Part shown: in pieces, positions 1 through 64,000 of the stretch
Layout: every line of letters starts with the position of its first letter
Numbering within the stretch: position 1 is the stretch's first letter
Assembly (NCBI GenBank): GCA_030841105.1
Contig: JAVEDE010000095.1
Span: 124,001-188,000 of the forward strand
Length of the DNA stretch: 64,000 nt
Source of the DNA: Pyrinomonadaceae bacterium
GTDB lineage: Bacteria; Acidobacteriota; Blastocatellia; Pyrinomonadales; Pyrinomonadaceae
Reading direction: 5' to 3'
Notes under the pieces: model-generated
What the model was told of the DNA's origin: nothing
Seen by the model: only the letters and a program-made list of their open reading frames with translations
Databases searched by the model: none
Translations under genes and position numbers: made by a program

Positions 1-1
1 G

Positions 2-2179
2 GGCGAAGTGCTCAAGGCCGCACTGCCCGCCGGTCTCAACTCGACCGTCGAACAAATCCTCACCGCCACCGCCGAAGGCCGCGACGAACTCGCGCGCCTC
101 CCCGCGCGCCGTGCCGCCACGAACAAGGCGCGCGCCCTCCAACTGATCGCCGACGAGGCCGAAACCACTCTCCGCAATCTCGCCACGCACTTCGGCCAGA
201 CACGCGCCGCGACGCTCGCACGCCAACTCGAACAGCACGGCTGGATCAAGATCGCGCACCGCGCGCGCACCGCGCAGGCGCGCGCCAAACGTCGCAAGGC
301 CGTGCGCCTCCTGCCGCTCGAAGCCCACGCGGGCGACGGCGCGCGCGCACTCAACGCCGCGCAGCAGCGGATCGTGAGCGCGCTCATCGAATCCGGCGGC
401 GAGATGCTGTTCGCAGAGTTGCTCGACGCCGCGAACGCGTCGGTCTCGTCCATTCAAACGCTTGAGCGGCACAAGGTCGTCGAGGTGTTCGTCCGCGAAG
501 TACGCCGCGACCCTTTGGCGCACGCGCGCCTGCCGGAGAACACACACTTCACGTTGACGGACGAACAGGCGGCGGCCTTCTCGGAGATCGAAACCGCGCT
601 GCACGCCGAACGCGCCTATGCGGCCTTCCTTTTGCACGGCGTGACGGGCAGCGGCAAGACCGAAATCTACATCCGCGCCATGCGCACCGCGCTCAAACTC
701 GGCCGCTCGGCCATGATGCTCGTCCCCGAAATCGCGCTCACGCCCGTCTTCTCGCGCCGCCTGCGCGCGCACTTCGGCGAGGCGGTCGCCATCTTCCACT
801 CGTCGCTCACGACCGGCGAGCGTTACGACGAATGGAGTCGGATCAAACGCGGCGAGGCGCGCGTCGTCATCGGCACGCGCTCGGCGGTCTTCGCGCCCGT
901 CCGAGACCTCGGCATCATCATCGTGGACGAGGAGCACGAAGCCTCTTACCGCCAGCAGGAGTCGCCCTATTACAATGGGCGCGACACGGCGGTGATGCGC
1001 GCGTCGAAGGAACGCGCCGTCGTCGTTCTGGGATCGGCCACGCCCTCGCTCGAATCTTTTCACAACGCGCGCGGCGGCAAGTATCGCTATTTGCGTCTGC
1101 CCAACCGTATCGCCAACCGCGCGATGGCCGCCGCCGAGATCGTGGACATGCGCGAAGTCTTCCAGAGCGCGGGCAAGCAACAGGCGCTCTCGCCGCAACT
1201 CTTCGACGCCATCGAAGAGACGCACGCGCGAGGCGAACAATCAATCGTGCTGTTGAACCGTCGCGGCTATTCGAGTTTCGTCCTGTGTCGTTCGTGCGGC
1301 GAGCGCATGCAGTGCCCGCAGTGCGACGTGACGCTCACTTACCACCAGCGCGAACGCAGTCTCATCTGTCACTACTGCGACCACCGGCGCAGGCCGCCGA
1401 CCGAGTGCCCCGCGTGCAAGGGCAAGTACATTTACTTCGTCGGCGAAGGCACGGAGCAGATCGAAGAAATTATTAAACAACGCTTCCCCACCCTGCGCAT
1501 CGCGCGCCTCGACCGCGACACCACCGCGCGCCGCCACACCTACGAGCAAGCCATTCTCAGCTTCGGCGCGGGCGAATTAGACATGCTCGTCGGCACGCAG
1601 ATGATTGCCAAAGGCCACGACTTCCCGAACGTCACGCTCGTCGGCGTCGTCTCGGTTGACGCCGGTCTCGCGATGCCCGACTTCCGCGCCAGCGAACGCA
1701 CGTTCCAGTTGATCACCCAGGTCGCTGGCCGCGCCGGGCGCGGCACACTCGCCGGGCGCGTGCTCATCCAGACGTTCCACCCCGAACACTACGCGCTGCG
1801 CCACGCCTGCGCGCAGGACTACGACACGTTTTACGAAGAGGAAATCCGCTACCGCGAAACTTTGAGCTACCCGCCCTTCGTCTCGCTCGCGTCGCTGCTC
1901 GTCCACGGCGAAGACCTGACGCGCGTGCAGGCGACGGCGGCGGAGATCCGTCAAGCGCTCGACCGCGCCAACACGGAGCGCGCCTGTCGCATCCTCGGCC
2001 CCGCGCCCGCCCCGCTCGCGCGACTGCGCGGCGAGCACCGCTTCCAAATTTTGCTCAAGGCGCGCAACCGCACGCGCATGCGTTCTCTGCTCGACCTCGC
2101 GCTCGCCGAGGCGGGCGCATCGCCGAGTTGCGACCTGAACAGCGTCAACGTCGAGATCGATCCGGTGAATCTAATGTAG
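2..2179 (+). CDS. priA: Primosomal replication restart helicase PriA, 5' end outside window
   Basis: PriA recognises abandoned replication forks and reloads the replicative helicase. The frame is open to the window edge, so the GTG at 8 is probably internal and the N-terminal DNA-binding part is mostly missing. Counting from that GTG: Walker A GVTGSGKT at 211-218, the DEEH box at 307-310, SAT box GSATPS near 342, and eight zinc-binding cysteines at 427, 430, 436, 439, 454, 457, 467 and 470, followed by the second helicase lobe with the QVAGRAGRG motif. These are diagnostic for PriA. It lies 84 bp upstream of lpxD on the same strand. Confidence 0.96.
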   Translation, partial: GEVLKAALPAGLNSTVEQILTATAEGRDELARLPARRAATNKARALQLIADEAETTLRNLATHFGQTRAATLARQLEQHGWIKIAHRARTAQARAKRRKAVRLLPLEAHAGDGARALNAAQQRIVSALIESGGEMLFAELLDAANASVSSIQTLERHKVVEVFVREVRRDPLAHARLPENTHFTLTDEQAAAFSEIETALHAERAYAAFLLHGVTGSGKTEIYIRAMRTALKLGRSAMMLVPEIALTPVFSRRLRAHFGEAVAIFHSSLTTGERYDEWSRIKRGEARVVIGTRSAVFAPVRDLGIIIVDEEHEASYRQQESPYYNGRDTAVMRASKERAVVVLGSATPSLESFHNARGGKYRYLRLPNRIANRAMAAAEIVDMREVFQSAGKQQALSPQLFDAIEETHARGEQSIVLLNRRGYSSFVLCRSCGERMQCPQCDVTLTYHQRERSLICHYCDHRRRPPTECPACKGKYIYFVGEGTEQIEEIIKQRFPTLRIARLDRDTTARRHTYEQAILSFGAGELDMLVGTQMIAKGHDFPNVTLVGVVSVDAGLAMPDFRASERTFQLITQVAGRAGRGTLAGRVLIQTFHPEHYALRHACAQDYDTFYEEEIRYRETLSYPPFVSLASLLVHGEDLTRVQATAAEIRQALDRANTERACRILGPAPAPLARLRGEHRFQILLKARNRTRMRSLLDLALAEAGASPSCDLNSVNVEIDPVNLM

Positions 2180-2263
2180 GAGACGCGTGCGCTCAAGAGA
2201 CCCGCCCGACGGCGCATCAGACACCCGCCCGACGATGCATCTTGCGCGCACGCCCATTTGCTG

Positions 2264-3304
2264 ATGAGACTTTCAGAACTGGCACGCCTGACCAACGCGA
2301 TTGTCGAAGGCGCGTTCGAAGAGATCGAGATCAACGGCGCGGCCGGACTCGACGAGGCCGAGGCGGGACACGTCGCCTTTCTCGCCAACCCGCGTTACAC
2401 GCCGCGCGTGCAGACGACGCGCGCCTCCGCCGTCTATCTCGCCGCGGGCGTCGAAGCGGGCAGAACGGACATCGCTGTCCTCCGCACGCGCGACCCGTAC
2501 CTCGCCTACACGCGCGCCCTGCGCCTCTTTCATCCCGAACCGGAGTTCACGCCGTTCGTCCACCCGTCGGCGGTCATTGATCCTTCGGCGCGTGTTGACG
2601 AGCGCGTCCACGTCGGCGCGTGCGTCGTCATCGGCCGCGACGTGGAGATCGCCGCGGGCGTCCGCATCTATCCGAACGTGACGATCTACGACGGCGTGCG
2701 CGTCGGCGAAGATTCCACGCTCCACTCCGGCGTCGCGCTGCGCGAGGGCACACAGGTCGGCGCGCGTGTCGTCATCCACAACAACGTCGTCGTCGGCTCG
2801 GACGGCTTCGGCTACGCGAAGGACGAAGAACGCCGCTGGTTGAAAATTCCGCAGACCGGCCGCGTCCTCATCGCAGACGACGTGGAGATCGGCGCGGGCA
2901 CGACGATTGACTGCGCCTCGGTCGGCGAGACGCGCATCGCGCGCGGGGCGAAGATTGACAACCTCGTGCAGATCGGCCACTCATGCACGGTCGGCGAAGA
3001 CACGCTCCTTTGCGCGCAGGTCGGCCTCGCAGGGAGTTCGCACATCGGCAACCGCGTCATCCTCGCCGGTCAGGCGGGCGTCGCCGGTCATCTCACCATC
3101 GGCGACGACTGCGTGCTCACGGCCAAGAGCGCGACCAGCCACGACGTGCCGCCCGGCAAAATGCTCTCCGGCATCCCCGCCTTCGACAACCGCGACTGGC
3201 TGCGCTCGACCGCCGCCTTCCGCCGCCTCGGCGACATGCAACGCACCATCCGCCAACTCGAAGCCCGCCTCGCCGCGCTCGAAAAACCCTCCGGCGCAGA
3301 CTGA
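2264..3304 (+). CDS. lpxD: UDP-3-O-acylglucosamine N-acyltransferase LpxD
   Basis: Third step of lipid A synthesis: transfers a 3-hydroxyacyl chain from ACP to the 2-amino group of UDP-3-O-acyl-glucosamine in the cytoplasm. The first 100 residues form the LpxD uridine-binding domain (VAFLANPRY segment); residues about 105-300 are left-handed beta-helix hexapeptide repeats. The catalytic histidine is in QIGHSCTVGEDT (H239 from the ATG at 2264), and the GSDGFGYA motif is present. Length of 346 residues is normal. A TTG at 2258 is an alternative start. It shows that the organism makes lipid A, consistent with the heptose cluster at 28-34 kb. Confidence 0.96.
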   Translation: MRLSELARLTNAIVEGAFEEIEINGAAGLDEAEAGHVAFLANPRYTPRVQTTRASAVYLAAGVEAGRTDIAVLRTRDPYLAYTRALRLFHPEPEFTPFVHPSAVIDPSARVDERVHVGACVVIGRDVEIAAGVRIYPNVTIYDGVRVGEDSTLHSGVALREGTQVGARVVIHNNVVVGSDGFGYAKDEERRWLKIPQTGRVLIADDVEIGAGTTIDCASVGETRIARGAKIDNLVQIGHSCTVGEDTLLCAQVGLAGSSHIGNRVILAGQAGVAGHLTIGDDCVLTAKSATSHDVPPGKMLSGIPAFDNRDWLRSTAAFRRLGDMQRTIRQLEARLAALEKPSGAD

Positions 3305-3323
3305 GCCGAAAGTCTTTTCGGCT
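3304..3323 (+). terminator. Short hairpin after lpxD
   Basis: AGCCGAAA-GTCT-TTTCGGCT is a perfect 8-bp stem with a 4-nt loop starting at the lpxD stop codon. It is followed by A-rich rather than T-rich DNA, so it may be a weak or processing hairpin rather than a classical intrinsic terminator. Confidence 0.45.
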
Positions 3324-3372
3324 AAAAAATTTGTCCGACGAGAATTAAATTTAGCCGACAATAAATTTTGTC

Positions 3373-3402
3373 TTGACAGACGGGCGGGGCGGCCGCAATA
3401 AT
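3373..3402 (+). promoter_or_regulatory. Sigma-70-type promoter of the 3490 gene
   Basis: A perfect -35 TTGACA at 3373-3378 is followed by an 18-bp GC-rich spacer and AATAAT at 3397-3402. Upstream, 3323-3370 has several A/T tracts resembling an UP element. The palindrome ATTGAAAT-TGG-ATTTCAAT (3407-3425) sits where transcription should start and could be an operator. A second hairpin TTTCGCC-ACAC-GGCGAAA (3425-3442) follows in the leader. Confidence 0.65.
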
Positions 3403-3489
3403 AGGTATTGAAATTGGATTTCAATTTCGCCACACGGCGAAAGAAGTCCAAACCAAAGCTATTATCGAATCTTCTCAGGAGCTAAGGCA

Positions 3490-3777
3490 GTGAAATCCTC
3501 GAACCGCGCCGCGGCGCACGTTCTCCCGTCAGGCCGCGAAGACCAGCAAGTCGAAGTCATTCTCGAAGACGGCACGGGCCGCGTCGCGTTGCGCCTGTCA
3601 ACGTGGACGGAGGGTCTCGGCTGGTGTACGCAGAAGACCATCCGGCTCGACGGCGAACAACTCGACGACCTGCATCACGCCATCAGCGTCGCACGCCATC
3701 GCCTGAACCGGCGGCGCGTCGAAGACGGGCAGTTCCGACCGGCCGCGCAGGTCATCCAACTCCCGACCGTCGCCTGA
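3490..3777 (+). CDS. Small conserved-looking protein of unknown function
   Basis: A 95-residue soluble protein with no signal peptide or membrane segment. The GTG start is supported by AGGAG at 3477-3481. The central part (about 20-70) alternates beta-like segments (VEVILEDGTGRVALRLSTW, GWCTQKTIRL) and ends in a helix with the pattern LHHAISVARHRL. This small beta-beta-beta-beta-helix layout is vaguely like single-stranded nucleic-acid-binding PC4 folds, but I do not recognise the family and no function is assigned. It is monocistronic: own promoter upstream and a strong terminator downstream, which suggests a well-expressed gene. Confidence 0.75.
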   Translation: MKSSNRAAAHVLPSGREDQQVEVILEDGTGRVALRLSTWTEGLGWCTQKTIRLDGEQLDDLHHAISVARHRLNRRRVEDGQFRPAAQVIQLPTVA

Positions 3778-3802
3778 CAACCGGCGACCGCAAACACATA
3801 GC

Positions 3803-3844
3803 AAAAGGCAGCGGGCAGACTCATCATCTGCCCGCTGCCTTTTT
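3803..3844 (+). terminator. Strong intrinsic terminator
   Basis: AAAAGGCAGCGGGCAGA and TCTGCCCGCTGCCTTTT form a 17-bp perfect stem with a 7-8 nt loop. A-tract on one side and T-tract on the other make it usable in both directions, between convergent genes ending at 3777 and 3889. Confidence 0.9.
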
Positions 3845-3888
3845 AATTCCCGCCGCTTCGCTCGACCGGATTCCCTGCCCCGTTCTTC

Positions 3889-4350
3889 TCAGCCGATCTG
3901 TTTGAGCGTGATGCGTTCTTTCGTCACGTTGGCTTTGCGCTCGGAGGTCAGTTTTTCGAGTTCTTCGACGTGCAGTTTCTCCTGATAGATGCGCTCTTCG
4001 AGTTGGAAGCGCGTCGGGAGTTCCGTGTCGCCGCAGGCTTCCCACGCCGTCATGTAGGCGGCGAGCGCCTCGCGCTCCATCTCCAAATCCTGCCGCAGCA
4101 TCTCGATCAATTCGGTTGACTGGCGGATCATGGCCGGTTCGACCGTCGGCACGCCGCCGAGCGCGACGATCTTGTCGCCGAGCGTGATGGCGTGCTCCTG
4201 CGACTCTTCGCCCTGCGAGCGAAAGTATTTGCAATAGACTTCGCGCTCGATGCCCGTCACGAGAAAACTGTGCTGCATGTACTGAATGACCGCGCCGAGT
4301 TCGAGACTGAGCGCGCGGTTCAGGGCATCAATTAAATTAGTTTCCGCCAT
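3889..4350 (-). CDS. Ferritin-like (bacterioferritin-type) protein
   Basis: A 153-residue four-helix protein of the ferritin-like superfamily, likely for iron storage or oxidation. Helix 1 carries LSLELGAVIQYMQHSF, helix 2 GEESQEHAITLGDKIVALGG, helix 3 a Met/Glu-rich DLEMEREALAAY, and helix 4 EERIYQEKLHVEEL; the Glu/His pattern fits a diiron site. The ATG at 4350 is preceded by GGGAGG, which favours it over an upstream ATG at 4389. A good promoter lies just upstream. Whether it forms a 24-mer bacterioferritin with haem is not visible. Confidence 0.8.
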   Translation of the reverse strand: MAETNLIDALNRALSLELGAVIQYMQHSFLVTGIEREVYCKYFRSQGEESQEHAITLGDKIVALGGVPTVEPAMIRQSTELIEMLRQDLEMEREALAAYMTAWEACGDTELPTRFQLEERIYQEKLHVEELEKLTSERKANVTKERITLKQIG

Positions 4351-4399
4351 CCGTTTAAGCCTCCCGCGAAAAACCTGCCGAGTGTTCAAGTGCGGGCGG

Positions 4400-4429
4400 A
4401 TGTTACTGCGGGCGAGCCGCGCCTGTCAA
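4400..4429 (-). promoter_or_regulatory. Promoter of the ferritin-like gene
   Basis: On the minus strand TTGACA (4429-4424), an 18-bp GC-rich spacer and TAACAT (4405-4400), about 50 bp ahead of the preferred ATG. Confidence 0.6.
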
Positions 4430-4595
4430 GATAACTATTGAAATAATTAAACTTAACAATGAAATTCGTTTTCAGTTGCAGAATAGACGGCGAACCTCGA
4501 AGAGAGTTGGCGGGCACGCGTTGTCAGTTTGAGATGGATTTCGCTGAAAGGCCAGCACAGGACTGTTGACGACGTGCGACGCCGTGTGTAGAGAC

Positions 4596-5345
4596 TTACG
4601 TCACCGAGCCGCCATCAATGATGACGATCTCGCCGTTCATAAAACTGTTGCGGTCGCTGACCATGAAGGCGGCGAACTCGGCTAGTTCTTCAGGGCGTCC
4701 CAGTTCCCCGCGCGGCGACCAGCCCTTGTGCATCTCCAGGAGGTGCGGCGGCAGGGTGTGCGCGAGTTCGGTGTCGAAGATTCCGGCGGCGATGGCGTTG
4801 ACGGAGACGTTGAAGTTGGCGGCCTCGCGCGAGAGGCATTTGGTGAAGCCGATCATCGCGGCCTTCGAGGTGGCGTAGTGGACGGAGGTCGGGAGCGAGC
4901 GGATCGCGCCGATGGAGGTGATGTTGAGAATCGCGCCCTTGCGCTGGCGGATCATCTGCTTGTAGACGGGCTTCGTCACGGCGAAGAGACTGCCGACGTT
5001 CGTGCCGATCACCTCGTCCCAAGCGCGGTCGGTCGTGGTGGCGAAATTGTCGCCGCGGTTGATCGCCGCGTTGTTGACGAGGATGTCCACGCCGCCCCAC
5101 TCCTCGACGAGTTGGCGCGTCAGGCGTTTCATGCCCAGCCTGTCCGTGACCGAGACTTTGAAGCCGTGCGCGCGTCGGCCGTGCGCCCTGATCTTTTGCG
5201 ACATCGTTTCGGCGAGGTCTTCGCGCGAATGATAGTTGAACGCCACGTCCGCGCCTTCGCGCGCGAAGATGTCGCACATCGCCGCGCCGATGCCGCGCGT
5301 GCCCCCCGAAATAAACGCCCGTTTCCCTTCCAGCAAAAGACTCAA
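4596..5345 (-). CDS. SDR-family oxidoreductase (FabG-like)
   Basis: A classical short-chain dehydrogenase/reductase of 249 residues. It has the cofactor motif GGTRGIG (14-20), NNAA (91-94), and catalytic S144, Y157 and K161 (YATSK). The C-terminus IVIIDGGSVT is typical of FabG-like reductases. It could reduce 3-oxoacyl-ACP or another ketone; its lone position away from fatty acid genes argues against calling it the housekeeping FabG. The sequence just upstream is the terminator of the neighbouring minus-strand operon. Confidence 0.88.
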   Translation of the reverse strand: MSLLLEGKRAFISGGTRGIGAAMCDIFAREGADVAFNYHSREDLAETMSQKIRAHGRRAHGFKVSVTDRLGMKRLTRQLVEEWGGVDILVNNAAINRGDNFATTTDRAWDEVIGTNVGSLFAVTKPVYKQMIRQRKGAILNITSIGAIRSLPTSVHYATSKAAMIGFTKCLSREAANFNVSVNAIAAGIFDTELAHTLPPHLLEMHKGWSPRGELGRPEELAEFAAFMVSDRNSFMNGEIVIIDGGSVT

Positions 5346-5359
5346 CTTGGCCGCTCTCC

Positions 5360-5393
5360 AAAAAAGCCCGCTTCCTTTTTACTCGGAGCGGGC
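5360..5393 (-). terminator. Intrinsic terminator of the radical SAM/glycosyltransferase operon
   Basis: Read on the minus strand: GCCCGCT, a 14-nt loop, AGCGGGC, then six T. It lies about 100 bp after the glycosyltransferase stop at 5495. Confidence 0.8.
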
Positions 5394-5494
5394 GAGATGT
5401 AATGAATGTTGGATTAAAGCGCGAACACCATGCGGGCGTCAACTTGGCTCAGGATTTCAGCCGACCGGCGCGCGCCTGTTTTCGTCGCCGTGCG

Positions 5495-6700
5495 TCAAGC
5501 GATGCGCGCGTCCGCAACCGCCACGCGTTCCTCTTCCGCGAGCACGGGCGCGGGGATGAGCGCGGTGATCTCTTCCACGATCCGGCGCGTCGAGTGCGGG
5601 ATGGCGAGGGTGGCCGTGGCGGCGCGCATCGTCGCGTAATAGCGCGCGTCTTCGACCATGCGGCGCACGGCGGGCACGATGTCGCCCGCGCGTTCGAGCA
5701 GCACGCCCGCGCCGCGTTTTGACAGAAGCGTCCCCGCCCCGGCCTCTTGCGGCATCGGCGTGGTCGTCGCGTCGGCGATGATCGGCACGCGGCAGGCCAT
5801 CGCCTCAAACGTCGTCAGGCCGCCGAGTTTCGAGATCATCACGTTGGCCGCTTGCATCAACTGCTCGACGTGTTCGGAATAGCCGATCACCTTCACAGGG
5901 AAATTCGCGCCCGCCGCAATCGTCTCGGCCTCCGCGCGTAACTCCTGATTATTCCCGGCGAGGAAGATCGCCTGCACGTCCAAGTCGCCGCGCACGAGTT
6001 CGCGGAAGATTTCGGGGATGTTGCCGCCGCCGACCCAGCCCGCGTTGACGAAGACGGTGAACTTCTGCGGGTCGAGTCCGAGCGCGTGACGCGCGGCCTG
6101 CGCGGCGCGTTCGTCCGGCTGATTGAACTTCGGGTGGACGGGCATCCCCGAAATCTTGATCCGCTCCGGCGCGACGCCGTAATCAATCAACTGCTGGCGC
6201 GCCTCTTCGCCCGCCACGAGGTAGAGCCGCACGTCGTCGCACGCCCAACCCTTCCAGAAGCCGTAGCACGGATCTGTGACGACCGTCACGAGCGGAATCT
6301 TGTCGGCGAGTTTCAACTCACGTAGCACGCGCCCGATGGCATGCTGCGTCAAAGGGTGGACGCTCACGACGACGTGCGGACACCAACGCTCGAACAACTC
6401 GCCCACGTAGCCGACGCTGCGCCGGTAGAAAAAGTCCCGCGTCTCCGGGCGAAAACGGTTGACCGCCCAGTAGAGATATTTCATCCAGTGCTGCCGGTGG
6501 CGCAGCACCCAATTGTAGAGGTTGACGAGCTTCGCCGAGATCGAATGCGACTCCTCGATGGCGCGCACGACGCGCACGGCATAAGAGTTCCCCGCGAAAA
6601 ACTTCTGCAAGCCCGCAGCGATCGCCACGGCCGCCGAGCGATGCCCGCCGCCCGTGTCGGACGAGATGATCAGAATTTTAGGGACTCTGGCTCGAAACAT
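5495..6700 (-). CDS. MGDG-synthase-like glycosyltransferase (GT28 type)
   Basis: A 401-residue GT-B enzyme. The N-terminal domain begins ILIISSDTGGGHRSAA, the signature of the monogalactosyldiacylglycerol synthase family; the C-terminal GT28 half contains GWVGGGNIPEIF, SKLGGLTTFEAMA and the PIIADATTTPMPQE acceptor/donor loop. It probably glycosylates diacylglycerol or a related lipid at the membrane, using a UDP-sugar. It starts 4 bp after the radical SAM gene stop, so the two are one operon and may act on the same lipid. The exact sugar and acceptor cannot be read from sequence. Confidence 0.85.
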   Translation of the reverse strand: MFRARVPKILIISSDTGGGHRSAAVAIAAGLQKFFAGNSYAVRVVRAIEESHSISAKLVNLYNWVLRHRQHWMKYLYWAVNRFRPETRDFFYRRSVGYVGELFERWCPHVVVSVHPLTQHAIGRVLRELKLADKIPLVTVVTDPCYGFWKGWACDDVRLYLVAGEEARQQLIDYGVAPERIKISGMPVHPKFNQPDERAAQAARHALGLDPQKFTVFVNAGWVGGGNIPEIFRELVRGDLDVQAIFLAGNNQELRAEAETIAAGANFPVKVIGYSEHVEQLMQAANVMISKLGGLTTFEAMACRVPIIADATTTPMPQEAGAGTLLSKRGAGVLLERAGDIVPAVRRMVEDARYYATMRAATATLAIPHSTRRIVEEITALIPAPVLAEEERVAVADARIA

Positions 6701-6704
6701 GCTG

Positions 6705-7868
6705 TTAGGCTTTGACCGTCAGACCTTCCGCTTTGGCTTCGTCGCGTTCGAGTTGTTTGCGCGACTTCTTCATCTCGCGTTCCAGACGCTTGATTTGGAT
6801 CAGGTGCTTCGGGTTGAACGGAAGCGACGGGTAGTAGCTGTTCGACTCGTGCGTGCAGAAACAGCCGGACTTCGCTTTCTGGCGACGCTCCTGCATGGCG
6901 GGCGAGAGCCAGAGTTTCTGGAAGTTCCAATCGTAGTCGCGCAGGTTGCCCACGGCATCGAGGTTCTCGCAGGAGGAGACCGTGCCCTCGTCGTAGATGA
7001 CGCCGCCCGCAGTGCCCGCGTAACAGGTCATCTGCGCCTGCTGCTCTTCCTGCGCCTTGGCGATCAGGCCGTGCATGTAGATGTCAATGGCGGCCTTGAA
7101 GAACCCTGCGTCGCCGCCGTAGTTGTTCTTGATGGCGGAGTGGCGCGAATCGGAATCAATCATGTGCGCGAGTTCGGCGTAGCGCCCGTGATCAATGTCG
7201 AGTTCCTTCGGGTCGGCTGAGGGCGGACGGATGTAGTTGAAGTTGACCTTGTCGGGCTTGAGGTCGTACTTGAGAAAATCGTACCACTCGAAGATCGTGT
7301 CCTGATTCGTGTTCATGAAGCAGGTGCAGGTCTGGATGTCGAGACGCGGGTATTCGCGCTTGACGGCCTGCAACTGGCGCGCGGTGTCAATGGCCGTGTC
7401 CCAAGAGCCGGGTTTCTGCCGAATCTTCTCGTGCTGATCCTTGAGGCCGTCAATGCCGAGGGCGACCGCCACGTTCAAGTTCGGGCACTCTTCCAGTATC
7501 CGCGTCACGTCCGGGATGATGCGCTTCTGAATCTGCCCGTTCGACATGAGATAGACCGATTCGAGTTTGTTGTTCTCGTAGAACGCGCGGACGATTTCGG
7601 GCAGGTCTTTGCGCGTGAACGGCTCGCCGCCCGCCAGAATCAAGACGCCGAGGTTGCCGCCGAGCGTCTCTGAGACGCGCTGAATTTCGTGCGTCTTCAT
7701 CTGGAGTTTCTTGCGCGGGCGGTCGTCGAGTTCTTCCGTGAAGAAGCAATGCGTGCAGCGCATGTCGCAGACGGACGTGACGAGAATATTCAGCAGGACG
7801 GGCGCGAACGGCTGTCCGAGCGCGAGTTTCGCGTAACGTTTGAGAAGTTCTTTGGTCGTGTAATCCAT
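6705..7868 (-). CDS. Radical SAM protein with SPASM-like C-terminus
   Basis: A 387-residue radical SAM enzyme. CDMRCTHC (near residues 33-40) is the CxxxCxxC cluster motif, followed by LILAGGEPF (the GGE motif). The C-terminal region has further cysteines (CYAG, SSCEN, GCFC) like a SPASM/auxiliary cluster domain, then a Lys/Arg-rich helical tail. The substrate is unknown. It is cotranscribed with a lipid glycosyltransferase, so modification of a membrane lipid or a membrane-associated peptide is possible. It does not look like HpnH. Confidence 0.85.
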   Translation of the reverse strand: MDYTTKELLKRYAKLALGQPFAPVLLNILVTSVCDMRCTHCFFTEELDDRPRKKLQMKTHEIQRVSETLGGNLGVLILAGGEPFTRKDLPEIVRAFYENNKLESVYLMSNGQIQKRIIPDVTRILEECPNLNVAVALGIDGLKDQHEKIRQKPGSWDTAIDTARQLQAVKREYPRLDIQTCTCFMNTNQDTIFEWYDFLKYDLKPDKVNFNYIRPPSADPKELDIDHGRYAELAHMIDSDSRHSAIKNNYGGDAGFFKAAIDIYMHGLIAKAQEEQQAQMTCYAGTAGGVIYDEGTVSSCENLDAVGNLRDYDWNFQKLWLSPAMQERRQKAKSGCFCTHESNSYYPSLPFNPKHLIQIKRLEREMKKSRKQLERDEAKAEGLTVKA

Positions 7869-8034
7869 CGAAAAACCTTTATCAGTGCCACGCGACCTGA
7901 GGCCGCAATAAAAACCGCGCCCGGTCGTAGCGCGGATCGGTGTCGCCTTGCTCGTCAGGCGACAGAAAAATGAATGTAACCGTCAGCGCGTTAAAAGGCA
8001 AACTTTCGCCCCACGGCCGCGAGTAACTTTGATG

Positions 8035-9401
<1,367 letters not shown>

Positions 9402-9402
<1 letters not shown>

Positions 9403-11867
9403 TAACTCAGCGTTGAAGGATGAACGCGGAACGATGAACTGACCGCCGACTCATCGTTCGTCGTCCCGCGTTCATCATTAGCTCTCTGCGGTTCGTCCGT
9501 GACGGGGATTTCGACGAGGAACTTCGCGCCGCGCGGGCGGTTGGGTTCGGCGCGGATGCGCCCGCCGTGTTCGTTGACGATGCGCTGGACGATGGCGAGG
9601 CCGAGACCCGTGCCGCGCCCGCGCGTGGAAAAGTAGGGTTGGAAGAGACGCGAGAAGTCGGAGCGTTCGATGCCGTGGCCGGTGTCGCCGATCTCGACGA
9701 GGAGCATGCCGCGCGAGGGGTCGTGGCCGGTGGCGACGGTGATGCGCCGCTCGCCCGCAGGGGCGTCGGCCATCGCTTCGAGCGCGTTGTCAATCAGGTT
9801 GACGATGGCGCGGCGCATCTGCTCCGAGTCGAGCATGCCGGGCGGGAGCGTGCGCGCGAGGTGAACGTCGAGACGCACGTCTTCGAGTCGATCTTCGTAG
9901 AGCGCGACCGCCTGCCTCACCACCTCGTTCAAGTCGGCCGCTTCGAGCCGCGCGTGCGGCAGCCGCGCGAAGCGCGAGAACTCGTCAACCATCGCTTTCA
10001 AGCCCGCCACCTCGCGCGTGATCGTCGTCGTACATTCCTCGACCACCTGCGCCACGCGCGACACCTCGCCGCGCTCCGGTTCGACTCCGAGTTCGTTGAC
10101 CTCGCCGCCGTTCGGACTAAACGCGCCGCCGCTTGCGTTCGCCGTCTCGCCGCCGGCGTTCGCCACGCCGCCGTTCGACGGACTCTCGATGTTGTTGTCG
10201 CCCGCGCCGAACACGCGTCGGAAGTTGCGCGCGATGCGTTCGGCCGAAAGCTGGATGGGCGTCAGAGGATTTTTGATCTCGTGCGCCATGCGGCGCGCGA
10301 CCTCGCTCCACGCGGCGGCGCGTTGGGCGGCGAGCAATTCCGTCAAGTCTTCGATGACGAGCACGATACCGCGCGAGGAGCGTCCGCCCGCGCCGCCCTC
10401 GGTGAAATTGCCGAGCGCGGTGGCCGTGAGCGCGACGGGCAACACGCCGCCGTCGGCCGACGCACCGCGCGCCAGTTCCATCTGCCACGCCGCGCGCCCC
10501 GTCCGCCGCGCGCGCGCGAGCACGCCTTCGAGCACGAGATGATCTTCCACGCCGAGCATCCCCTTGAGCGGCGCGCCCGGCGCGGGCACTTCGCCGAGCC
10601 GGAGCATGAGCACGGCGGCGGCGTTGATGGTCGTCACGCGGTTCTCTTCATCGAGCGAGACGACGCCGGTCGAGAGCGATTCGAGCACGGTCTCGATGTA
10701 GTTGCGCCGCTCATCGAGCGCGAGGTTCTTGTCGCGGAGTTCGCCCGCGCCCGCTTCGATCCGTCGGCGGTTCTCTTCCAGTTGCGCGGTCATCTGGTTG
10801 AAAGAGGCGGCGAGGATGGCGAGTTCGTCGTCGGCGATGGTCGTCACGCGATGTGCGAGATTGCCGCGCGCCACCTCATCGGCCGCTTCGGCGAGCGCGC
10901 GGATGGGCGCGCCGATGCCGCGCGCGAGGTGGATCGCGCTCCACGTCGCCGCGAAGAGTAGCATCAGCGTCAGCAGGCCGAGCGTCGAGAGACCGAGCAG
11001 GCGAACTTTACGTTGACGCAGTTTGAAGTTCTCGAACGTCTGGCTGCTCATGACGAGTTCGGCGAGTTGCGGGTCGGCGCGACGTTCGCGCGCGGCGACG
11101 AGCGTGTGCAGACCGCCGACGGGCAGTTCCGTCACGTCGAACACACGGCCGCCGATGTTGATCTCGCCCTGCGTGTCGCCGCGCTCGCGCACAGCTCGGA
11201 CGCCGCTCAGGATCGCGTCCGCGTCGCCCGGTCGCAGGCCGCGCGTCGCCGTCTGGAAATCCGCGAGGCCGCCGACGGAGAGCAGAGACAAATTGCCGCG
11301 TTCGGCCAGTTCGTCGAGTTTGGGTTTGAGGTCATCGGCGGGCTGCGGTTCAGGCAACAGGCTGTGCGTGACGGCGACCGTCGCACGGAAACTCTCCGAC
11401 TCGCGCCGCGCCTCGTTCTTCTCTACCTCGCGCGCCTGCTGCATGACGCTTTCGGGCAAACTGCTGAACCACTTTTCGAGCGAGCGGTTGAAGAAGATGT
11501 AGGAGAAAACCGCCATCGCCGTGATCGGCAGCAGGCTCACGGTGATGAAGTAGACGACGAGCCGCGTCTTGATCTTCGAGCCGAGTTCGTGCGCGCGCCG
11601 CTCGCGTCGGAGTTTGACGAGGTTGCGCACGAAGATGAAGGTGAAGACGATGAAGGCGACGAAGTTGAGCGACGAGAGCGCGTAGAGCAGCAGCGTGTCG
11701 GCGGCCGTGTCGGGCGTGAAGACTTCCCACAGCCCGAAGACCTGCAAGGCGATGAGCACGAACAGCAGCGAGAGCACGAGGCCGCCGAGCAACCACGGCG
11801 CGCTGCGTCGTTTGGCCTTCAACTCGCCCGCCGCTTCCGGCGTCTGTTCGTTGGGTTCGTCAGTCAT
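9402..11867 (-). CDS. NtrY-like membrane sensor histidine kinase
   Basis: About 821 residues. Two N-terminal membrane segments, a third near the start of the sensor region, an extracytoplasmic region, a fourth membrane segment, HAMP (PIRALAEAADEVARGNLAHR), PAS, then histidine kinase with H-box RRMAHEIKNPLTPIQ and ATPase boxes LIDNALEAM, GDTGHGI, GRGTGLGL. A stretch of about 45 Asn/Gly/Ser-rich residues is inserted between the two helices of the dimerisation domain, right after the H-box helix. The C-terminal 25 residues are encoded by an intergenic-type repeat (9414-9476). The ATG at 11867 is preferred to longer starts, which would overlap the divergent gene at 11999. Confidence 0.9.
9414..9476. 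repeat. Imperfect inverted repeat, GATGAACGCGG family, inside the 3' end of the kinase gene
   Basis: ATGAACGCGGAACGATGA is answered by TCATCGTTCGTCGTCCCG and CGCGTTCATCAT. Same unit family as 22621-22734 and 51598-51700. It lies inside the reading frame and encodes the low-complexity C-terminal tail. Confidence 0.75.
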
Positions 11868-11998
11868 CACGTTCGCGGGGACAGAGTTTAGCACGCCCGG
11901 CGCGCGCCGGGGCACTGCGCCTCTCACCACACGCGCGCGGTTTCGGTTACAATCGGCGGCGACTTGCCCGATCCACCGCACGCGAACGCCGTCAACAC

Positions 11999-12973
11999 AT
12001 GAACCCACTCGACATTTTTCTCAACCGCCAACGCCGACTACGCAGCGGTTGGCGACTCATAATCTTCTGCGCCGTCTACTACACCGCGCTCGCCGCGTTC
12101 TTCTCAACCGTCAGGACGTTCATTTTCCTGTCCGGCAAAAACCCCGACCAGTTGCTCTCCGGGACGCCCGGCTACATCGTGCAAGCCTTCGTACTCTTCA
12201 CGACCGCGCTCGTCGTCGGCTGGGGCTGCGGCCGCCTGTTTGAAGACTTGCCGCTGCGCGCTCTCGGCTGGACGCTTCACCGCGGCTGGCTGCGCGATCT
12301 ACTGATCGGCACACTGCTCGGCGTGGTGTCGCTCATGCTCGCCGCGCTTGTGGCGACTGTGCTCGGCGGCTACAATTTCGGCGTCGCATCGTCAATCTCG
12401 AACGTCGCATTCTTAAAAACTTTCTTCGGCTCGGCGTTCATCTTCGTGATCGCGGCCGCCGCCGAAGAGATGCTGTTTCGCGGCTACCCCTTGCAGACGA
12501 TGATGCGCGCGCTGCCCTTTCTCGCGGCGGTAGTGCCCTCGTCCGTCCTGTTCGCCTGCGTGCATCTCGACAACCCGAACGTCGCGTGGGGCTTCACCTT
12601 CATCAACACGACGCTCGCCGGGTTCTGGCTCGCGGTCGCCTACCTGCGCACGCGCAGCCTGTGGTTTCCGCTCGGCCTCCACTGGGCTTGGAACTGGGCG
12701 ATGGGCGCGCTGCTCGGCCTGCCCGTCAGTGGCATCACGAGCCTGACGCGCGCGCCGCTCCTGCACGCCACCGACACAGGCCCCGCGTGGCTCACCGGCG
12801 GCGCATACGGCATCGAAGGCGGCGTGGCCTGCACCGTCGCACTCATCATCTCAACGATCTTTATCTGGAAGACGACTCTGCTGAAGGCGGATGTAGAGTT
12901 GAAGCAATTTACCGACGGTGAGATGCCGGAGAGAGTGACGATAAGACAGTCACAAGTGACGGGTGACAAGTAA
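11999..12973 (+). CDS. CPBP-family intramembrane metalloprotease
   Basis: A 324-residue multi-spanning membrane protein with the CPBP (CAAX protease/bacteriocin-processing) motifs: EEMLFRG (EExxxR), FACVH (FxxxH) and HWAWNW (HxxxN). Homologues cleave prenylated or peptide substrates or serve in self-immunity; the substrate here is unknown. About 7-8 hydrophobic segments are visible. The last residues (QVTGDK) and the TAA stop are formed by the GTGAC repeat that follows. It is divergent from the NtrY-like kinase and convergent with citrate synthase. Confidence 0.88.
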   Translation: MNPLDIFLNRQRRLRSGWRLIIFCAVYYTALAAFFSTVRTFIFLSGKNPDQLLSGTPGYIVQAFVLFTTALVVGWGCGRLFEDLPLRALGWTLHRGWLRDLLIGTLLGVVSLMLAALVATVLGGYNFGVASSISNVAFLKTFFGSAFIFVIAAAAEEMLFRGYPLQTMMRALPFLAAVVPSSVLFACVHLDNPNVAWGFTFINTTLAGFWLAVAYLRTRSLWFPLGLHWAWNWAMGALLGLPVSGITSLTRAPLLHATDTGPAWLTGGAYGIEGGVACTVALIISTIFIWKTTLLKADVELKQFTDGEMPERVTIRQSQVTGDK

Positions 12974-13043
12974 CAAGTGACGGGTGACAAGTTAAAGCTA
13001 ATCAGCTTTAACTTGTCACCCGTCACTTGTCACTCGTCACTGC
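12951..13043. repeat. Long palindrome, GTGACAAGTGAC family
   Basis: Arms at 12973-12999 and 13004-13030 are perfectly complementary over 27 bp around a 4-nt loop (AATC); the pairing goes on outward with two mismatches to about 12963/13040. It spans the whole gap between two convergent stop codons (12973 and 13045) and could end transcription from both sides, although there is no T-tract. Confidence 0.9.
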
Positions 13044-13044
13044 C

Positions 13045-14262
13045 TTACAGTCTTTCGCTAATCGGCACGTACTCCAGATCGCGCGGGCCGATGTATTCGG
13101 CGCGGGGGCGGATGAGTTTGTTGTTGGCGTATTGTTCGAGCACGTGCGCCGTCCAGCCCGAAATGCGCGAGACGGCGAAGATGGGCGTGTAGAGTTCGAG
13201 CGGGATGCCCATCATGTAATAGGTCGAGGCCGAGTAGAAATCCACGTTCGGGTACATGCCCTTCTCGCGGTGGATGTAATCCTCGATCTTGCGCGAAATC
13301 TCGTACCACTTCGTCTCGCCCTTCGACGCGCCGACCTCCTGCGAAAACTTCCGCAGGTGCGTGGCGCGCGGGTCTTCCGTCTTGTAGACGGCGTGGCCGA
13401 TGCCCATGATCTTCTTCTTCTGCGCGAGCGCGTTTTTGACGAACTCCTCGGCTTTGTCAACTTCGCCGATCTCCAAGAGCATCTTCATCACGTTCGTGTT
13501 CGCGCCGCCGTGCAACGGGCCGGAGAGCGCGGCGATGGCCGCCGTCACCGCGCCGTACACGTCCGCGAGCGTGCCCGCGACGACGCGCGCCGTAAAGGTC
13601 GAGGCGTTCAGTTCGTGGTCGGCGTGCAGGATGAGACAGATGTCGAAGATGCGCGCCTCGCGCTCGGAAGGCATCTCGCCCTTGAGCATGTAGAGGAAGT
13701 TGGTGGCGATGTCGAGTTCGGGTTTCGGCGGAATCGGGTCTTGGCCGTTGCGGATGCGTTCGATGGCGGCGACGAGGACGGGAAACTGCGCGGTTAAACG
13801 CGTCGCCGTGCGCAGCGCGCCCTCGCGTGAGATGTCGCAGCACTCCTTGTCGTAGAAGTCGAGCGCGGAGACGGCCGTGCGCAGCATGTCCATCGGCTCG
13901 GCGTCGCGCGGGAAGGCGCGGATCAGTTCGACGATCTGCTGCGGCAACTCGTAGTGCGCGCCGATGTCCTGTTTGAACGCGTCGAGTTCCGGCTGTTTCG
14001 GCAGACGCCCGTGCCAGAGCAGGTAGACGGTCTCTTCAAAAGTCGAATGCGCGGCCAGATCGTGAATGTCGTAGCCCTGATAAATGAGTATGCCCTGCTC
14101 GCCGTTCACGTCGCCGATTGACGAACTCGCGGCCACGACGCCGCGCAAGCCCGCGCCGCCCGCCGCCGTTGCGGTGGTTGCAGCGGCGGCGGCAGCAGGC
14201 GCGCTCGCTTCCTTCGGTGTGTCCGTCGCAGGCGCGGTTGCAGCTTCCTTCGCGTTTTCCAT
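13045..14262 (-). CDS. gltA: Citrate synthase (citrate/2-methylcitrate type)
   Basis: Condenses acetyl-CoA (or propionyl-CoA) with oxaloacetate at the entry of the TCA cycle. Motifs: HADHELNAST with catalytic His, GPLHGGAN, MGIGHAVYK, and DFYSAS near the end (active-site Asp). The catalytic body begins near residue 38; the first 37 residues are a low-complexity Ala/Thr leader (AAAAAATTATAAGGAG) of unknown role. The rest matches the short prokaryotic type II family. Whether citrate or methylcitrate is the main product cannot be decided, but no prp genes are nearby. Confidence 0.93.
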   Translation of the reverse strand: MENAKEAATAPATDTPKEASAPAAAAAATTATAAGGAGLRGVVAASSSIGDVNGEQGILIYQGYDIHDLAAHSTFEETVYLLWHGRLPKQPELDAFKQDIGAHYELPQQIVELIRAFPRDAEPMDMLRTAVSALDFYDKECCDISREGALRTATRLTAQFPVLVAAIERIRNGQDPIPPKPELDIATNFLYMLKGEMPSEREARIFDICLILHADHELNASTFTARVVAGTLADVYGAVTAAIAALSGPLHGGANTNVMKMLLEIGEVDKAEEFVKNALAQKKKIMGIGHAVYKTEDPRATHLRKFSQEVGASKGETKWYEISRKIEDYIHREKGMYPNVDFYSASTYYMMGIPLELYTPIFAVSRISGWTAHVLEQYANNKLIRPRAEYIGPRDLEYVPISERL

Positions 14263-14308
14263 GATGGGTATCCTTGAAGTTGTTTAAGTTGAGTCGAAGA
14301 TAACAAAT

Positions 14309-14384
14309 GGGGTGACAAGTGACAAGCGACGGGTGACGGGAGGAAAGCGGTAAATCGTAAATCGTAAATCGTGAATAGAAACTA
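14309..14384. repeat. Tandem oligomer repeats upstream of citrate synthase
   Basis: GTGACAAGTGACAAGCGACG followed by a run of GTAAATC units (14350-14375). The same two unit families are combined in the nested element at 32490-32697. Here they are tandem only, without a matching second arm. Confidence 0.75.
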
Positions 14385-14427
14385 AGCCGCGACTCCTTTG
14401 CCGACGCCGAACGGCTCGCCGGTTTTC

Positions 14428-15276
14428 TTAAGATTCGAGGCTCGTGAGACGCACGGGTTGGCCGCGCTCGGCGCACAGTAGTTGAGCAGCGGACGCACGG
14501 TTCGCGGCGATCTCAAGAAAGCCCGCGCTGCCCCAGATGGCAAACAATTCACACGCCGCATCCGCCCCGCCGCCCGCCGCGTCCGTCACGCCGTCGCCCG
14601 CCGCGTCTGCGTAAAAACGTCGAAACGAACTGATCTCCCGCCCGCCGATCTCCAACTTCGCGCCCCGCGCGAACTCTGCACCCGCCAACTCCCGGCGCGT
14701 GATGTTCGTGACGAGGTTGCCGAAGCGATCTACATGAATGATCGTGGCTGACCACGCCGTTGCGCCGTCGTCGCCGCCGTCGCGCACCGGCGCAAGCGGC
14801 GCGAGTCGCACGTAGTCGTCAACCAACTCGCCGAACGCTTCGGGCACGACGCCTTTCGACAGCGCGCCCGCGATTGGCGCGAAGATGTCGCGCCCGTGAA
14901 AGGTCGCGCTCACGTGCGCGCGAAAATATTTTTCGTTCGTCAATTGATAGACGCGCACGTCGCGCTCGCGTTCGCAGACGTAGCTGAAGAGACCGTTGTC
15001 GGGGCCGACGAAGAAGTAGCTATCGGTGGCGATGAGGAGCGGGCGACGCGTCGAGCCGACGCCGGGGTCAACCACCGCGACGTGGATCGTCCCCGGCGGA
15101 AAACTATCGTAGGCGGCGAGCAGCGTGAACGCGCCCGCCTGCACGTCGTGCGCGACAATCTCGTGCGTGATGTCAACGATCTGTGCGTGTGAGTTGACCG
15201 ATAGGATCGCGCCCTTCAACGCCCCGACGAAATAATCGGCCGCGCCAAAGTCGGTCAATAGTGTGACGAGTGGCAT
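14428..15276 (-). CDS. S-adenosylmethionine hydrolase (DUF62, SAM hydroxide adenosyltransferase)
   Basis: A 282-residue member of the fluorinase/chlorinase fold that, in most bacteria, splits SAM with water into adenosine and methionine. Motifs: LLTDFGAADYF at the N-terminus, VVDPGVGS, VGPDNGLF, ATFHGRDIFAP, and HVDRFGNLVTN in the C-terminal domain. A Gly/Ala/Asp-rich insertion (DAAGDGVTDAAGGGADAA) extends a C-terminal loop. No halide-binding loop argument can be made from sequence, so hydrolase is the default call. Confidence 0.9.
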   Translation of the reverse strand: MPLVTLLTDFGAADYFVGALKGAILSVNSHAQIVDITHEIVAHDVQAGAFTLLAAYDSFPPGTIHVAVVDPGVGSTRRPLLIATDSYFFVGPDNGLFSYVCERERDVRVYQLTNEKYFRAHVSATFHGRDIFAPIAGALSKGVVPEAFGELVDDYVRLAPLAPVRDGGDDGATAWSATIIHVDRFGNLVTNITRRELAGAEFARGAKLEIGGREISSFRRFYADAAGDGVTDAAGGGADAACELFAIWGSAGFLEIAANRASAAQLLCAERGQPVRLTSLES

Positions 15277-15287
15277 GGGAGAGGAAG

Positions 15288-15399
15288 CGGAGGGGAAAGG
15301 TAAAAGGGCAAGGGGTAAAGGAAAAGAAAAACCAGAGGGCGCGTAGTGCCGCTCTGTGCGGTTTCCCTTACCCTTTACCCCTTGCCCCTTCCCCTTTAT
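15288..15399. repeat. Inverted repeat, GGGGTAAAGGGG family
   Basis: GGGCAAGGGGTAAAGG (15306-15321) is exactly complementary to 15372-15387, inside longer imperfect arms of purine-rich and pyrimidine-rich strands. It fills the gap between two minus-strand genes and overlaps the last codons of the upstream gene (stop at 15396). Same family as 61594-61708. Confidence 0.85.
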
Positions 15400-16451
15400 T
15401 GAATCCGCGTTTCGGTCGAGGTGCGGATCATGAGTTCCTGACCGCGTTCGAGGCGGATGTCTTTGCCGCGCGAGGTGATCGCGCCGCCCGCGCCGATGCT
15501 GCCGCCGATGACCGCGCCGATGGCCGCGCCTTTGCCGCCGCCCGCAATCGCGCCGATGATCGCGCCGATGCCTGCGCCCGCGCCGACTTTCGCCGCGTCG
15601 TCCTTCGTCGTGCTCTGGCCGCGCACGCCGCCCTCTTCGTCAACGTCGGCGACGTTGCCGGTCGAGCGGCCGACCACTTCGATGACCTGCGCGTTGAAGT
15701 TCGTGTAGCGGCCGTCGGGCAGACTGATCTGCTCGAAGTCGAGTTGCAACTCGGCCGTGCCGCGCACCTTGCCCGCGCGCTTCACGTTCTTGACGCGCCC
15801 CGTCACCTGCGCGCCCGCATACTCGGCCGGTTCGATGACGCGCGCCTCGAAACGGTCGCCGCGCTGCGTCGCGTCGGTCGAGAGGTTGGTTAAGAGTTCG
15901 ACGCGCATGGTCGTATCCAGAGGAAGGTCGAGCGTGCCGATCTGGCGTTGCGGCGCGTTGCCGCTGCGATTGTCGGAATCGCTCGCGCGAGAGTCGCCGG
16001 TCGAGTCGGACGTGCCGCGCGTGTCGCTCACGGGTTGCGTGCTCGCCTGCGCCGAAGACGCGCCGCGCCGCGAGAGACCCGCCGGGACGATTGAGTCGAA
16101 GCCGCGCCGTTCAAACCCGGCCTCGTAGCCGACCTCGAAACCCTGCTGGTAGCCGTCGCGATAAACTTCGAGCGCGCCGTAAGCGGGGATGTAGGCGCGG
16201 TCGGCGCGGGCGTACTCTTCCTTATTGCGATAGTCGCGCGCGGCGCGTTCGATGGAGTCGCGATAGCCCGCCTGATAGCCGTCGGAATAGCCCGTGCGAT
16301 AACCGCGTTCGAGCGCGCCCGCCTGTTGCGTCGCCGTGGCGGCGTTCGCGTCATCGAGACTCGCGGCGCGTGAGACGTGTGTCGCGGGGAGGACGACGAC
16401 GGCCAGCGCGAGGGACATGGCGGCGGGCAAAAATCGTGTGCGGGTCTGCAT
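15396..16451 (-). CDS. Exported glycine-zipper protein with Tyr/Gly repeats
   Basis: A 351-residue protein with a signal peptide (MQTRTRFLPAAMSLALAVVV..., cleavage near AASL). Residues about 50-130 carry several GY-x(3)-G-Y repeats (ERGYRTGYSDGYQAGYRD, GYQQGFEVGYEAGFE). The middle 190-280 is a beta-rich domain (DTTMRVELLTNLSTDATQRG... ARVIEPAEYAGAQVTGRV). Residues about 295-330 form a glycine zipper (GAGAGIGAIIGAIAGGGKGA), which normally packs in or on membranes, and the end (ERGQELMIRTSTE) is beta-like. Likely envelope-associated; no function assigned. Confidence 0.8.
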   Translation of the reverse strand: MQTRTRFLPAAMSLALAVVVLPATHVSRAASLDDANAATATQQAGALERGYRTGYSDGYQAGYRDSIERAARDYRNKEEYARADRAYIPAYGALEVYRDGYQQGFEVGYEAGFERRGFDSIVPAGLSRRGASSAQASTQPVSDTRGTSDSTGDSRASDSDNRSGNAPQRQIGTLDLPLDTTMRVELLTNLSTDATQRGDRFEARVIEPAEYAGAQVTGRVKNVKRAGKVRGTAELQLDFEQISLPDGRYTNFNAQVIEVVGRSTGNVADVDEEGGVRGQSTTKDDAAKVGAGAGIGAIIGAIAGGGKGAAIGAVIGGSIGAGGAITSRGKDIRLERGQELMIRTSTETRIQ

Positions 16452-16720
16452 ATTTTCTCTCCTTAAAAAGTTCCGGCAAAAGGATTGCGGCTCGTCGAAA
16501 GTGCGCGCGTCGCGTGTGCATCAGGAGCGTCCGGGGTTCTCACGACGGCCTATGCTAACACTTCGCCCCGCCGTCGTGAATCGGCTTTTGAGGCCGCTTG
16601 ACCGCGCCCCCCTGCGCCGCTAGACTCCGTTACGTGCCGCGACACAACATGCGCCGGACGACTGCGGGAGAGAGTGTGTCGCCGCCGACGCGGAAAGCTG
16701 TCAGTTGCTTGTGATGTAAG

Positions 16721-16826
16721 ACGGCCGACCGTCAGTTGTCCGTCGTCAGTAGTCGGTTGTCGGTTGTTTCGTTTGCTTACGTGAGTTGCCGGAAGTTTGG
16801 TTGCACTACTGACAACGGACAAAGAA
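16721..16826. repeat. Inverted repeat, GTTGTCCGTCGTC family
   Basis: TTGTCCGTCGTCAGTAGT (16736-16753) pairs with 16805-16822 at 17 of 18 positions; the loop of 51 bp holds further units (AGTCGGTTGTCGGTTGT). It ends 10 bp before the cysteine desulfurase ATG. Same family as 55525-55655. Confidence 0.8.
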
Positions 16827-16832
16827 CCTTTT

Positions 16833-18050
16833 ATGCGGAGAGTTTATTTAGACAACAGTGCGACGACGCCGGTTGACCCGCGTGTGGTCGAGGCGATGCT
16901 GCCTTATTTGACGGAGAAGTTCGGCAACGCTTCGAGCGTCCACTTCTACGGGCAGGAGGCGCGTGTCGCGCTCGACCGCGCGCGTCGCGAAGTGGCCGCG
17001 CTCATCAACGCGCGCCCGAACGAGTTGGTCTTCCTCTCCGGCGGCACGGAGGCCAACAACCTAGCCATCCGCGGCATCGCCGAGTCCAACGCCGAACACG
17101 GCCGCCACATCATCACTTCGCAGATTGAACACTCGGCCGTGCGCGGTGTGTGCGATGCGTTGGAGAAACGCGGGTGGGAAGTGACGCGCCTGCCCGTCTA
17201 TACGGACGGCATCGTGCGCGCGGCGGACGTGCGCGCCGCGCTCCGGCCGGACACCGTGCTGATCACAGTCATGCTCGCCAACAACGAGATCGGCACGATT
17301 CAACCCGTCGTAGAGATCGGCGCGCTCGTGCGCGAGGAACGAGAGGCGCGCGGGCGCAAGTACCTCTGGCTGCACACGGACGCCGTGCAAGCGGCCGGGC
17401 GCATGACGGTTGACGTGGACGCGCTCGGCTGCGACCTGCTCTCGCTCTCCGCGCACAAACTGAACGCTCCGAAAGGCGCGGGCGCGCTCTACGTGCGGCG
17501 CAGCGTGCGGCTCACGCCGCAGTCAATCGGCGGCCATCAGGAACGCGAACGCCGCGCGGGCACAGAGTCCGTCCCCTTGCTCGTCGCCTTTGGCTGTGCC
17601 GCCGCGCTCGCCCGCGAAGAACTGCCCCAACGCATCGAGCACCTCAGACGCTTGCGCGACGAGTTCGAGCGTGGCGTCGAAGCCCGCGTCTCAGACATCG
17701 TGTACAACGGCGACCGTGAGCGGCGTCTGCCGCACCTGTCGAACATCTCTTTCCGCTTCATCGAAGGCGAGGGCTTGCTCATCAATCTGGACATGCAGGG
17801 CGTCGCCGTCTCCACCGGGTCGGCCTGCTCCTCCGGCTCGCTCGAACCCTCGCCCGTCATACGCGCCCTCGGCCGCGACGACGAACTCGCGCGCGGCTCG
17901 ATCCGTTTCAGCCTCGGCAAAGACACGACGGCCGAGGACATCGCCTACGTCCTCGAAGTGCTGCCCCGCGCCGTCGAAAATTTGCGCCGCCTCTCGCCTC
18001 TCTACCAGAAATCGCTCGCCGGACGCGCCTGCGAAACCACGCCCGCATGA
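16833..18050 (+). CDS. Cysteine desulfurase (IscS/NifS type)
   Basis: PLP enzyme that takes sulfur from cysteine for Fe-S cluster and other thio-cofactor synthesis. From the ATG at 16833: YLDNSATTP at 5-13, H100, PLP lysine K209 in SAHKLNAPKG, and the catalytic loop STGSACSSGS with C332. Length 405 fits the family. The 12 residues added by a TTG/GTG start at 16797 come from the upstream repeat and are not part of the fold, so the ATG is preferred. The following gene is its IscU-like partner. Confidence 0.94.
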   Translation: MRRVYLDNSATTPVDPRVVEAMLPYLTEKFGNASSVHFYGQEARVALDRARREVAALINARPNELVFLSGGTEANNLAIRGIAESNAEHGRHIITSQIEHSAVRGVCDALEKRGWEVTRLPVYTDGIVRAADVRAALRPDTVLITVMLANNEIGTIQPVVEIGALVREEREARGRKYLWLHTDAVQAAGRMTVDVDALGCDLLSLSAHKLNAPKGAGALYVRRSVRLTPQSIGGHQERERRAGTESVPLLVAFGCAAALAREELPQRIEHLRRLRDEFERGVEARVSDIVYNGDRERRLPHLSNISFRFIEGEGLLINLDMQGVAVSTGSACSSGSLEPSPVIRALGRDDELARGSIRFSLGKDTTAEDIAYVLEVLPRAVENLRRLSPLYQKSLAGRACETTPA

Positions 18051-18055
18051 CACAT

Positions 18056-18140
18056 GAGTTTCAAGTTTCAGGTTTCAGGTTTCAGGACTGACAAGCTCTC
18101 TGTTCTTTAACTTGAAACTTGAAACCTGAAACTTGAAACC
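18056..18140. repeat. Inverted repeat, GTTTCAGGTTTCA family
   Basis: Arm 18058-18086 is made of four GTTTCA(A/G) units and pairs with 18112-18139 region units GAAACTTGAAACC at 27 of 29 positions; both exceptions are G-U pairs on the plus strand. It lies between the desulfurase stop and the IscU-like ATG at 18144, so it is probably transcribed within the operon. Confidence 0.85.
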
Positions 18141-18143
18141 CCG

Positions 18144-18527
18144 ATGAGTTACTCCGAGACCGTCAAAGATCATCTCGCGCACCCGCGCAACGCGGGCGAA
18201 CTCGCCGACGCCGACGCCGTGGCCGAGTTGACCAACCCCGCCTGCGGCGACCGCCTCCGTCTCATGCTGCGCATCCGCGACGGCCGCATCGCCGCCGCGC
18301 GCTTCCTCGCCTACGGCTGCCCGCCCACGCTTGCCTGCGGCTCTGCGCTCACCTCGATGCTCGTAGGCATCACCCCCGCCGAAGCTGCGCTCATCACCCG
18401 CCAACAACTGATCCATACGCTCGACGGCCTGCCCGCGCGCAAAAACCACGCCGCCGCCCTCGCCATCGAGACGCTCCACGCAGCCTTGCTCTCGCACACT
18501 GCCGGAGTTAACGGCGCGCAGACGTAA
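18144..18527 (+). CDS. IscU/NifU-N-like Fe-S scaffold protein lacking the third cysteine
   Basis: A 127-residue protein of the IscU/NifU N-terminal family, next to a cysteine desulfurase, so a role in Fe-S assembly is likely. C34 with D36 (NPACGD) and C59 (AYGCPP) match the first two cluster ligands. The usual third cysteine after His in the helix before the end is replaced: PARKNHAAALA has A103. An additional cysteine, C65 (LACGSALTSM), lies six residues after C59. It may use C65 or another ligand, or act as a carrier. The C-terminal NifU thioredoxin-like domain is absent. Confidence 0.8.
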   Translation: MSYSETVKDHLAHPRNAGELADADAVAELTNPACGDRLRLMLRIRDGRIAAARFLAYGCPPTLACGSALTSMLVGITPAEAALITRQQLIHTLDGLPARKNHAAALAIETLHAALLSHTAGVNGAQT

Positions 18528-18597
18528 GTTCTCGCCCGCCACTTCACTTGAAGTGTTATGATGAGGCCGAACAGCCCTGAGCGGCCAGAGGTGCAAC

Positions 18598-19173
18598 ATG
18601 TCTCGTCAGGCCAAAACAACTCACATCACGTCCGAAGAATACTTGGCGCTGGAACGCGCCGCCGAATACAAGAGCGAATATCTCGACGGCGAAATCTTCG
18701 CCATGGTCGGCGCGAGCAGAAAGCATAACCTCATTGCCGGAAATGTTTTCGCCTCGTTCAAGCAACTCTTGCGAGACAGGCCGTGCGAAACTTACATCAG
18801 CGACATGCGGGTGAAGATTCCCGCCGCTAATCTCTATACCTATCCCGATGTCGCGGTGGTCTGCGGCGAGTCGCAATTTGAAGATGAGGCGGTTGACACC
18901 TTGCTCAACCCGACGCTCGTCGTCGAAGTGCTGTCGAAATCAACTGCGTCTTATGATCGCACGGCGAAGTTCGGTTACTACCGCACGCTTGCATCGGTGA
19001 CCGAATATCTGCTCGTCGCACAGAACGACTATCACGTCGAGCATTACGCCCGGCAGGCGGATAGCCGCTGGCTGCTGGCGGACGTTCGCGGACTTGAGAG
19101 CCGCGTCGAATTGGCGTCCGTCGAGTGCACGCTCGCCCTGAGCGAAGTTTATGATCGGGTCGGCCTCGACTAA
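18598..19173 (+). CDS. Uma2-family (DUF820) putative endonuclease
   Basis: A 191-residue restriction-endonuclease-like fold protein. Motifs of the family: EYKSEYLDGEI at 26-36, YPDVAVVCGE (acidic Asp) near 82-91, and LVVEVLSKSTASYDRTAKFGYYR with the E-x-S/K pattern near 105-127. The family is greatly expanded in cyanobacteria and in Blastocatellia and is often linked to mobile DNA, but the cellular role is not established. It is monocistronic and closed by the terminator at 19247. Confidence 0.88.
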   Translation: MSRQAKTTHITSEEYLALERAAEYKSEYLDGEIFAMVGASRKHNLIAGNVFASFKQLLRDRPCETYISDMRVKIPAANLYTYPDVAVVCGESQFEDEAVDTLLNPTLVVEVLSKSTASYDRTAKFGYYRTLASVTEYLLVAQNDYHVEHYARQADSRWLLADVRGLESRVELASVECTLALSEVYDRVGLD

Positions 19174-19246
19174 TCTTCACGCGTCGGCTTCCGCGTATTC
19201 GTCAACGCACTCAAGAAGCAACAACTCCCATCGTCCACCACTCATT

Positions 19247-19283
19247 GAAACGGGCGACGCGAAATAATCGCGTCGCCCGTTTC
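19247..19283. terminator. Bidirectional hairpin between convergent genes
   Basis: GAAACGGGCGACGCGA-AATAA-TCGCGTCGCCCGTTTC: 16-bp perfect stem. It separates the Uma2 gene (plus) from the TonB-domain gene (minus). Confidence 0.85.
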
Positions 19284-19325
19284 GTGTGGAGTAGAAGTTT
19301 GTCTACTTGCGTCGTGGGATTGTTT

Positions 19326-20699
19326 CTACTTCTGCTCCGGTTGACGCATGCGCCGCATGGTGCGCGGGAAGGACTGCGGGCCTTCCTTGACGGTGTAGTC
19401 GGAGGGCACTTCAAAGAGCGTGCGCGCCGGTTCGCTGCGGTTGATGTTGGTCAGGCGGTAGGTCGTTTCGCCGAAGCGCGGGTCGCTGTGCTTGCTCATC
19501 ACGACCGTTTGCAGTTCGGGCGAATACCAGCGCTCGGAGACGATGTTGAGCGGGCGTTCGTTGCCCATCATCCCGGCGGGGAACGTGATCGTCGTGCGCG
19601 TGCCTTCGGCCTCGACGCCCTCGACCAACTGCTTGCCGAGCGACTCCTTGACCGGCTTCACGCGCTCGCCTTCCGGGGCGTTCCCCGGCGCGGGCGTCCG
19701 CATGAAGGTCACGCCGCCGGACTCCGCTTCGTCCTTCGGCAGCGCGAAGACGAAGGAGATCGTGCCGGAGACTTTCACGGCGTTGCCCGACAGTTTCGTC
19801 GGGCTGAACTGCCACTCCTTGGCGGCGTCAACGGCCGCCTGCTGCAAGAGCGGATGACCGGCCGTCGCCTTCGCCGATTCGACCGCGCCCGACTCGCCCA
19901 CGACGATCTGCACCGTCACAGGCCCTTCCGCCCGCGCGGCCTTCGCAATCGGCGGGTAGGTCGGCTGCATTTTCTTGATGGCCTTGCCCGACAGCCAGCC
20001 CCCGTTGATGGTCTTCGACGCGTCCTGCGACACCACCACCGCGCCGCCGCCAGTGCCTATGCTCCCGCCCTCGCTGCGCACGAAGACCTGCGTGCGGGGT
20101 TCTGCGCCGGACACCTGCGCGCCCTCACCTAACATGCGTTTGAACGTCATGACGTTCGACATCTTCTGCGCCGTGCGCGTGCGCGGGTTCAAGACGTAAC
20201 GCGACCCGGCGACCGGATCGTTGATCAGGATGGATTGCGCGGGTTCTTCGGAGGTCGCCCACGGGCCGATGTGGTTGAGCGTCTCGTCGCGGCGCGTGCG
20301 CCCCTCGCCGTCGCGGTAGAGGCTGGCCTTCGAGGTGCGCGTGATGCGGTTGCCGTCGGCGAGCACCTGCACGGACTCGTTGACGGACTCGGCCGAGTAG
20401 GGCGCGCCCTTCACAACATTGCTATCGAAATGCATGTCCGACGATACGATGCTGAAACTGAAAGCGTCGCCCGGTGTGCCCGGCGCGATCTGCATCTCGA
20501 ACACGCCCTCGTGTCCCGGCATCATGTGAACGCGCGGCATCTCCTCGCCGTGCCGCTCGATCAAAACATCGTGTGCGGGCGGGGGCGGCGGCGCGGCCTG
20601 CTGCGTCTTCTGCTGTTGGGTCTGCGCGACGAGCGCGCCCGTGCCGTTCGCCAGCAGGGCGAGCGCGCACAACGTGGCGGTGAGCAAACGTCTCTTCAT
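19326..20699 (-). CDS. Exported protein with an internal TonB C-terminal domain
   Basis: A 457-residue protein with a signal peptide (MKRRLLTATLCALALLANGTGALVA). Residues about 230-330 form a TonB C-terminal domain (QPTYPPIAKAARAEGPVTVQIVVGESGAVESA ... AAKEWQFSPTKL). Flanking segments (AGSRYVLNPRTRTAQKM before, ERWYSPELQTVVMSKHSDPRFGETTYRL after) belong to one domain of unknown function that the TonB module interrupts. It lacks a TonB N-terminal anchor, so it is unlikely to energise outer-membrane receptors. It lies 133 bp after the anti-sigma gene on the same strand and may belong to that regulon. Confidence 0.8.
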   Translation of the reverse strand: MKRRLLTATLCALALLANGTGALVAQTQQQKTQQAAPPPPPAHDVLIERHGEEMPRVHMMPGHEGVFEMQIAPGTPGDAFSFSIVSSDMHFDSNVVKGAPYSAESVNESVQVLADGNRITRTSKASLYRDGEGRTRRDETLNHIGPWATSEEPAQSILINDPVAGSRYVLNPRTRTAQKMSNVMTFKRMLGEGAQVSGAEPRTQVFVRSEGGSIGTGGGAVVVSQDASKTINGGWLSGKAIKKMQPTYPPIAKAARAEGPVTVQIVVGESGAVESAKATAGHPLLQQAAVDAAKEWQFSPTKLSGNAVKVSGTISFVFALPKDEAESGGVTFMRTPAPGNAPEGERVKPVKESLGKQLVEGVEAEGTRTTITFPAGMMGNERPLNIVSERWYSPELQTVVMSKHSDPRFGETTYRLTNINRSEPARTLFEVPSDYTVKEGPQSFPRTMRRMRQPEQK

Positions 20700-20832
20700 A
20701 TTTTTATCCTCATCCTTTCTACGTACATAACCAGACTTTAACTTCGACAGGACTCGCGCACATCAAACTACTGACCGCGCGCCTCTCCAATGCGAATCGA
20801 AACTGTCGGCTGAAACTCTCCACGCTTGCCCG

Positions 20833-21822
20833 TCAGCGCACGAAGCGGATGGCGCGCGCCAGCCCGTCGTTGCCGAGCAGCACGTCGGCCTTCACCGGCT
20901 CGTTGCCGCGCTCGGCGTTCAAGGGCAGCCCGAGTGAGGCGAGCGCGGCGCGCGGCAACTGCACGCGCACCAACTGCCCGCTCTCAAGCGGCGTCGCGGC
21001 GGGCGCACCGGCGACGAGCGAAATAAACTCCGTCACGCTCTCCGTCTCGCTGGGCTTCGACGCGCCGCCCGCGTGGTTCGACGCTGACTCGCCATCGCCC
21101 GCCGCGAAGATCGCGCTGCCGCCGTCAATCACCTGCTGCGACTCGATCATTCTGGGCACAAACGGGCGCGCGGGTTTCACGCGCGCCCGTGCGGAAGCGG
21201 CGTGCTCGATCAGTTGCGGCCGTTCGGGTTTTACCTGTCCGGTCGAACCGGCGGAATTCGGAGACGGCGACAAGGCGGCAACAACGGGCGCGACGGGCGT
21301 TGACTCTCTGCCGCCGCCCTCTTGCGACGCGACGCCCGTCGTCTGTGACGACGGCACAGTTCGCGTGAACTGCTTGTAGAGCGTGACGAGCGCGACGAGC
21401 GCGAGCGAGGCCGCGATGGCCGTTGCAACTGCTGCCGTGCGCCACGTTCGACGCCGCGACGACGCACGACGGGCGGCCACTTCATCCTTCGCCGACAACT
21501 CGACGGGCGCGACTGTCGCCCCGTGCGCGTGCGTCGCATCGTGCGCGTGCGTGGCGTCTGTCGCCGTCGCCGCTTGCGCGTTCGCGCGCGTCTCCCGGAA
21601 GGCTGCGAGGAGTTTGGCTTCGACGCGTGCGGGCGCGCTCAGGTCTGCCATGTCGGTGGCGATGGCGCGAAGGGCGTCCGTCAAATTCTGCTCACGCGCG
21701 AGACGCGCCGCGCACGACGCGCAAGTTTCGGCGTGGCGCAGCGCGCCGTCGCGCGACGCGGCGTCCAACATCCGCCCGCGCGCCGCTTCAACGATGAGAG
21801 ATGTGAATTGCCGACAGTTCAT
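20833..21822 (-). CDS. Anti-sigma factor with N-terminal zinc-finger (zf-HC2)
   Basis: A 329-residue predicted membrane anti-sigma factor. The N-terminal zinc-binding anti-sigma motif is HAETCASCAARL; one membrane helix lies near residue 145-165 (TAAVATAIAASLALVALVTLY); the rest is a periplasmic Ala/Ser/Pro-rich region with a beta-like end. The ATG at 21822 overlaps the sigma-factor stop codon (ATGA) and has AAGG upstream, which favours it over the GTG at 21831. It should hold the preceding ECF sigma factor at the membrane until an envelope signal releases it. Confidence 0.85.
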   Translation of the reverse strand: MNCRQFTSLIVEAARGRMLDAASRDGALRHAETCASCAARLAREQNLTDALRAIATDMADLSAPARVEAKLLAAFRETRANAQAATATDATHAHDATHAHGATVAPVELSAKDEVAARRASSRRRTWRTAAVATAIAASLALVALVTLYKQFTRTVPSSQTTGVASQEGGGRESTPVAPVVAALSPSPNSAGSTGQVKPERPQLIEHAASARARVKPARPFVPRMIESQQVIDGGSAIFAAGDGESASNHAGGASKPSETESVTEFISLVAGAPAATPLESGQLVRVQLPRAALASLGLPLNAERGNEPVKADVLLGNDGLARAIRFVR

Positions 21823-22469
21823 GCGAAACACCTTAAGGGATCAAAGTCCGTCGCCGCGCCGCGTTCGTCGCCGTGCGGGCGCACCTCGCGCAAACGCTCG
21901 ACGAGCAGGGCGCGCGCGCGGTGCAGGCGTGAGCGCACCGTGCCGACGGCGCACCCGAGCACCGTCGCCGCCTCCGCGTAACTCAACTCGTGCAACTCGC
22001 ACAACACGACGACCTCTCGGTAATGCGCGGGCAGAGCCAAGACCGCGCCCCTCACCGTTTCGATCAACTCGCTGCGCGCGAGTTCGGCGAGCGGGTCGTC
22101 GGCCGCGTCGGCCATGTGCGCGGAGACGTTAGACGCGCGCGCGCGCCCGTCTTCCGTCGTCTCCTCGTCGGCCAACGCCACGAAATGCCTCTCTTTTTCC
22201 AGACGCCGCAACACCTGATTGCGCGCCACGCCGTAGAGGTACGAGGCGAGCGCGCCGCGCGTGGGGTCGAACAACTGCGACTCGCGGACGAGCGTCATAA
22301 AAACTTCCTGCGTCACGTCTTCCGCGATGCCTTCCGAGCCGCACATCTGAAGCGCGAAGCGATAGATGCCCGCCTGTCTCCGGCGGTAGAGCGCGGCGAA
22401 CGCGTCGGCGTCACCGGCGACCGTCAGCCGCAACAGTTCTTCATCGCTGTGCTCAGGAGAGGCTCTCAT
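21819..22469 (-). CDS. ECF sigma factor (RpoE-like)
   Basis: A 216-residue sigma-70-family protein with region 2 (DADAFAALYRRRQAGIYRFA ... DVTQEVFMTLV) and region 4 (LPAHYREVVVLCELHELSYAEAATVLGCAVGTVRSRLHRARALL). It lacks regions 1.1 and 3 as usual for ECF members. Translationally coupled to the anti-sigma factor. A Cys/Asp-containing tail (TDFDPLRCFA) follows region 4. The regulon is unknown. Confidence 0.93.
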   Translation of the reverse strand: MRASPEHSDEELLRLTVAGDADAFAALYRRRQAGIYRFALQMCGSEGIAEDVTQEVFMTLVRESQLFDPTRGALASYLYGVARNQVLRRLEKERHFVALADEETTEDGRARASNVSAHMADAADDPLAELARSELIETVRGAVLALPAHYREVVVLCELHELSYAEAATVLGCAVGTVRSRLHRARALLVERLREVRPHGDERGAATDFDPLRCFA

Positions 22470-22620
22470 CTTCGCGTGCGGTCAATGCCCGACACCCTAA
22501 TTCGCCCCGCCCGCCCGGAAAGTTCCACAAAGTGACGGGGCGGGTTAAAGATTATCGTCGCGGCTAACATTCGACGCGGTTCGCGGTTGATCGAAAGGGC
22601 GACCTGAACTCACCGCCGCA

Positions 22621-22734
22621 GGCGCGAAGCAGAGACGCGAAGAGACGCGGAGTGAAGCGTTGAAGCCGGGACGCGCAACGATGAACTAAAGGCGACTTGC
22701 TTTCAGTTCATCGTTGCGCGTCCCGGCTTCAACG
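22621..22734. repeat. Perfect 30-bp inverted repeat, AACGATGAAC family
   Basis: Arms 22658-22687 and 22705-22734 are perfectly complementary over 30 bp (CGTTGAAGCCGGGACGCGCA continuing into ACGATGAACT), with a 17-nt loop that can pair further (AAAG/CTTT). The right arm contains the stop codon of the VWFA gene (22729-22731). Upstream 22621-22657 carries GCGAAG-AGACGCG units like those at 28980. Confidence 0.92.
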
Positions 22735-23727
22735 TTTCTTTTCTGCGCCCGCGCCGCGCGCACGCAGGTTTGTGGGGGAGAGCAACTGCCGCCCGTCTTG
22801 CCGCGCGTGGTCGGCGAGTTTGATCGTGATGTTGAGTTTCCGGTTCGAGGGGTCTGCGCTAGGTGTAAAGCCGAGCGTGTAGCGGGGCGTCTGTAGCCGT
22901 GCGTTGAGTGCTTGGGCGGCGGCGGCGAACTCCGAGGTCTTTTTCGGGAAGACCGCGTAGCCGCCCGTCTCCCGCGCGAGCGTGTCGAGCAACTCGCGCG
23001 ACTTGCGACGGCCGCCCTTCACCTGACTGAAGGCGTCGTCGCCGAGCGCGTCGGTCAGCCCGAAGACGTAGATCGGCACGTTGTGCCGACGCGAATAGTC
23101 TAACACTTCGTCGAGCTTCGCGCTTGCGTCGCGCTCCCCGCCGTCCGTGATGACGACGAGTGCGCGGCGGCGTTCGTCGCCCGGCGCGCGCGTCACGACC
23201 GCTTCGGCCGCGACGTACAACGCTTCGAGCAAGGCCGTCTCTCCGCCCTCGACGTACATCTCTTCGAGCGCGGCGACGAGCGCGTTGCGGTTGCGCGTGA
23301 AGTCCTGCATCAACTCGATCCGGTCGCGGCTGACGAAACGCACCACAGACATTTCATCCCGCTCGCCGCGCGCCGCAACGATGGCCTCCCCCACCCTGAG
23401 CATCGGATCGAGCAACGTGCGGAGCGAACCCGTGTTGTCAACCAGCAGGCTGTAACTGAGCGGCAATGACTCATGCGCGAAGAACGTGATCGCCTGCGGC
23501 ACGCCGTCCAGTTCCACGCGGAAATCTTCGGCGCTGAGGTTTTCCACGGGTTTACCGTCGCGCTCCAACACCGCGGCCTCTACCTTAAACAACTTCGCCG
23601 CCCCGCCGCCCGCCTGCGTCGCAGGGACTTGCCCCTGCGCGCTCGTGGTCTGAGCCGCGGCGCACGGGCTGAGCGCGAGCAGCAACGCCAGCGACGCGCC
23701 GTTCAGTAGTTGACGAAATAGTTTCAT
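22729..23727 (-). CDS. VWFA-related exported protein of acidobacterial type
   Basis: A 332-residue protein with a signal peptide (MKLFRQLLNGASLALLLALSPCAAA). Residues about 45-120 include the LSAEDFRVELDGVPQAITFF segment typical of acidobacterial VWFA-related proteins, followed by a von Willebrand A domain with a MIDAS-like LLVDNTGS (consensus DxSxS is weak here: D-N-T-G-S). The ATG at 23727 follows GAGGGAAG. It is the third gene of an operon with PBP1 and the small lipoprotein, pointing to the cell envelope. Partner or ligand unknown. Confidence 0.85.
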   Translation of the reverse strand: MKLFRQLLNGASLALLLALSPCAAAQTTSAQGQVPATQAGGGAAKLFKVEAAVLERDGKPVENLSAEDFRVELDGVPQAITFFAHESLPLSYSLLVDNTGSLRTLLDPMLRVGEAIVAARGERDEMSVVRFVSRDRIELMQDFTRNRNALVAALEEMYVEGGETALLEALYVAAEAVVTRAPGDERRRALVVITDGGERDASAKLDEVLDYSRRHNVPIYVFGLTDALGDDAFSQVKGGRRKSRELLDTLARETGGYAVFPKKTSEFAAAAQALNARLQTPRYTLGFTPSADPSNRKLNITIKLADHARQDGRQLLSPTNLRARGAGAEKKR

Positions 23728-23764
23728 AGCGTTCTTCCCTCGACATCCGGCGGACGTTCGCCGT

Positions 23765-23941
23765 TTAAGACTGGCTCGCGTCCGACTGCGACGGAGACTG
23801 CGCGGGCGTCGTCGCCACCACGGGCGATGTTTGAGTTTGCGTGTTTGACGTTTGCGCGCGCGCGTCGGCGCAAGCAGCGAGCGCGAGGACAAGGAGGATG
23901 AGCGCGCCTTGACGGTGACGGCGGGGCGGCGAAGGTTTCAT
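23765..23941 (-). CDS. Small putative lipoprotein, 58 residues
   Basis: A short gene between PBP1 and the VWFA gene. The ATG at 23941 has GGGAG 6 bp upstream and the frame ends with TAA at 23765. The product begins MKPSPPRRHRQGALILLVLA and continues LAAC, a lipobox-like signal peptide, then a short Gln/Thr/Ser/Pro-rich tail (QTSNTQTQTSPVVATTPAQ) ending SQSDASQS. Probably a tiny surface lipoprotein tethered to a membrane. Gaps of 18 and 37 bp to its neighbours make it part of the operon. Start, signal sequence and spacing support it, but there is no family match. Confidence 0.65.
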   Translation of the reverse strand: MKPSPPRRHRQGALILLVLALAACADARAQTSNTQTQTSPVVATTPAQSPSQSDASQS

Positions 23942-23959
23942 CTGATCTCCCGCAAAGGT

Positions 23960-26743
23960 TCAGGGCGAGACGAGGCGTGGGCGCGTGCCCGAAGGCATGA
24001 TCGTCTGGCCGTTGTGATATTCGGGGCCGCAGTAGCGGCGCGGCTCCTGCCCGATGGGGAACGTCTTCGAGCGAATGACGGGACACGTCGGCGCGGCGAG
24101 CAGACCTGTGGACGGGTCTATGTCGAGCGTGATCGTGCCCATCAGGCGCGACGTGCCGTCTCCTTGCGTCATGCCGCGCCCTTCGAGCCGCGGGGTGGCG
24201 GTACGCGGGCGTTGCTGCGTGTCGGCGGGGGGCGGCGGGTCGCTGCCGTCGAAAGGCACGACGGGCGCGGGCGCGTAGTCGAACTCGCCGCCATCTTCGC
24301 CCGTGCCGTCGAGCAACTCCGGCAACACCTCGTCGAGCGGGGCGGTGCTCTCTTGCGTGGGCGCAGTTCCGCTGATGAAGAGTTCGACGCGTTTGGTCGG
24401 GCTGTCAGCGGCGGCGAGCAGACCTGTGCGCGGGTCAATCGAAGCCTGTTCGATCCCTGAAGGCATCTGCCAATCGCCCGTCCATTCCGGGTGCGCGGCG
24501 AGCGCGGCCGACATGAAATCAGCCCAGATGGGCAGGGCGGAATCCGCGCCCGTCAAATTCAAAGGCGAGCCGTCGTCGAAGCCGACGTAGACGACGCAGA
24601 CGAGGTTCGGCGTGTAACCTGCGAACCAGCCGTCGCGCGACGTGCCGGTCTTGCCCGCGACGTTGTACTTGAAGCCGCGCGCACGCACGCGCGCCGCCGT
24701 GCCGCGGTTGACGACATCTTTCATCATCGAGGTCATCAGGTAAGCGACTTCGGGGCGCAGCACTTCGCTCTTTTGCGTGACGGGCGCGGCGATGGTCGCG
24801 CCGCGCCCGGTGGTGACGCGGTTGATCCCGATCGGCGTAGAGCGCGTGCCGTGATTGGCGAAGATGGTGTAGGCGGAGGCGACTTGCAGCGGCGTCGCCT
24901 CGTTCGTGCCGAGCGCCATCGCGGGGTAGGCGCGTTGAGGTTTGGGAAGTCCGGCGCGCGTGGCGAGACTCATCACGCGGCCGATGGTGACTTCCATCGC
25001 CACGTCAACCGTGATGACGTTCTTGCTGTGGACGAGCGCGTCGCGCAGGGTGACGGGGGCGTTGGCGTAAGAGTCGCCGAAGTTGCCGGGCGAGTATTCC
25101 TGATTGTCGAAGGTGAAGGTCTTCGGCTCGTCCATGTAGGTGGTCGCCGCCGTGATGACACGCGGGATCGGGTCGAAGGCCGTGTTGAGCGCGGTGGCGT
25201 AGACGAACGGTTTGAAGACCGAGCCGGGCTGGCGCATGGCGTCGGTCGCACGGTTGAGTTGGCTGCGTTCGTAGTCGCGCCCGCCGACCATCGCCACCAC
25301 CTCGCCCGTCTCCGCGTTCATCGCGACGAGCGACGCCTGCAACGTCCCCGGCTCGACCGAATTTTTCCCGCGCTTGGCGTAAATCTTATCGAGCGCGGCG
25401 AGTTGCTTCGTCACGGCCGCGTAGGCCGCGCGCTGCAACTCCATGTCAATCGTCGTGTAGATGCGCAGGTGTTCGGCCGTGCGCGAGTCGGCGAGGATGT
25501 CGGCCAACTGCGTCTGCACGTAGTCAACGAAGTAAGGCGCGTCGGAATTGTCGAGCCGACCGCGCGCGGGCGCGACTTTCAACTCGGTGGCCTTGGCGCG
25601 CGCCGCCTCGTCGGCCGTGATCGCCCCGGCGTCGGCCATCGAGTCGAGCACCTGATTGCGTCGCGCCGTGGCCGTCGCGTGATTGCGATAGGGGTTGTAG
25701 CGGTTGGGGCTGCGGATGATGGCGGCGAGGAAGGCCGCTTCGGGCAGCGTCACGCCGGTCACGTCTTTGCCGAAATAGACCTGCGCCGCCTGTCCGAAAC
25801 CGTTGATCGAGAAGCCGCCGTGCTGGCCGAGATAAGCCTCGTTGCAGTAGAGCGCGAAAATCTCCTGCTTCGACAGACGCGTCTCAAGGATGACCGACAT
25901 GTAGGCTTCTGAGAGCTTGCGCTTGAGACTGTATTCGGGCGAGAGCAACAGATTTTTGACGAGTTGCTGCGTGATGCTCGAACCGCCCTGTCTGGCGATG
26001 GGCGAGTTGGGGTCTGCGTCGTAGCGGCGGGCGAGGGCGCGCGCGATGCCGCGAATGTTGATGCCGTAGTGCTCGAAGAAGGTGCGATCCTCCGTCACCG
26101 TGATGGCTTTAACGAGGTGCGGCGGGATGTCTTGAAAGCTGATGATGCGCCGCTTCTGCCGGTCGCTGCCCGTGACGAAACTGATCTGTTCGGGTTCGAT
26201 GAGCGCGTGTTCGAGTTTCGTTTTGCTGTCGAGGTCGTTGAGCGCGGCGATGCCCTTGCCCGTCCGCGCGAACGTGACGCGCACGCGCGGGAAGAGGCGT
26301 TGGCCGTCAACGATGGCGTTCTGCCCCGGCTCGACATCCACACTCGCACCGTTCAAGGCGTAACGGCCGCGCGCGTCGTCGGCCTGCGCGGCGCGCTCGA
26401 CGTAGCCCGCGCGTTGCAGACGCTTCACCAGATCGTCGGCCGACAGAGGCACGCCCACGCGCAAATCCTTCGGCGCAGTGTAGACGCCCGCCGAGCGCGT
26501 GAAGATTTCGCCGCCGATGAGCCGGTCTACGCGCTCGGAGAAGATGTAGTAGTAATAGCCGAGGACGCCGACGGTGAAAGTGGTCAGAAGCACCAGCGCG
26601 ATGACGACGGGCGGGCGGAAGATGCGCCGTCGCCAACGCCGGAAGAAGCCCTCCGCCGGTTCGTCGTAACGCACGACGCGCGCCGCGCGCCGTCCGGCCG
26701 CGGGTGGCGGCACGCGATTGTTCGGTGGATGACGGACGGGCAT
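23960..26743 (-). CDS. Class A penicillin-binding protein 1 (PBP1B-like)
   Basis: A 927-residue bifunctional peptidoglycan synthase. Cytoplasmic Arg-rich N-terminus, one membrane helix (PPVVIALVLLTTFTVGVLGYYYY, about 44-66), a UB2H-like region (70-170), a GT51 glycosyltransferase domain (VTEDRTFFEHYGIN, QGGSSITQQLVKNLLL), and a transpeptidase with SxxK in RQPGSVFKPF, SKN in HSKNVIT and KTGT in VAGKTGTSRDGWF. A long Pro/Thr-rich C-terminal extension of about 190 residues follows. The first gene of an operon with a small lipoprotein and a VWFA protein; tandem GTGAC repeats lie 7 bp ahead of its start. Confidence 0.94.
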   Translation of the reverse strand: MPVRHPPNNRVPPPAAGRRAARVVRYDEPAEGFFRRWRRRIFRPPVVIALVLLTTFTVGVLGYYYYIFSERVDRLIGGEIFTRSAGVYTAPKDLRVGVPLSADDLVKRLQRAGYVERAAQADDARGRYALNGASVDVEPGQNAIVDGQRLFPRVRVTFARTGKGIAALNDLDSKTKLEHALIEPEQISFVTGSDRQKRRIISFQDIPPHLVKAITVTEDRTFFEHYGINIRGIARALARRYDADPNSPIARQGGSSITQQLVKNLLLSPEYSLKRKLSEAYMSVILETRLSKQEIFALYCNEAYLGQHGGFSINGFGQAAQVYFGKDVTGVTLPEAAFLAAIIRSPNRYNPYRNHATATARRNQVLDSMADAGAITADEAARAKATELKVAPARGRLDNSDAPYFVDYVQTQLADILADSRTAEHLRIYTTIDMELQRAAYAAVTKQLAALDKIYAKRGKNSVEPGTLQASLVAMNAETGEVVAMVGGRDYERSQLNRATDAMRQPGSVFKPFVYATALNTAFDPIPRVITAATTYMDEPKTFTFDNQEYSPGNFGDSYANAPVTLRDALVHSKNVITVDVAMEVTIGRVMSLATRAGLPKPQRAYPAMALGTNEATPLQVASAYTIFANHGTRSTPIGINRVTTGRGATIAAPVTQKSEVLRPEVAYLMTSMMKDVVNRGTAARVRARGFKYNVAGKTGTSRDGWFAGYTPNLVCVVYVGFDDGSPLNLTGADSALPIWADFMSAALAAHPEWTGDWQMPSGIEQASIDPRTGLLAAADSPTKRVELFISGTAPTQESTAPLDEVLPELLDGTGEDGGEFDYAPAPVVPFDGSDPPPPADTQQRPRTATPRLEGRGMTQGDGTSRLMGTITLDIDPSTGLLAAPTCPVIRSKTFPIGQEPRRYCGPEYHNGQTIMPSGTRPRLVSP

Positions 26744-26749
26744 AGAAGC

Positions 26750-26783
26750 AGTGACGAGTGACGGTTGACAAGTGACAGGTTAG
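26750..26783. repeat. Tandem GTGAC(A/G)AG units upstream of PBP1
   Basis: GTGACGAGTGACGGTTGACA continuing as AGTGACAGG; one-sided copy of the family seen as palindromes at 12951, 30832 and 32490. Confidence 0.7.
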
Positions 26784-26842
26784 ATCAAATCCGAAGCCCC
26801 TTCGGCTGCTGTCATAAAACTCTAATCTCTATACGTGCAACT

Positions 26843-26859
26843 GTCTACTATAGTTTGAC
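26843..26859. promoter_or_regulatory. Dyad GTCTACT-AT-AGTTTGAC, possible operator
   Basis: Imperfect dyad in the divergent PBP1/K+ channel promoter region. Its left half is the same GTCTACT half-site as in the twin dyads at 47264-47301. It overlaps the TTGACA at 26855. Could bind a BlaI/MecI-like repressor, but this is only inferred from the presence of a dyad near a PBP gene. Confidence 0.35.
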
Positions 26860-26882
26860 ACCGCGCGGGCGTTTTCGCTAAC
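26855..26882 (+). promoter_or_regulatory. Candidate promoter of the K+ channel gene
   Basis: TTGACA at 26855-26860, then CCGCGCGGGC and a weak -10 GCTAAC at 26877-26882. The 16-mer TTGACACCGCGCGGGC is repeated exactly in the promoter at 36976. Confidence 0.45.
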
Positions 26883-26956
26883 GTGACGGCGGCGCGCGCC
26901 GGACGACAGCGGCGGCGACGGCGGCAGTCGCGCCCGTTGGATGCGCCGGTTGAGAT

Positions 26957-27994
26957 ATGAGTTCGACGCCAACTTTCCTCCACCTGACGAAAGCCGCACG
27001 CCGCCGCATGATTTATGCGCTCGTCGCGCTCGTCGGTTTGATCGCGCTCGGCACAATCGGCTTTCGGTTGCTCGAACCGCTGTCGCTGCTCGACAGCCTG
27101 TACCTGACCGTGATGACCGTGGCGACCGTCGGCTACGGCGACGTGCATCCGTCGTCGCGCGCCGGGCGCGGCTTCGCGACAGTCTTCATGCTCGTCAGCG
27201 TCGCCGTCGTCGGCTTCCTGCTCTCCACCGCCATTCAAGCCCTCGTCCAATCAGAGATCGTCGCGGCCTACGGCCAGCGGCGACGCTACCGGGAGATAAG
27301 CAAACTGCGAAACCATTTCATCATCTGCGGCGCGGGTCGCGTCGGCTCGCGCATCATCCGCGAACTGCAACGCCGCGAAGAACCCTTCATCGTCATCGAA
27401 CGCGACGAACGACAGGTTGCCAGTTTGATTGACGAGGACGTGCTCGTGCTCGTGCGCGATGCGACGCTCGAAGAGACTTTGCGCGACGCGGGCGTCGAAC
27501 ACGCGCGCGCCCTCGCCGCCTGTCTACCCGACGACGCCGACAACGTCTACGTCGTCCTGACGGCGCGCGGCTTGAACGATAGTCTACACATCGTCGCGCG
27601 CGCCATCGAGGCGCAGGCCGAGCCGAAGCTGATCCGCGCCGGGGCGAATCGCGTCATTGCGCCGATCATTATCGGCGGCCAGCGCATGGTGCAGGCTCTC
27701 ACCAAGCCCGCCGTGGCCGACTTCATTGATTCCATCGCGGCCGAAGACCTCGACCTGGATTTCGAGGAAGTCGTCGTCGCCCCACGTTCTTCCTACGTCG
27801 GGCACAAGTTGAAGTTCACCAACATCCGCTCCGAACTCGATGTCGTGATCGTCGCCGTGCGCCGGCGCAGCAACAGCGAGATGGTCTTCAATCCTTCGGG
27901 CGACTCGCAGATCGAAGCGGGCGACATGCTGATCGCCATCGGCCGCGCCGACTCCCTCGCGCGCCTGAAAGCCATCGCACAACGAAATGTCTAG
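26957..27994 (+). CDS. Potassium channel with TrkA-N and TrkA-C domains
   Basis: A 345-residue two-helix K+ channel subunit: first membrane helix 18-38, pore loop with selectivity filter TVGYGD (about 57-62), second helix 70-92, then an RCK/TrkA-N domain starting NHFIICGAGRVGSRIIREL (Rossmann GxGxxG) and a TrkA-C domain (residues about 265-345). The RCK part binds nucleotide or ions and gates the channel. Divergent from PBP1. The gene is followed by a GTTTCAGG palindrome before the epimerase gene. Confidence 0.93.
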   Translation: MSSTPTFLHLTKAARRRMIYALVALVGLIALGTIGFRLLEPLSLLDSLYLTVMTVATVGYGDVHPSSRAGRGFATVFMLVSVAVVGFLLSTAIQALVQSEIVAAYGQRRRYREISKLRNHFIICGAGRVGSRIIRELQRREEPFIVIERDERQVASLIDEDVLVLVRDATLEETLRDAGVEHARALAACLPDDADNVYVVLTARGLNDSLHIVARAIEAQAEPKLIRAGANRVIAPIIIGGQRMVQALTKPAVADFIDSIAAEDLDLDFEEVVVAPRSSYVGHKLKFTNIRSELDVVIVAVRRRSNSEMVFNPSGDSQIEAGDMLIAIGRADSLARLKAIAQRNV

Positions 27995-28006
27995 TTACAA
28001 AAAGTT

Positions 28007-28116
28007 AGTTTCAGGTTTCAGGTTTTAGGTCTGAGACTGCCTTGCGCTTCGACTTGAAACGGATATCAGTAGTTTTCCCTTTTAACTTGAAACCTGAAAC
28101 TTGAAACCTGAAACTT
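28007..28116. repeat. Inverted repeat, GTTTCAGGTTTCA family
   Basis: AGTTTCAGGTTTCAGGTTTT (28007-28026) faces a longer arm at 28084-28116 built of CTTGAAACCTGAAACTTGAA units; the 57-bp loop includes another ACTTGAAAC. The right arm ends one base before the epimerase ATG at 28117, so it covers the place where a Shine-Dalgarno sequence would be expected. Confidence 0.8.
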
Positions 28117-28959
28117 ATGAAAGTTCTCGTCACGGGCGGCAGCGGTTATCTCGGCATCCACGTGCGGCGTTTCTTCGACGCCGACGACTTTTCGCGCCGC
28201 GCGGGCTTCGACATTCTCGACCCCTACGACGCCTCACGCGTCGCCGACTACGACACAGTGATCCACCTCGCCGCGCACCTCGACAAGAGTCACGCGGCGG
28301 CGGCCGAGTGTTTCCGCACGAACGCCGAAGGCACTGCCAACCTGCTCGCGCACATGCGCGTGGGCGCGACCTTCATCTACGCTTCGACCAAGGACGTGTA
28401 CGGCGCGCACGCCGACGCTTACACGGAAGTCCCCGAAAGTTGCGCGACGGATTATTGCGGGCAGTCGCCGCTCGAATGGTCGAAGTTGATGGGCGAACGC
28501 TATGTCGAATATTACGCGGCGGCGCGGGGCGTGCGCGCCTGCGTGTTTCGTTTGTCGGCCGTCTACGCGCGGCCGTCCGAGGGCAACGAGTCGAACTTCG
28601 TCACGCACTACGTCGAGGCGGTCAAGCGCGGCTGGCCGCTCAGTCTCCCTGCGGGCGGACGCCCCTTGCGCGACATCCTGCACGTCGAAGATTTCTCGCG
28701 CGCCTGCCACGCCTTCATTGACTCCGGCCTCGCGCGCGGCACGTACAACCTCGGCGGCGGGCGCGAGCAGGCGACGACTCTGCGCGGCATCGCCGAGACG
28801 GTCGGGCGTCTGATTCAACTCGAACCCGTGTTCGAAGAAACCACACGCACACCCGCGCCCGTGCCCTTCAACTACGTCTCCGATCTCTCGCGCGTCCGCG
28901 CCGAACTCGGCTGGCAGCCGCTCATCGGCGTCGAAGACGGGCTGAAAAGTTTGTTGTAG
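28117..28959 (+). CDS. NAD-dependent epimerase/dehydratase family protein, catalytic Tyr replaced
   Basis: A 280-residue extended-SDR protein with GGSGYLG at 7-13, the IHLAA segment and the STKDVYG motif. In the usual YxxxK active site the lysine is kept in SPLEWSKLMGE, but the tyrosine four residues before it is Leu. It may have lost epimerase chemistry or use another residue. It starts the plus-strand heptose/LPS cluster, yet it is shorter than HldD and lacks its features, so it should not be called the ADP-heptose epimerase. Confidence 0.78.
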   Translation: MKVLVTGGSGYLGIHVRRFFDADDFSRRAGFDILDPYDASRVADYDTVIHLAAHLDKSHAAAAECFRTNAEGTANLLAHMRVGATFIYASTKDVYGAHADAYTEVPESCATDYCGQSPLEWSKLMGERYVEYYAAARGVRACVFRLSAVYARPSEGNESNFVTHYVEAVKRGWPLSLPAGGRPLRDILHVEDFSRACHAFIDSGLARGTYNLGGGREQATTLRGIAETVGRLIQLEPVFEETTRTPAPVPFNYVSDLSRVRAELGWQPLIGVEDGLKSLL

Positions 28960-28970
28960 AAATCCCGAAG

Positions 28971-29068
28971 CGCCAACCACACGCGAAGGCGCGAAGGCGC
29001 GAAGGAAAACGCGCAAACGTTTCCGCGCTCTCTTCCTTTGCGTCTTTGCGCCTTTGCGTGAGACATTT
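28971..29068. repeat. Inverted repeat, GCGAAGGCGCGAAG family
   Basis: Arm 28980-29007 pairs with 29033-29060 at 24 of 28 positions; all four exceptions are G-U pairs on the plus strand. It sits between the epimerase and the heptosyltransferase genes. Confidence 0.85.
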
Positions 29069-29101
29069 AGTATATTGAACGAAACGTTCAGTATGCTGAA
29101 C
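29069..29101. repeat. AGTATNNTGAAC direct repeats around TGAACG-AAA-CGTTCA
   Basis: AGTATATTGAAC (29069-29080) and AGTATGCTGAAC (29090-29101) are direct repeats 21 bp apart; the palindrome TGAACG-AAA-CGTTCA (29076-29090) bridges them. Immediately upstream of the heptosyltransferase ATG; could be an operator or a further oligomer family. Confidence 0.55.
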
Positions 29102-29106
29102 AGCCA

Positions 29107-30255
29107 ATGACACGAACACTTCAACCGGAACAGATCAAGCGCGTGGTGGTGCGCGGCGCGAATTGGGTGGGCGACGCCGTGATGACCGTCGCCGCGCTGC
29201 GCGAACTGCGCCGCGTGCTGCCCGCCGCGCACATCACGCTCGCTACGCGCCCGTGGGCGAAAGGCATCTTCGCGGGCACGGACATCGTTGACGAACTGTT
29301 GCTGATTGACGACACGCGGCGCGGCCTGCGCGCGTCGCTCCGCCGGATCGCCGAGTGGCGCGCGCGCCGTTTCGATCTCGCGCTCCTCTTCCCGAACGCC
29401 TTCGAGCCTGCCTTCATCGCCGCCGCCGCGCGCGTCCCCTTGCGCGTGGGTTACGCGACGGACGGGCGCGCCTTCCTGCTCACGCACCCGCTCGCCGTGC
29501 CCCCTTGGCGCGGCGAACAGCACGAAGTTTTTTACTACCTCAACCTCGTCTTTGAACTCGAACGCGCGTTGACGGGCACGGCGCGGTTTGAAGACCGCGA
29601 GCCGCAATACCAACTACACGTCTCGGCCGAACGACAGGCGGCGGCGCGCAAACTGCTCAGCCGTCACGGCGCGCTCAACGACCGCCCGCTCGTCGTGCTC
29701 TGCCCCGGCTCGACCAACAGCCGCGCCAAGCGTTGGCCGCCCGAACGGTTCGCCGCGCTCGCCGATCACTTGATGGGCAAGGCCAAGGTCAACGTCGCCC
29801 TCATCGGCGCGCGCGAAGAGTTGGACGTGACCGGGGAGGTGCTGGCGAAGATGCGACGCCGCCCCGTCGTGCTGACGGGCGAGACCGATCTGGCCGGGAC
29901 GGTCGCGGTCTTGAGTGTCGCGGACTTGCTCGTCACCAACGACACCGGCCCGGCGCACATCTCCGCCGCGCTCGAACGCCCCACGCTCGTCGTCTTCGGC
30001 CCGACGAACCCCGTCACGACGCGCCCCTTCTCCCCGACCGCAGACATCATCCGCCACCCGCCCGACTGCGCGCCCTGCATGCTGCGCGATTGCCCGATTG
30101 ACCATCGCTGCATGACACACATCACGCCCGAAGAAGTTTTCCTACGCGCCGTCGAGATGCTCGCGCACGGCCACTGTGAAACACATGCCCACGACGGCGC
30201 GGCGACGCACGGAGACGAGTCAGAGCGCGCGGCGATCGGCGCGGAGGTGGCTTGA
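29107..30255 (+). CDS. waaF: GT9 heptosyltransferase (WaaF/heptosyltransferase II-like)
   Basis: A 382-residue glycosyltransferase family 9 enzyme that adds L-glycero-D-manno-heptose from ADP-heptose to the LPS inner core. N-terminal RGANWVGDAVMTVAALRELR is characteristic; the C-terminal half has LVVLCPGSTNSRAKRWPPERFA and the ADP-binding LLVTNDTGPAHISAALERPTLVVFGPTNP. Heptosyltransferase II is favoured by the NWVGD start and the PCMLRDCPIDHRCM cysteine cluster. The stop overlaps the gmhB start (TGATG). Confidence 0.88.
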   Translation: MTRTLQPEQIKRVVVRGANWVGDAVMTVAALRELRRVLPAAHITLATRPWAKGIFAGTDIVDELLLIDDTRRGLRASLRRIAEWRARRFDLALLFPNAFEPAFIAAAARVPLRVGYATDGRAFLLTHPLAVPPWRGEQHEVFYYLNLVFELERALTGTARFEDREPQYQLHVSAERQAAARKLLSRHGALNDRPLVVLCPGSTNSRAKRWPPERFAALADHLMGKAKVNVALIGAREELDVTGEVLAKMRRRPVVLTGETDLAGTVAVLSVADLLVTNDTGPAHISAALERPTLVVFGPTNPVTTRPFSPTADIIRHPPDCAPCMLRDCPIDHRCMTHITPEEVFLRAVEMLAHGHCETHAHDGAATHGDESERAAIGAEVA

Positions 30256-30836
30256 TGGGCGGGGTGTCGAAGCGTCGCGCTGTCTTCATAGACCGCGACG
30301 GCACGATCTCCGAAGAGGTCGGCTACGTCAACCATCCCTCGCGCTATCGTGTGTTCCCCTACGCGGCCGAGGCGATCAAAGTGCTCAACGAGGCCGGGTG
30401 GCTCGCCGTCCTCGTCACGAATCAGGCGGGCGTTGCGCGCGGCTACTTCACCGAAGACGTGATCGGCGCGGTGCACACCCTGCTCGCGCAGGAACTCGAA
30501 CGCGGCGGCGCGCGGCTCGACGCGATCTATTACTGCCCGCACCACCCGTCGGTCGGCGAGCCGCCCTACCGTTTCGACTGCGACTGCCGCAAGCCGCGCC
30601 CCGGATTGATCCGCCGCGCCGCCGCCGATCTCGACATTGACCTCGCCGCAAGTTGGATGGTCGGCGACCGCTACGGCGACACCGAACTCGCGCGCAACGC
30701 GGGCACGCGCGCCGCGCTCGTCCTCAGCGGCTACGGGCGCGGCGAGTGGGAATACCAGCGCGCCGCGTGGCGACATCAGCCCGACCTCGTGGCCGAGAAT
30801 TTGTTGGAAGCCGTGCACGCGATAATAAAGGAGTGA
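30255..30836 (+). CDS. gmhB: D-glycero-D-manno-heptose 1,7-bisphosphate phosphatase
   Basis: A 193-residue HAD-superfamily phosphatase of ADP-heptose synthesis. The nucleophile motif is FIDRDGTI, the second motif VTNQAG, and the family zinc site is CPHHPSVGEPPYRFDCDCRKP (Cys-His-Cys-Cys). Acidic motif: MVGDRYGDTELA. Translationally coupled to the heptosyltransferase. The stop codon TGA is part of the following GTGACAAG repeat. Confidence 0.92.
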   Translation: MGGVSKRRAVFIDRDGTISEEVGYVNHPSRYRVFPYAAEAIKVLNEAGWLAVLVTNQAGVARGYFTEDVIGAVHTLLAQELERGGARLDAIYYCPHHPSVGEPPYRFDCDCRKPRPGLIRRAAADLDIDLAASWMVGDRYGDTELARNAGTRAALVLSGYGRGEWEYQRAAWRHQPDLVAENLLEAVHAIIKE

Positions 30837-30915
30837 CAAGTGACAGGTGACAAGTGACAAGTTAAAAAATTAGAACTTGTCTTGAACTTGTCACTTGTCA
30901 CTCGTCACTCGTCAC
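30832..30915. repeat. Inverted repeat, GTGACAAGTGAC family
   Basis: Arm 30833-30863 pairs with 30885-30915 at 28 of 31 positions, loop 21 nt. It begins inside the gmhB stop codon (30834-30836) and ends 8 bp before the hldA ATG. Confidence 0.9.
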
Positions 30916-30923
30916 TTTTCGAG

Positions 30924-31919
30924 ATGCGAGAGCGTTTGACGAATCTGGTTCGTGAGTTTGCGAAGCGGCGCGTGCTGGTCGTGGGCGATCTTGTGGCCGA
31001 TCAGTTTTTGTACGGCGAGATCAGTCGCGTGTCGCGCGAGGCTCCCGTGCTGATTCTGCGCCACGAGCGGACGGAGACCGTGCCGGGCGGCGCGGCCAAC
31101 TGCGCCGTCAATCTCGCCTCGCTCGGCGCGCGGGCGACGATTGTCGGCGTCGTCGGCGCGGACGCGGCGGGCGACGCGTTGCTCGAACGACTGCGCGCGG
31201 CGGGCGTTGATTGCGAAGGGGTCGTGCGCTCGCCCGAAGCGCGCACGGCGACGAAGGTGCGCATCCTCGCCGGTCAGGCGCACTCGATGCGGCAGCAAGT
31301 GATCCGCGTGGACTACGAGAGCGAGCCGTTGTCGAACGCACTGCTCAAAAACGAACTGAGAGCGCGCGTCGGCGAAGCGGCGGCGCAGGCTGACGCGTGC
31401 ATCATCTCGGATTACAACTACGGCGTGGCGGGCGCGGAGACCGTCGCCACCTTGCGCGAGGCGGCCGCGCGGCGCGACGTGCCGGTGCTCGTGGATTCGC
31501 GTTTCCGCCTGTTGGAGTTTGAAGGGTTCACTTCGGCCACGCCGAACGAGGACGAGGTGGAGCAGGTGCTCGGACGCAGGCTCGCGGACGCGGCGACGCT
31601 GGAAGCAGCGGCCGCTGAGTTGCGCGCGCGCCTCAAACACCGTGCGTTGCTCATCACGCGCGGCAGTCAGGGCATGCTGCTGCTCGAAGAGGACGCACCG
31701 CCGCAACATCTTCCGGCGGTCGGCTCGCGCGAAGCCGTGGACGTGACGGGCGCGGGCGACACGGTGATCGCCGCCTACACGCTCGCGCTCGCCTCCGGCG
31801 CGACCTTCGCCGACGCCGCACACCTCGCCAACCACGCCGGCGGTCTGGTCGTCATGAAGCGCGGCACGGCCTCGGTCGAAGTGCAAGAGTTGCTTGCATC
31901 GCTCGGCGAGAATTTGTAG
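30924..31919 (+). CDS. hldA: D-glycero-beta-D-manno-heptose-7-phosphate kinase (HldA / RfaE domain I)
   Basis: A 331-residue PfkB/ribokinase-family kinase. VVGDLVADQFLYGEISRVSREAP near the start and PGGAANCAVNLASLG are the RfaE domain I signature; DVTGAGDTVIAAY holds the catalytic Asp. In enterobacteria it is fused to the adenylyltransferase (HldE); here the two halves are separate genes. Upstream in-frame codons from 30882 translate the repeat and are not conserved-looking, so the ATG at 30924 is chosen. Confidence 0.92.
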   Translation: MRERLTNLVREFAKRRVLVVGDLVADQFLYGEISRVSREAPVLILRHERTETVPGGAANCAVNLASLGARATIVGVVGADAAGDALLERLRAAGVDCEGVVRSPEARTATKVRILAGQAHSMRQQVIRVDYESEPLSNALLKNELRARVGEAAAQADACIISDYNYGVAGAETVATLREAAARRDVPVLVDSRFRLLEFEGFTSATPNEDEVEQVLGRRLADAATLEAAAAELRARLKHRALLITRGSQGMLLLEEDAPPQHLPAVGSREAVDVTGAGDTVIAAYTLALASGATFADAAHLANHAGGLVVMKRGTASVEVQELLASLGENL

Positions 31920-31981
31920 CGACTCGCTACTCGCGTTGAGCGTTGACATCGGATCGGAAAACTGTTTGAAGTAAGTTTCTT

Positions 31982-32509
31982 ATGTACCCGTCGGAGGAAC
32001 AACAGAAGGCCGGGGCGGTGGCGCGCATCCTTGAGCGTCACCGTCTGGTGGCGCGCGTGGCGATCGCGCGGAAGAACGGGGCGCGCATCGTGTTCGCCAA
32101 CGGGTGCTTCGACATCCTGCACGTCGGCCACGTTCGCTACCTCGAAGCGGCGAAGGCGCTCGGCGATCTGCTCGTCGTCGGCATCAACACGGACGCGCAG
32201 GTGCGCGCGCTGAAAGGCGCGGGTCGCCCGTTCGTCGCGGAGCGCGAGCGCGCGGAGATCATCGCCTCGCTGCGCGCCGTTGATCTCGTCACGATCTTCC
32301 CCGAACCGACGGTCGAAGCGCTCCTGCTCGCCATCCGCCCCGACATCCACGCCAAAGGGACAGACTACACGGCCGACACCGTGCCCGAACGCGACGTGGT
32401 GCGCTCCTACGGCGGCCGCGTCGCCATCGTCGGCGACCCCAAAGACCACTCCTCTTCCAACATGCTCCTGCGGCTCAACCGGCCGAATACAGTGACGAGT
32501 GACGAATGA
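31982..32509 (+). CDS. hldC: D-glycero-beta-D-manno-heptose 1-phosphate adenylyltransferase (HldC / RfaE domain II)
   Basis: A 175-residue cytidylyltransferase-fold enzyme that makes ADP-heptose. Motifs: [21 protein letters not shown] (HxGH) and the C-terminal signature around [21 protein letters not shown], with SSSNMLLRL in place of STT. It follows hldA at 62 bp. The last six residues (TVTSDE) are encoded by the start of the 32490-32697 repeat. Confidence 0.92.
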
Positions 32510-32697
32510 CAGGTGACAAGAGAAGAAAGTGAATCGTCGGTCGTGAATAGAGGAAAGCAGATTCTTTCTATTCACGTTCGACGATTCACGATTTACCGCT
32601 TTTCACGATTCGCGATTTACCGCTTTCCTCTATTCACGATTTACGATTTACGATTCACTGCTTTATCTTGTCACTTGTCACTCGTCACTTGTCACTG
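32490..32697. repeat. Nested 208-bp palindromic element (two oligomer families)
   Basis: Outer arms 32490-32521 and 32666-32697 (GTGAC(A/G)AG units) pair at 29 of 32 positions. Inside them, a GTGAATCGTCGGTCGTGAATAG arm (32529-32550) can pair either with CTATTCACGTTCGACGATTCAC (32568-32589) or with the further run CTATTCACGATTTACGATTT (32630-32655), and between these lie additional CACGATT(C/T) units. The element starts inside hldC and ends 4 bp before the next ATG. Two mutually exclusive inner hairpins are possible. Confidence 0.88.
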
Positions 32698-32701
32698 TTT
32701 T

Positions 32702-33781
32702 ATGAAGATTCTCATCGTCAAATTAGGCAGCATCGGCGACATCGTGCACACGTTGCCGTCGCTGGCAGCCATCCGGCGCGAGTTGCCGGGGGCGGAAGTG
32801 GCGTGGGCGGTCGAGCGGCGGGCGGCCGAAATCTTGAGGGACAACCCTCTCGTGGATCGCCTCATCGAACTCGACACGAAGGCCTTGAGGCGCTGGAGGC
32901 CGCTGTCTGGGGAGACGCTGTTGGCAACGCGCCAGCAGTTACAACGACTCCGCGCCTCGGCCTTCGATGTCGCGCTCGATTTTCAAGGGCTACTCAAATC
33001 CGCCGCCATCGCACGCCTCGCGCGCGCCCCGCGTCGCTACGGTTTCGCGCGCCCGCACCTGCGCGAACCGGCCAGCCGCTTTTTGCTGACCCACACAGTT
33101 AACATTCCGCCCGGCATAAACGTCATACGTAAAAATCTCGCGCTCGCCGCCGCCGCGCTCGACATCCGCGTGCCGGAGAGTGGCGACGACTTCGAGTTTC
33201 CCGTCCACGTCTCGCCGGAGCAGGAGCGCGAGGCGCGAGACGCGGCCGGACTCGTCGGCGGGAAGTTTGCGATTTTGAACGCGGGCGGCGGGTGGCCGAC
33301 CAAGTTGTGGGGCGCGGAGCGTTTCGGCGCGCTCGCTGACGCGTTGCTGGCGCGGCACGCACTGCGCTCGCTCGTCACCTACGGGCCGGGCGAACGCGAG
33401 TTGGCGGAGCGCGTCGTGCGCGCGAGCCGGACGGGCGCGGCGCAGCCGGTCAGTCTGTCGCTCAAAGGTTTTTACGCGCTGGCGCGGCGCGCTTCCCTGT
33501 ACGTCGGCGGCGATACGGGGCCGACGCATCTAGCCGTCGCGGCGCGCGCGCCCGTCGTCGGGTTGTTCGGCCCGACCGAGTGGTGGCGCAACGGCAGCCC
33601 GCGCGCGTCTGACGTGTGCGTCGAACGCACGGACATCAGTTGTCGCACCGACTGTCACCGACGCGCGTGCGCCGTGTGGGTGTGCATGGACATCGAGGTG
33701 GCGCGCGTCGTGGCGGCGGTGGACGAGAGGCTCAGGCGTGCGGACGAGTTGAAGCGTGTGGAGGCGTTAACGATTGCGTAG
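32702..33781 (+). CDS. waaC: GT9 heptosyltransferase (WaaC/heptosyltransferase I-like)
   Basis: A 359-residue GT9 enzyme beginning MKILIVKLGSIGDIVHTLPS, the start typical of heptosyltransferase I, and ending with LYVGGDTGPTHLAVAARAPVVGLFGPTEWWRNGS, plus a CRTDCHRRAC cysteine cluster. It likely adds the first heptose to Kdo on lipid A. Longer starts (32513) only translate the repeat. The last codons overlap the following methyltransferase start by 8 bp when TTG 33774 is used. Confidence 0.87.
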   Translation: MKILIVKLGSIGDIVHTLPSLAAIRRELPGAEVAWAVERRAAEILRDNPLVDRLIELDTKALRRWRPLSGETLLATRQQLQRLRASAFDVALDFQGLLKSAAIARLARAPRRYGFARPHLREPASRFLLTHTVNIPPGINVIRKNLALAAAALDIRVPESGDDFEFPVHVSPEQEREARDAAGLVGGKFAILNAGGGWPTKLWGAERFGALADALLARHALRSLVTYGPGERELAERVVRASRTGAAQPVSLSLKGFYALARRASLYVGGDTGPTHLAVAARAPVVGLFGPTEWWRNGSPRASDVCVERTDISCRTDCHRRACAVWVCMDIEVARVVAAVDERLRRADELKRVEALTIA

Positions 33782-34343
33782 AGGCGGGACATGGGTGCAG
33801 CGTTGGCGCGTGCCGCTCGGCTTTCTGGTGGCGGCGATCTTCATCGTGCTGGCGCGCCCGCGCCCGTTGACGCTCGCCGCAGGCGGGGCGGTGGCCGTCT
33901 GCGGCCTGCTCATACGCGCGTGGGCTTCGGGTCACATACGCAAAAACGACGCGCTCGCCGTCTCCGGCCCCTACGCCTACACGCGCAACCCGCTCTACCT
34001 CGGCACGTTCATTCTAGGGATCGGCTTCACGATTGCGGCGGCGGGCGGCTGGGTGCTGTTCTGCGTGCTCGGCGGTCTCTTCGCGGCGTTGTTTTTGGGC
34101 ATCTATTTGCCGGTGATGCGCGTCGAAGCCTTGACCCTCGCACAGCTTTTCGGCGAGGACTACGCACGCTACGCGGCGGCCGTGCCGCTTCTCTTCCCGC
34201 GCCTCACGCCTTACGGCGACGAAGGCGGGCGCGGTTTGAAGTTTGACATGAACTTGTACCTGCGCTACCGCGAGTATCGCGCCGCGCTCGGATTGCTCGT
34301 CGGGTTGAGCGTGCTCGCGCTCAAGGCTCTCCTGGTGAAGTAG
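33774..34343 (+). CDS. ICMT/PEMT-like membrane methyltransferase
   Basis: A 189-residue membrane protein with about four to five hydrophobic segments and the isoprenylcysteine carboxylmethyltransferase/phospholipid methyltransferase signature SGPYAYTRNPLYLGTFILGIG followed by EALTLAQLFGEDYARYAAAVP. It uses SAM; the acceptor is unknown. TTG 33774 (GGAGG at 33760) and GTG 33795 (GAGG at 33781) are both possible starts. Position at the end of the heptose cluster suggests a lipid or LPS-related target. Confidence 0.8.
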   Translation: MRRGGTWVQRWRVPLGFLVAAIFIVLARPRPLTLAAGGAVAVCGLLIRAWASGHIRKNDALAVSGPYAYTRNPLYLGTFILGIGFTIAAAGGWVLFCVLGGLFAALFLGIYLPVMRVEALTLAQLFGEDYARYAAAVPLLFPRLTPYGDEGGRGLKFDMNLYLRYREYRAALGLLVGLSVLALKALLVK

Positions 34344-34351
34344 GAATTAAG

Positions 34352-35308
34352 ATGGCGTCTCGAACTTTCATACTCTCAATCGCCCTCGTCGCGCTCACGT
34401 CGTGCGCCGCCGCGTTCGCGCACACGCCCGCGACGGCAAACACGGCGACGATGACGAAAGACACGGATCGCGCGGCGACGCCCAAACCGCTCCCCTTCGA
34501 GCCGGACGAACAACTCACCTACGAAGGCGAGTTCTCCAAGTTGCTGCTGCGCGGCATCAACATCGCCGAGTTCAAATTCACGGTCGAGCGCGCGAAGACG
34601 ACGGCCGCCGTCGCCAGTCCACCCGCGGCTGCGAGTTCAAGCACGGCCACGAGTCCAAGCGCGGCTGTGAATTCAAGTGCGAACACGCCCCCCGCGAACC
34701 TCATCTTCAAAGGCGACGTGCTCGCGCGCGGCTGGTTTCGCAAACTCTTCGGCATAGACTTTCACTACAACACCGAATCCGTCGTCGAGCCGACCTCTCT
34801 CCTCATCCTGAGCAACAGCGTGCGCGACGAGCAGGGCAAACGCCTGCGCACGAGCGAGGCCGTCTTCGACCGCACCCACAATTTGCTGACGTGGACGCTA
34901 CGCAACCCGAACGACCCGCAGGCCGCGCCGCGCGTCGTCACCGCGCCGCTCCAAAACGCCTCGCACGATCTCATCTCCGCCATCTACTTCCTGCGCACCC
35001 AGACGCTCGAACCCGGCCGCCAACTCGAACTCAACATCAGCGACTCCGGCGCGGTCTACCGCATCCCCGTCAAGGTCGGCGCGCGCAAGCGCATGAAGAC
35101 CGTCGTCGGCCGCGTGCAGACCGTCCGCGTTGACATCGAAATCTTCGGCGCGGAACGACTCGTTGACCGCAAGGGAGAGATGACCCTCTGGATCACCGAC
35201 GACGCCCGCCGTCTCCCCGTCCGCGCCCGCATCGAAATAGACATGGGCACGCTCGACATCAACCTCAAAAAAGTCTCCGGCGGCCACACCCCCTCCACGC
35301 GCCCTTAA
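34352..35308 (+). CDS. DUF3108 exported protein
   Basis: A 318-residue protein with a lipoprotein-like signal sequence (IALVALTSCAAAFA; either lipidation at Cys or cleavage at AFA). Residues 50-318 match the DUF3108 pattern: PFEPDEQLTYEGEFSKLLLRGINIAEFKF, HYNTESVVEPTSLLILSN, HDLISAIYFLRTQTLEPG, and the ending LWITDDARRLPVRARIEIDMGTLDINL. A Ser/Thr/Ala-rich insert lies at about 85-110. The family is found in Gram-negative envelopes with no fixed role. It ends the heptose cluster. Confidence 0.82.
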   Translation: MASRTFILSIALVALTSCAAAFAHTPATANTATMTKDTDRAATPKPLPFEPDEQLTYEGEFSKLLLRGINIAEFKFTVERAKTTAAVASPPAAASSSTATSPSAAVNSSANTPPANLIFKGDVLARGWFRKLFGIDFHYNTESVVEPTSLLILSNSVRDEQGKRLRTSEAVFDRTHNLLTWTLRNPNDPQAAPRVVTAPLQNASHDLISAIYFLRTQTLEPGRQLELNISDSGAVYRIPVKVGARKRMKTVVGRVQTVRVDIEIFGAERLVDRKGEMTLWITDDARRLPVRARIEIDMGTLDINLKKVSGGHTPSTRP

Positions 35309-35365
35309 GCCCGCGCCCGACGATGATTGCCGAGCGATAAGAACCGCGAAGGCCACGATAATTCA

Positions 35366-35394
35366 TTGAACGCCCGGAAAGGCTCTGGTACATT
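35366..35394 (+). promoter_or_regulatory. Promoter of the toxin-antitoxin pair
   Basis: TTGAAC (35366-35371), 17-bp spacer, TACATT (35389-35394), 39 bp ahead of the antitoxin ATG at 35433. Confidence 0.55.
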
Positions 35395-35432
35395 TCCGGC
35401 GACGATTCTCTAGTCAATTAGGGGTAAAGGTT

Positions 35433-35642
35433 ATGAGCGAGACTGAAATTCAATATGTGTCGGACGAGAGCGGCAACCCTGTCGGAGTAATCGTGCCGAT
35501 TGAACTGTGGCGCGAGATCGAGTCAGAACGAGAGACGGCTTACCTGCTAAAAAGTGAGAACATGAAGCGTCGTCTCGCGGAGGCCAAAGACCGACAGGAA
35601 GGAATCCCTTTCGATGAAGCCCGCGAGAAGCTTGGAATTTGA
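35433..35642 (+). CDS. YefM/Phd-like antitoxin
   Basis: A 69-residue acidic protein. The N-terminal half (IQYVSDESGNPVGVIVPIELWREI) resembles the DNA-binding/dimer part of short antitoxins and the C-terminal half (ETAYLLKSENMKRRLAEAKD) resembles the YefM toxin-wrapping helix. It overlaps the downstream YoeB-like gene by 29 bp, which is the usual antitoxin-first order. The frame is intact. Confidence 0.75.
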   Translation: MSETEIQYVSDESGNPVGVIVPIELWREIESERETAYLLKSENMKRRLAEAKDRQEGIPFDEAREKLGI

Positions 35643-35880
35643 TCCTGCCGCGTTTGAAGATTTGGCGTGGTGGATCGAGCAAGATCGAAGTAAGGCGTTA
35701 CGCATAATCAGCCTCATCAAAGACGTGCAGCGCGATCCATTCAAAGGGATCGGGAAGCCCGAACCGCTCAAGCGCGACTTGGCCGGTTGCTGGTAGCGTC
35801 GCATTGATCAGGAACATCGGCTCGTCTATCAGGTTACCGCAGACAAGGTCAGAATCCTCGCGTGTCGTTATCACTACTGA
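35614..35880 (+). pseudogene. YoeB-like mRNA interferase interrupted by an in-frame TAG
   Basis: The 60-residue open frame is the first two thirds of YoeB (DLAWWIEQDRSKALRIISLI, FKGIGKPEPLKRDLAGCW). TAG at 35794-35796 follows, and the same frame continues with the normal YoeB end: RRIDQEHRLVYQVTADKV then RILACRYHY and TGA at 35878. In the family the residue between W and R is Ser, and one change (TCG to TAG) would make this stop. The lost part holds the catalytic Arg and the C-terminal His-Tyr. Without suppression the toxin is dead while its antitoxin stays intact. Confidence 0.85.
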
Positions 35881-35920
35881 CAATTTCCTCGCGCGTTGCG
35901 TAAGTCACAACGGCAAACAG

Positions 35921-36430
35921 ATGGATTACAGCATTGACGACATGAACGCCGGTGATTGGGAGCAGGTGCGCTCGATCTATCTTGAGGGCATCGCGACGGG
36001 CGTGGCGACTTTTGAGACGGACGCCCCGGCGTGGGAGAAGTGGGACGCGGGACACTTGCGGAAGGCGCGTTTGGTGGCGCGCGATGTCGGCGGCGCGAGG
36101 GGCGTGATTCTGGGGTGGGCGGCTTTGAGTCGGGTGTCCGACCGCTGCGTCTACGGCGGGGTCGCGGAGGTGAGCGTCTATGTCGGGGAACGCGGGCGCG
36201 GCCGGGGCGTGGGGCGTGCGTTGCTCGACGCGCTCGTCGAAGCGTCCGAGCGAAACGGCATCTGGACGCTACAGGCGGGCGTGTTCCCGGAGAACGCGGC
36301 GAGCGTCAAGTTGCACCTGCGCTGCGGCTTCCGCGAAGTGGGCAGGCGCGAGCGCATCGGGAAGTTGAACGGCGTGTGGCGCGACACCCTGTTGCTTGAA
36401 CGTCGCAGCCGGAACGTCGGGACGAGTTGA
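35921..36430 (+). CDS. GNAT N-acetyltransferase (phosphinothricin acetyltransferase-like)
   Basis: A 169-residue acetyl-CoA-dependent enzyme: IRSIYLEGIATGVATFETDAP-type substrate segment near residues 13-32, VAEVSVYVGERGRGRGVGRALLDALV (motif A, acetyl-CoA binding) and LHLRCGFREVGRRERIGKLNGVWRDTLLLER. This layout fits the PAT/methionine sulfoximine acetyltransferase group, which acetylates amino acid analogues. The ATG at 35921 begins the conserved part; longer starts run through the toxin remnant. Confidence 0.83.
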   Translation: MDYSIDDMNAGDWEQVRSIYLEGIATGVATFETDAPAWEKWDAGHLRKARLVARDVGGARGVILGWAALSRVSDRCVYGGVAEVSVYVGERGRGRGVGRALLDALVEASERNGIWTLQAGVFPENAASVKLHLRCGFREVGRRERIGKLNGVWRDTLLLERRSRNVGTS

Positions 36431-36547
36431 AGCGCGCGCCCGCCGCTCACATCTACGCCGCGCCCGCCGGAGTCTCCCGCACCAAACACCTTTCAGTATC
36501 GCGCGTGCGGCCTTCGAGCCACGCGTCGTTTAAAGGAACGCAGAGCT

Positions 36548-36934
36548 ATGACGATCCAGTTCAGCCGCCGACTCGCCATCGCGTTCGGCATTCTCGCGCC
36601 GCTCGGCGAAACCATCCGTCGTTGGAGCACCTGGCGCGAGTGGCCGCCGAACTTCTTCGACGATTACATCATGGGCGCGTTTCTGCTCTACGGCGCGTGG
36701 CGGGTGGGGCGCGACGTGCGCGGCGGGCAGCGTTTCCTCGCGGCGGCGTGGGCTTTCACGTGCGGCATCGGCTACTACAGTTTCTTCGGGCAGTTGAAAA
36801 GTTTGAGCCTGCACGAAGTTGACCCCGCGCCGATCCCTTCCGAGTGGATGGCGTTGATCAAAGGCGTCGGGCTGGCTCTGTCGCTGCTGGCTCTGGTCGT
36901 CAGTCTCAGGCGGCAGGCCGAGAGTCAGTATTGA
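36548..36934 (+). CDS. Small membrane protein of unknown function
   Basis: A 128-residue protein with hydrophobic segments at about 10-22, 40-55, 64-82 and 103-120 and a WREWPPNFFDDY loop after the first. ATG at 36548 has AGGAACGCAGAG nearby. No family recognised. Lies between the acetyltransferase and the DUF4912 gene and is probably its own unit. Confidence 0.65.
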   Translation: MTIQFSRRLAIAFGILAPLGETIRRWSTWREWPPNFFDDYIMGAFLLYGAWRVGRDVRGGQRFLAAAWAFTCGIGYYSFFGQLKSLSLHEVDPAPIPSEWMALIKGVGLALSLLALVVSLRRQAESQY

Positions 36935-36975
36935 CGAAGTGGCCGCGCGGCCTTCCGCCGCGTCGCGCACTTTCG

Positions 36976-37003
36976 TTGACACCGCGCGGGCAATCACTTA
37001 CAA
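36976..37003 (+). promoter_or_regulatory. Promoter of the DUF4912-GH57-GDPD operon
   Basis: TTGACA (36976-36981), 16-bp spacer starting CCGCGCGGGC, -10 TTACAA (36998-37003). The first 16 bases are identical to 26855-26870. Confidence 0.6.
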
Positions 37004-37070
37004 CTAACTCGCTCTGCCCCCACAACGGAAACGCGCCTTCGCACACAGCCCAACCGCCGCACGAGACGAG

Positions 37071-37718
37071 ATGAATCTAAGCGACGACGACACGCCCGAA
37101 GAAACTAACGCGACCGCCGCCACTAACGCCGCGTCAGCCGCGCCGACCACGGACGCGCTCGCCAACTTGATGCCCGTCGTCCTCAAACGCGACTTCATCC
37201 AACTGCTCCTGCAATCGCCGACCCGCCTCTACCTCTACTGGACGTTCGCACACGACCCGCACGCCACCCTGCGCGAGGCGTTCGGCGAGTTGGCCGCGCA
37301 CTACAGGCTAATGGCGCGTCTCGTCAACGTCGAGAGCAGCGAGGAGTTTTTAATGGACGCGCCGCGCGAGCGAGCGCAGTGGTTCGAGGTCTACCCGCGC
37401 CACGTCTACCGCGCCGAGGTCGGCTTCCACGCGGCGAATCGCCCGTTCGTCCGCCTGCTCTCTTCAAACGCGGTGACGACGCCGCCCGACCGCGCCTCGC
37501 ACCTGTCAGCCGAAGAAGTGGAGTTTCAACTTGAGGCCGATGCGTTCACACGACTCCTCGGCGGCGCGGGCTACGAACGCTACGCGCGCGCGCCCACCGC
37601 AGACGCAGAGGGCGGCGGACATATAAACGCACAGGGCAGCGTGCTGGTGTCGGCTGCGCGTCCCGGCGCGGGCGCAGACCCGTCACACGCAGTCGCGGAC
37701 GAATACCCGCACCGCTGA
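37071..37718 (+). CDS. DUF4912 protein
   Basis: A 215-residue protein. After a Thr/Ala/Asn-rich N-terminus of about 30 residues comes RDFIQLLLQSPTRLYLYWTFA and WFEVYPRHVYRAEVGFHAANRPFVRLLSSNAVTTPP, the DUF4912 pattern. The family often sits beside GH57 branching enzymes, as here (9 bp gap), so a glycan-binding or regulatory role in glycogen metabolism is plausible. The C-terminal 40 residues are low complexity. Confidence 0.82.
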   Translation: MNLSDDDTPEETNATAATNAASAAPTTDALANLMPVVLKRDFIQLLLQSPTRLYLYWTFAHDPHATLREAFGELAAHYRLMARLVNVESSEEFLMDAPRERAQWFEVYPRHVYRAEVGFHAANRPFVRLLSSNAVTTPPDRASHLSAEEVEFQLEADAFTRLLGGAGYERYARAPTADAEGGGHINAQGSVLVSAARPGAGADPSHAVADEYPHR

Positions 37719-37727
37719 TTCCCTCTC

Positions 37728-39331
<1,604 letters not shown>

Positions 39332-39335
<4 letters not shown>

Positions 39336-40276
39336 ACCCCCGCACGGCAACCGGCAAGACCCGCGCGGCGACTACGAACCGCGACTCGCATATGGCGAAT
39401 AAAGCAGACGCGACTCGCGAGACGACTACGACCGGCGAGACGAGCGCGACCGGCGAGACGAGTGCGACCGTCGAAGGGGCGGCGATGTCAAACTCGAACC
39501 TCCCCCTCATCATCGGCCACCGCGGCGCGTCGGCCGTCGCCCCCGAAAACACGCTCGCCGCCTTCGAACGCGCCCTCCGCGACGGCGCGGACGGCATCGA
39601 GTTCGACGTGCGACTCGCGCGCGACGGCGTGCCCGTCGTCATCCACGACGCCACGCTCCGCCGCACCGCGGGCATTGACGTTCCCATAGCGTCGCTCTCA
39701 TCCTCCGACCTCGCCTCCATTGACGTCGGCTCATGGTTCAACCGGCGACACCCCGCCCGCGCCGCCGACGCCTACGCGCGCGAAACCGTCCCCACCCTCG
39801 CACGCGTCTTTGAGAGCATCGCCCCGCGCTGCCGCGTGCTCTACGTCGAATTAAAATGTGATGCGGGAGAAATAAACAGGCTCGTCGAGCGTGTCGTCGC
39901 GGAGATTCGCGCACACAAGTTGGAGCGTCGCGTCGTGATCGAGAGTTTCACGCTCGCCATCTTGGAGGCGAAACGCATCGCGCCCGACGTGCGCACGTCC
40001 GCCGCCCTGCAACGCCGACCCACGCGCCCCCTGCTACTCGCGCGCACCCTCTTCAAACACGCACGCGACTACCGCGCCGACGAACTCGCGCTCTCGCGTT
40101 CGCTCGTCTCGCGCCGCACGGTCGAAGCCGCGCGCGCCCGCGGGTTGCAAACAGTCGTCTGGACGGTTGATCATCCGTCGTGGTATGGCCGCGCACACGC
40201 GCTCGGCCTGCACGCCATTATGACCAACGACCCGGCACGGATGTGCGCCGCGCGCGACGCCTTCCGGCAACCGTGA
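39332..40276 (+). CDS. Glycerophosphodiester phosphodiesterase
   Basis: GDPD of the UgpQ type that splits glycerophosphodiesters into sn-glycerol-3-phosphate and an alcohol. Motifs: IIGHRGASAVAPENTLAAFERAL, DGIEFDVRLARDGVPVVIHD, with the metal-binding Glu/Asp and catalytic His, and TVDHPSWYGRAHALGLHAIMTNDP at the end. The ATG at 39332 overlaps the GH57 stop (ATGA) and gives a 51-residue Thr/Gly/Ala leader with TGETSA repeats; the ATG at 39485 gives the bare enzyme. No clear signal peptide. Confidence 0.88.
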
Positions 40277-40387
40277 CGCCACTCCACGCGGCAAGGTTCA
40301 ATCACGGCGACGATGTTTGCTAATGGCGACGATTAAGAAGACAAGGCACACGGCGATTGAGTTGACGAGGACGACTCCGCTTCCGGC

Positions 40388-41242
40388 ATGACGAACTCCG
40401 CCTCCGCGAAAGACAAAATTTTCGTCCACGAGCACTACGCGATCCACTACCGCCCGGCGGGGCGCGCGCAGTGGGCGGGCGAAGCGCGCCCGGCCTACGC
40501 CGCCCTCTTCGTGCTCGGCGGCCGCGTGCGCTGGCAAGCGGACGACGGGCGCGGCGGCGAGTTGCGCGAGTCGGGCTTGCTCGTCGCCGCGCCGGGCGAG
40601 AGCGCGAGCGCACGCGGCGCGCGAGTCGAGACGCTCACGCTCTCCGTCGCGCCCGCCTTCGTGCTCGACTGCGCCGTGCGCGCCCGCCTCACGCGCGACG
40701 ACGCGCGCATCACCTTTCCCGCGCAGGCCATCGAACACGACCTGCGTCTCGCGCGCCTCGCACGCGACCTCGCCGACGAACTGCGCTCCGCAGAGACCGG
40801 CCACGAACTGATCGTCGCCGCCCTCATCGAACAAATTTTGATCCAACTGCTGCGCCGTTACGCCAGCATCCGCCACGCCGACGAACTCGAACTCTCGCGC
40901 GCCGGACTGATCGATCGTCGCATCCGCCGCGCCGTCGAACTGATGCATTCGCACCTCGCCGAAGAGTTGCCCCTCGAAGAGTTGGCCGCCGCCGCTTACC
41001 TCTCGCCCTTCCACTTCGCGCGCCTCTTCAAGAAACTGACCGGCCTCCCGCCACACGCTTATCTCGCCGCCCTCCGCATCGAACGCGCGCGCACGCTCCT
41101 CGCCACCACCGACGACTCCATCACAGAGATCGCCGCGCGCGTCGGCTACGCCAACTCCAGCCACTTCGGCAAAGCCTTCCGCCAGTTCAACGGCATCACG
41201 CCCCGCGCCTTCCGCGCCGCGTTGGTCAAAGCAGTAGTTTAA
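40388..41242 (+). CDS. AraC-family transcriptional regulator
   Basis: A 284-residue regulator with an N-terminal cupin-like sensing region (1-150) and a C-terminal AraC double HTH: LPLEELAAAAYLSPFHFARLFKKLTGLPPHAYLAALRIERAR and DSITEIAARVGYANSSHFGKAFRQFNGITPRAFR. The ligand is unknown. It precedes inositol-phosphate synthase by 138 bp but is separated from it by a small palindrome. Confidence 0.9.
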   Translation: MTNSASAKDKIFVHEHYAIHYRPAGRAQWAGEARPAYAALFVLGGRVRWQADDGRGGELRESGLLVAAPGESASARGARVETLTLSVAPAFVLDCAVRARLTRDDARITFPAQAIEHDLRLARLARDLADELRSAETGHELIVAALIEQILIQLLRRYASIRHADELELSRAGLIDRRIRRAVELMHSHLAEELPLEELAAAAYLSPFHFARLFKKLTGLPPHAYLAALRIERARTLLATTDDSITEIAARVGYANSSHFGKAFRQFNGITPRAFRAALVKAVV

Positions 41243-41276
41243 CTACAGAGGTTAGAAGTTAAAGGTCGGTAGTTAA
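41239..41276. repeat. Short palindrome at the AraC gene stop
   Basis: TTAACTAC (41239-41246) and GTAGTTAA (41269-41276) with TTAGAAGTTAAAGG units between. The left arm contains the TAA stop at 41240-41242. Confidence 0.6.
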
Positions 41277-41380
41277 GCAATTCTGCGACGACAATGAGCA
41301 AGTTTTGACGAGACGCGCACGCGGGCGTTCGCGTATCCTCAAGGCGTAATAATTTCAAAGCGAAGGGTAGCGACAAAGTT

Positions 41381-42700
<1,320 letters not shown>

Positions 42701-42732
42701 GGTAACGAAGCTGGGGACAGACACGAAGACGA

Positions 42733-42775
42733 GGAGGGCGCAGCGAAATTTCGCCGCGCCCTCCGCGTTTTCGCT
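42733..42775 (+). terminator. Terminator after inositol-phosphate synthase
   Basis: GGAGGGCG-CAGCGAAA/TTTCGCCG-CGCCCTCC folds into a hairpin of about 16 bp with one mismatch, followed by GCGTTTTCGCTTT. Confidence 0.75.
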
Positions 42776-43122
42776 TTACCCCGGTTGGTATGTCCATTCA
42801 AAATTTTGCACGAAGACAGTAATTTGTCAGTCGGTTTCTGCCGCATATTGTCATCGCGCAAAAATTGTCAGACGTATCAAAAATCTTTCCGGTCACTCAT
42901 ATTTTGTGGTGACAAATCGGAGGATGTCGGTTATATAGTGTTCCCACTCCCGAATACCGGAGAGCGCGCGGCGCATTTTAGCCAACCGGCACCGCGCCCG
43001 GTGCATCAATTAAACGAACGGATCGTTCTTTGCATGAGGTCATGGGTGCGACGGCCAAGAGGTCGTCAGCTAGACAGCTTTCAGGTATGCCCAAGAGCGC
43101 TCAGGCAAGGAGGACGGTCGCG
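42776..43122 (+). promoter_or_regulatory. AT-richer leader and promoter region of the ClpB-D2-like gene
   Basis: No convincing gene. It is clearly less GC-rich than its neighbours. Several TTGTCA/TGACAA words occur (about 42826, 42849, 42867, 42910). The best promoter is GTGACA (42909-42914), 17 bp, TATATA (42932-42937). Between there and the ATG at 43123 lies a leader of about 180 nt; the Shine-Dalgarno AAGGAGG is at 43107-43113. Confidence 0.55.
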
Positions 43123-44328
43123 ATGATTGCAGCAATGGAAACACAGAAAAAAATAACCGAGACGGTCTTTCTTGACCCGGATCAGAAGAGTCCGCGGGCG
43201 CAGGAGTTTGAAGAGAAACTCTCGACGCGCATCGTCGGCCAGGAGCGCGCGGTGCGCCGCATGAGCGGCCTCTACCAGATTTTTCTCGCTGGCATGAACC
43301 CGCTCAACCGCCCCGTCGGCACGATGCTCTTTCTCGGCCCGACCGGCTCCGGCAAGACGCGCGTCGTCGAGGCGGCGGCCGAAGTCCTCTTCGGCGACCC
43401 CGGCGCGGTCATCAAAATTGACTGCGCGGAGTTTCAGCACTCGCACGAGATCGCGAAGCTTATCGGCTCGCCTCCAGGCTACCTCGGCCACCGCGAGACC
43501 AGCCCGATGCTGACGCAGGAAAATCTCGACCGCTACCACACGGAAGAGACGAAGCTCTCGCTCGTGCTGTTCGACGAGATCGAGAAAGCGTCCGACAGCT
43601 TGTGGCAACTCCTGCTCGGTATTCTCGACAAGGCCACTTTGACGCTCGGCGACAATCGCCGCGTTGATTTCTCGCACACGATGGTCATCATGACCTCGAA
43701 CCTCGGCGCGCGCGAGATGTCCGAGTTGATCTCCGGCGGCATGGGCTTCGTCACGCCGAAGGGCGACAAGAACCCGAACGACTCGGAAGTTGACCAGAAG
43801 ATTTACCGGACGGCGGTCGAAGCGGCGCGGCGCAAGTTCTCGCCGGAGTTCATGAACCGCATTGACAAGGTGGTCGTCTTCCGCAGTCTCAAGGAGCACC
43901 ACCTGCGCCAGATTCTCGACCTCGAACTGGCCTCCGTGCAGGATCGCATCATGCGCTCGGCCGGGACGAAGTTCGTCTTCCAGTGTTCCGACGCGGCCAA
44001 AGACATGCTGCTCAAAGAGGGCATTGATTTCAAGTACGGCGCGCGGCATCTGAAGCGTTCGATTGAGCGTTTCCTCGTCTACCCGCTCTCGAATCTGGTG
44101 GCGACGGATCAGGTGGGACTGGGCGACCTCGTCCACGTTGACCTGCAAGACGGCCAGAACAAACTCGTCTTCTCGAAGCGTTCGGGCGGCGCGTTGATCA
44201 GCGAGGTGGGGCCTGCGGAGGAAGAGACGGAGGAAGTGGAAGCTAAATCGGGCGGCGTCGGGCTGCCGATCCCGCAGACCAAAGCGGCGCGGAAAAGTCA
44301 GGGACGCAGCGAGAAGTCGGAAAGCTAA
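43123..44328 (+). CDS. Stand-alone ClpB-D2-like AAA+ ATPase
   Basis: A 401-residue protein with one AAA+ module of the ClpA/B second-domain type: RIVGQERAVRR (box at about 32), Walker A GPTGSGKT, pore loop GYLGH, Walker B LVLFDEIEKA, sensor 1 VIMTSNLGA, arginine-finger region FSPEFMNRID, and the D2-small domain with FKYGARHLKRSIERFLVYPL. The N domain, first AAA module and coiled-coil middle domain of ClpB are absent. The last 45 residues are charged low-complexity. Probably an unfoldase with unknown partner. The start is fixed by AAGGAGG 9 bp upstream. Confidence 0.87.
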   Translation: MIAAMETQKKITETVFLDPDQKSPRAQEFEEKLSTRIVGQERAVRRMSGLYQIFLAGMNPLNRPVGTMLFLGPTGSGKTRVVEAAAEVLFGDPGAVIKIDCAEFQHSHEIAKLIGSPPGYLGHRETSPMLTQENLDRYHTEETKLSLVLFDEIEKASDSLWQLLLGILDKATLTLGDNRRVDFSHTMVIMTSNLGAREMSELISGGMGFVTPKGDKNPNDSEVDQKIYRTAVEAARRKFSPEFMNRIDKVVVFRSLKEHHLRQILDLELASVQDRIMRSAGTKFVFQCSDAAKDMLLKEGIDFKYGARHLKRSIERFLVYPLSNLVATDQVGLGDLVHVDLQDGQNKLVFSKRSGGALISEVGPAEEETEEVEAKSGGVGLPIPQTKAARKSQGRSEKSES

Positions 44329-44348
44329 AAGCAGACTGACTCGGACTA

Positions 44349-44401
44349 AACAACAGGAAAGCCGGAGCGCGATTTTGATCGCCTCCGGCTTTCCTGTTGT
44401 T
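44349..44401 (+). terminator. Strong terminator after the ClpB-D2-like gene
   Basis: AACAACAGGAAAGCCGGAG and CTCCGGCTTTCCTGTTGTT form a 19-bp perfect stem with a 15-nt loop. Confidence 0.85.
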
Positions 44402-44431
44402 GATAAGGATCACTCAACTCTGAAATTTCAA

Positions 44432-44482
44432 ATGGCTCGACTCTCTCTGCGCCTGCTCCGCGCTCCTCTGCGTTTGTGTGGT
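44432..44482. repeat. Single-arm oligomer run, CTCTGCGCCTGCTCCGCGC family
   Basis: CTCTCTCTGCGCCTGCTCCG followed by CGCTCCTCTGCGTTTGTGTG, related in style to the GCGAAGGC family (28971) but without a second arm. Lies in the gap between convergent genes. Confidence 0.4.
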
Positions 44483-44502
44483 GAAGATTTTTATTTGGCG
44501 GG

Positions 44503-45408
44503 TCAGACGGCTTTCACGGATTCGAGTCGGCGGATGGCTTCCGTAGCGATGTCTGTGAGATAGGGATCGCGTGTCGCGAGTGCGGCGCGCAGGGACGGGA
44601 GTGCGGACGGGTCGCCGATCAAACCGAGCGCGCGGGCGGCTTCGCGGCGCACATCGTCTCCGGCGCGTTCGTTGGCGAGCGCGGCGATGAGCGCGGGCAC
44701 GGCCGCGCGGCTTTTCATCTGTCCGAGCGCGACGGCCGCCGAGCGGCGCACAAACTCGTTCTCTTCTGTCCGGCGAAACGTGATGCGGTTCAGGAAACCG
44801 GAACGCGCGATGCGGCGACCGATGGCTTCGGTCAGGACGGGCGTCGCGGCCTCGTCGCCGATCTGGCCGAGCGCGACTGCCGCCGCCCCGCGCACGCCCG
44901 CCTCCTTGTCGCGCGCAAGCGCAGTCGCTAACGCTTCCACCGCCGTGCGGCTGCGGGTCTGTCCCAAAGCGTAGGCGGTTTCGCGTCGCACGAACTCGTC
45001 CTTGTCCGCGAGTAGCGGCAACAGCGCGGCAGCGGCCTCGCCTGCGGGCAGAGACAGGATCGCGCCCGCGGCCGTGGCGCGCACGATCACGGCCGCGTCC
45101 TTGAGCGCGGGCAGGGCGGCGCGCGAACTGTCGGGTCGCGCCATCGCGCCGAGCCGCGCGACGGCCTCGCGCCTCTCTTCCGTGTCGGACGAAGACAGGC
45201 GCGCGCGCAGTTTTTCAATTTCGCGTTGGAGCGGCGTGAGTGATGTTTGGGATGTCTGCGGGACGTTAACTGTGTGCGCGTGGAGACGCGACGCGCCGCC
45301 CCCGGCGACGAGTGCGAGTGCGAGCGCGCACGCGCACAGGCGCGCACGCTGCGGCGTGGCGAGGGGCATCATAAAGTTGGAGGACGTGTCTGCGTCCGTT
45401 CGAGTCAT
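44503..45408 (-). CDS. Exported HEAT-repeat protein
   Basis: A 301-residue protein with a signal peptide (RLCACALALALVAGGGASRLHAH) and at least five HEAT/PBS-lyase-type repeats, for example ALLPLLADKDEFVRRETAYALGQ, AVRGAAAVALGQIGDEAATPVL, FVRRSAAVALGQMKSRAAVPAL and DVRREAARALGLIGDPSALPSL. Likely a protein-protein interaction scaffold in the periplasm or on the membrane. The ATG at 45408 overlaps the upstream gene stop (ATGA), which fixes the start. Confidence 0.83.
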   Translation of the reverse strand: MTRTDADTSSNFMMPLATPQRARLCACALALALVAGGGASRLHAHTVNVPQTSQTSLTPLQREIEKLRARLSSSDTEERREAVARLGAMARPDSSRAALPALKDAAVIVRATAAGAILSLPAGEAAAALLPLLADKDEFVRRETAYALGQTRSRTAVEALATALARDKEAGVRGAAAVALGQIGDEAATPVLTEAIGRRIARSGFLNRITFRRTEENEFVRRSAAVALGQMKSRAAVPALIAALANERAGDDVRREAARALGLIGDPSALPSLRAALATRDPYLTDIATEAIRRLESVKAV

Positions 45409-45671
45409 ACGCGGGTCGGGGTCGCGGCGTCGGCGCGACGGTCGGCGCGGCGGCGCACAGACTCCCACTCGAAGGCCTGGCGCGCGCGCAAATTCTCGCG
45501 TGCGTCGGCGAGGAGCGTCACCAGTTCGTCGTCCCACAAGCCGGCGGGGTTCGTCGCGCGGCGCATTGATTCCATGATCGAGATGTAGTCGAGCACCTCT
45601 TTGACTTCCGTGTCGTTCAGGGATTCGAGTTTGAAAGCGAGGCGCTGGCGTTCGGTGATTCGCTTAGCCAT
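45405..45671 (-). CDS. Small helical protein of unknown function
   Basis: An 88-residue charged protein starting MAKRITERQRLAFKLESLND, predicted helical, with LNDTEVKEVLDYISIMESM in the middle and an Arg-rich end. ATG at 45671 has GGAG upstream (CGGAGGAGCTAGAG). It overlaps the HEAT-repeat gene by 4 bp, so the two are translationally coupled. The LNDTEVKEVLDYI part resembles short cyanobacterial and acidobacterial proteins of the DUF2281 style, but I do not assign it. Confidence 0.65.
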   Translation of the reverse strand: MAKRITERQRLAFKLESLNDTEVKEVLDYISIMESMRRATNPAGLWDDELVTLLADARENLRARQAFEWESVRRRADRRADAATPTRV

Positions 45672-46103
45672 CTCTAGCTCCTCCGTACTTGAGAAGCCGG
45701 ACGGCCGGAAGCGCGCATCAACTCGGAAGACGAGTCGGGCAGCGACGTTCGAGAGGCCGTCGGCTGATTGTGGTCGGCACGAGGTTGTTGTTTGCGAAAG
45801 TTGCTTTTGTACTCACCTGCAAGTTATGTGTCGTTCCGACGGCGAGCCGCGCGGCTCACCCGTTCAAGTTTGGGGGCAGCGTAAGCGCACGACGAGTCGC
45901 CGGGTAAAGACGGACGAGTCTGCGGCTCACGCCGTCGTCTCGCGCGCAACTAAGTATGATTGAACGAAGGTTGCTTATTTAGCGGCGGCTGTTGGCCGCT
46001 TAAGGCGAAATATACACGAGACCCGCGCCGGGACGCAAGACCGTCCCGGCACACCACGCGCCGTGCGCGGCTGCGACTTCACACGTCCGCGAATCGTCGC
46101 GCT
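45672..46103. other. Gap of 432 bp without a recognisable gene
   Basis: Contains the promoter side of the 45671 gene. Visible structures: GAGCCGCGCGGCTC (45844-45857), a perfect 14-bp palindrome, and GCGGC/GCCGC around 45982-46000. Short open frames here have no start signal or recognisable motif. Confidence 0.5.
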
Positions 46104-46904
46104 CTAATCAATCTTGGCGGCGATCATGTGCAGCGTGTCTATGACGAGAACTGCGATGGGCGGGTAGAAGAGTAGTTCGGGACGGATTTGCGTGTCGTAG
46201 AGGAACGGGACTTCGCTCAGGATCGTGCTGTACATCTGCTCGCCGAGCAGGAGACCCGCGCCGAGACAGGCCATGTAGCCGATCACGAGGAAACTCGAAG
46301 CGGCGAAGCGCGTGAACGGTTTGTCAGACCTTTCGACTTCGTGGGTCACCGAGTCGTGGAGCGAACTCGGCTGGTAAGTATAGCGGCTGAAGTGTTCGCG
46401 CAGGCGCGCCACCAGATGCCAGAGGCCGACGAGGAACAGGGCGAGGATCACGCTGCGCCCCAGCCCGCCGGAGAGTTGCCAGAAGCGCGGCTTGAGCCAC
46501 GCCACGAAGAAGGTCGAAAGGAACAAAGAGACGGTGGTGAAGACGGCGCGTTGCATGGCGAAGTTTTCGCGCCGCTCCGCCTCGATCAAATTGTCCACCA
46601 CACGATCCATGCGCGCCTGCGCGGCGACGCGTCGCATCCGCTGTGCGTGCGGGTTGTCGGAGCGCAGGAAGGATTCGCTCGCCTCGCCCGCACGCTTGCG
46701 AAATTGGTTGTCGTAGTAACTGCGCTCCTGCGGGTCGCTGAGCGTGCGATAGGCCATCGCGATGAGGGCGAATTCGCGCGCAGCTTTCTCCGAACCGCCG
46801 TTGAGGTCGGGGTGTCGCTGCCGTGCTAAACGCCGATACGCTGATTTGACTTCCGAGGCCGAGGCCGTCCGTTGGAGTCCTAAAATTTTGTAATAATCAA
46901 CCAC
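46104..46904 (-). CDS. Membrane-anchored J-domain protein
   Basis: About 266 residues. The N-terminal J-domain starts VVDYYKILGLQRTASASEVK, has the HPD motif (RQRHPDLNGG) and ends near YYDNQFRKR; it should stimulate a DnaK-type ATPase. Residues about 120-250 have three to four membrane segments (VFTTVSLFLSTFFVAWL, VILALFLVGLWHLVA, SSFLVIGYMACLGAGLLLG, LLFYPPIAVLVIDTL). GTG 46904 puts the J-domain at the very N-terminus as usual; TTG at 46952 would add 16 residues. No Gly/Phe or zinc-finger part. Confidence 0.83.
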   Translation of the reverse strand: MVDYYKILGLQRTASASEVKSAYRRLARQRHPDLNGGSEKAAREFALIAMAYRTLSDPQERSYYDNQFRKRAGEASESFLRSDNPHAQRMRRVAAQARMDRVVDNLIEAERRENFAMQRAVFTTVSLFLSTFFVAWLKPRFWQLSGGLGRSVILALFLVGLWHLVARLREHFSRYTYQPSSLHDSVTHEVERSDKPFTRFAASSFLVIGYMACLGAGLLLGEQMYSTILSEVPFLYDTQIRPELLFYPPIAVLVIDTLHMIAAKID

Positions 46905-47087
46905 TGCGCTTTGTCCCGTACTCCGTAAAAGCCAGCGTGGGAGCGCGCACAACTCCGGCGCGCTCCGGGCAGGAAGGTTAAACCCGTAACGACACTATAA
47001 CATTTTCCGCCAAAAACGTCCTGCGCGAAAATGTCGGGTCGGAGCAGCGCGTATGAATTGTCGGGAGGGTGGAAAATTGTGGAGAGG

Positions 47088-47169
47088 AAGTCAAAGGGGG
47101 CAGGTGCTTTACCTCGGGCGGCCACCGAGTGGGCAAGGACAGTTGTTTGTGATCCGCCCCCTTTGACTT
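47088..47169. repeat. 14-bp inverted repeat ends, possible MITE relic or structured element
   Basis: AAGTCAAAGGGGGC (47088-47101) and GCCCCCTTTGACTT (47156-47169) are perfectly complementary and 54 bp apart. Inside is a second small hairpin (CTCGG...CCGAG). AGGTGC occurs just inside the left end and again 11 bp outside the right end. Confidence 0.55.
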
Positions 47170-47263
47170 GGCACGTCTGCAGGTGCAATGTTTATGCCAG
47201 ACCGAGACAATAGCAGATTTATTGAAAAATGCAAGTTTTCTTGCAAACTTCCGTAAGTGTAAT

Positions 47264-47301
47264 GTCTACTAAAGTAGACTGTGGTGTCCACTCTAGTAGA
47301 C
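47264..47301. promoter_or_regulatory. Twin dyad operator candidate
   Basis: GTCTACT-AA-AGTAGAC (47264-47279, perfect) and GTCCACT-CT-AGTAGAC (47286-47301, one mismatch) with centres 22 bp apart, about two helical turns. A related half-site lies at 26843. Strong look of a repressor binding site in front of the acyltransferase gene or the divergent J-domain gene. Confidence 0.6.
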
Positions 47302-47506
47302 GCCGACGATAAAAGGGCGGCGGGTTTGTGCTTCCGGACAGCCACGTTGAAACGAATTGCGAAGGCGCGTTCTTGACAAGGCAGCCCATCGGCCATTAAC
47401 TTCTGCCCTGTACGTTTCCGCACATTAGCGGGCGATTTGGACAGACGACATAGGTTACGAATCAGCTTTCCGTTCGCCATCCTCAGCAACACAGGAGTGT
47501 TCAAAC

Positions 47507-48391
47507 ATCTCGCACGTCCTCAAAAGTTTCGCGCGCCGCGCGTTATTCCTGTCAAAGAATTCTGCCACCAAAATTCTGCCGCCCCGCGCGCTCGACGCGT
47601 ATCTCTCCGCGCTCGGCTCGGCGGATTATTACTTCGGGCGAGACATGCGCGACCGCTGCCGCCCGCTGTTGACCGATCATTTGAACCATCCGCCCGGCTC
47701 CGAGTTCTACGAGTTTTACGTCTCGCAGCTCTGCCGCAATCTGGTCAGGTGGTCAATCCCCCACGCGCACCCTTACTGGACTAAGAGATCGCGCAGGCTC
47801 GAAGTGGTCGGCGAGCAACACGTCCGCCGCTGCCTCGACGAAGGGCGCGGGGTGATCGTCTTGCTCAGCCACTTCGGCCCGTGGCCTTTCATCTCGCACG
47901 AATTCGAGCGCAGGGGCTTGCGCATCGCCCCGACCTACCCGCTCGGCTGGCCGCATGAGGCGCGCGTGGAAATGTCTGACCGGATACAATTTTTGCGAGA
48001 GGCGCGGCGGGTCTTGGCGCGTAACGGCATCGTCGGGCTGATGGGCGACGTGGGAGTGGTGGGCGTGGGTGGCCTCGGCCGGATGGTCGAACTGCCATTT
48101 CTGGGCGTGACGACTCCTTTCCCGCTCGGATGCACAGCCTTGTCCGTGCGCACGTCAACCCCCATCGTGCCGGTCTTTTCTCTCCGTCACTCCGACGGGC
48201 GACACATCATCGTCTGCACCGAGCCGATTGATCCGAGACACTATGAGGCCACCGAGACGGAGCAGCAGCAGGTGAAGATGTTGGAGTGCTACGCGGCGCG
48301 GCTGGAAGAGATGGTCAGGGCGCACCCGCACAACGCTTATAGTTATCTTGAGTTCGCGCCGCGTTTCACGAACACCGGGACACGGCTTTGA
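47507..48391 (+). CDS. LpxL/HtrB-like lysophospholipid or lipid A acyltransferase
   Basis: Acyltransferase with LLSHFGPWPF (the HxxxxE/D-type motif region), GLMGDVGVVG and PFPLGCTALSVRTSTPIVPVFSLR, as in lipid A late acyltransferases, ending YSYLEFAPRF. The first ATG (47645) would give 248 residues and cut into a plausible N-terminal region; the frame is open from about 47431 and reads KILPPRALDAYLSALGSADY ahead of that ATG. No ATG, GTG or TTG exists there. AGGAG at 47493-47497 stands 9 bp before an in-frame ATC at 47507, which gives 294 residues, near the family size. I annotate from the ATC with caution. Confidence 0.72.
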   Translation: MSHVLKSFARRALFLSKNSATKILPPRALDAYLSALGSADYYFGRDMRDRCRPLLTDHLNHPPGSEFYEFYVSQLCRNLVRWSIPHAHPYWTKRSRRLEVVGEQHVRRCLDEGRGVIVLLSHFGPWPFISHEFERRGLRIAPTYPLGWPHEARVEMSDRIQFLREARRVLARNGIVGLMGDVGVVGVGGLGRMVELPFLGVTTPFPLGCTALSVRTSTPIVPVFSLRHSDGRHIIVCTEPIDPRHYEATETEQQQVKMLECYAARLEEMVRAHPHNAYSYLEFAPRFTNTGTRL

Positions 48392-48415
48392 ACTAACCCG
48401 GCCACGCAACAACTA

Positions 48416-48446
48416 GAGGCCGCGCGGTTGCTCCCCGCGCGGCCTC
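48416..48446. terminator. Hairpin between convergent genes
   Basis: GAGGCCGCGCGG-TTGCTCC-CCGCGCGGCCTC: 12-bp perfect stem between the acyltransferase (plus) and pepA (minus). Confidence 0.75.
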
Positions 48447-48486
48447 CGTGTTTGAGAGGTCAACGATAATTTCCGCCGGTCGCGGG

Positions 48487-50049
48487 CTAAGACTTGTCGC
48501 CCTTGTCGCCCTTGTTGCCGGACGAGGCGCGCACGGCGCGCTCGATCAAATTGAGCAGCGTTCGCACGGCGACGCCCGTCGGCCCTTTCGAGCGATACGG
48601 CTTGACGTCGTCGCCCCACGCCGTGCCCGCGATGTCGAGGTGCGCCCACGAAATGCCGTCGGCAAACTCTTTGAGGAAGGCCGCCGCCGTGATCGTCCCC
48701 GCCTTGCGCCCGCCGACGTTCTTGATGTCCGCGATGTCAGATTTGATCTGGCGCGTGTACTCTTTATCGAGCGGCAACTGCCAGAGCTTTTCCCCGACTT
48801 CCCTGCCCGCCGCGATCACTTCGTCAATCAACTCCTGATCCGTGCCGAGAATGCCCGTGTTCACGTCGCCGAGCGCGATGGAGACTGCGCCCGTCAGCGT
48901 CGCCAGATCGACGACCTGCGTCGCGCCGAGTTTGCGCGCGTAGGCGATGGCATCGGCCAGAATCAGTCGGCCTTCGGCGTCCGTGTTGATGACTTCGATG
49001 GTCTTGCCGGACATGGCGCGCACCACGTCGCCCGGCTTGGTGGCCTTGCCCGAAGGCATGTTCTCCACCGCAGGCACGACGCCGAGGAGCGGCATCGGCG
49101 GCTTCAACTGCGCCGCCGCGCGCATCACGCCGAGCACCGTCGCCCCGCCCGTCATGTCGTACTTCATCAACTCCATGTTCTCGCCCGGCTTGATCGAGAT
49201 GCCGCCCGTGTCGAACGTCACGCCCTTGCCGACGAACGCGAGCAGCCCCTCGCCCCCGCCCGACACCGTGCCGCCGCCCGTAAAACCTTCGGGCGTGTAC
49301 TTCAAGATGATCAGTGCGGGCGGCTCTTCCGATCCCCGCGCCACGCTCAGGAGCGACCCCATGCCCTCGCTCTCCATGCGCTCGCGATCCAGTATGTCAA
49401 CTTCCAACCCGAACTCGCTCGCGATGGCGCGCGCCCGCTCGGCCATGATCGTCGGCGTCATGTACGCGCCGGGTTCGTTGGCGAGGTCACGCGTGAAGTT
49501 GACCGACTCGCCGACGATGCGCCCGCGTTCCGCGCCGCGCCGGAGCGCGTCCTCGTTCGCCCCCTGCGCGACGATGACGAGCCGCTCAAGGACGCGCTCT
49601 TCTTTCTCCGACGTGCGATATTTGTCCGGCTCGAACAGCGACATCAAAACGCCTTCGACCGAGACCTCGGCGCTACGTTCAGCATCTGACTCCGCGCCGC
49701 GCGCGATCAAACCCACGGTCTTGACGTTTCGCGCCCGCAGCGCACGCGCCGCCGTCCCGGCCATCTGCGACACCTGCGCCGCCTTGTAACTCTCGCGCTC
49801 GCCGACGCCGACGAGCAGCAGCCGCTTCGCCTTCAACTCGCCGCGCCCCTCGCCGAGGTGCAAGTACACGGTCTCGCCCTCTTTGCCCTTGAGTTCCTCC
49901 GACTCGATGACGGACTTGATAAGGCCGCCCGTCGCCGCGTCTAACTCCTGTAGAAATCCCTCGTGCGCCTGTTCGTCCTTGAAGACCGCCACGGCGAGGG
50001 CTTGCACGTCCACTTCGCCCACACGCCCGGTGCTCACTTGAATGTCCAT
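48487..50049 (-). CDS. pepA: Leucyl aminopeptidase PepA (M17)
   Basis: A 520-residue cytosolic two-metal aminopeptidase. N-terminal macro-like domain (1-165), then the catalytic domain: VGKGVTFDTGGISIKP, MKYDMTGGATVLG, and the signature NTDAEGRLILADA with metal-binding Asp and Glu. The C-terminal HLDIAGTAW and TGVAVRTLLNLIERA are typical; a GNKGDKGDKS tail is added. First in order after the hairpin on this long minus-strand run; smpB is 19 bp upstream. Confidence 0.94.
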   Translation of the reverse strand: MDIQVSTGRVGEVDVQALAVAVFKDEQAHEGFLQELDAATGGLIKSVIESEELKGKEGETVYLHLGEGRGELKAKRLLLVGVGERESYKAAQVSQMAGTAARALRARNVKTVGLIARGAESDAERSAEVSVEGVLMSLFEPDKYRTSEKEERVLERLVIVAQGANEDALRRGAERGRIVGESVNFTRDLANEPGAYMTPTIMAERARAIASEFGLEVDILDRERMESEGMGSLLSVARGSEEPPALIILKYTPEGFTGGGTVSGGGEGLLAFVGKGVTFDTGGISIKPGENMELMKYDMTGGATVLGVMRAAAQLKPPMPLLGVVPAVENMPSGKATKPGDVVRAMSGKTIEVINTDAEGRLILADAIAYARKLGATQVVDLATLTGAVSIALGDVNTGILGTDQELIDEVIAAGREVGEKLWQLPLDKEYTRQIKSDIADIKNVGGRKAGTITAAAFLKEFADGISWAHLDIAGTAWGDDVKPYRSKGPTGVAVRTLLNLIERAVRASSGNKGDKGDKS

Positions 50050-50068
50050 TTGAACTTTTATCTCCTGA

Positions 50069-50536
50069 TTAACGATTGCGCTCTTTTAATTCCGCCCGCG
50101 TCTCGCGATCAACCGTCCGACGCATCTCCGTCTCGCGCTTATCATAAAGTTTTTTGCCGCGCGCCACGCCGATCTCAAACTTAACGCGACCCTTTTTCAC
50201 GTAGACCCGCGTGACGACGAGTGTCATGCCCTTGATCGTCGCCTCCTGCTCAAGTTTATCTATCTCACGTCGGTGTAACAAAAGTTTCCGCGTGCGCGTG
50301 GCTTCGTGATTATCGCGGTTGCCGTAAGCATACGGCGAAATGTGGGCATTAAACAACCACGCCTCGCCGTCGCGCACGGCGACGTAAGACTCCTTCAACT
50401 GAATCTGCCCGGCGCGGACGCTCTTGACCTCAGTGCCTTGAAAAACGACTCCCGCTTCGTACGTATTCAGAATGTGATATTCGTGATACGCCGCGCGGTT
50501 CGCCAGCAACAATTTTATTTCGTCTGCTTCTGCCAT
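50069..50536 (-). CDS. smpB: SsrA-binding protein SmpB
   Basis: A 155-residue partner of tmRNA in ribosome rescue. AAYHEYHILNTYEAGVVFQGTEVKSVR and KESYVAVRDGEAWLFNAHISPYAYGNRDNHEATRTRKLLLHRREI are diagnostic; the C-terminal tail (KGRVKFEIGVARGKKLYDKRET) is complete. No tmRNA gene was found in the window. Confidence 0.95.
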   Translation of the reverse strand: MAEADEIKLLLANRAAYHEYHILNTYEAGVVFQGTEVKSVRAGQIQLKESYVAVRDGEAWLFNAHISPYAYGNRDNHEATRTRKLLLHRREIDKLEQEATIKGMTLVVTRVYVKKGRVKFEIGVARGKKLYDKRETEMRRTVDRETRAELKERNR

Positions 50537-50574
50537 CTTCCAAACCTTCTCACGCGCCCCTGCTCAAGTTCGCC

Positions 50575-51591
50575 TCACAAATTCATCCCCGTGAACTCGC
50601 CGCGCAGCGGCCGCGCCATCAAATCCTCTGCCGCCGCGCGCGCTCTTTTGCCTTCGTAGAGCACCGCGTGAACCTGCTCCGTGATCGGCATCTCGATTTC
50701 GCGGCTCTCGGCCAGCAACTTCACGGCGCGCGTCGTGCGCACGCCCTCCGCCACTTCGTGCATCCCGCTCAAAATCTCCGCGAGCGCGCGCCCGCGCCCC
50801 AACTCCTGCCCGACGTAACGATTGCGCGACAGCGCGCCCGTACAGGTCAACACCAGATCGCCCATGCCCGCCAGCCCCGCCAGCGTCTCGACGCGCCCAC
50901 CCTCGGCCAACGCCAGCCGCGTGATCTCCGACAGCCCGCGCGTGATTAAAGCCGCAATGCTGTTCGTCCCCAGACCCAGACCGGACACCATCCCTGCGGC
51001 CAGCGCGATGACGTTCTTCACCGCGCCGCCGAGTTCCGTCCCGACCAGATCGCCGTTCGTGTAGACGCGAAAGTTTTCAAAACTCAAAGCGGCCTGCACG
51101 GCCAGCGTCGCACGCGCATCGTAACCGGCGGCGACGACTGCCGTCGGGTGTCCTGCCGCCACCTCCTGCGCGAACGACGGCCCCGACAAGCACACGAAAC
51201 GCGCGGCGCACTCTTTCCCCAACACTTCCCCCGCCACTTCCGAAATGCGCTGTCCCGACTCGATCTCGATGCCCTTCGTCGCGCTGACGATCACGACTTC
51301 GGCGTGCAACCCGGACGCCATCCGCTGCAACAACTCGCGCGTCGCGTGCGATGGCGCGGCCAGAATTACAATCCGCGCCCCCCTTACCGCTTCACCCAAA
51401 TCGCACGTCGCATGCACGTCGCCCGCGAGACTGTGCCCGGTCAGATAGACGCCGTTCACGCGCCGCACGTTGATGCCTTCGACGACCTCCGCGTTACGCG
51501 ACCATAGCCTCACGGCATGCCCCGCCCGCCCGGCCACCAACCCCAAAGCCGTGCCCCAACCGCCCGCACCGATGATCGCGATGTGAGACAT
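50575..51591 (-). CDS. gpsA: NAD(P)H-dependent glycerol-3-phosphate dehydrogenase
   Basis: Makes sn-glycerol-3-phosphate from dihydroxyacetone phosphate for phospholipid synthesis. MSHIAIIGAGGWGTALGLVAGRAGH is the NAD(P)-binding start; CLSGPSFAQEVAAGHPTAVV, GGAVKNVIALAAGMVSGLGLGTNSIAALITRGLSEI (catalytic Lys) and GMGDLVLTCTGALSRNRYVG complete the signature. It is 108 bp downstream of plsY, the next enzyme of the same pathway, with a repeat between. Confidence 0.95.
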   Translation of the reverse strand: MSHIAIIGAGGWGTALGLVAGRAGHAVRLWSRNAEVVEGINVRRVNGVYLTGHSLAGDVHATCDLGEAVRGARIVILAAPSHATRELLQRMASGLHAEVVIVSATKGIEIESGQRISEVAGEVLGKECAARFVCLSGPSFAQEVAAGHPTAVVAAGYDARATLAVQAALSFENFRVYTNGDLVGTELGGAVKNVIALAAGMVSGLGLGTNSIAALITRGLSEITRLALAEGGRVETLAGLAGMGDLVLTCTGALSRNRYVGQELGRGRALAEILSGMHEVAEGVRTTRAVKLLAESREIEMPITEQVHAVLYEGKRARAAAEDLMARPLRGEFTGMNL

Positions 51592-51597
51592 ACTTCA

Positions 51598-51700
51598 AAC
51601 GATGAATGAGGAACGCGGGACGATGAAGCGAAGACGAAAGACCATTGCGTTTAGTTCATCGTCATCGTTCCTACTTCAACGTTGCCTGTTCATCGTTACT
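51598..51700. repeat. Imperfect inverted repeat, AACGATGAAC family
   Basis: GATGAATGAGGAACGCGGGA then CGATGAAGCGAAGACG (51601-51636) opposite TTCATCGTCATCGTTCCTAC and TGTTCATCGTTACTCAT (51654-51702). Same family as 9414 and 22621. Fills the gap between plsY and gpsA. Confidence 0.75.
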
Positions 51701-52314
51701 CATTTCAGTTTGCTCTCTGTGCCGTTCAACAGGCGGCCGATGTTGGCGCGATGCATGAAGATGATGAGCGCGCCGCCCGCGGCAGCCACCGCCATGACGG
51801 GGGCGACAGACGCGTCCGAACTTCCTTTGTCACTTAACAGCCAGATGAACAGCGGCAGCGTCGCCGTCGCCGCGATTGAACCGAGTGAGACGTAGCGGGT
51901 CGCCCACACGACGGCGAGGAAGACCAGCGCGGCGGGCACGACCGCCACGGGCGTCAAACTCAGGAACACGCCGAGGCCGGTCGCTACGCCTTTGCCGCCA
52001 CGGAATTTCAACCAGACCGGGAAGACGTGCCCGGCGACGACCGCTATCGAAGCCGCCGCGACCCACGGGTTGACGCCGAAGTCAGGTGCGAGCAGCCACC
52101 GCGCGACGAGTGCGACGAGCGCGCCCTTCGCCGCGTCAAGCGCGAGCGTCAACAGCCCCGCGCCCTTGCCCGCGCGGCGCGTCACGTTCGTCGCGCCCGT
52201 CCCGCCTGAACCCGTCTCGCGCACGTCGCCGCCGCCCCGCGCACGCACGATCAAAAATCCGAACGGGATCGAACCGACGAGATACGCGACGACAATGAAC
52301 AGCGCAGGCAGCAA
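51700..52314 (-). CDS. plsY: Acyl-phosphate:glycerol-3-phosphate acyltransferase PlsY
   Basis: A 204-residue integral membrane enzyme that starts phospholipid synthesis by acylating glycerol-3-phosphate from acyl-phosphate. Motifs: AYLVGSIPFGFLI, GSGGTGATNVTR, VFPVWLKFRGGKGVATGLG. Five to six membrane helices. TTG 52314 preceded by GGAG gives the normal N-terminus; the frame further upstream to 52395 is Arg/Ser-rich and unlike the family. PlsY depends on PlsX, not seen here, and on GpsA product from the next gene. Confidence 0.9.
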   Translation of the reverse strand: MLPALFIVVAYLVGSIPFGFLIVRARGGGDVRETGSGGTGATNVTRRAGKGAGLLTLALDAAKGALVALVARWLLAPDFGVNPWVAAASIAVVAGHVFPVWLKFRGGKGVATGLGVFLSLTPVAVVPAALVFLAVVWATRYVSLGSIAATATLPLFIWLLSDKGSSDASVAPVMAVAAAGGALIIFMHRANIGRLLNGTESKLK

Positions 52315-52435
52315 CGTGGCATCACTCCGCGACGGCGCAAAACATCGAACGACGAGCGAACGGCGACTATAGCAACCTGCCGGAAGGCGCGGCAAGTGTC
52401 GGGGAGACGGTGCGCGGGCTTAGTTTAAGTCGGTT

Positions 52436-53671
52436 TCAGATGAGGCGGCGGCGCAGGAGGTCGAGCGCGGCCTGTGAGGCGCGCCAGCGGATGAGTTGGC
52501 GGTCGCCGGGGAGAAGCAGTTTGCGATGCTCCGTGTGCGCGTCGTCCGAGAGCGCGATGTAGACGAGGCCGACGGGTTTGTCTTCCGTGCCGCCGCCGGG
52601 GCCTGCGATCCCTGTGACGCTCAGGCCGAAGTCTGTGCCCGCGCGCTCGCGCACGCCCTCGGCCATCGCCTCGGCGACGGGCGCGCTCACCGCGCCGTAC
52701 TCCGCGATCAAGTCCGACGGCACGCCGAGCAGTCGCACCTTCGCGTCGTTGGAATAAGTGACGACGCCCTCCATGAAGTAGGTGGACGAGCCGGGCACTT
52801 CCGTGAGCCGCTCGGCGATGAGGCCGCCCGTGCAACTTTCGGCGACGGCGAGGGTGAAGCCGCCCACGGCGAGGCGCAGGCCGATGATCTCTTCCATCTG
52901 CTCGCCGCGGAAGGCGAAGATGGCGTCGCCGAGTCGCTCCTCGATCTGCCCTGCGAGTCCGTCGAGCAGCAGTTCCGCCTCCTGCTCCGACTTGCCTTGC
53001 GCCGTCAGGTGAATTTCGATCTCGCTGCGGTTGAAGAGGATTGTCGTCTGCGGATTTTTATACTGCGTGTAGACCGGCGCGATGCGTTCATCAACCGCCG
53101 ACTCGCCCAAACCCGACACGCGCAACACGCGCCGCGCGACGCGCACGTCGCCCGCCTTCGCCATGAGCCGCGCACTGACGTGCGTCTCGTACATCGGGCG
53201 CATCTCGCGCGGCGGGCCGGGCAAGAGAATGACCGAGCGCCCTTCGTGTTCGAGGTACATGCCGGGGGCTGAGCCGTGCGGGTTGTCGAGCACCTCCGCG
53301 CCTTCGATGATCATCGCCTGCCGAGTGTTGATCTCCGGCATCTTGCGTCCCCAGCGCATGAACTTCTCGCGCAGCGCGTCGAGCACCGCTTCGTTCAAGA
53401 CGAGGCGACGAGCCATCGCGCGCGCGGCGATCTTGCGCGTGATGTCGTCCTCGGTCGGCCCCAAGCCGCCCGTCGTGATGACGACCCGCGAGCGGCGCAA
53501 AGCGTCCTTGATGGTCTCTTCCAGACGCGCGTCGTCGTCGCCGACGATGGTCTTGAGTTTGACCTCGATGCCGATGGCGTTGAGCTTCTCGGTCAACCAC
53601 AGGCTGTTCGTGTCCGCGCGATCCGGCGTCAACAACTCCGATCCGATGGCGATGATTTCAGCGGTGAGCAT
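52436..53671 (-). CDS. cinA: CinA family protein (nicotinamide-nucleotide amidase/competence-damage inducible)
   Basis: A 411-residue two-domain protein. Residues 1-170 form a molybdopterin-binding-like domain (AEIIAIGSELLTPDRADTNS, ITTGGLGPTEDDITR, VILLPGPPREM), with ADP-ribose pyrophosphatase activity in homologues; residues about 255-411 form the CinA C-terminal deamidase (LAVAESCTGGLIAERLTEVPG, VTYSNDAKVRLLGV, GIAGPGGGTEDKPVG). Involved in pyridine nucleotide salvage. Confidence 0.93.
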   Translation of the reverse strand: MLTAEIIAIGSELLTPDRADTNSLWLTEKLNAIGIEVKLKTIVGDDDARLEETIKDALRRSRVVITTGGLGPTEDDITRKIAARAMARRLVLNEAVLDALREKFMRWGRKMPEINTRQAMIIEGAEVLDNPHGSAPGMYLEHEGRSVILLPGPPREMRPMYETHVSARLMAKAGDVRVARRVLRVSGLGESAVDERIAPVYTQYKNPQTTILFNRSEIEIHLTAQGKSEQEAELLLDGLAGQIEERLGDAIFAFRGEQMEEIIGLRLAVGGFTLAVAESCTGGLIAERLTEVPGSSTYFMEGVVTYSNDAKVRLLGVPSDLIAEYGAVSAPVAEAMAEGVRERAGTDFGLSVTGIAGPGGGTEDKPVGLVYIALSDDAHTEHRKLLLPGDRQLIRWRASQAALDLLRRRLI

Positions 53672-53711
53672 TTTTTGTAATTACCGAATTTCGAGTTGCG
53701 TGCGGAGCGGG

Positions 53712-55523
53712 TTATTCCGCCGCGCCGAACAGTTTCACCTCGCGCACCCACATCACGAACGGGCGACTGCGCGTTCCCTGTTGCGCGGGTTGCAGGATGC
53801 GCAGGCGGTCGGTCGTGACGGGCGCAAACTCGAAGGCCGTGCGGTCGTAGTCGCTGCCGGGTTCGACGTGCGAGATCGTCCGCCATTCGCCGCCCTCGCC
53901 CGGCGTTTGCAATTCGACGCGGCGCGAGGCGACGAAGCGGCCGCGGTCGAAGCCCCAGTAGACGTAGACGGCGGAGACGCGCGCCGGTGCGCCGAGTCCG
54001 AGTTCGATCCAGTGCGGCTGCGGCGTCTCGGCCGAAGCCCAGTTGCCCTCGTTGTAGCGCATCGCGGAGATGCGCTTCACGTCGAGCACGCCGTCGTTGA
54101 GCGGCCTCGCCGTATAGCCTTCATAGCTCGAATCAACCGCGACGCGCGCCGCGCTCAGTTCGGCGAGCGCGGGCGTAGTGGTCGGCGACGTCGTTGTGGC
54201 CGGGGCTGCGACTTGCGGCGCGGCCGTTTGCTCGGCGGCGGCTTGCGTCGCGTCGGCTCGTCTTTGCGCGCGCCGCCCGGCCTCGCGCGTGAAGCGCAGG
54301 TAGATGAGGACGCCGCTTAAGAGCATGAGCGCGATGAGACCGATGACGACCCACTTGCCGCGCGCGTTAGCCCGCGCGCCGGGGCGTGACAATTTCACAG
54401 CCGCCGACTGTCGCTGGAGGTGCGCGAGTTTGGTGGTGGCGGGCGACGCGCCGAGTTCCGCGCCGCACGCGCGGCACAGTTGCTCGTCCGCCTCTGCCTC
54501 CGTGCCGCACGCCGGGCACGCGCCGCTGCGGATGGGCTGCGTGATGTAGTCGTGCCGGACGGTGTTGTCGGCCGTGTCGTGCAGTTCGTGCGTGCCGACG
54601 GGGCGATAAGTTTTCGGTTCGGCCTCGACGGCTTCGACCGCCTCGCCCGCGTCGCGCTCACGCGCCGTCTTGATCGCGCGGAGAAAATCGGTCGCCGTCG
54701 CGTAACGCCCGGCCGGGTCTTTTTCGAGCGCGCGCAGGATGATGTCTTCGACTTCGAGCGGGATGCGCGGGTTGATCTCGGTCGGGAGCGGCGGCGGCTC
54801 TTCGACGTGCGCGCGCAAAATCTCTGTGCGCGTCAGCGGCTCGCGCTCGTTGCCGAAGGGCGGCGCGCCCGTCAGCATTTCGTAGAGGATGATGCCAAGC
54901 GAGTAGATGTCGGAACGCTGGTCAACTTCCAGCCCCTCGGCCTGTTCGGGCGAGACGTAGCGCGGCGAGCCGTAAGCAGAGCCGTGCGTGTCGGTCGTCT
55001 CCGAGCCGACGACTTTGACGATGCCGAAGTCCGTGATCTTGACGTGGTCGTCGGGCGTGACGAGGATGTTCGGCGGCTTGAGGTCGCGGTGGATGATGCC
55101 GCGGTGCGCCGCGCCGTCCTGGTCCTGATAGGTGAAGGTGTGCGCGTAGACGACCGCCGTGAGGATTTGATCGAACAGCGCGAGCGCGCGTTCGCACACG
55201 AGCGCGCCGCCCTCCTGCTTGAGCAACTGCGCGAGCGAGCGACCCTCGACGTACTCCATCACGATGTAGTAAGTCTGCTCGGCGACGATGTAGTCGTAAA
55301 TTTTGACGATGCCGGGGTGATCGAGTTGCGACTGGATGTAAGCCTCGCGCTCGAAGCGGTGGCGCAGGGCGCGCAGGTCGTGATCGCCTGCGCGCGGGTT
55401 GATTGACTTGATGGCGACCTCGCGCGGCAGCTTCGTGTGCTGGCCGCGATAGACGACGCCCATCCCGCCGCGCCCGATGCGTTCCTCAATGCGATAGCTG
55501 CCGATGATCGTCTCAGTCGCCAT
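53712..55523 (-). CDS. Membrane Ser/Thr protein kinase with zinc ribbon and discoidin-like C-terminus
   Basis: A 603-residue Hanks-type kinase. Kinase domain 10-285: glycine loop IGRGGMGVVYRG, VAIK, HRDLKPPNILV (145-155), DFG (165-167), and activation loop DTHGSAYGSPRYVSPEQAEG. A cytoplasmic zinc ribbon follows (C336, C339, C350, C353), then a membrane helix (391-410), an Ala/Thr linker, and at 455-600 a beta-sandwich like F5/8-type C (discoidin) domains (ARPLNDGVLDVKRISAMRYNE, WIELGLGAPARVSAVYVYWG, RLRILQPA). It probably senses a carbohydrate or envelope ligand outside and phosphorylates proteins inside. Confidence 0.88.
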   Translation of the reverse strand: MATETIIGSYRIEERIGRGGMGVVYRGQHTKLPREVAIKSINPRAGDHDLRALRHRFEREAYIQSQLDHPGIVKIYDYIVAEQTYYIVMEYVEGRSLAQLLKQEGGALVCERALALFDQILTAVVYAHTFTYQDQDGAAHRGIIHRDLKPPNILVTPDDHVKITDFGIVKVVGSETTDTHGSAYGSPRYVSPEQAEGLEVDQRSDIYSLGIILYEMLTGAPPFGNEREPLTRTEILRAHVEEPPPLPTEINPRIPLEVEDIILRALEKDPAGRYATATDFLRAIKTARERDAGEAVEAVEAEPKTYRPVGTHELHDTADNTVRHDYITQPIRSGACPACGTEAEADEQLCRACGAELGASPATTKLAHLQRQSAAVKLSRPGARANARGKWVVIGLIALMLLSGVLIYLRFTREAGRRAQRRADATQAAAEQTAAPQVAAPATTTSPTTTPALAELSAARVAVDSSYEGYTARPLNDGVLDVKRISAMRYNEGNWASAETPQPHWIELGLGAPARVSAVYVYWGFDRGRFVASRRVELQTPGEGGEWRTISHVEPGSDYDRTAFEFAPVTTDRLRILQPAQQGTRSRPFVMWVREVKLFGAAE

Positions 55524-55524
55524 T

Positions 55525-55655
55525 AAAAATTGTCGGTCGTCCGTGGCCGGTTGTCCGCTGTTATTTGTCTGTGGTTAGTTGTGCAACTTCACCTTTAGCG
55601 ATTCGCGCGATTGCCACAAAACAATGGGCAACTGACGACGGACAACGGACAGCTT
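55525..55655. repeat. Imperfect inverted repeat, GTTGTCCGTCGTC family
   Basis: TTGTCGGTCGTCCGTGGCCG then GTTGTCCGCTG (55529-55560) opposite CAACTGACGACGGACAACGG then ACAGC (55629-55653). Fills the gap between two minus-strand genes. Same family as 16721-16826. Confidence 0.75.
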
Positions 55656-55656
55656 C

Positions 55657-56421
55657 TCACGCCGTCTTCTTCTCTTCCTCGTACAAGTCGCGCAGGACTT
55701 CGGAGATGGGCGCGGGCTTCGGCGGCGGCGAGAGCGGCGGCGTGTTGGCACGGGCTTCGGCGGCGAGGGGCAGCCGGTGCGGGGCTTCTTGCGGCGACGT
55801 TTGAGTCGCGTGCGACGCGCCCATGTAGGAGTTGTGCGCCGTCATGTTTGCGGTCGCCGTCGCGGGCACGGCGTTGAGGTGGCGGCGGCTCTCTTCGAGC
55901 AGCGCGGCGGCGTGGGCGCGGCGCGTGCGTTCGAGTTTGCGGACGGCGGCGACGGTCTGCGGCCCTTCGGCCGGGTCGCGTTCCAGACGGCGCAGCACGC
56001 TCACGTAGCGGCGCAGTTCGGGCGAAGGCGCGGTGCGCTGCCGCTCGTCGCCCTCTTCGGATTCGACGACGTAGGCGAGGTGTTCGGCGGCGGCCTCGTG
56101 GTCGCCAGCGCGGTGGTAGAGCGCGCCGAGCGTGAAGTAGACGAGCGGCGGTGCGTCCGCCATCGAGTGGACGACCGACTCGCCCTGACCGATCACTTCC
56201 GTGATCTCGAAGCCGAACCAGCGTCGTTCGTCTTCGCGCAAGACGTCGCCGGCGGCGAGGTAGAAGTCGAAGATGCGGCGCGTCTCATGCTGCTCGGAAC
56301 GATCCACGGCGCGCCAGACGAAGTAGACCACGGTGGCGAAAAAGAAGATGACGGTCGGCGGGATGCCCATCAAGGCGAGCATCGCGAGGATCACGATGAT
56401 CGCCACCAACTTCTGCCCCAT
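55657..56421 (-). CDS. Membrane protein with a TPR-like cytoplasmic region
   Basis: A 254-residue protein with two N-terminal hydrophobic segments (LVAIIVILAMLALMGIPPTVIFFFATVVYFVW) and a helical region at about 65-180 (PPLVYFTLGALYHRAGDHEAAAEHLAYVVESE) that looks like one or two TPR units, then a disordered Thr/Ala/Pro-rich end. ATG 56421 has AAGG upstream; ATG 56442 would add seven residues. No family assigned. It precedes the Ser/Thr kinase gene and may be cotranscribed with it. Confidence 0.7.
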   Translation of the reverse strand: MGQKLVAIIVILAMLALMGIPPTVIFFFATVVYFVWRAVDRSEQHETRRIFDFYLAAGDVLREDERRWFGFEITEVIGQGESVVHSMADAPPLVYFTLGALYHRAGDHEAAAEHLAYVVESEEGDERQRTAPSPELRRYVSVLRRLERDPAEGPQTVAAVRKLERTRRAHAAALLEESRRHLNAVPATATANMTAHNSYMGASHATQTSPQEAPHRLPLAAEARANTPPLSPPPKPAPISEVLRDLYEEEKKTA

Positions 56422-56517
56422 GTCTCTGCCCTTGCTGCCCATAAAATTTTTCGCGCGCCCGTCGCTTAACTGTCGCCTGCCTGCCGCCCGTAAGTTCTGC
56501 TCACCCGAAACTTTGAC

Positions 56518-57597
56518 TCACGAACTTGCCCTGATGCGACGACGAATCGCCGCCCCGGCCTCCTTCGTGGAGAGCGTGCCGCCGAGGTCGCGCGTCGTCT
56601 CGCCCGCCGTGACTGACGCTCCGACCGCCGCTTCAACCGCCTCTCCCGCCGCCGTGAATCCAAGATATTCTAGCATCATCGCCGCGGTCAGAATAGAGCC
56701 TATCGGATTGGCGACGTTCTTGTCCGCGAGCGGCGGCGCGCTGCCGTGCACCGGCTCGAACAGAGAGACGCGGCCGGGGTGCATGTTGCCCGACGCGGCC
56801 ATCCCCAAGCCGCCCTGCAACGCCGCGCCGAGATCGGTCAGGATGTCGCCGAACAAGTTGTTCGTCACGATCACGTCGTACTGCGCCGGGTTGAGCACCA
56901 TGAACATCGCCATCGCGTCAACGTACTGGTGGTTCGCTTCGATCTCCGCGTAACCGCCCGCCACTTCGCGGAACACGCGCTGCCACAAATCGCCCCCGTA
57001 TCGCTGCACGTTCGATTTGTCGGCCATTGTCACCTTCCGCCGCCCGTGCGCGCGCGCGTACTCGAAGGCCGCGACGATGATGCGCTCGACGCCGTGGCGC
57101 GTGTTCAACTCCTCCTGCGTCGCGATCTCGTGCGGCGTCCCCTTTTTAAGAAAGCCGCCCGCGCCGATGTAAGAGCCTTCCGTGTTCTCGCGGAAGACGA
57201 CGAAGTCGATCTCTCCGGTCGTGCGATCTTTCAAAGGCGTCAGGCGCGCGTCGAGCAGGCGCACGGGGCGCAGGTTGATGTAGAGGTCGAGGCCGCGGCG
57301 CATGCCGAGCAGGATGTCCTCGGCGTGCTGGTTCGACTTCACGCGCGGGTCGCCGAACGCGCCCGCAAGTATCGCGTCGAACTCGTTCGAGAGCATCTCC
57401 AACGCGCCTTCGGGTAAACTCACGCCCTCGCGCAAAAACTTGTCCGCGCCCCAGTCGAAGTGTTGCAACTCGACCGCGACGCCGTGCGTCTCGCGCAAGT
57501 GTTCGAGCAGGGCGAGCGACTCGTTCGTCACCTCCGCGCCGATGCCGTCGCCGGGCACGACCGCGATTCTCTTCACGCCACTTGTTGTTGTCATCAT
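56518..57597 (-). CDS. leuB: 3-isopropylmalate dehydrogenase-type enzyme
   Basis: A 359-residue isocitrate/isopropylmalate dehydrogenase family member. RIAVVPGDGIGAEVTNESL at the N-terminus; substrate Arg/Lys/Asp in MRRGLDLYINLRPVR, FRENTEGSYIGAGGFLKKGTP, NHQYVDAMAMFMVLNPAQYDVIVTNNLFGDILTDLGAALQGGLGMA and FEPVHGSAP. The ENTEG-x(3)-GAGG...GTPHEIATQ pattern is like the actinobacterial form of LeuB. Alternatives are tartrate or homoisocitrate dehydrogenase; no other leucine genes are near. Twin ATGs at 57597/57594 follow GGAG. Confidence 0.75.
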   Translation of the reverse strand: MMTTTSGVKRIAVVPGDGIGAEVTNESLALLEHLRETHGVAVELQHFDWGADKFLREGVSLPEGALEMLSNEFDAILAGAFGDPRVKSNQHAEDILLGMRRGLDLYINLRPVRLLDARLTPLKDRTTGEIDFVVFRENTEGSYIGAGGFLKKGTPHEIATQEELNTRHGVERIIVAAFEYARAHGRRKVTMADKSNVQRYGGDLWQRVFREVAGGYAEIEANHQYVDAMAMFMVLNPAQYDVIVTNNLFGDILTDLGAALQGGLGMAASGNMHPGRVSLFEPVHGSAPPLADKNVANPIGSILTAAMMLEYLGFTAAGEAVEAAVGASVTAGETTRDLGGTLSTKEAGAAIRRRIRASS

Positions 57598-57617
57598 CTT
57601 CTCCGCCGTCTCTCGTC

Positions 57618-59777
57618 TCACGCGCTCACGCCGAGTTGCCAGAACAGGAAGCTCCACACGTCGGTCGCCTCCGCGATCTGCTTCGCCAGTGGTTTGCCCG
57701 CGCCGTGTCCCGCCTTCGTCTCGACGCGCAACAGGATCGGGTGCGCGCCGCCGTTCGCCGCCTGCAACGCCGCCGCAAACTTGCGCGCGTGCAACGGGTC
57801 AACGCGCGAATCCGACTCGGCCGTCGTGATGAGCGTCGCAGGGTATTTCGTGCCCGCCGCGACGCGGTGATAGGGCGAATAGGCGTGTAGGTAGGCAAAC
57901 TGGCGCGGGTCGTCGGCCGTGCCGTATTCGGGAATCCAGAGGCGCGCAATGAGGAAGCGTTGGTAGCGCAGCATGTCCGTCAAAGGCACGGAGCAGACGA
58001 CGGCGCGGAAGAGTTCGGGTCGCTGCGTCATGGCCGCCGCGACGAGCAGGCCGCCGTTCGAGCCGCCCTGAATGGCGAGCCGCTCGCGCGACGTGATCTT
58101 CTTCTCGATCAAATACCCGGCCGCCGCGATGAAGTCGTCGAAGACGTTCTGCTTCAAGCCGAGCATGCCGCGCTTGTGCCAGCCCTCGCCGTACTCGCCG
58201 CCGCCGCGCAAGTTCGCCACCGCGTAGACGCCGCCGCGTTCGAGCCAGAGATTGAGGCCGCGGTTGAACGCGGGCGTCTGCGAGACGTTGAAGCCGCCGT
58301 AGCCGTAGAGCAACGTGGGGTTCTTCCCGTCGTACTTCAAATTTTTGCGATGGACGACGAACATCGAGACGTTCGTGCCGTCCTTCGTCTGATAGAAGAC
58401 CTGCTTGACCTCAATCGCCTTCGCATCAACAGTCGGCGCGTCAACGCGCGCCCACTCGGCGAGCGCGCCCGTCGCCGCGTCGTAGCGGTAGACGACGGGC
58501 GGCAGCGCGTAGGAAGCGAAAGTGAAGAAAGCCTCGCCGCCGTCATCCTCGCCGCCGAACCCGCTGGCCGTGCCGAGCGTGGGCAGTTTCACGTCGCGCA
58601 CAAATTCGCCCGCACGCGTGAAGGCGCGCACGCGCGATGTGGCGCGCGCGAGTCCGTGGACGAGAATCTGCTCGCCGAGGACGGTGAACGAACCTATCCC
58701 TACGTCCTGCGATTCGGGGATCAACTCGCGCCACGCGGAACGCTTCGGGTTGGCCGCCGCCGCCTCGTAGATGCGCCCCTTCGCCGCGTCCTCGGTCGTC
58801 AAAATGTAGAGACGCCCATTCACGACGCGCGCCGTGTAGCTCGCGTCTTTGCCTTCGGCGAGCGGGACGAACCCGCCCGTCTCGTCGCGCAGGTCGCGCA
58901 GGTAGAGATCGTTTTTGCCCGGCCCGCGCGAGACGCTGACGGTGAGCCAGCGGCCGTCGCGCGAGAGGCCGACCGACGGCCACTCTGTCGGCCGCTCCTC
59001 GCGCCGGAAGAGTTCCGCGTCCTTCCCCGGATCGTCACCGAGTTGGTGCAGGAAGACGCGGCGGTGATAATTCTCCTCGCCCTTCGGAACTGTGCCGGGC
59101 GCGGGGAAACGCGTGTAGTAGAAGCCGTCTCCGGCGGGCAGCCACGCGAGCGAGGCGGCGCGCGTGAATGGAATTTTGTCTTTGAGGTTGCGCCCCGTGT
59201 CCACGTCCAAGACGTAGAGCGTTGACTGTTCGTTACCGCTCTCGGACAGGCCGTAGGCGAGCCGCTTGCCGTCGTGCGACTCGTACCACCAATCGAGCGC
59301 GATTGTGCCGTCCGGCGAGAGCGTGTTCGGATCGAGCAGCACGCGGTCTTTGCCCCCTATAGTGTTTGTGCCTTCGCGCACATAGAGCACGGGCTGGTTC
59401 TGCTGCCCCTCGCGCCGCGTGAAGAAGTAGCGGCCGCGCCGCGGCGTGGGCGCGCTGATCGTGCCGATGGAGAGCAGTTGCGAGAGACGCTGCGCGATCT
59501 TCTCACGCCCCGCGAGCGGGTCGAGCGCGCGGCGCGTGTACGCGTTCTGCGCGTCCGTCCACGCGCGCACCTCGCTTGAGTCGCCCTGCTCCAACCAGCG
59601 GTAGGGGTCGCTCACCTTGACGCCGTGCAGCGTCTCGACCAGAGACTCGGCGCGTGTCTCCGGCGGCTTTGAAGCGACGACGAAACTCTGCGATGCGGCG
59701 ACCGACGCGAGCGCGCAGACGGCAAGCAGCACGCGCCCGCAACGTCGCGCGGCGTGGATGCGAAGGTTAAGTTTCAT
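57618..59777 (-). CDS. Exported prolyl oligopeptidase (S9A)
   Basis: A 719-residue serine peptidase that cleaves short peptides after proline. A signal peptide ([16 protein letters not shown]) sends it to the periplasm. N-terminal [23 protein letters not shown], a beta-propeller (about 110-440), and an alpha/beta-hydrolase domain with nucleophile in [10 protein letters not shown], Asp in [13 protein letters not shown] and His in [10 protein letters not shown]. It lies between leuB and the M28/QC-like gene, 11 bp from the latter, so two exported peptide-processing enzymes are likely in one operon. Confidence 0.93.
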
Positions 59778-59788
59778 AGACTTGGGTT

Positions 59789-60853
59789 TCAGCGTGAGAG
59801 GCGTTGTTCGATGCGCGGCAAGCTGGCGACGACCGTCTCGCCGACGATCTGCAAACTGCGCGGCGAGATCTTGTCGAGCGTGTCCCCGGCCGTGTGCCAG
59901 TAGGAGTAGTCGCTGAGTTGGATCAGATCAACGACCGGAATCTCGGCCTGCAAGAACGGGAGATGATCGTCTTCCACTGTCTGCTGTGTGTTGGGGAATT
60001 GCGCGGCGTGTCCGAGTTCGCGCGCCGTCGTCCAGATGGCGTCCACGAGCCACGGGGTGCTGTACGTTTCGCGCGGGATGGAGAGATTCGTGTAGCCGAT
60101 CATGTCGAGCAGGATCATGGCGCGCACGCGTTTCGTCTCGCCGCGTTCGGCGAGTTGCGCGACGTAATGGCGGCTGCCGTAAGTGTTGTCGGGCGCGCCT
60201 GCGTTCGTGCATTGCTCCCATTCCAGACAGAAAGCCTCTTCGCCGTCGAAGAAGACGAATTGGTAGGTGAAGCGCGGCTTGCGTCCAGAGGCGGCGACGG
60301 CGCGCGCGATCTCGACGAGCGCGCCCGTGGAAGAGCCGCCGTCGTTCGCGCCGACGAAGCGAAACTCTTTGAAGGGCTTCGTGTCGTAGTGGCTGGCGAC
60401 GATGATCACGTCCGTGGACTCGCCCGTGAGTTCCGCCGTCAAGTTCACCATCCGGCGCGCGCCGCCGGGGGTCTGCGCCGTGAACTCGTCGGCCGTCACT
60501 TTCAACCCGGCGGCTTCGAGTTCGCCCGACAGGTATTCGCGCGTGCGCGCCAGTTCCGCCGAACCCGCGGGACGCGCCCCGATCTCGACCATCCGCCGCA
60601 CGTGCGCGAAGGCGCGCTCGCCGTCGAAAGCGTTCGCCGTCTGCGTCGCAGTCGTCGCCGTTGCCGAAGGCGTGGCGGACGCGGCGTTGCCCTGCGCGTT
60701 GTTGTTCGCCTGATTGCCGTTCTGGCAGCCGTTGAGTGCGAGCGCGAGAAGCAGCAGGAGGAGCGCGTGCGCGTAACTCGACGGCGCGACGGCCGGGACG
60801 CGGCGCGGCGATGGCGGCGCGTCGTTCGTAGTTTCTGGCGACTTATGATCCAT
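59789..60853 (-). CDS. M28-family zinc protein, glutaminyl-cyclase-like lipoprotein
   Basis: A 354-residue protein with a long N-terminus, then a lipoprotein signal (LLLLLLALALNGCQNGN) and an Asn/Ala/Thr-rich linker. The catalytic domain has VASHYDTKPF, GANDGGSSTGALVEIA (metal Asp), FVFFDGEEAF (Glu), LLDMIGYTN, and the end EDDHLPFLQAEIPVVDLIQ...YWHTAGDTLDK. The FFDGEEAF, YGSRHYVAQ and WHTAGDT combination is closer to glutaminyl-peptide cyclotransferase than to aminopeptidases. It may cap N-terminal Gln of exported proteins or trim peptides. Confidence 0.85.
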   Translation of the reverse strand: MDHKSPETTNDAPPSPRRVPAVAPSSYAHALLLLLLALALNGCQNGNQANNNAQGNAASATPSATATTATQTANAFDGERAFAHVRRMVEIGARPAGSAELARTREYLSGELEAAGLKVTADEFTAQTPGGARRMVNLTAELTGESTDVIIVASHYDTKPFKEFRFVGANDGGSSTGALVEIARAVAASGRKPRFTYQFVFFDGEEAFCLEWEQCTNAGAPDNTYGSRHYVAQLAERGETKRVRAMILLDMIGYTNLSIPRETYSTPWLVDAIWTTARELGHAAQFPNTQQTVEDDHLPFLQAEIPVVDLIQLSDYSYWHTAGDTLDKISPRSLQIVGETVVASLPRIEQRLSR

Positions 60854-60925
60854 GTGTGAGCGGGCGGCGGTGCGCGCGGCGCGTGCTTCGAGCGGCGCGC
60901 GGGCGACGGCGTTGGAAAAGTTTTT

Positions 60926-61507
60926 TTACGAAGAGGGCTTGTCTGCTTCTGGACTTTTCGGCGCGCCCGCGACGTGCTCGGCGGGGCGTCGCGCCTGCCG
61001 CTCGCGGCGCGCGCGCGAACGTCCGAAGTTGACGACGTAATCCAGCCCCTTCTCGAAGTACGAGACGGGCACGTCGGTGATAGACTTGAACGTTTGCGAG
61101 GCGGCGATGTATTCGAGTTCGACGAGCGTAGCGAGTTTTTGCTGCAAGGGCATCTCGCGGAATTCGGCGCGCAAATCCTGCTTCACTTCCTCGGCCGTCT
61201 CCTCTCGCTCCGTGACGGGGACGGGTTCGAGCACGAGGTCGCCCGCGCGCTCGACTTTACTCTGACAGGCGAGCCGCTCGCCCGCGGCGAGTCGTTCGGG
61301 GCTGAGCCGCGTGCGCTCAGCCTCGGTTAGACCTGACAACAGCGTCGCGCCCTCGCGCACGATCACGGCGCAGGTGTCGCACTCACCGCGCCCCTCACAT
61401 TCGGCGGGCAGGCGCAAGCCCAGACGCTTCGCCGCGTCCCACAGGTATGTCCCCTCCGCCACCACGCCGTGCAGTCCGTCCGGCACAAATTCCACATTCA
61501 CGCTCAT
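60926..61507 (-). CDS. 2Fe-2S ferredoxin-domain protein
   Basis: About 193 residues. The first 90 are a plant-type 2Fe-2S fold with cysteines in ECEGRGECDTCAV and RLACQSKV (Cx5Cx2C...C). The C-terminal 100 residues form a separate helical part (EEVKQDLRAEFREMPLQQKLATLVELEYIAASQTFKSI) ending in an Arg-rich, Lys/Ser tail; I do not recognise it. Electron carrier with unknown partner. ATG 61507 is preferred to GTG 61513. Confidence 0.82.
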   Translation of the reverse strand: MSVNVEFVPDGLHGVVAEGTYLWDAAKRLGLRLPAECEGRGECDTCAVIVREGATLLSGLTEAERTRLSPERLAAGERLACQSKVERAGDLVLEPVPVTEREETAEEVKQDLRAEFREMPLQQKLATLVELEYIAASQTFKSITDVPVSYFEKGLDYVVNFGRSRARRERQARRPAEHVAGAPKSPEADKPSS

Positions 61508-61593
61508 ACGCACACCCCCACACTGTTCTCTGGTCTGTCTGGCTCAATTTCCTTCGGGAGACAAATCGGAACTTACAACAACGGCGGGCAAAT

Positions 61594-61708
61594 GTAAAAA
61601 GGGGAAAGGCGAAGGGGTAAAGGGGAAGGGGCAAGGGGTAAAGGTAAGACGAGGAACGGAACAGCTTTCGGTTTCCCTTTCCCCCTTACCCTTTTCCCTT
61701 TCCCCTTA
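61594..61708. repeat. Inverted repeat, GGGGTAAAGGGG family
   Basis: AAAAAGGGGAAAGGCGAAGG and GGTAAAGGGGAAGGGGCAAG (61596-61646) face TTTCCCTTTCCCCCTTACCC and TTTTCCCTTTCCCC (61672-61706). Fills the gap between the Fur gene stop (61712) and the ferredoxin start. Same family as 15288-15399. Confidence 0.85.
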
Positions 61709-61711
61709 CGG

Positions 61712-62218
61712 TTAATGGGTGCTGGGCGCGCTGGCGAACCTGACGCGCGGCTCGGCGGCGGTCTCCTCTTTCTTCGGCTTGCCGTTGCTCTCGCGGCGGC
61801 AGTCGGCGCACGAACCGAACATGCGCAGCGTGTGGTGCGTGGACTCGAAGCCGTGCTTGGAGGCGATTGACTCCTGAAGGGCTTCGAGTTGTTCGGAGTA
61901 GAACTCGATGGTCTTCCCGCATTCGGTGCAGATCAGGTGATCGTGGTGCGGGTGTTTGTAGTTGTGCTCGTAGCGCGTGCGGCCGTCGCCGAAGCGCACC
62001 TCGCGCGCCAGCCCCGCGTCGGTCAGGAGTTTGAGCGTGCGGTAGACGGTGGTCTGCCCGATCTCCGGGTCTTCCTTCTGCACGAGCCGGTAGAGGTCTT
62101 CGCTCGACAGGTGCTCCTCGGTGCGCAGAAAGACGTCGAGGATGAGATCGCGCTGCGCCGTGCGCTTCAAGCCCGCGCGCTGGATGTGGCGATGAAAAAC
62201 TTCTTGCTCTTCAGTCAT
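61712..62218 (-). CDS. Fur-family metal-responsive repressor
   Basis: A 168-residue Fur/PerR/Zur-type regulator. N-terminal winged helix ([54 protein letters not shown]), metal region [35 protein letters not shown], and a structural zinc site with CTEC and CADC. The metal cannot be decided. ATG 62218 gives the usual length; GTG 62266 would add 16 residues without a ribosome binding site. It is 130 bp from the tRNA on the opposite strand. Confidence 0.9.
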
Positions 62219-62348
62219 AACCTGCTTCCGTGGTTCGGCTGAAACCGGCTCGGTGATTGTGGACACGCCGGGATTTTAACATCACCGCGCGGGAAGTGTG
62301 AAGAAGTTGGCCGCGCCGCCGCCCTCGTGCTATCTTTCCGCGCATGGT

Positions 62349-62434
62349 GCCGGGGTGGCGGAATGGCAGACGCGACGGACTTAAAATCCGTTGGCCGTAA
62401 GGCCGTGAGGGTTCGAGTCCCTCCCTCGGCACCA
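62349..62434 (+). tRNA. tRNA-Leu (anticodon UAA)
   Basis: Class II tRNA with acceptor arms GCCGGGG and CCTCGGC, discriminator A and encoded CCA (62432-62434), anticodon stem ACGGA/TCCGT with loop CTTAAAA (anticodon TAA at 62382-62384), long variable arm TGGCCGTAAGGCCGT, and T-arm GAGGGTTCGAGTCCCTC. The 3' end borders the AT-richer DNA that runs to the window end, as expected for an integration site. Confidence 0.95.
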
Positions 62435-62445
62435 ACTCACACTGT

Positions 62446-62513
62446 GTCAATTTGTAACCAAATTGACGCTTCTGCATAGACGGCAGCAGAAAGGGCATGG
62501 TGGCTTTCCATGC
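62446..62513. other. Two hairpins just after the tRNA
   Basis: GTCAATTTG-TAAC-CAAATTGAC (62446-62467, perfect 9 bp) and GCATGG-TGGCTTT-CCATGC (62495-62513). They could end tRNA transcription or be recombination-related structures next to an attachment site. Confidence 0.5.
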
Positions 62514-62558
62514 TCAACCATCTAGCCCAAGTGTTTCACACTACTCGACGGCTTGAGC

Positions 62559-63407
62559 ATGATTAACTGTAAAATTTGTGGCTCGACTGTTCCGGATAGT
62601 GAAGCTGTATGCCTGACATGCGGCACTCCAGCAGGAACACCTAATGTGCGAAGCGCCGATAGGCCGGAGGAGCTACAGGCTCTAGAAGAAAGATACCGGG
62701 CTGCATATGAAACAGCTAGAGATGGCAACTATTTATCAATACTTGAGGAATTTGACAAAGCTCTTAAACAGACTCACGCAGTTATTAATGTAGATGTAGA
62801 GTTCCTTCACTTTTTTACCAGAAATGCAAGAAACTTATATACTACTTATGAACGAGCCGTCGAAGGTCAAATGCGCAAGCCCGCTCTGTTGGAATTTGAT
62901 CAAAAACGGCGCGCGGTAGGAGGGGGTTTATTCGGCAGTTACGCGCGTGAAATATCATATGCGGCTTTATCGCTCGATGGTTCGGGGCCTCAATCATACG
63001 GCTCCTATGCGATGAAACTCCGAGACATTGCGATCAGAAATCGGGCAACCGTGCTGGAAAATAATAGTTATGATTTTGTGCAAAAAAACGATCTTAAACC
63101 CGGTAAGAACCCGCCTCTTGGTTACGTCGCGTCGTGGGACAACAGGCATAAGTTGGCTGTCGCAAAGCTGGGGGAATTCCTTACGCCCACGACGACAGTG
63201 GATGACTTTCCCAAGCTTTTGTTATCCAGCGCGGGGAGTCGTGCTACAGACGAATTTATTGAAGTGCTTATTTATGGAACTTTCGACTTCAATGCGATAG
63301 AGTCGGTAAAAGGAAGTTCGACGATCGGCTCAAGGGACGACCGAGATTTACTTCGGATGGTTAAGCAACACCTCAGCAGAGCCGGTAAAGAGTGGATAGA
63401 AGGATGA
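62559..63407 (+). CDS. Zinc-ribbon protein of unknown function, first gene of putative island
   Basis: A 282-residue protein. An N-terminal zinc ribbon (CKIC at 4-7, CLTC at about 20-23), a short linker, a helical region (ELQALEERYRAAYETARDGN), and a larger domain with REISYAALSLDGSGPQSYGS, IRNRATVLENNSYDFV and FIEVLIYGTFDFNAIESV. I do not recognise the family; the SYG...RATxxE pattern faintly recalls ADP-ribosyltransferase-like toxins. Codon use is AT-richer than the rest of the window (TTA, ATA, AAT frequent). TTG 62553 is an alternative start. It overlaps the next gene by ATGA. Confidence 0.72.
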   Translation: MINCKICGSTVPDSEAVCLTCGTPAGTPNVRSADRPEELQALEERYRAAYETARDGNYLSILEEFDKALKQTHAVINVDVEFLHFFTRNARNLYTTYERAVEGQMRKPALLEFDQKRRAVGGGLFGSYAREISYAALSLDGSGPQSYGSYAMKLRDIAIRNRATVLENNSYDFVQKNDLKPGKNPPLGYVASWDNRHKLAVAKLGEFLTPTTTVDDFPKLLLSSAGSRATDEFIEVLIYGTFDFNAIESVKGSSTIGSRDDRDLLRMVKQHLSRAGKEWIEG

Positions 63408-64000
63408 TTCAGCAGGCATACGTCTCAGGCCAACTCGGCAGGGTCATTTATACAAAGGATGACCGATATTTTCTTCTCCAGATCGAGCGATTGGAGGAGC
63501 CGGTTGAGTGCCGCCCGATGGATCTGTCCACGTTTTTCAACTATGGCGCGGAAATTACCACTTTCTCCGGCGCGCAACTTGATCTTGCCCAACTCAAAAA
63601 CCAACTCATCACACAGCGGCAGGCGTATCGCGCCCTGGCGATGGTCATTAGCGGACTGGACGAAGAATTAGATCAAGAGTCTCGTCAAACCGCGATAGAG
63701 GCTGCGGAAAGTCTTTTCAGAGACGCGCCGACGCTCCGCTTCGTCAGGGCTAGAATGTTGTCCCGGCCTTTGCCCGCGGAAGCAGACATAGAGGTCGCAA
63801 GAGACATCGCCATCCGCCTTGAAGCTACTTCCGTTGGCTTCTTGTATCAAAATGCTCTCGACTGTGGGCAGGCTATTTGTCTCGTTTATGAGACTTGGCT
63901 GGAAGCAGCCCCTGAATATTTTGCGTCTCAGGAGGAGCGAGTTGAAGGGGAAAGACTGCTACTGGAGCTTGGCGTCTTTGCCGACATGGCGCAGGCGCTA
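63404..64000 (+). CDS. Unrecognised protein, second gene of putative island, 3' end outside window
   Basis: The ATG at 63404 overlaps the previous stop codon (ATGA) and the frame stays open for 199 codons to the window edge. It begins MIQQAYVSGQLGRVIYTKDD, with a predicted beta-rich first 60 residues and a helical rest (LAQLKNQLITQRQAYRALAM, ARDIAIRLEATSVGFLYQNA). No motif identified. Translational coupling to the zinc-ribbon protein suggests that the two act together. Confidence 0.7.
   Translation, partial: MIQQAYVSGQLGRVIYTKDDRYFLLQIERLEEPVECRPMDLSTFFNYGAEITTFSGAQLDLAQLKNQLITQRQAYRALAMVISGLDEELDQESRQTAIEAAESLFRDAPTLRFVRARMLSRPLPAEADIEVARDIAIRLEATSVGFLYQNALDCGQAICLVYETWLEAAPEYFASQEERVEGERLLLELGVFADMAQAL

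What the first reader, a model, noticed from the sequence alone, without database searches (positions are those of the whole stretch)
35433..35880. YoeB toxin with an in-frame amber codon next to an intact antitoxin
The toxin frame reads GKPEPLKRDLAGCW, then TAG, then RRIDQEHRLVYQ and ends CRYHY. The residue replaced is normally Ser, one base from TAG. The catalytic C-terminus is therefore cut off, yet it is otherwise perfectly kept, with no further damage. Either the loss is recent, or TAG is suppressed, or it is a sequencing error.
Basis: seen in the sequence. Interest (0 to 1): 0.6.

Follow-up and report, generated by a model that had tools for sequence, protein, structure and literature searches.

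The report
Recently broken YoeB toxin gene
A bacterium related to the Pyrinomonadaceae carries a common toxin-antitoxin pair in which one base change has put a stop codon in the middle of the toxin gene; this looks like an ordinary, recent loss of the toxin and not a new way of reading the genetic code.

Summary
A YoeB-family toxin frame (35614-35880) overlaps an intact antitoxin (35433-35642) and holds one in-frame TAG at 35794-35796. The codon replaces a serine found in all 107 relatives compared. The stop removes five of the six mRNA-contacting residues listed for E. coli YoeB, including the general acid His83. A same-genus genome has the same locus in the same place (94% DNA identity over about 20 kb) with an uninterrupted toxin, so the nonsense change is specific to the window's lineage. 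Apart from the stop, the toxin differs from the sister's by only 3 amino acids against 12 silent changes, so the loss, if real, is recent. Suppression is not supported: 67 tRNA genes were found and none reads UAG, release factor 1 is intact, and 4 of 19 neighbouring genes end in TAG. Broken yoeB copies, by TAA, TGA, TAG or frameshift, occur in several other relatives, so this is the usual decay of a toxin-antitoxin pair. A base-calling error or a minority allele cannot be excluded without reads, but the other neighbouring genes compared are undamaged. Ordinary; low interest.

The parts
35433..35642 (+). antitoxin gene, 69 aa, intact; C-terminal part resembles Phd/YefM, N-terminus of a shorter type
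   Evidence: PF02604 positions 33-71 at E 1.9e-6, just under the cut-off; same-length partner sits upstream of many relatives' toxins
35614..35880 (+). YoeB-family toxin gene interrupted by one in-frame stop; ATG 35614, alternative TTG start at 35632; terminal TGA 35878-35880
   Evidence: PF06769 119.8 bits over the full profile with 1 TAG inside; TIGR02116 hit on each half
35614..35796 (+). frame actually translated by the standard code: 60-aa truncated toxin
   Evidence: the ORF listing; translation
35794..35796 (+). premature TAG codon where all relatives compared encode Ser
   Evidence: sister genome has a sense codon here
35797..35877 (+). untranslated remainder of the toxin, holding the counterparts of E. 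coli YoeB Arg59, Glu63, Arg65, His83 and Tyr84
   Evidence: alignment to E. coli YoeB 2a6q; roles of the residues from PMC3814384

Best explanation
This is a chromosomal YoeB-type toxin-antitoxin module whose toxin was recently inactivated by a single nonsense substitution. The antitoxin frame is intact. The toxin frame now gives a 60-aa fragment that keeps the general base (Glu46 counterpart) but lacks Arg59, Glu63, Arg65, His83 and Tyr84, so it should not cleave mRNA on the ribosome. The antitoxin is left as a solo antitoxin, probably under no strong selection, and the locus should go on to decay. Shown here: the stop, the intact syntenic sister, the conserved serine, the lost catalytic residues, the absence of a detectable amber-reading tRNA, and signs of selection up to recently. 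Inferred: that the fragment is inactive and that the change is real in the population.
For: The stop lies in a frame that otherwise matches the whole family profile. Apart from the stop codon the toxins differ by 12 synonymous and 3 nonsynonymous codons (NG86 dN 0.015, dS 0.26). At the 3 amino-acid differences the commonest residue among relatives (K53, D77, I79) suggests that two arose in the sister and one (V79) in the window lineage. About 26 neutral replacement changes would be expected on the window branch if the gene had been dead throughout, so at most about 18-29% of the branch can be post-loss. Broken yoeB copies are found elsewhere: stops TAA, TGA and TAG, or split frames, in G073, G145, G064, G048, G059, L071, L105, L111, L129, L114 and L123. 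Nonsense decay of chromosomal toxin-antitoxin systems and abundant orphan antitoxins are described (PMC7167474; PMC7192599).
Against: No reads were available, so the stop is known only from a draft assembly (128 contigs, about 89% complete). Purifying selection visible up to now is also what a base error or a minority allele would show. Only one close relative (G001) has the syntenic locus, so the age bound rests on one pair.
Confidence: 0.8

Rival explanations
1. The TAG is a consensus or base-calling error, or a minority allele that won in the assembly; the toxin is intact in most cells.
For: It is a single substitution in an otherwise well kept gene, the sister has a sense codon there, and there is no read support to inspect.
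Against: The other conserved neighbouring genes compared across about 20 kb are open in both genomes; stops seen in that comparison fall in what I judge to be spurious or over-extended frames. The contig therefore does not look error-prone. Frameshifts, the usual long-read error, are absent here.
Confidence: 0.13
2. The organism reads UAG as an amino acid at some rate (suppressor tRNA or programmed readthrough), so full-length toxin is made at a low, controlled level.
For: The region after the stop is conserved (2 replacements against 6 silent changes in 27 codons, counted from the list). The codon is followed by C, a context I recall as relatively leaky in bacteria.
Against: 67 tRNA genes found with no CUA anticodon; prfA intact at 518 bits; TAG ends 4 of 19 conserved neighbouring genes and none of the plus-strand genes checked has an inner stop. 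The sister and the other relatives carry Ser codons at this position, not a conserved TAG. Broken relatives use TAA, TGA and TAG.
Confidence: 0.03
3. The 60-aa fragment still has a job, for example binding the antitoxin and tuning autoregulation or cross-talk with other toxins.
For: The fragment keeps the N-terminal two thirds of the protein and the antitoxin is intact.
Against: No relative examined shows a truncation at this point. The genome has no second YoeB match to cross-talk with, though it is incomplete. Losing the C-terminal third probably unfolds the protein (inference).
Confidence: 0.04

Closest known systems
YefM-YoeB (Txe/YoeB) type II toxin-antitoxin systems, E. coli YoeB (PDB 2a6q), M. 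tuberculosis RelK Rv3358 (PDB 3oei)
   Same: Toxin matches the full family profile with all listed catalytic residues encoded; antitoxin lies just upstream and overlaps the toxin, as in relatives
   Different: Toxin frame is cut by a TAG before five of the six mRNA-contacting residues; antitoxin has a short N-terminus unlike classical YefM
Decaying chromosomal toxin-antitoxin systems and orphan antitoxins (reviewed in PMC7167474; Klebsiella survey PMC7192599)
   Same: Intact antitoxin next to a toxin disabled by a nonsense change; neighbours unchanged
   Different: No material difference; here it is seen at a very early stage in a probably uncultured acidobacterial lineage

Membership tests
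YoeB toxin family (PF06769 / TIGR02116) | Match to the family profile above the curated cut-off | tested here: met
   119.8 bits against cut-off 27 when read through; the translated part alone 66.1 bits
YoeB toxin family (PF06769 / TIGR02116) | Catalytic set Glu46, Arg59, Arg65, His83, Tyr84 in the translated product | tested here: not met
   Only the Glu46 counterpart precedes the stop; the rest lie after it. The gene is a member by descent; its standard-code product is not an active YoeB by this test
YoeB toxin family (PF06769 / TIGR02116) | Ribosome-dependent mRNA cleavage | not testable with these tools
   Needs an assay
Type II toxin-antitoxin module | Adjacent antitoxin gene of a recognised antitoxin family | tested here: met
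   35433-35642; PF02604 E 1.9e-6, just under the cut-off; the same partner type is linked to toxins in many of the relatives compared
Genetic code with UAG as sense, or amber suppressor | tRNA with anticodon CUA, loss of RF1, or in-frame TAG in conserved genes | tested here: not met
   None among 67 tRNAs; RF1 intact; TAG is an ordinary stop in 4 of 19 neighbouring genes. The genome is about 89% complete, so a missing tRNA gene is not fully excluded
Decayed toxin-antitoxin module | Intact orthologue at the same locus in a close relative and an inactivating change here | tested here: met
   G001:C29

The most novel reading that the evidence does not exclude
Inefficient termination at this TAG lets a trickle of full-length toxin through, so that a nonsense codon acts as a dosage control on a still-working toxin-antitoxin pair.
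Probability: 0.02. Interest if true: 0.55.

Novelty: new member of a known kind. Interest (0 to 1): 0.12.

Why it matters
It gives a clean, roughly datable snapshot of the first step in the decay of a toxin-antitoxin pair: the toxin goes first, by one base change, while the antitoxin and the neighbours stay intact. It does not change what is known about such systems. It is also a caution for automatic annotation, which could list a 60-aa YoeB that lacks most of its active site.

Tried and rejected
Amber suppressor tRNA: the tRNA places found by Infernal were read with ARAGORN, and the weakest by eye; none has CUA. Loss of RF1: rejected. A second, intact YoeB in the genome: none found, and no second copy of the antitoxin. 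The other same-genus genome G002 has a YoeB, but no DNA similarity to this stretch, so it is not the same locus. Promoter and terminator scans of the module gave nothing. The paper on ccdO157 decay is not held. Programmed readthrough as a conserved feature: rejected, because none of the relatives compared has TAG at this position.

Full report
Observation. The frame 35614-35880 reads as a YoeB toxin with a single TAG at 35794-35796. Each half matches the YoeB profile on its own at adjoining profile positions, and the whole read-through frame scores 119.8 bits against a cut-off of 27. The antitoxin 35433-35642 is complete. It ends 29 bases into the toxin frame counted from the ATG, an overlap that recurs in most relatives. 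The stated coordinates cover the pair; the toxin itself begins at 35614, or at the TTG at 35632.

What is lost. Aligned with E. coli YoeB (PDB 2a6q), the stop stands at the counterpart of residue 57, a serine in all 107 relatives outside the genus pair, written with all six serine codons. Of the residues that contact mRNA in the ribosome-bound structure (Glu46, Arg59, Glu63, Arg65, His83, Tyr84; PMC3814384), only Glu46 is encoded before the stop. In that paper His83 is the general acid, and replacing Tyr84 by alanine abolishes activity. A 60-aa product should therefore be inactive (inference).

When. A genome of the same genus (G001:C29, 21,132 bases, the same length as the NCBI contig JAUZFQ010000174.1 of a Pyrinomonadaceae MAG) carries the same stretch at 94.3% identity over 19,962 bases. 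There the toxin is open. Apart from the stop codon the two toxin genes differ by 12 silent and 3 replacement codons (dN 0.015, dS 0.26). The antitoxins differ by 11 silent and 4 replacement codons. Judged by the commonest residue among relatives, two of the three toxin replacements arose in the sister. If the toxin had been dead along the whole window branch, about 26 replacement changes would be expected outside the overlap. With one to three observed, the dead period is at most about 18-29% of the branch at the 95% level. This rests on one genome pair and a clock-like split of the divergence.

Not suppression. The genome search found 66 tRNA places and ARAGORN 67 distinct tRNA genes, none with anticodon CUA. 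RF1 (prfA) is present and open. Of 19 conserved neighbouring genes, TAG ends 4, TAA 5 and TGA 10, and none of the plus-strand genes checked has an inner stop. Relatives with broken yoeB show TAA, TGA and TAG at scattered positions, as well as split frames, which is what random decay gives.

Not clearly an error. No reads can be inspected. The other conserved genes shared by the window and the sister contig across about 20 kb are open in both; the few stops reported in that comparison fall in what I judge to be spurious antisense or over-extended frames. A contig with a high error rate would not look like this. A wrong base or a minority allele remains possible at about 13%.

Surroundings. Upstream lies a DUF3108 gene (34352-35308) and downstream a GNAT acetyltransferase gene (about 35921-36430) and a glycoside hydrolase family 57 gene (37728-39335). 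These are ordinary chromosomal genes and all are shared with the sister, so the module sits at a stable chromosomal site in this genus.

Comparison with the known. Decay of chromosomal toxin-antitoxin systems by nonsense mutation is described (PMC7167474), and orphan antitoxins were found at a median of nine per strain in Klebsiella (PMC7192599). This locus is one more case, at an early stage. The genome as sequenced has no second YoeB and no second copy of the antitoxin. Verdict: a true and neatly spotted, but ordinary, pseudogene.

Noticed in passing
window 35433-35642; L014, L063, L064, L066 and others against L100, L104, L113, L115: Two kinds of antitoxin sit before closely related YoeB toxins. 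One is short (about 67-70 aa, IQYVSDE...VIVPIELW) and lacks the classical Phd N-terminus; the other is a classical Phd/YefM-like protein of about 86-90 aa. Both share a C-terminal ETAYLLxSxxxxxRLL stretch, which suggests a swap of the N-terminal domain. How the short form regulates its promoter is open.
   Followed up: partly
window 35614-35642: The 29-base overlap of antitoxin and toxin frames recurs in most relatives, although several relatives have no Met at the toxin's first position (for example L062, Thr). The TTG at 35632 may be the true toxin start.
   Followed up: partly
L097, L080: A second, more distant YoeB-like match lies within about 1 kb of the first in two cyanobacterial contigs; in L097 the second copy carries a TAA.
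   Followed up: no
G048:C188:31515-31753, G059:C165:1273-1511, G064:C223:9612-9852: Other yoeB copies in the same family are split between two frames, a further sign that this toxin decays often.
   Followed up: partly
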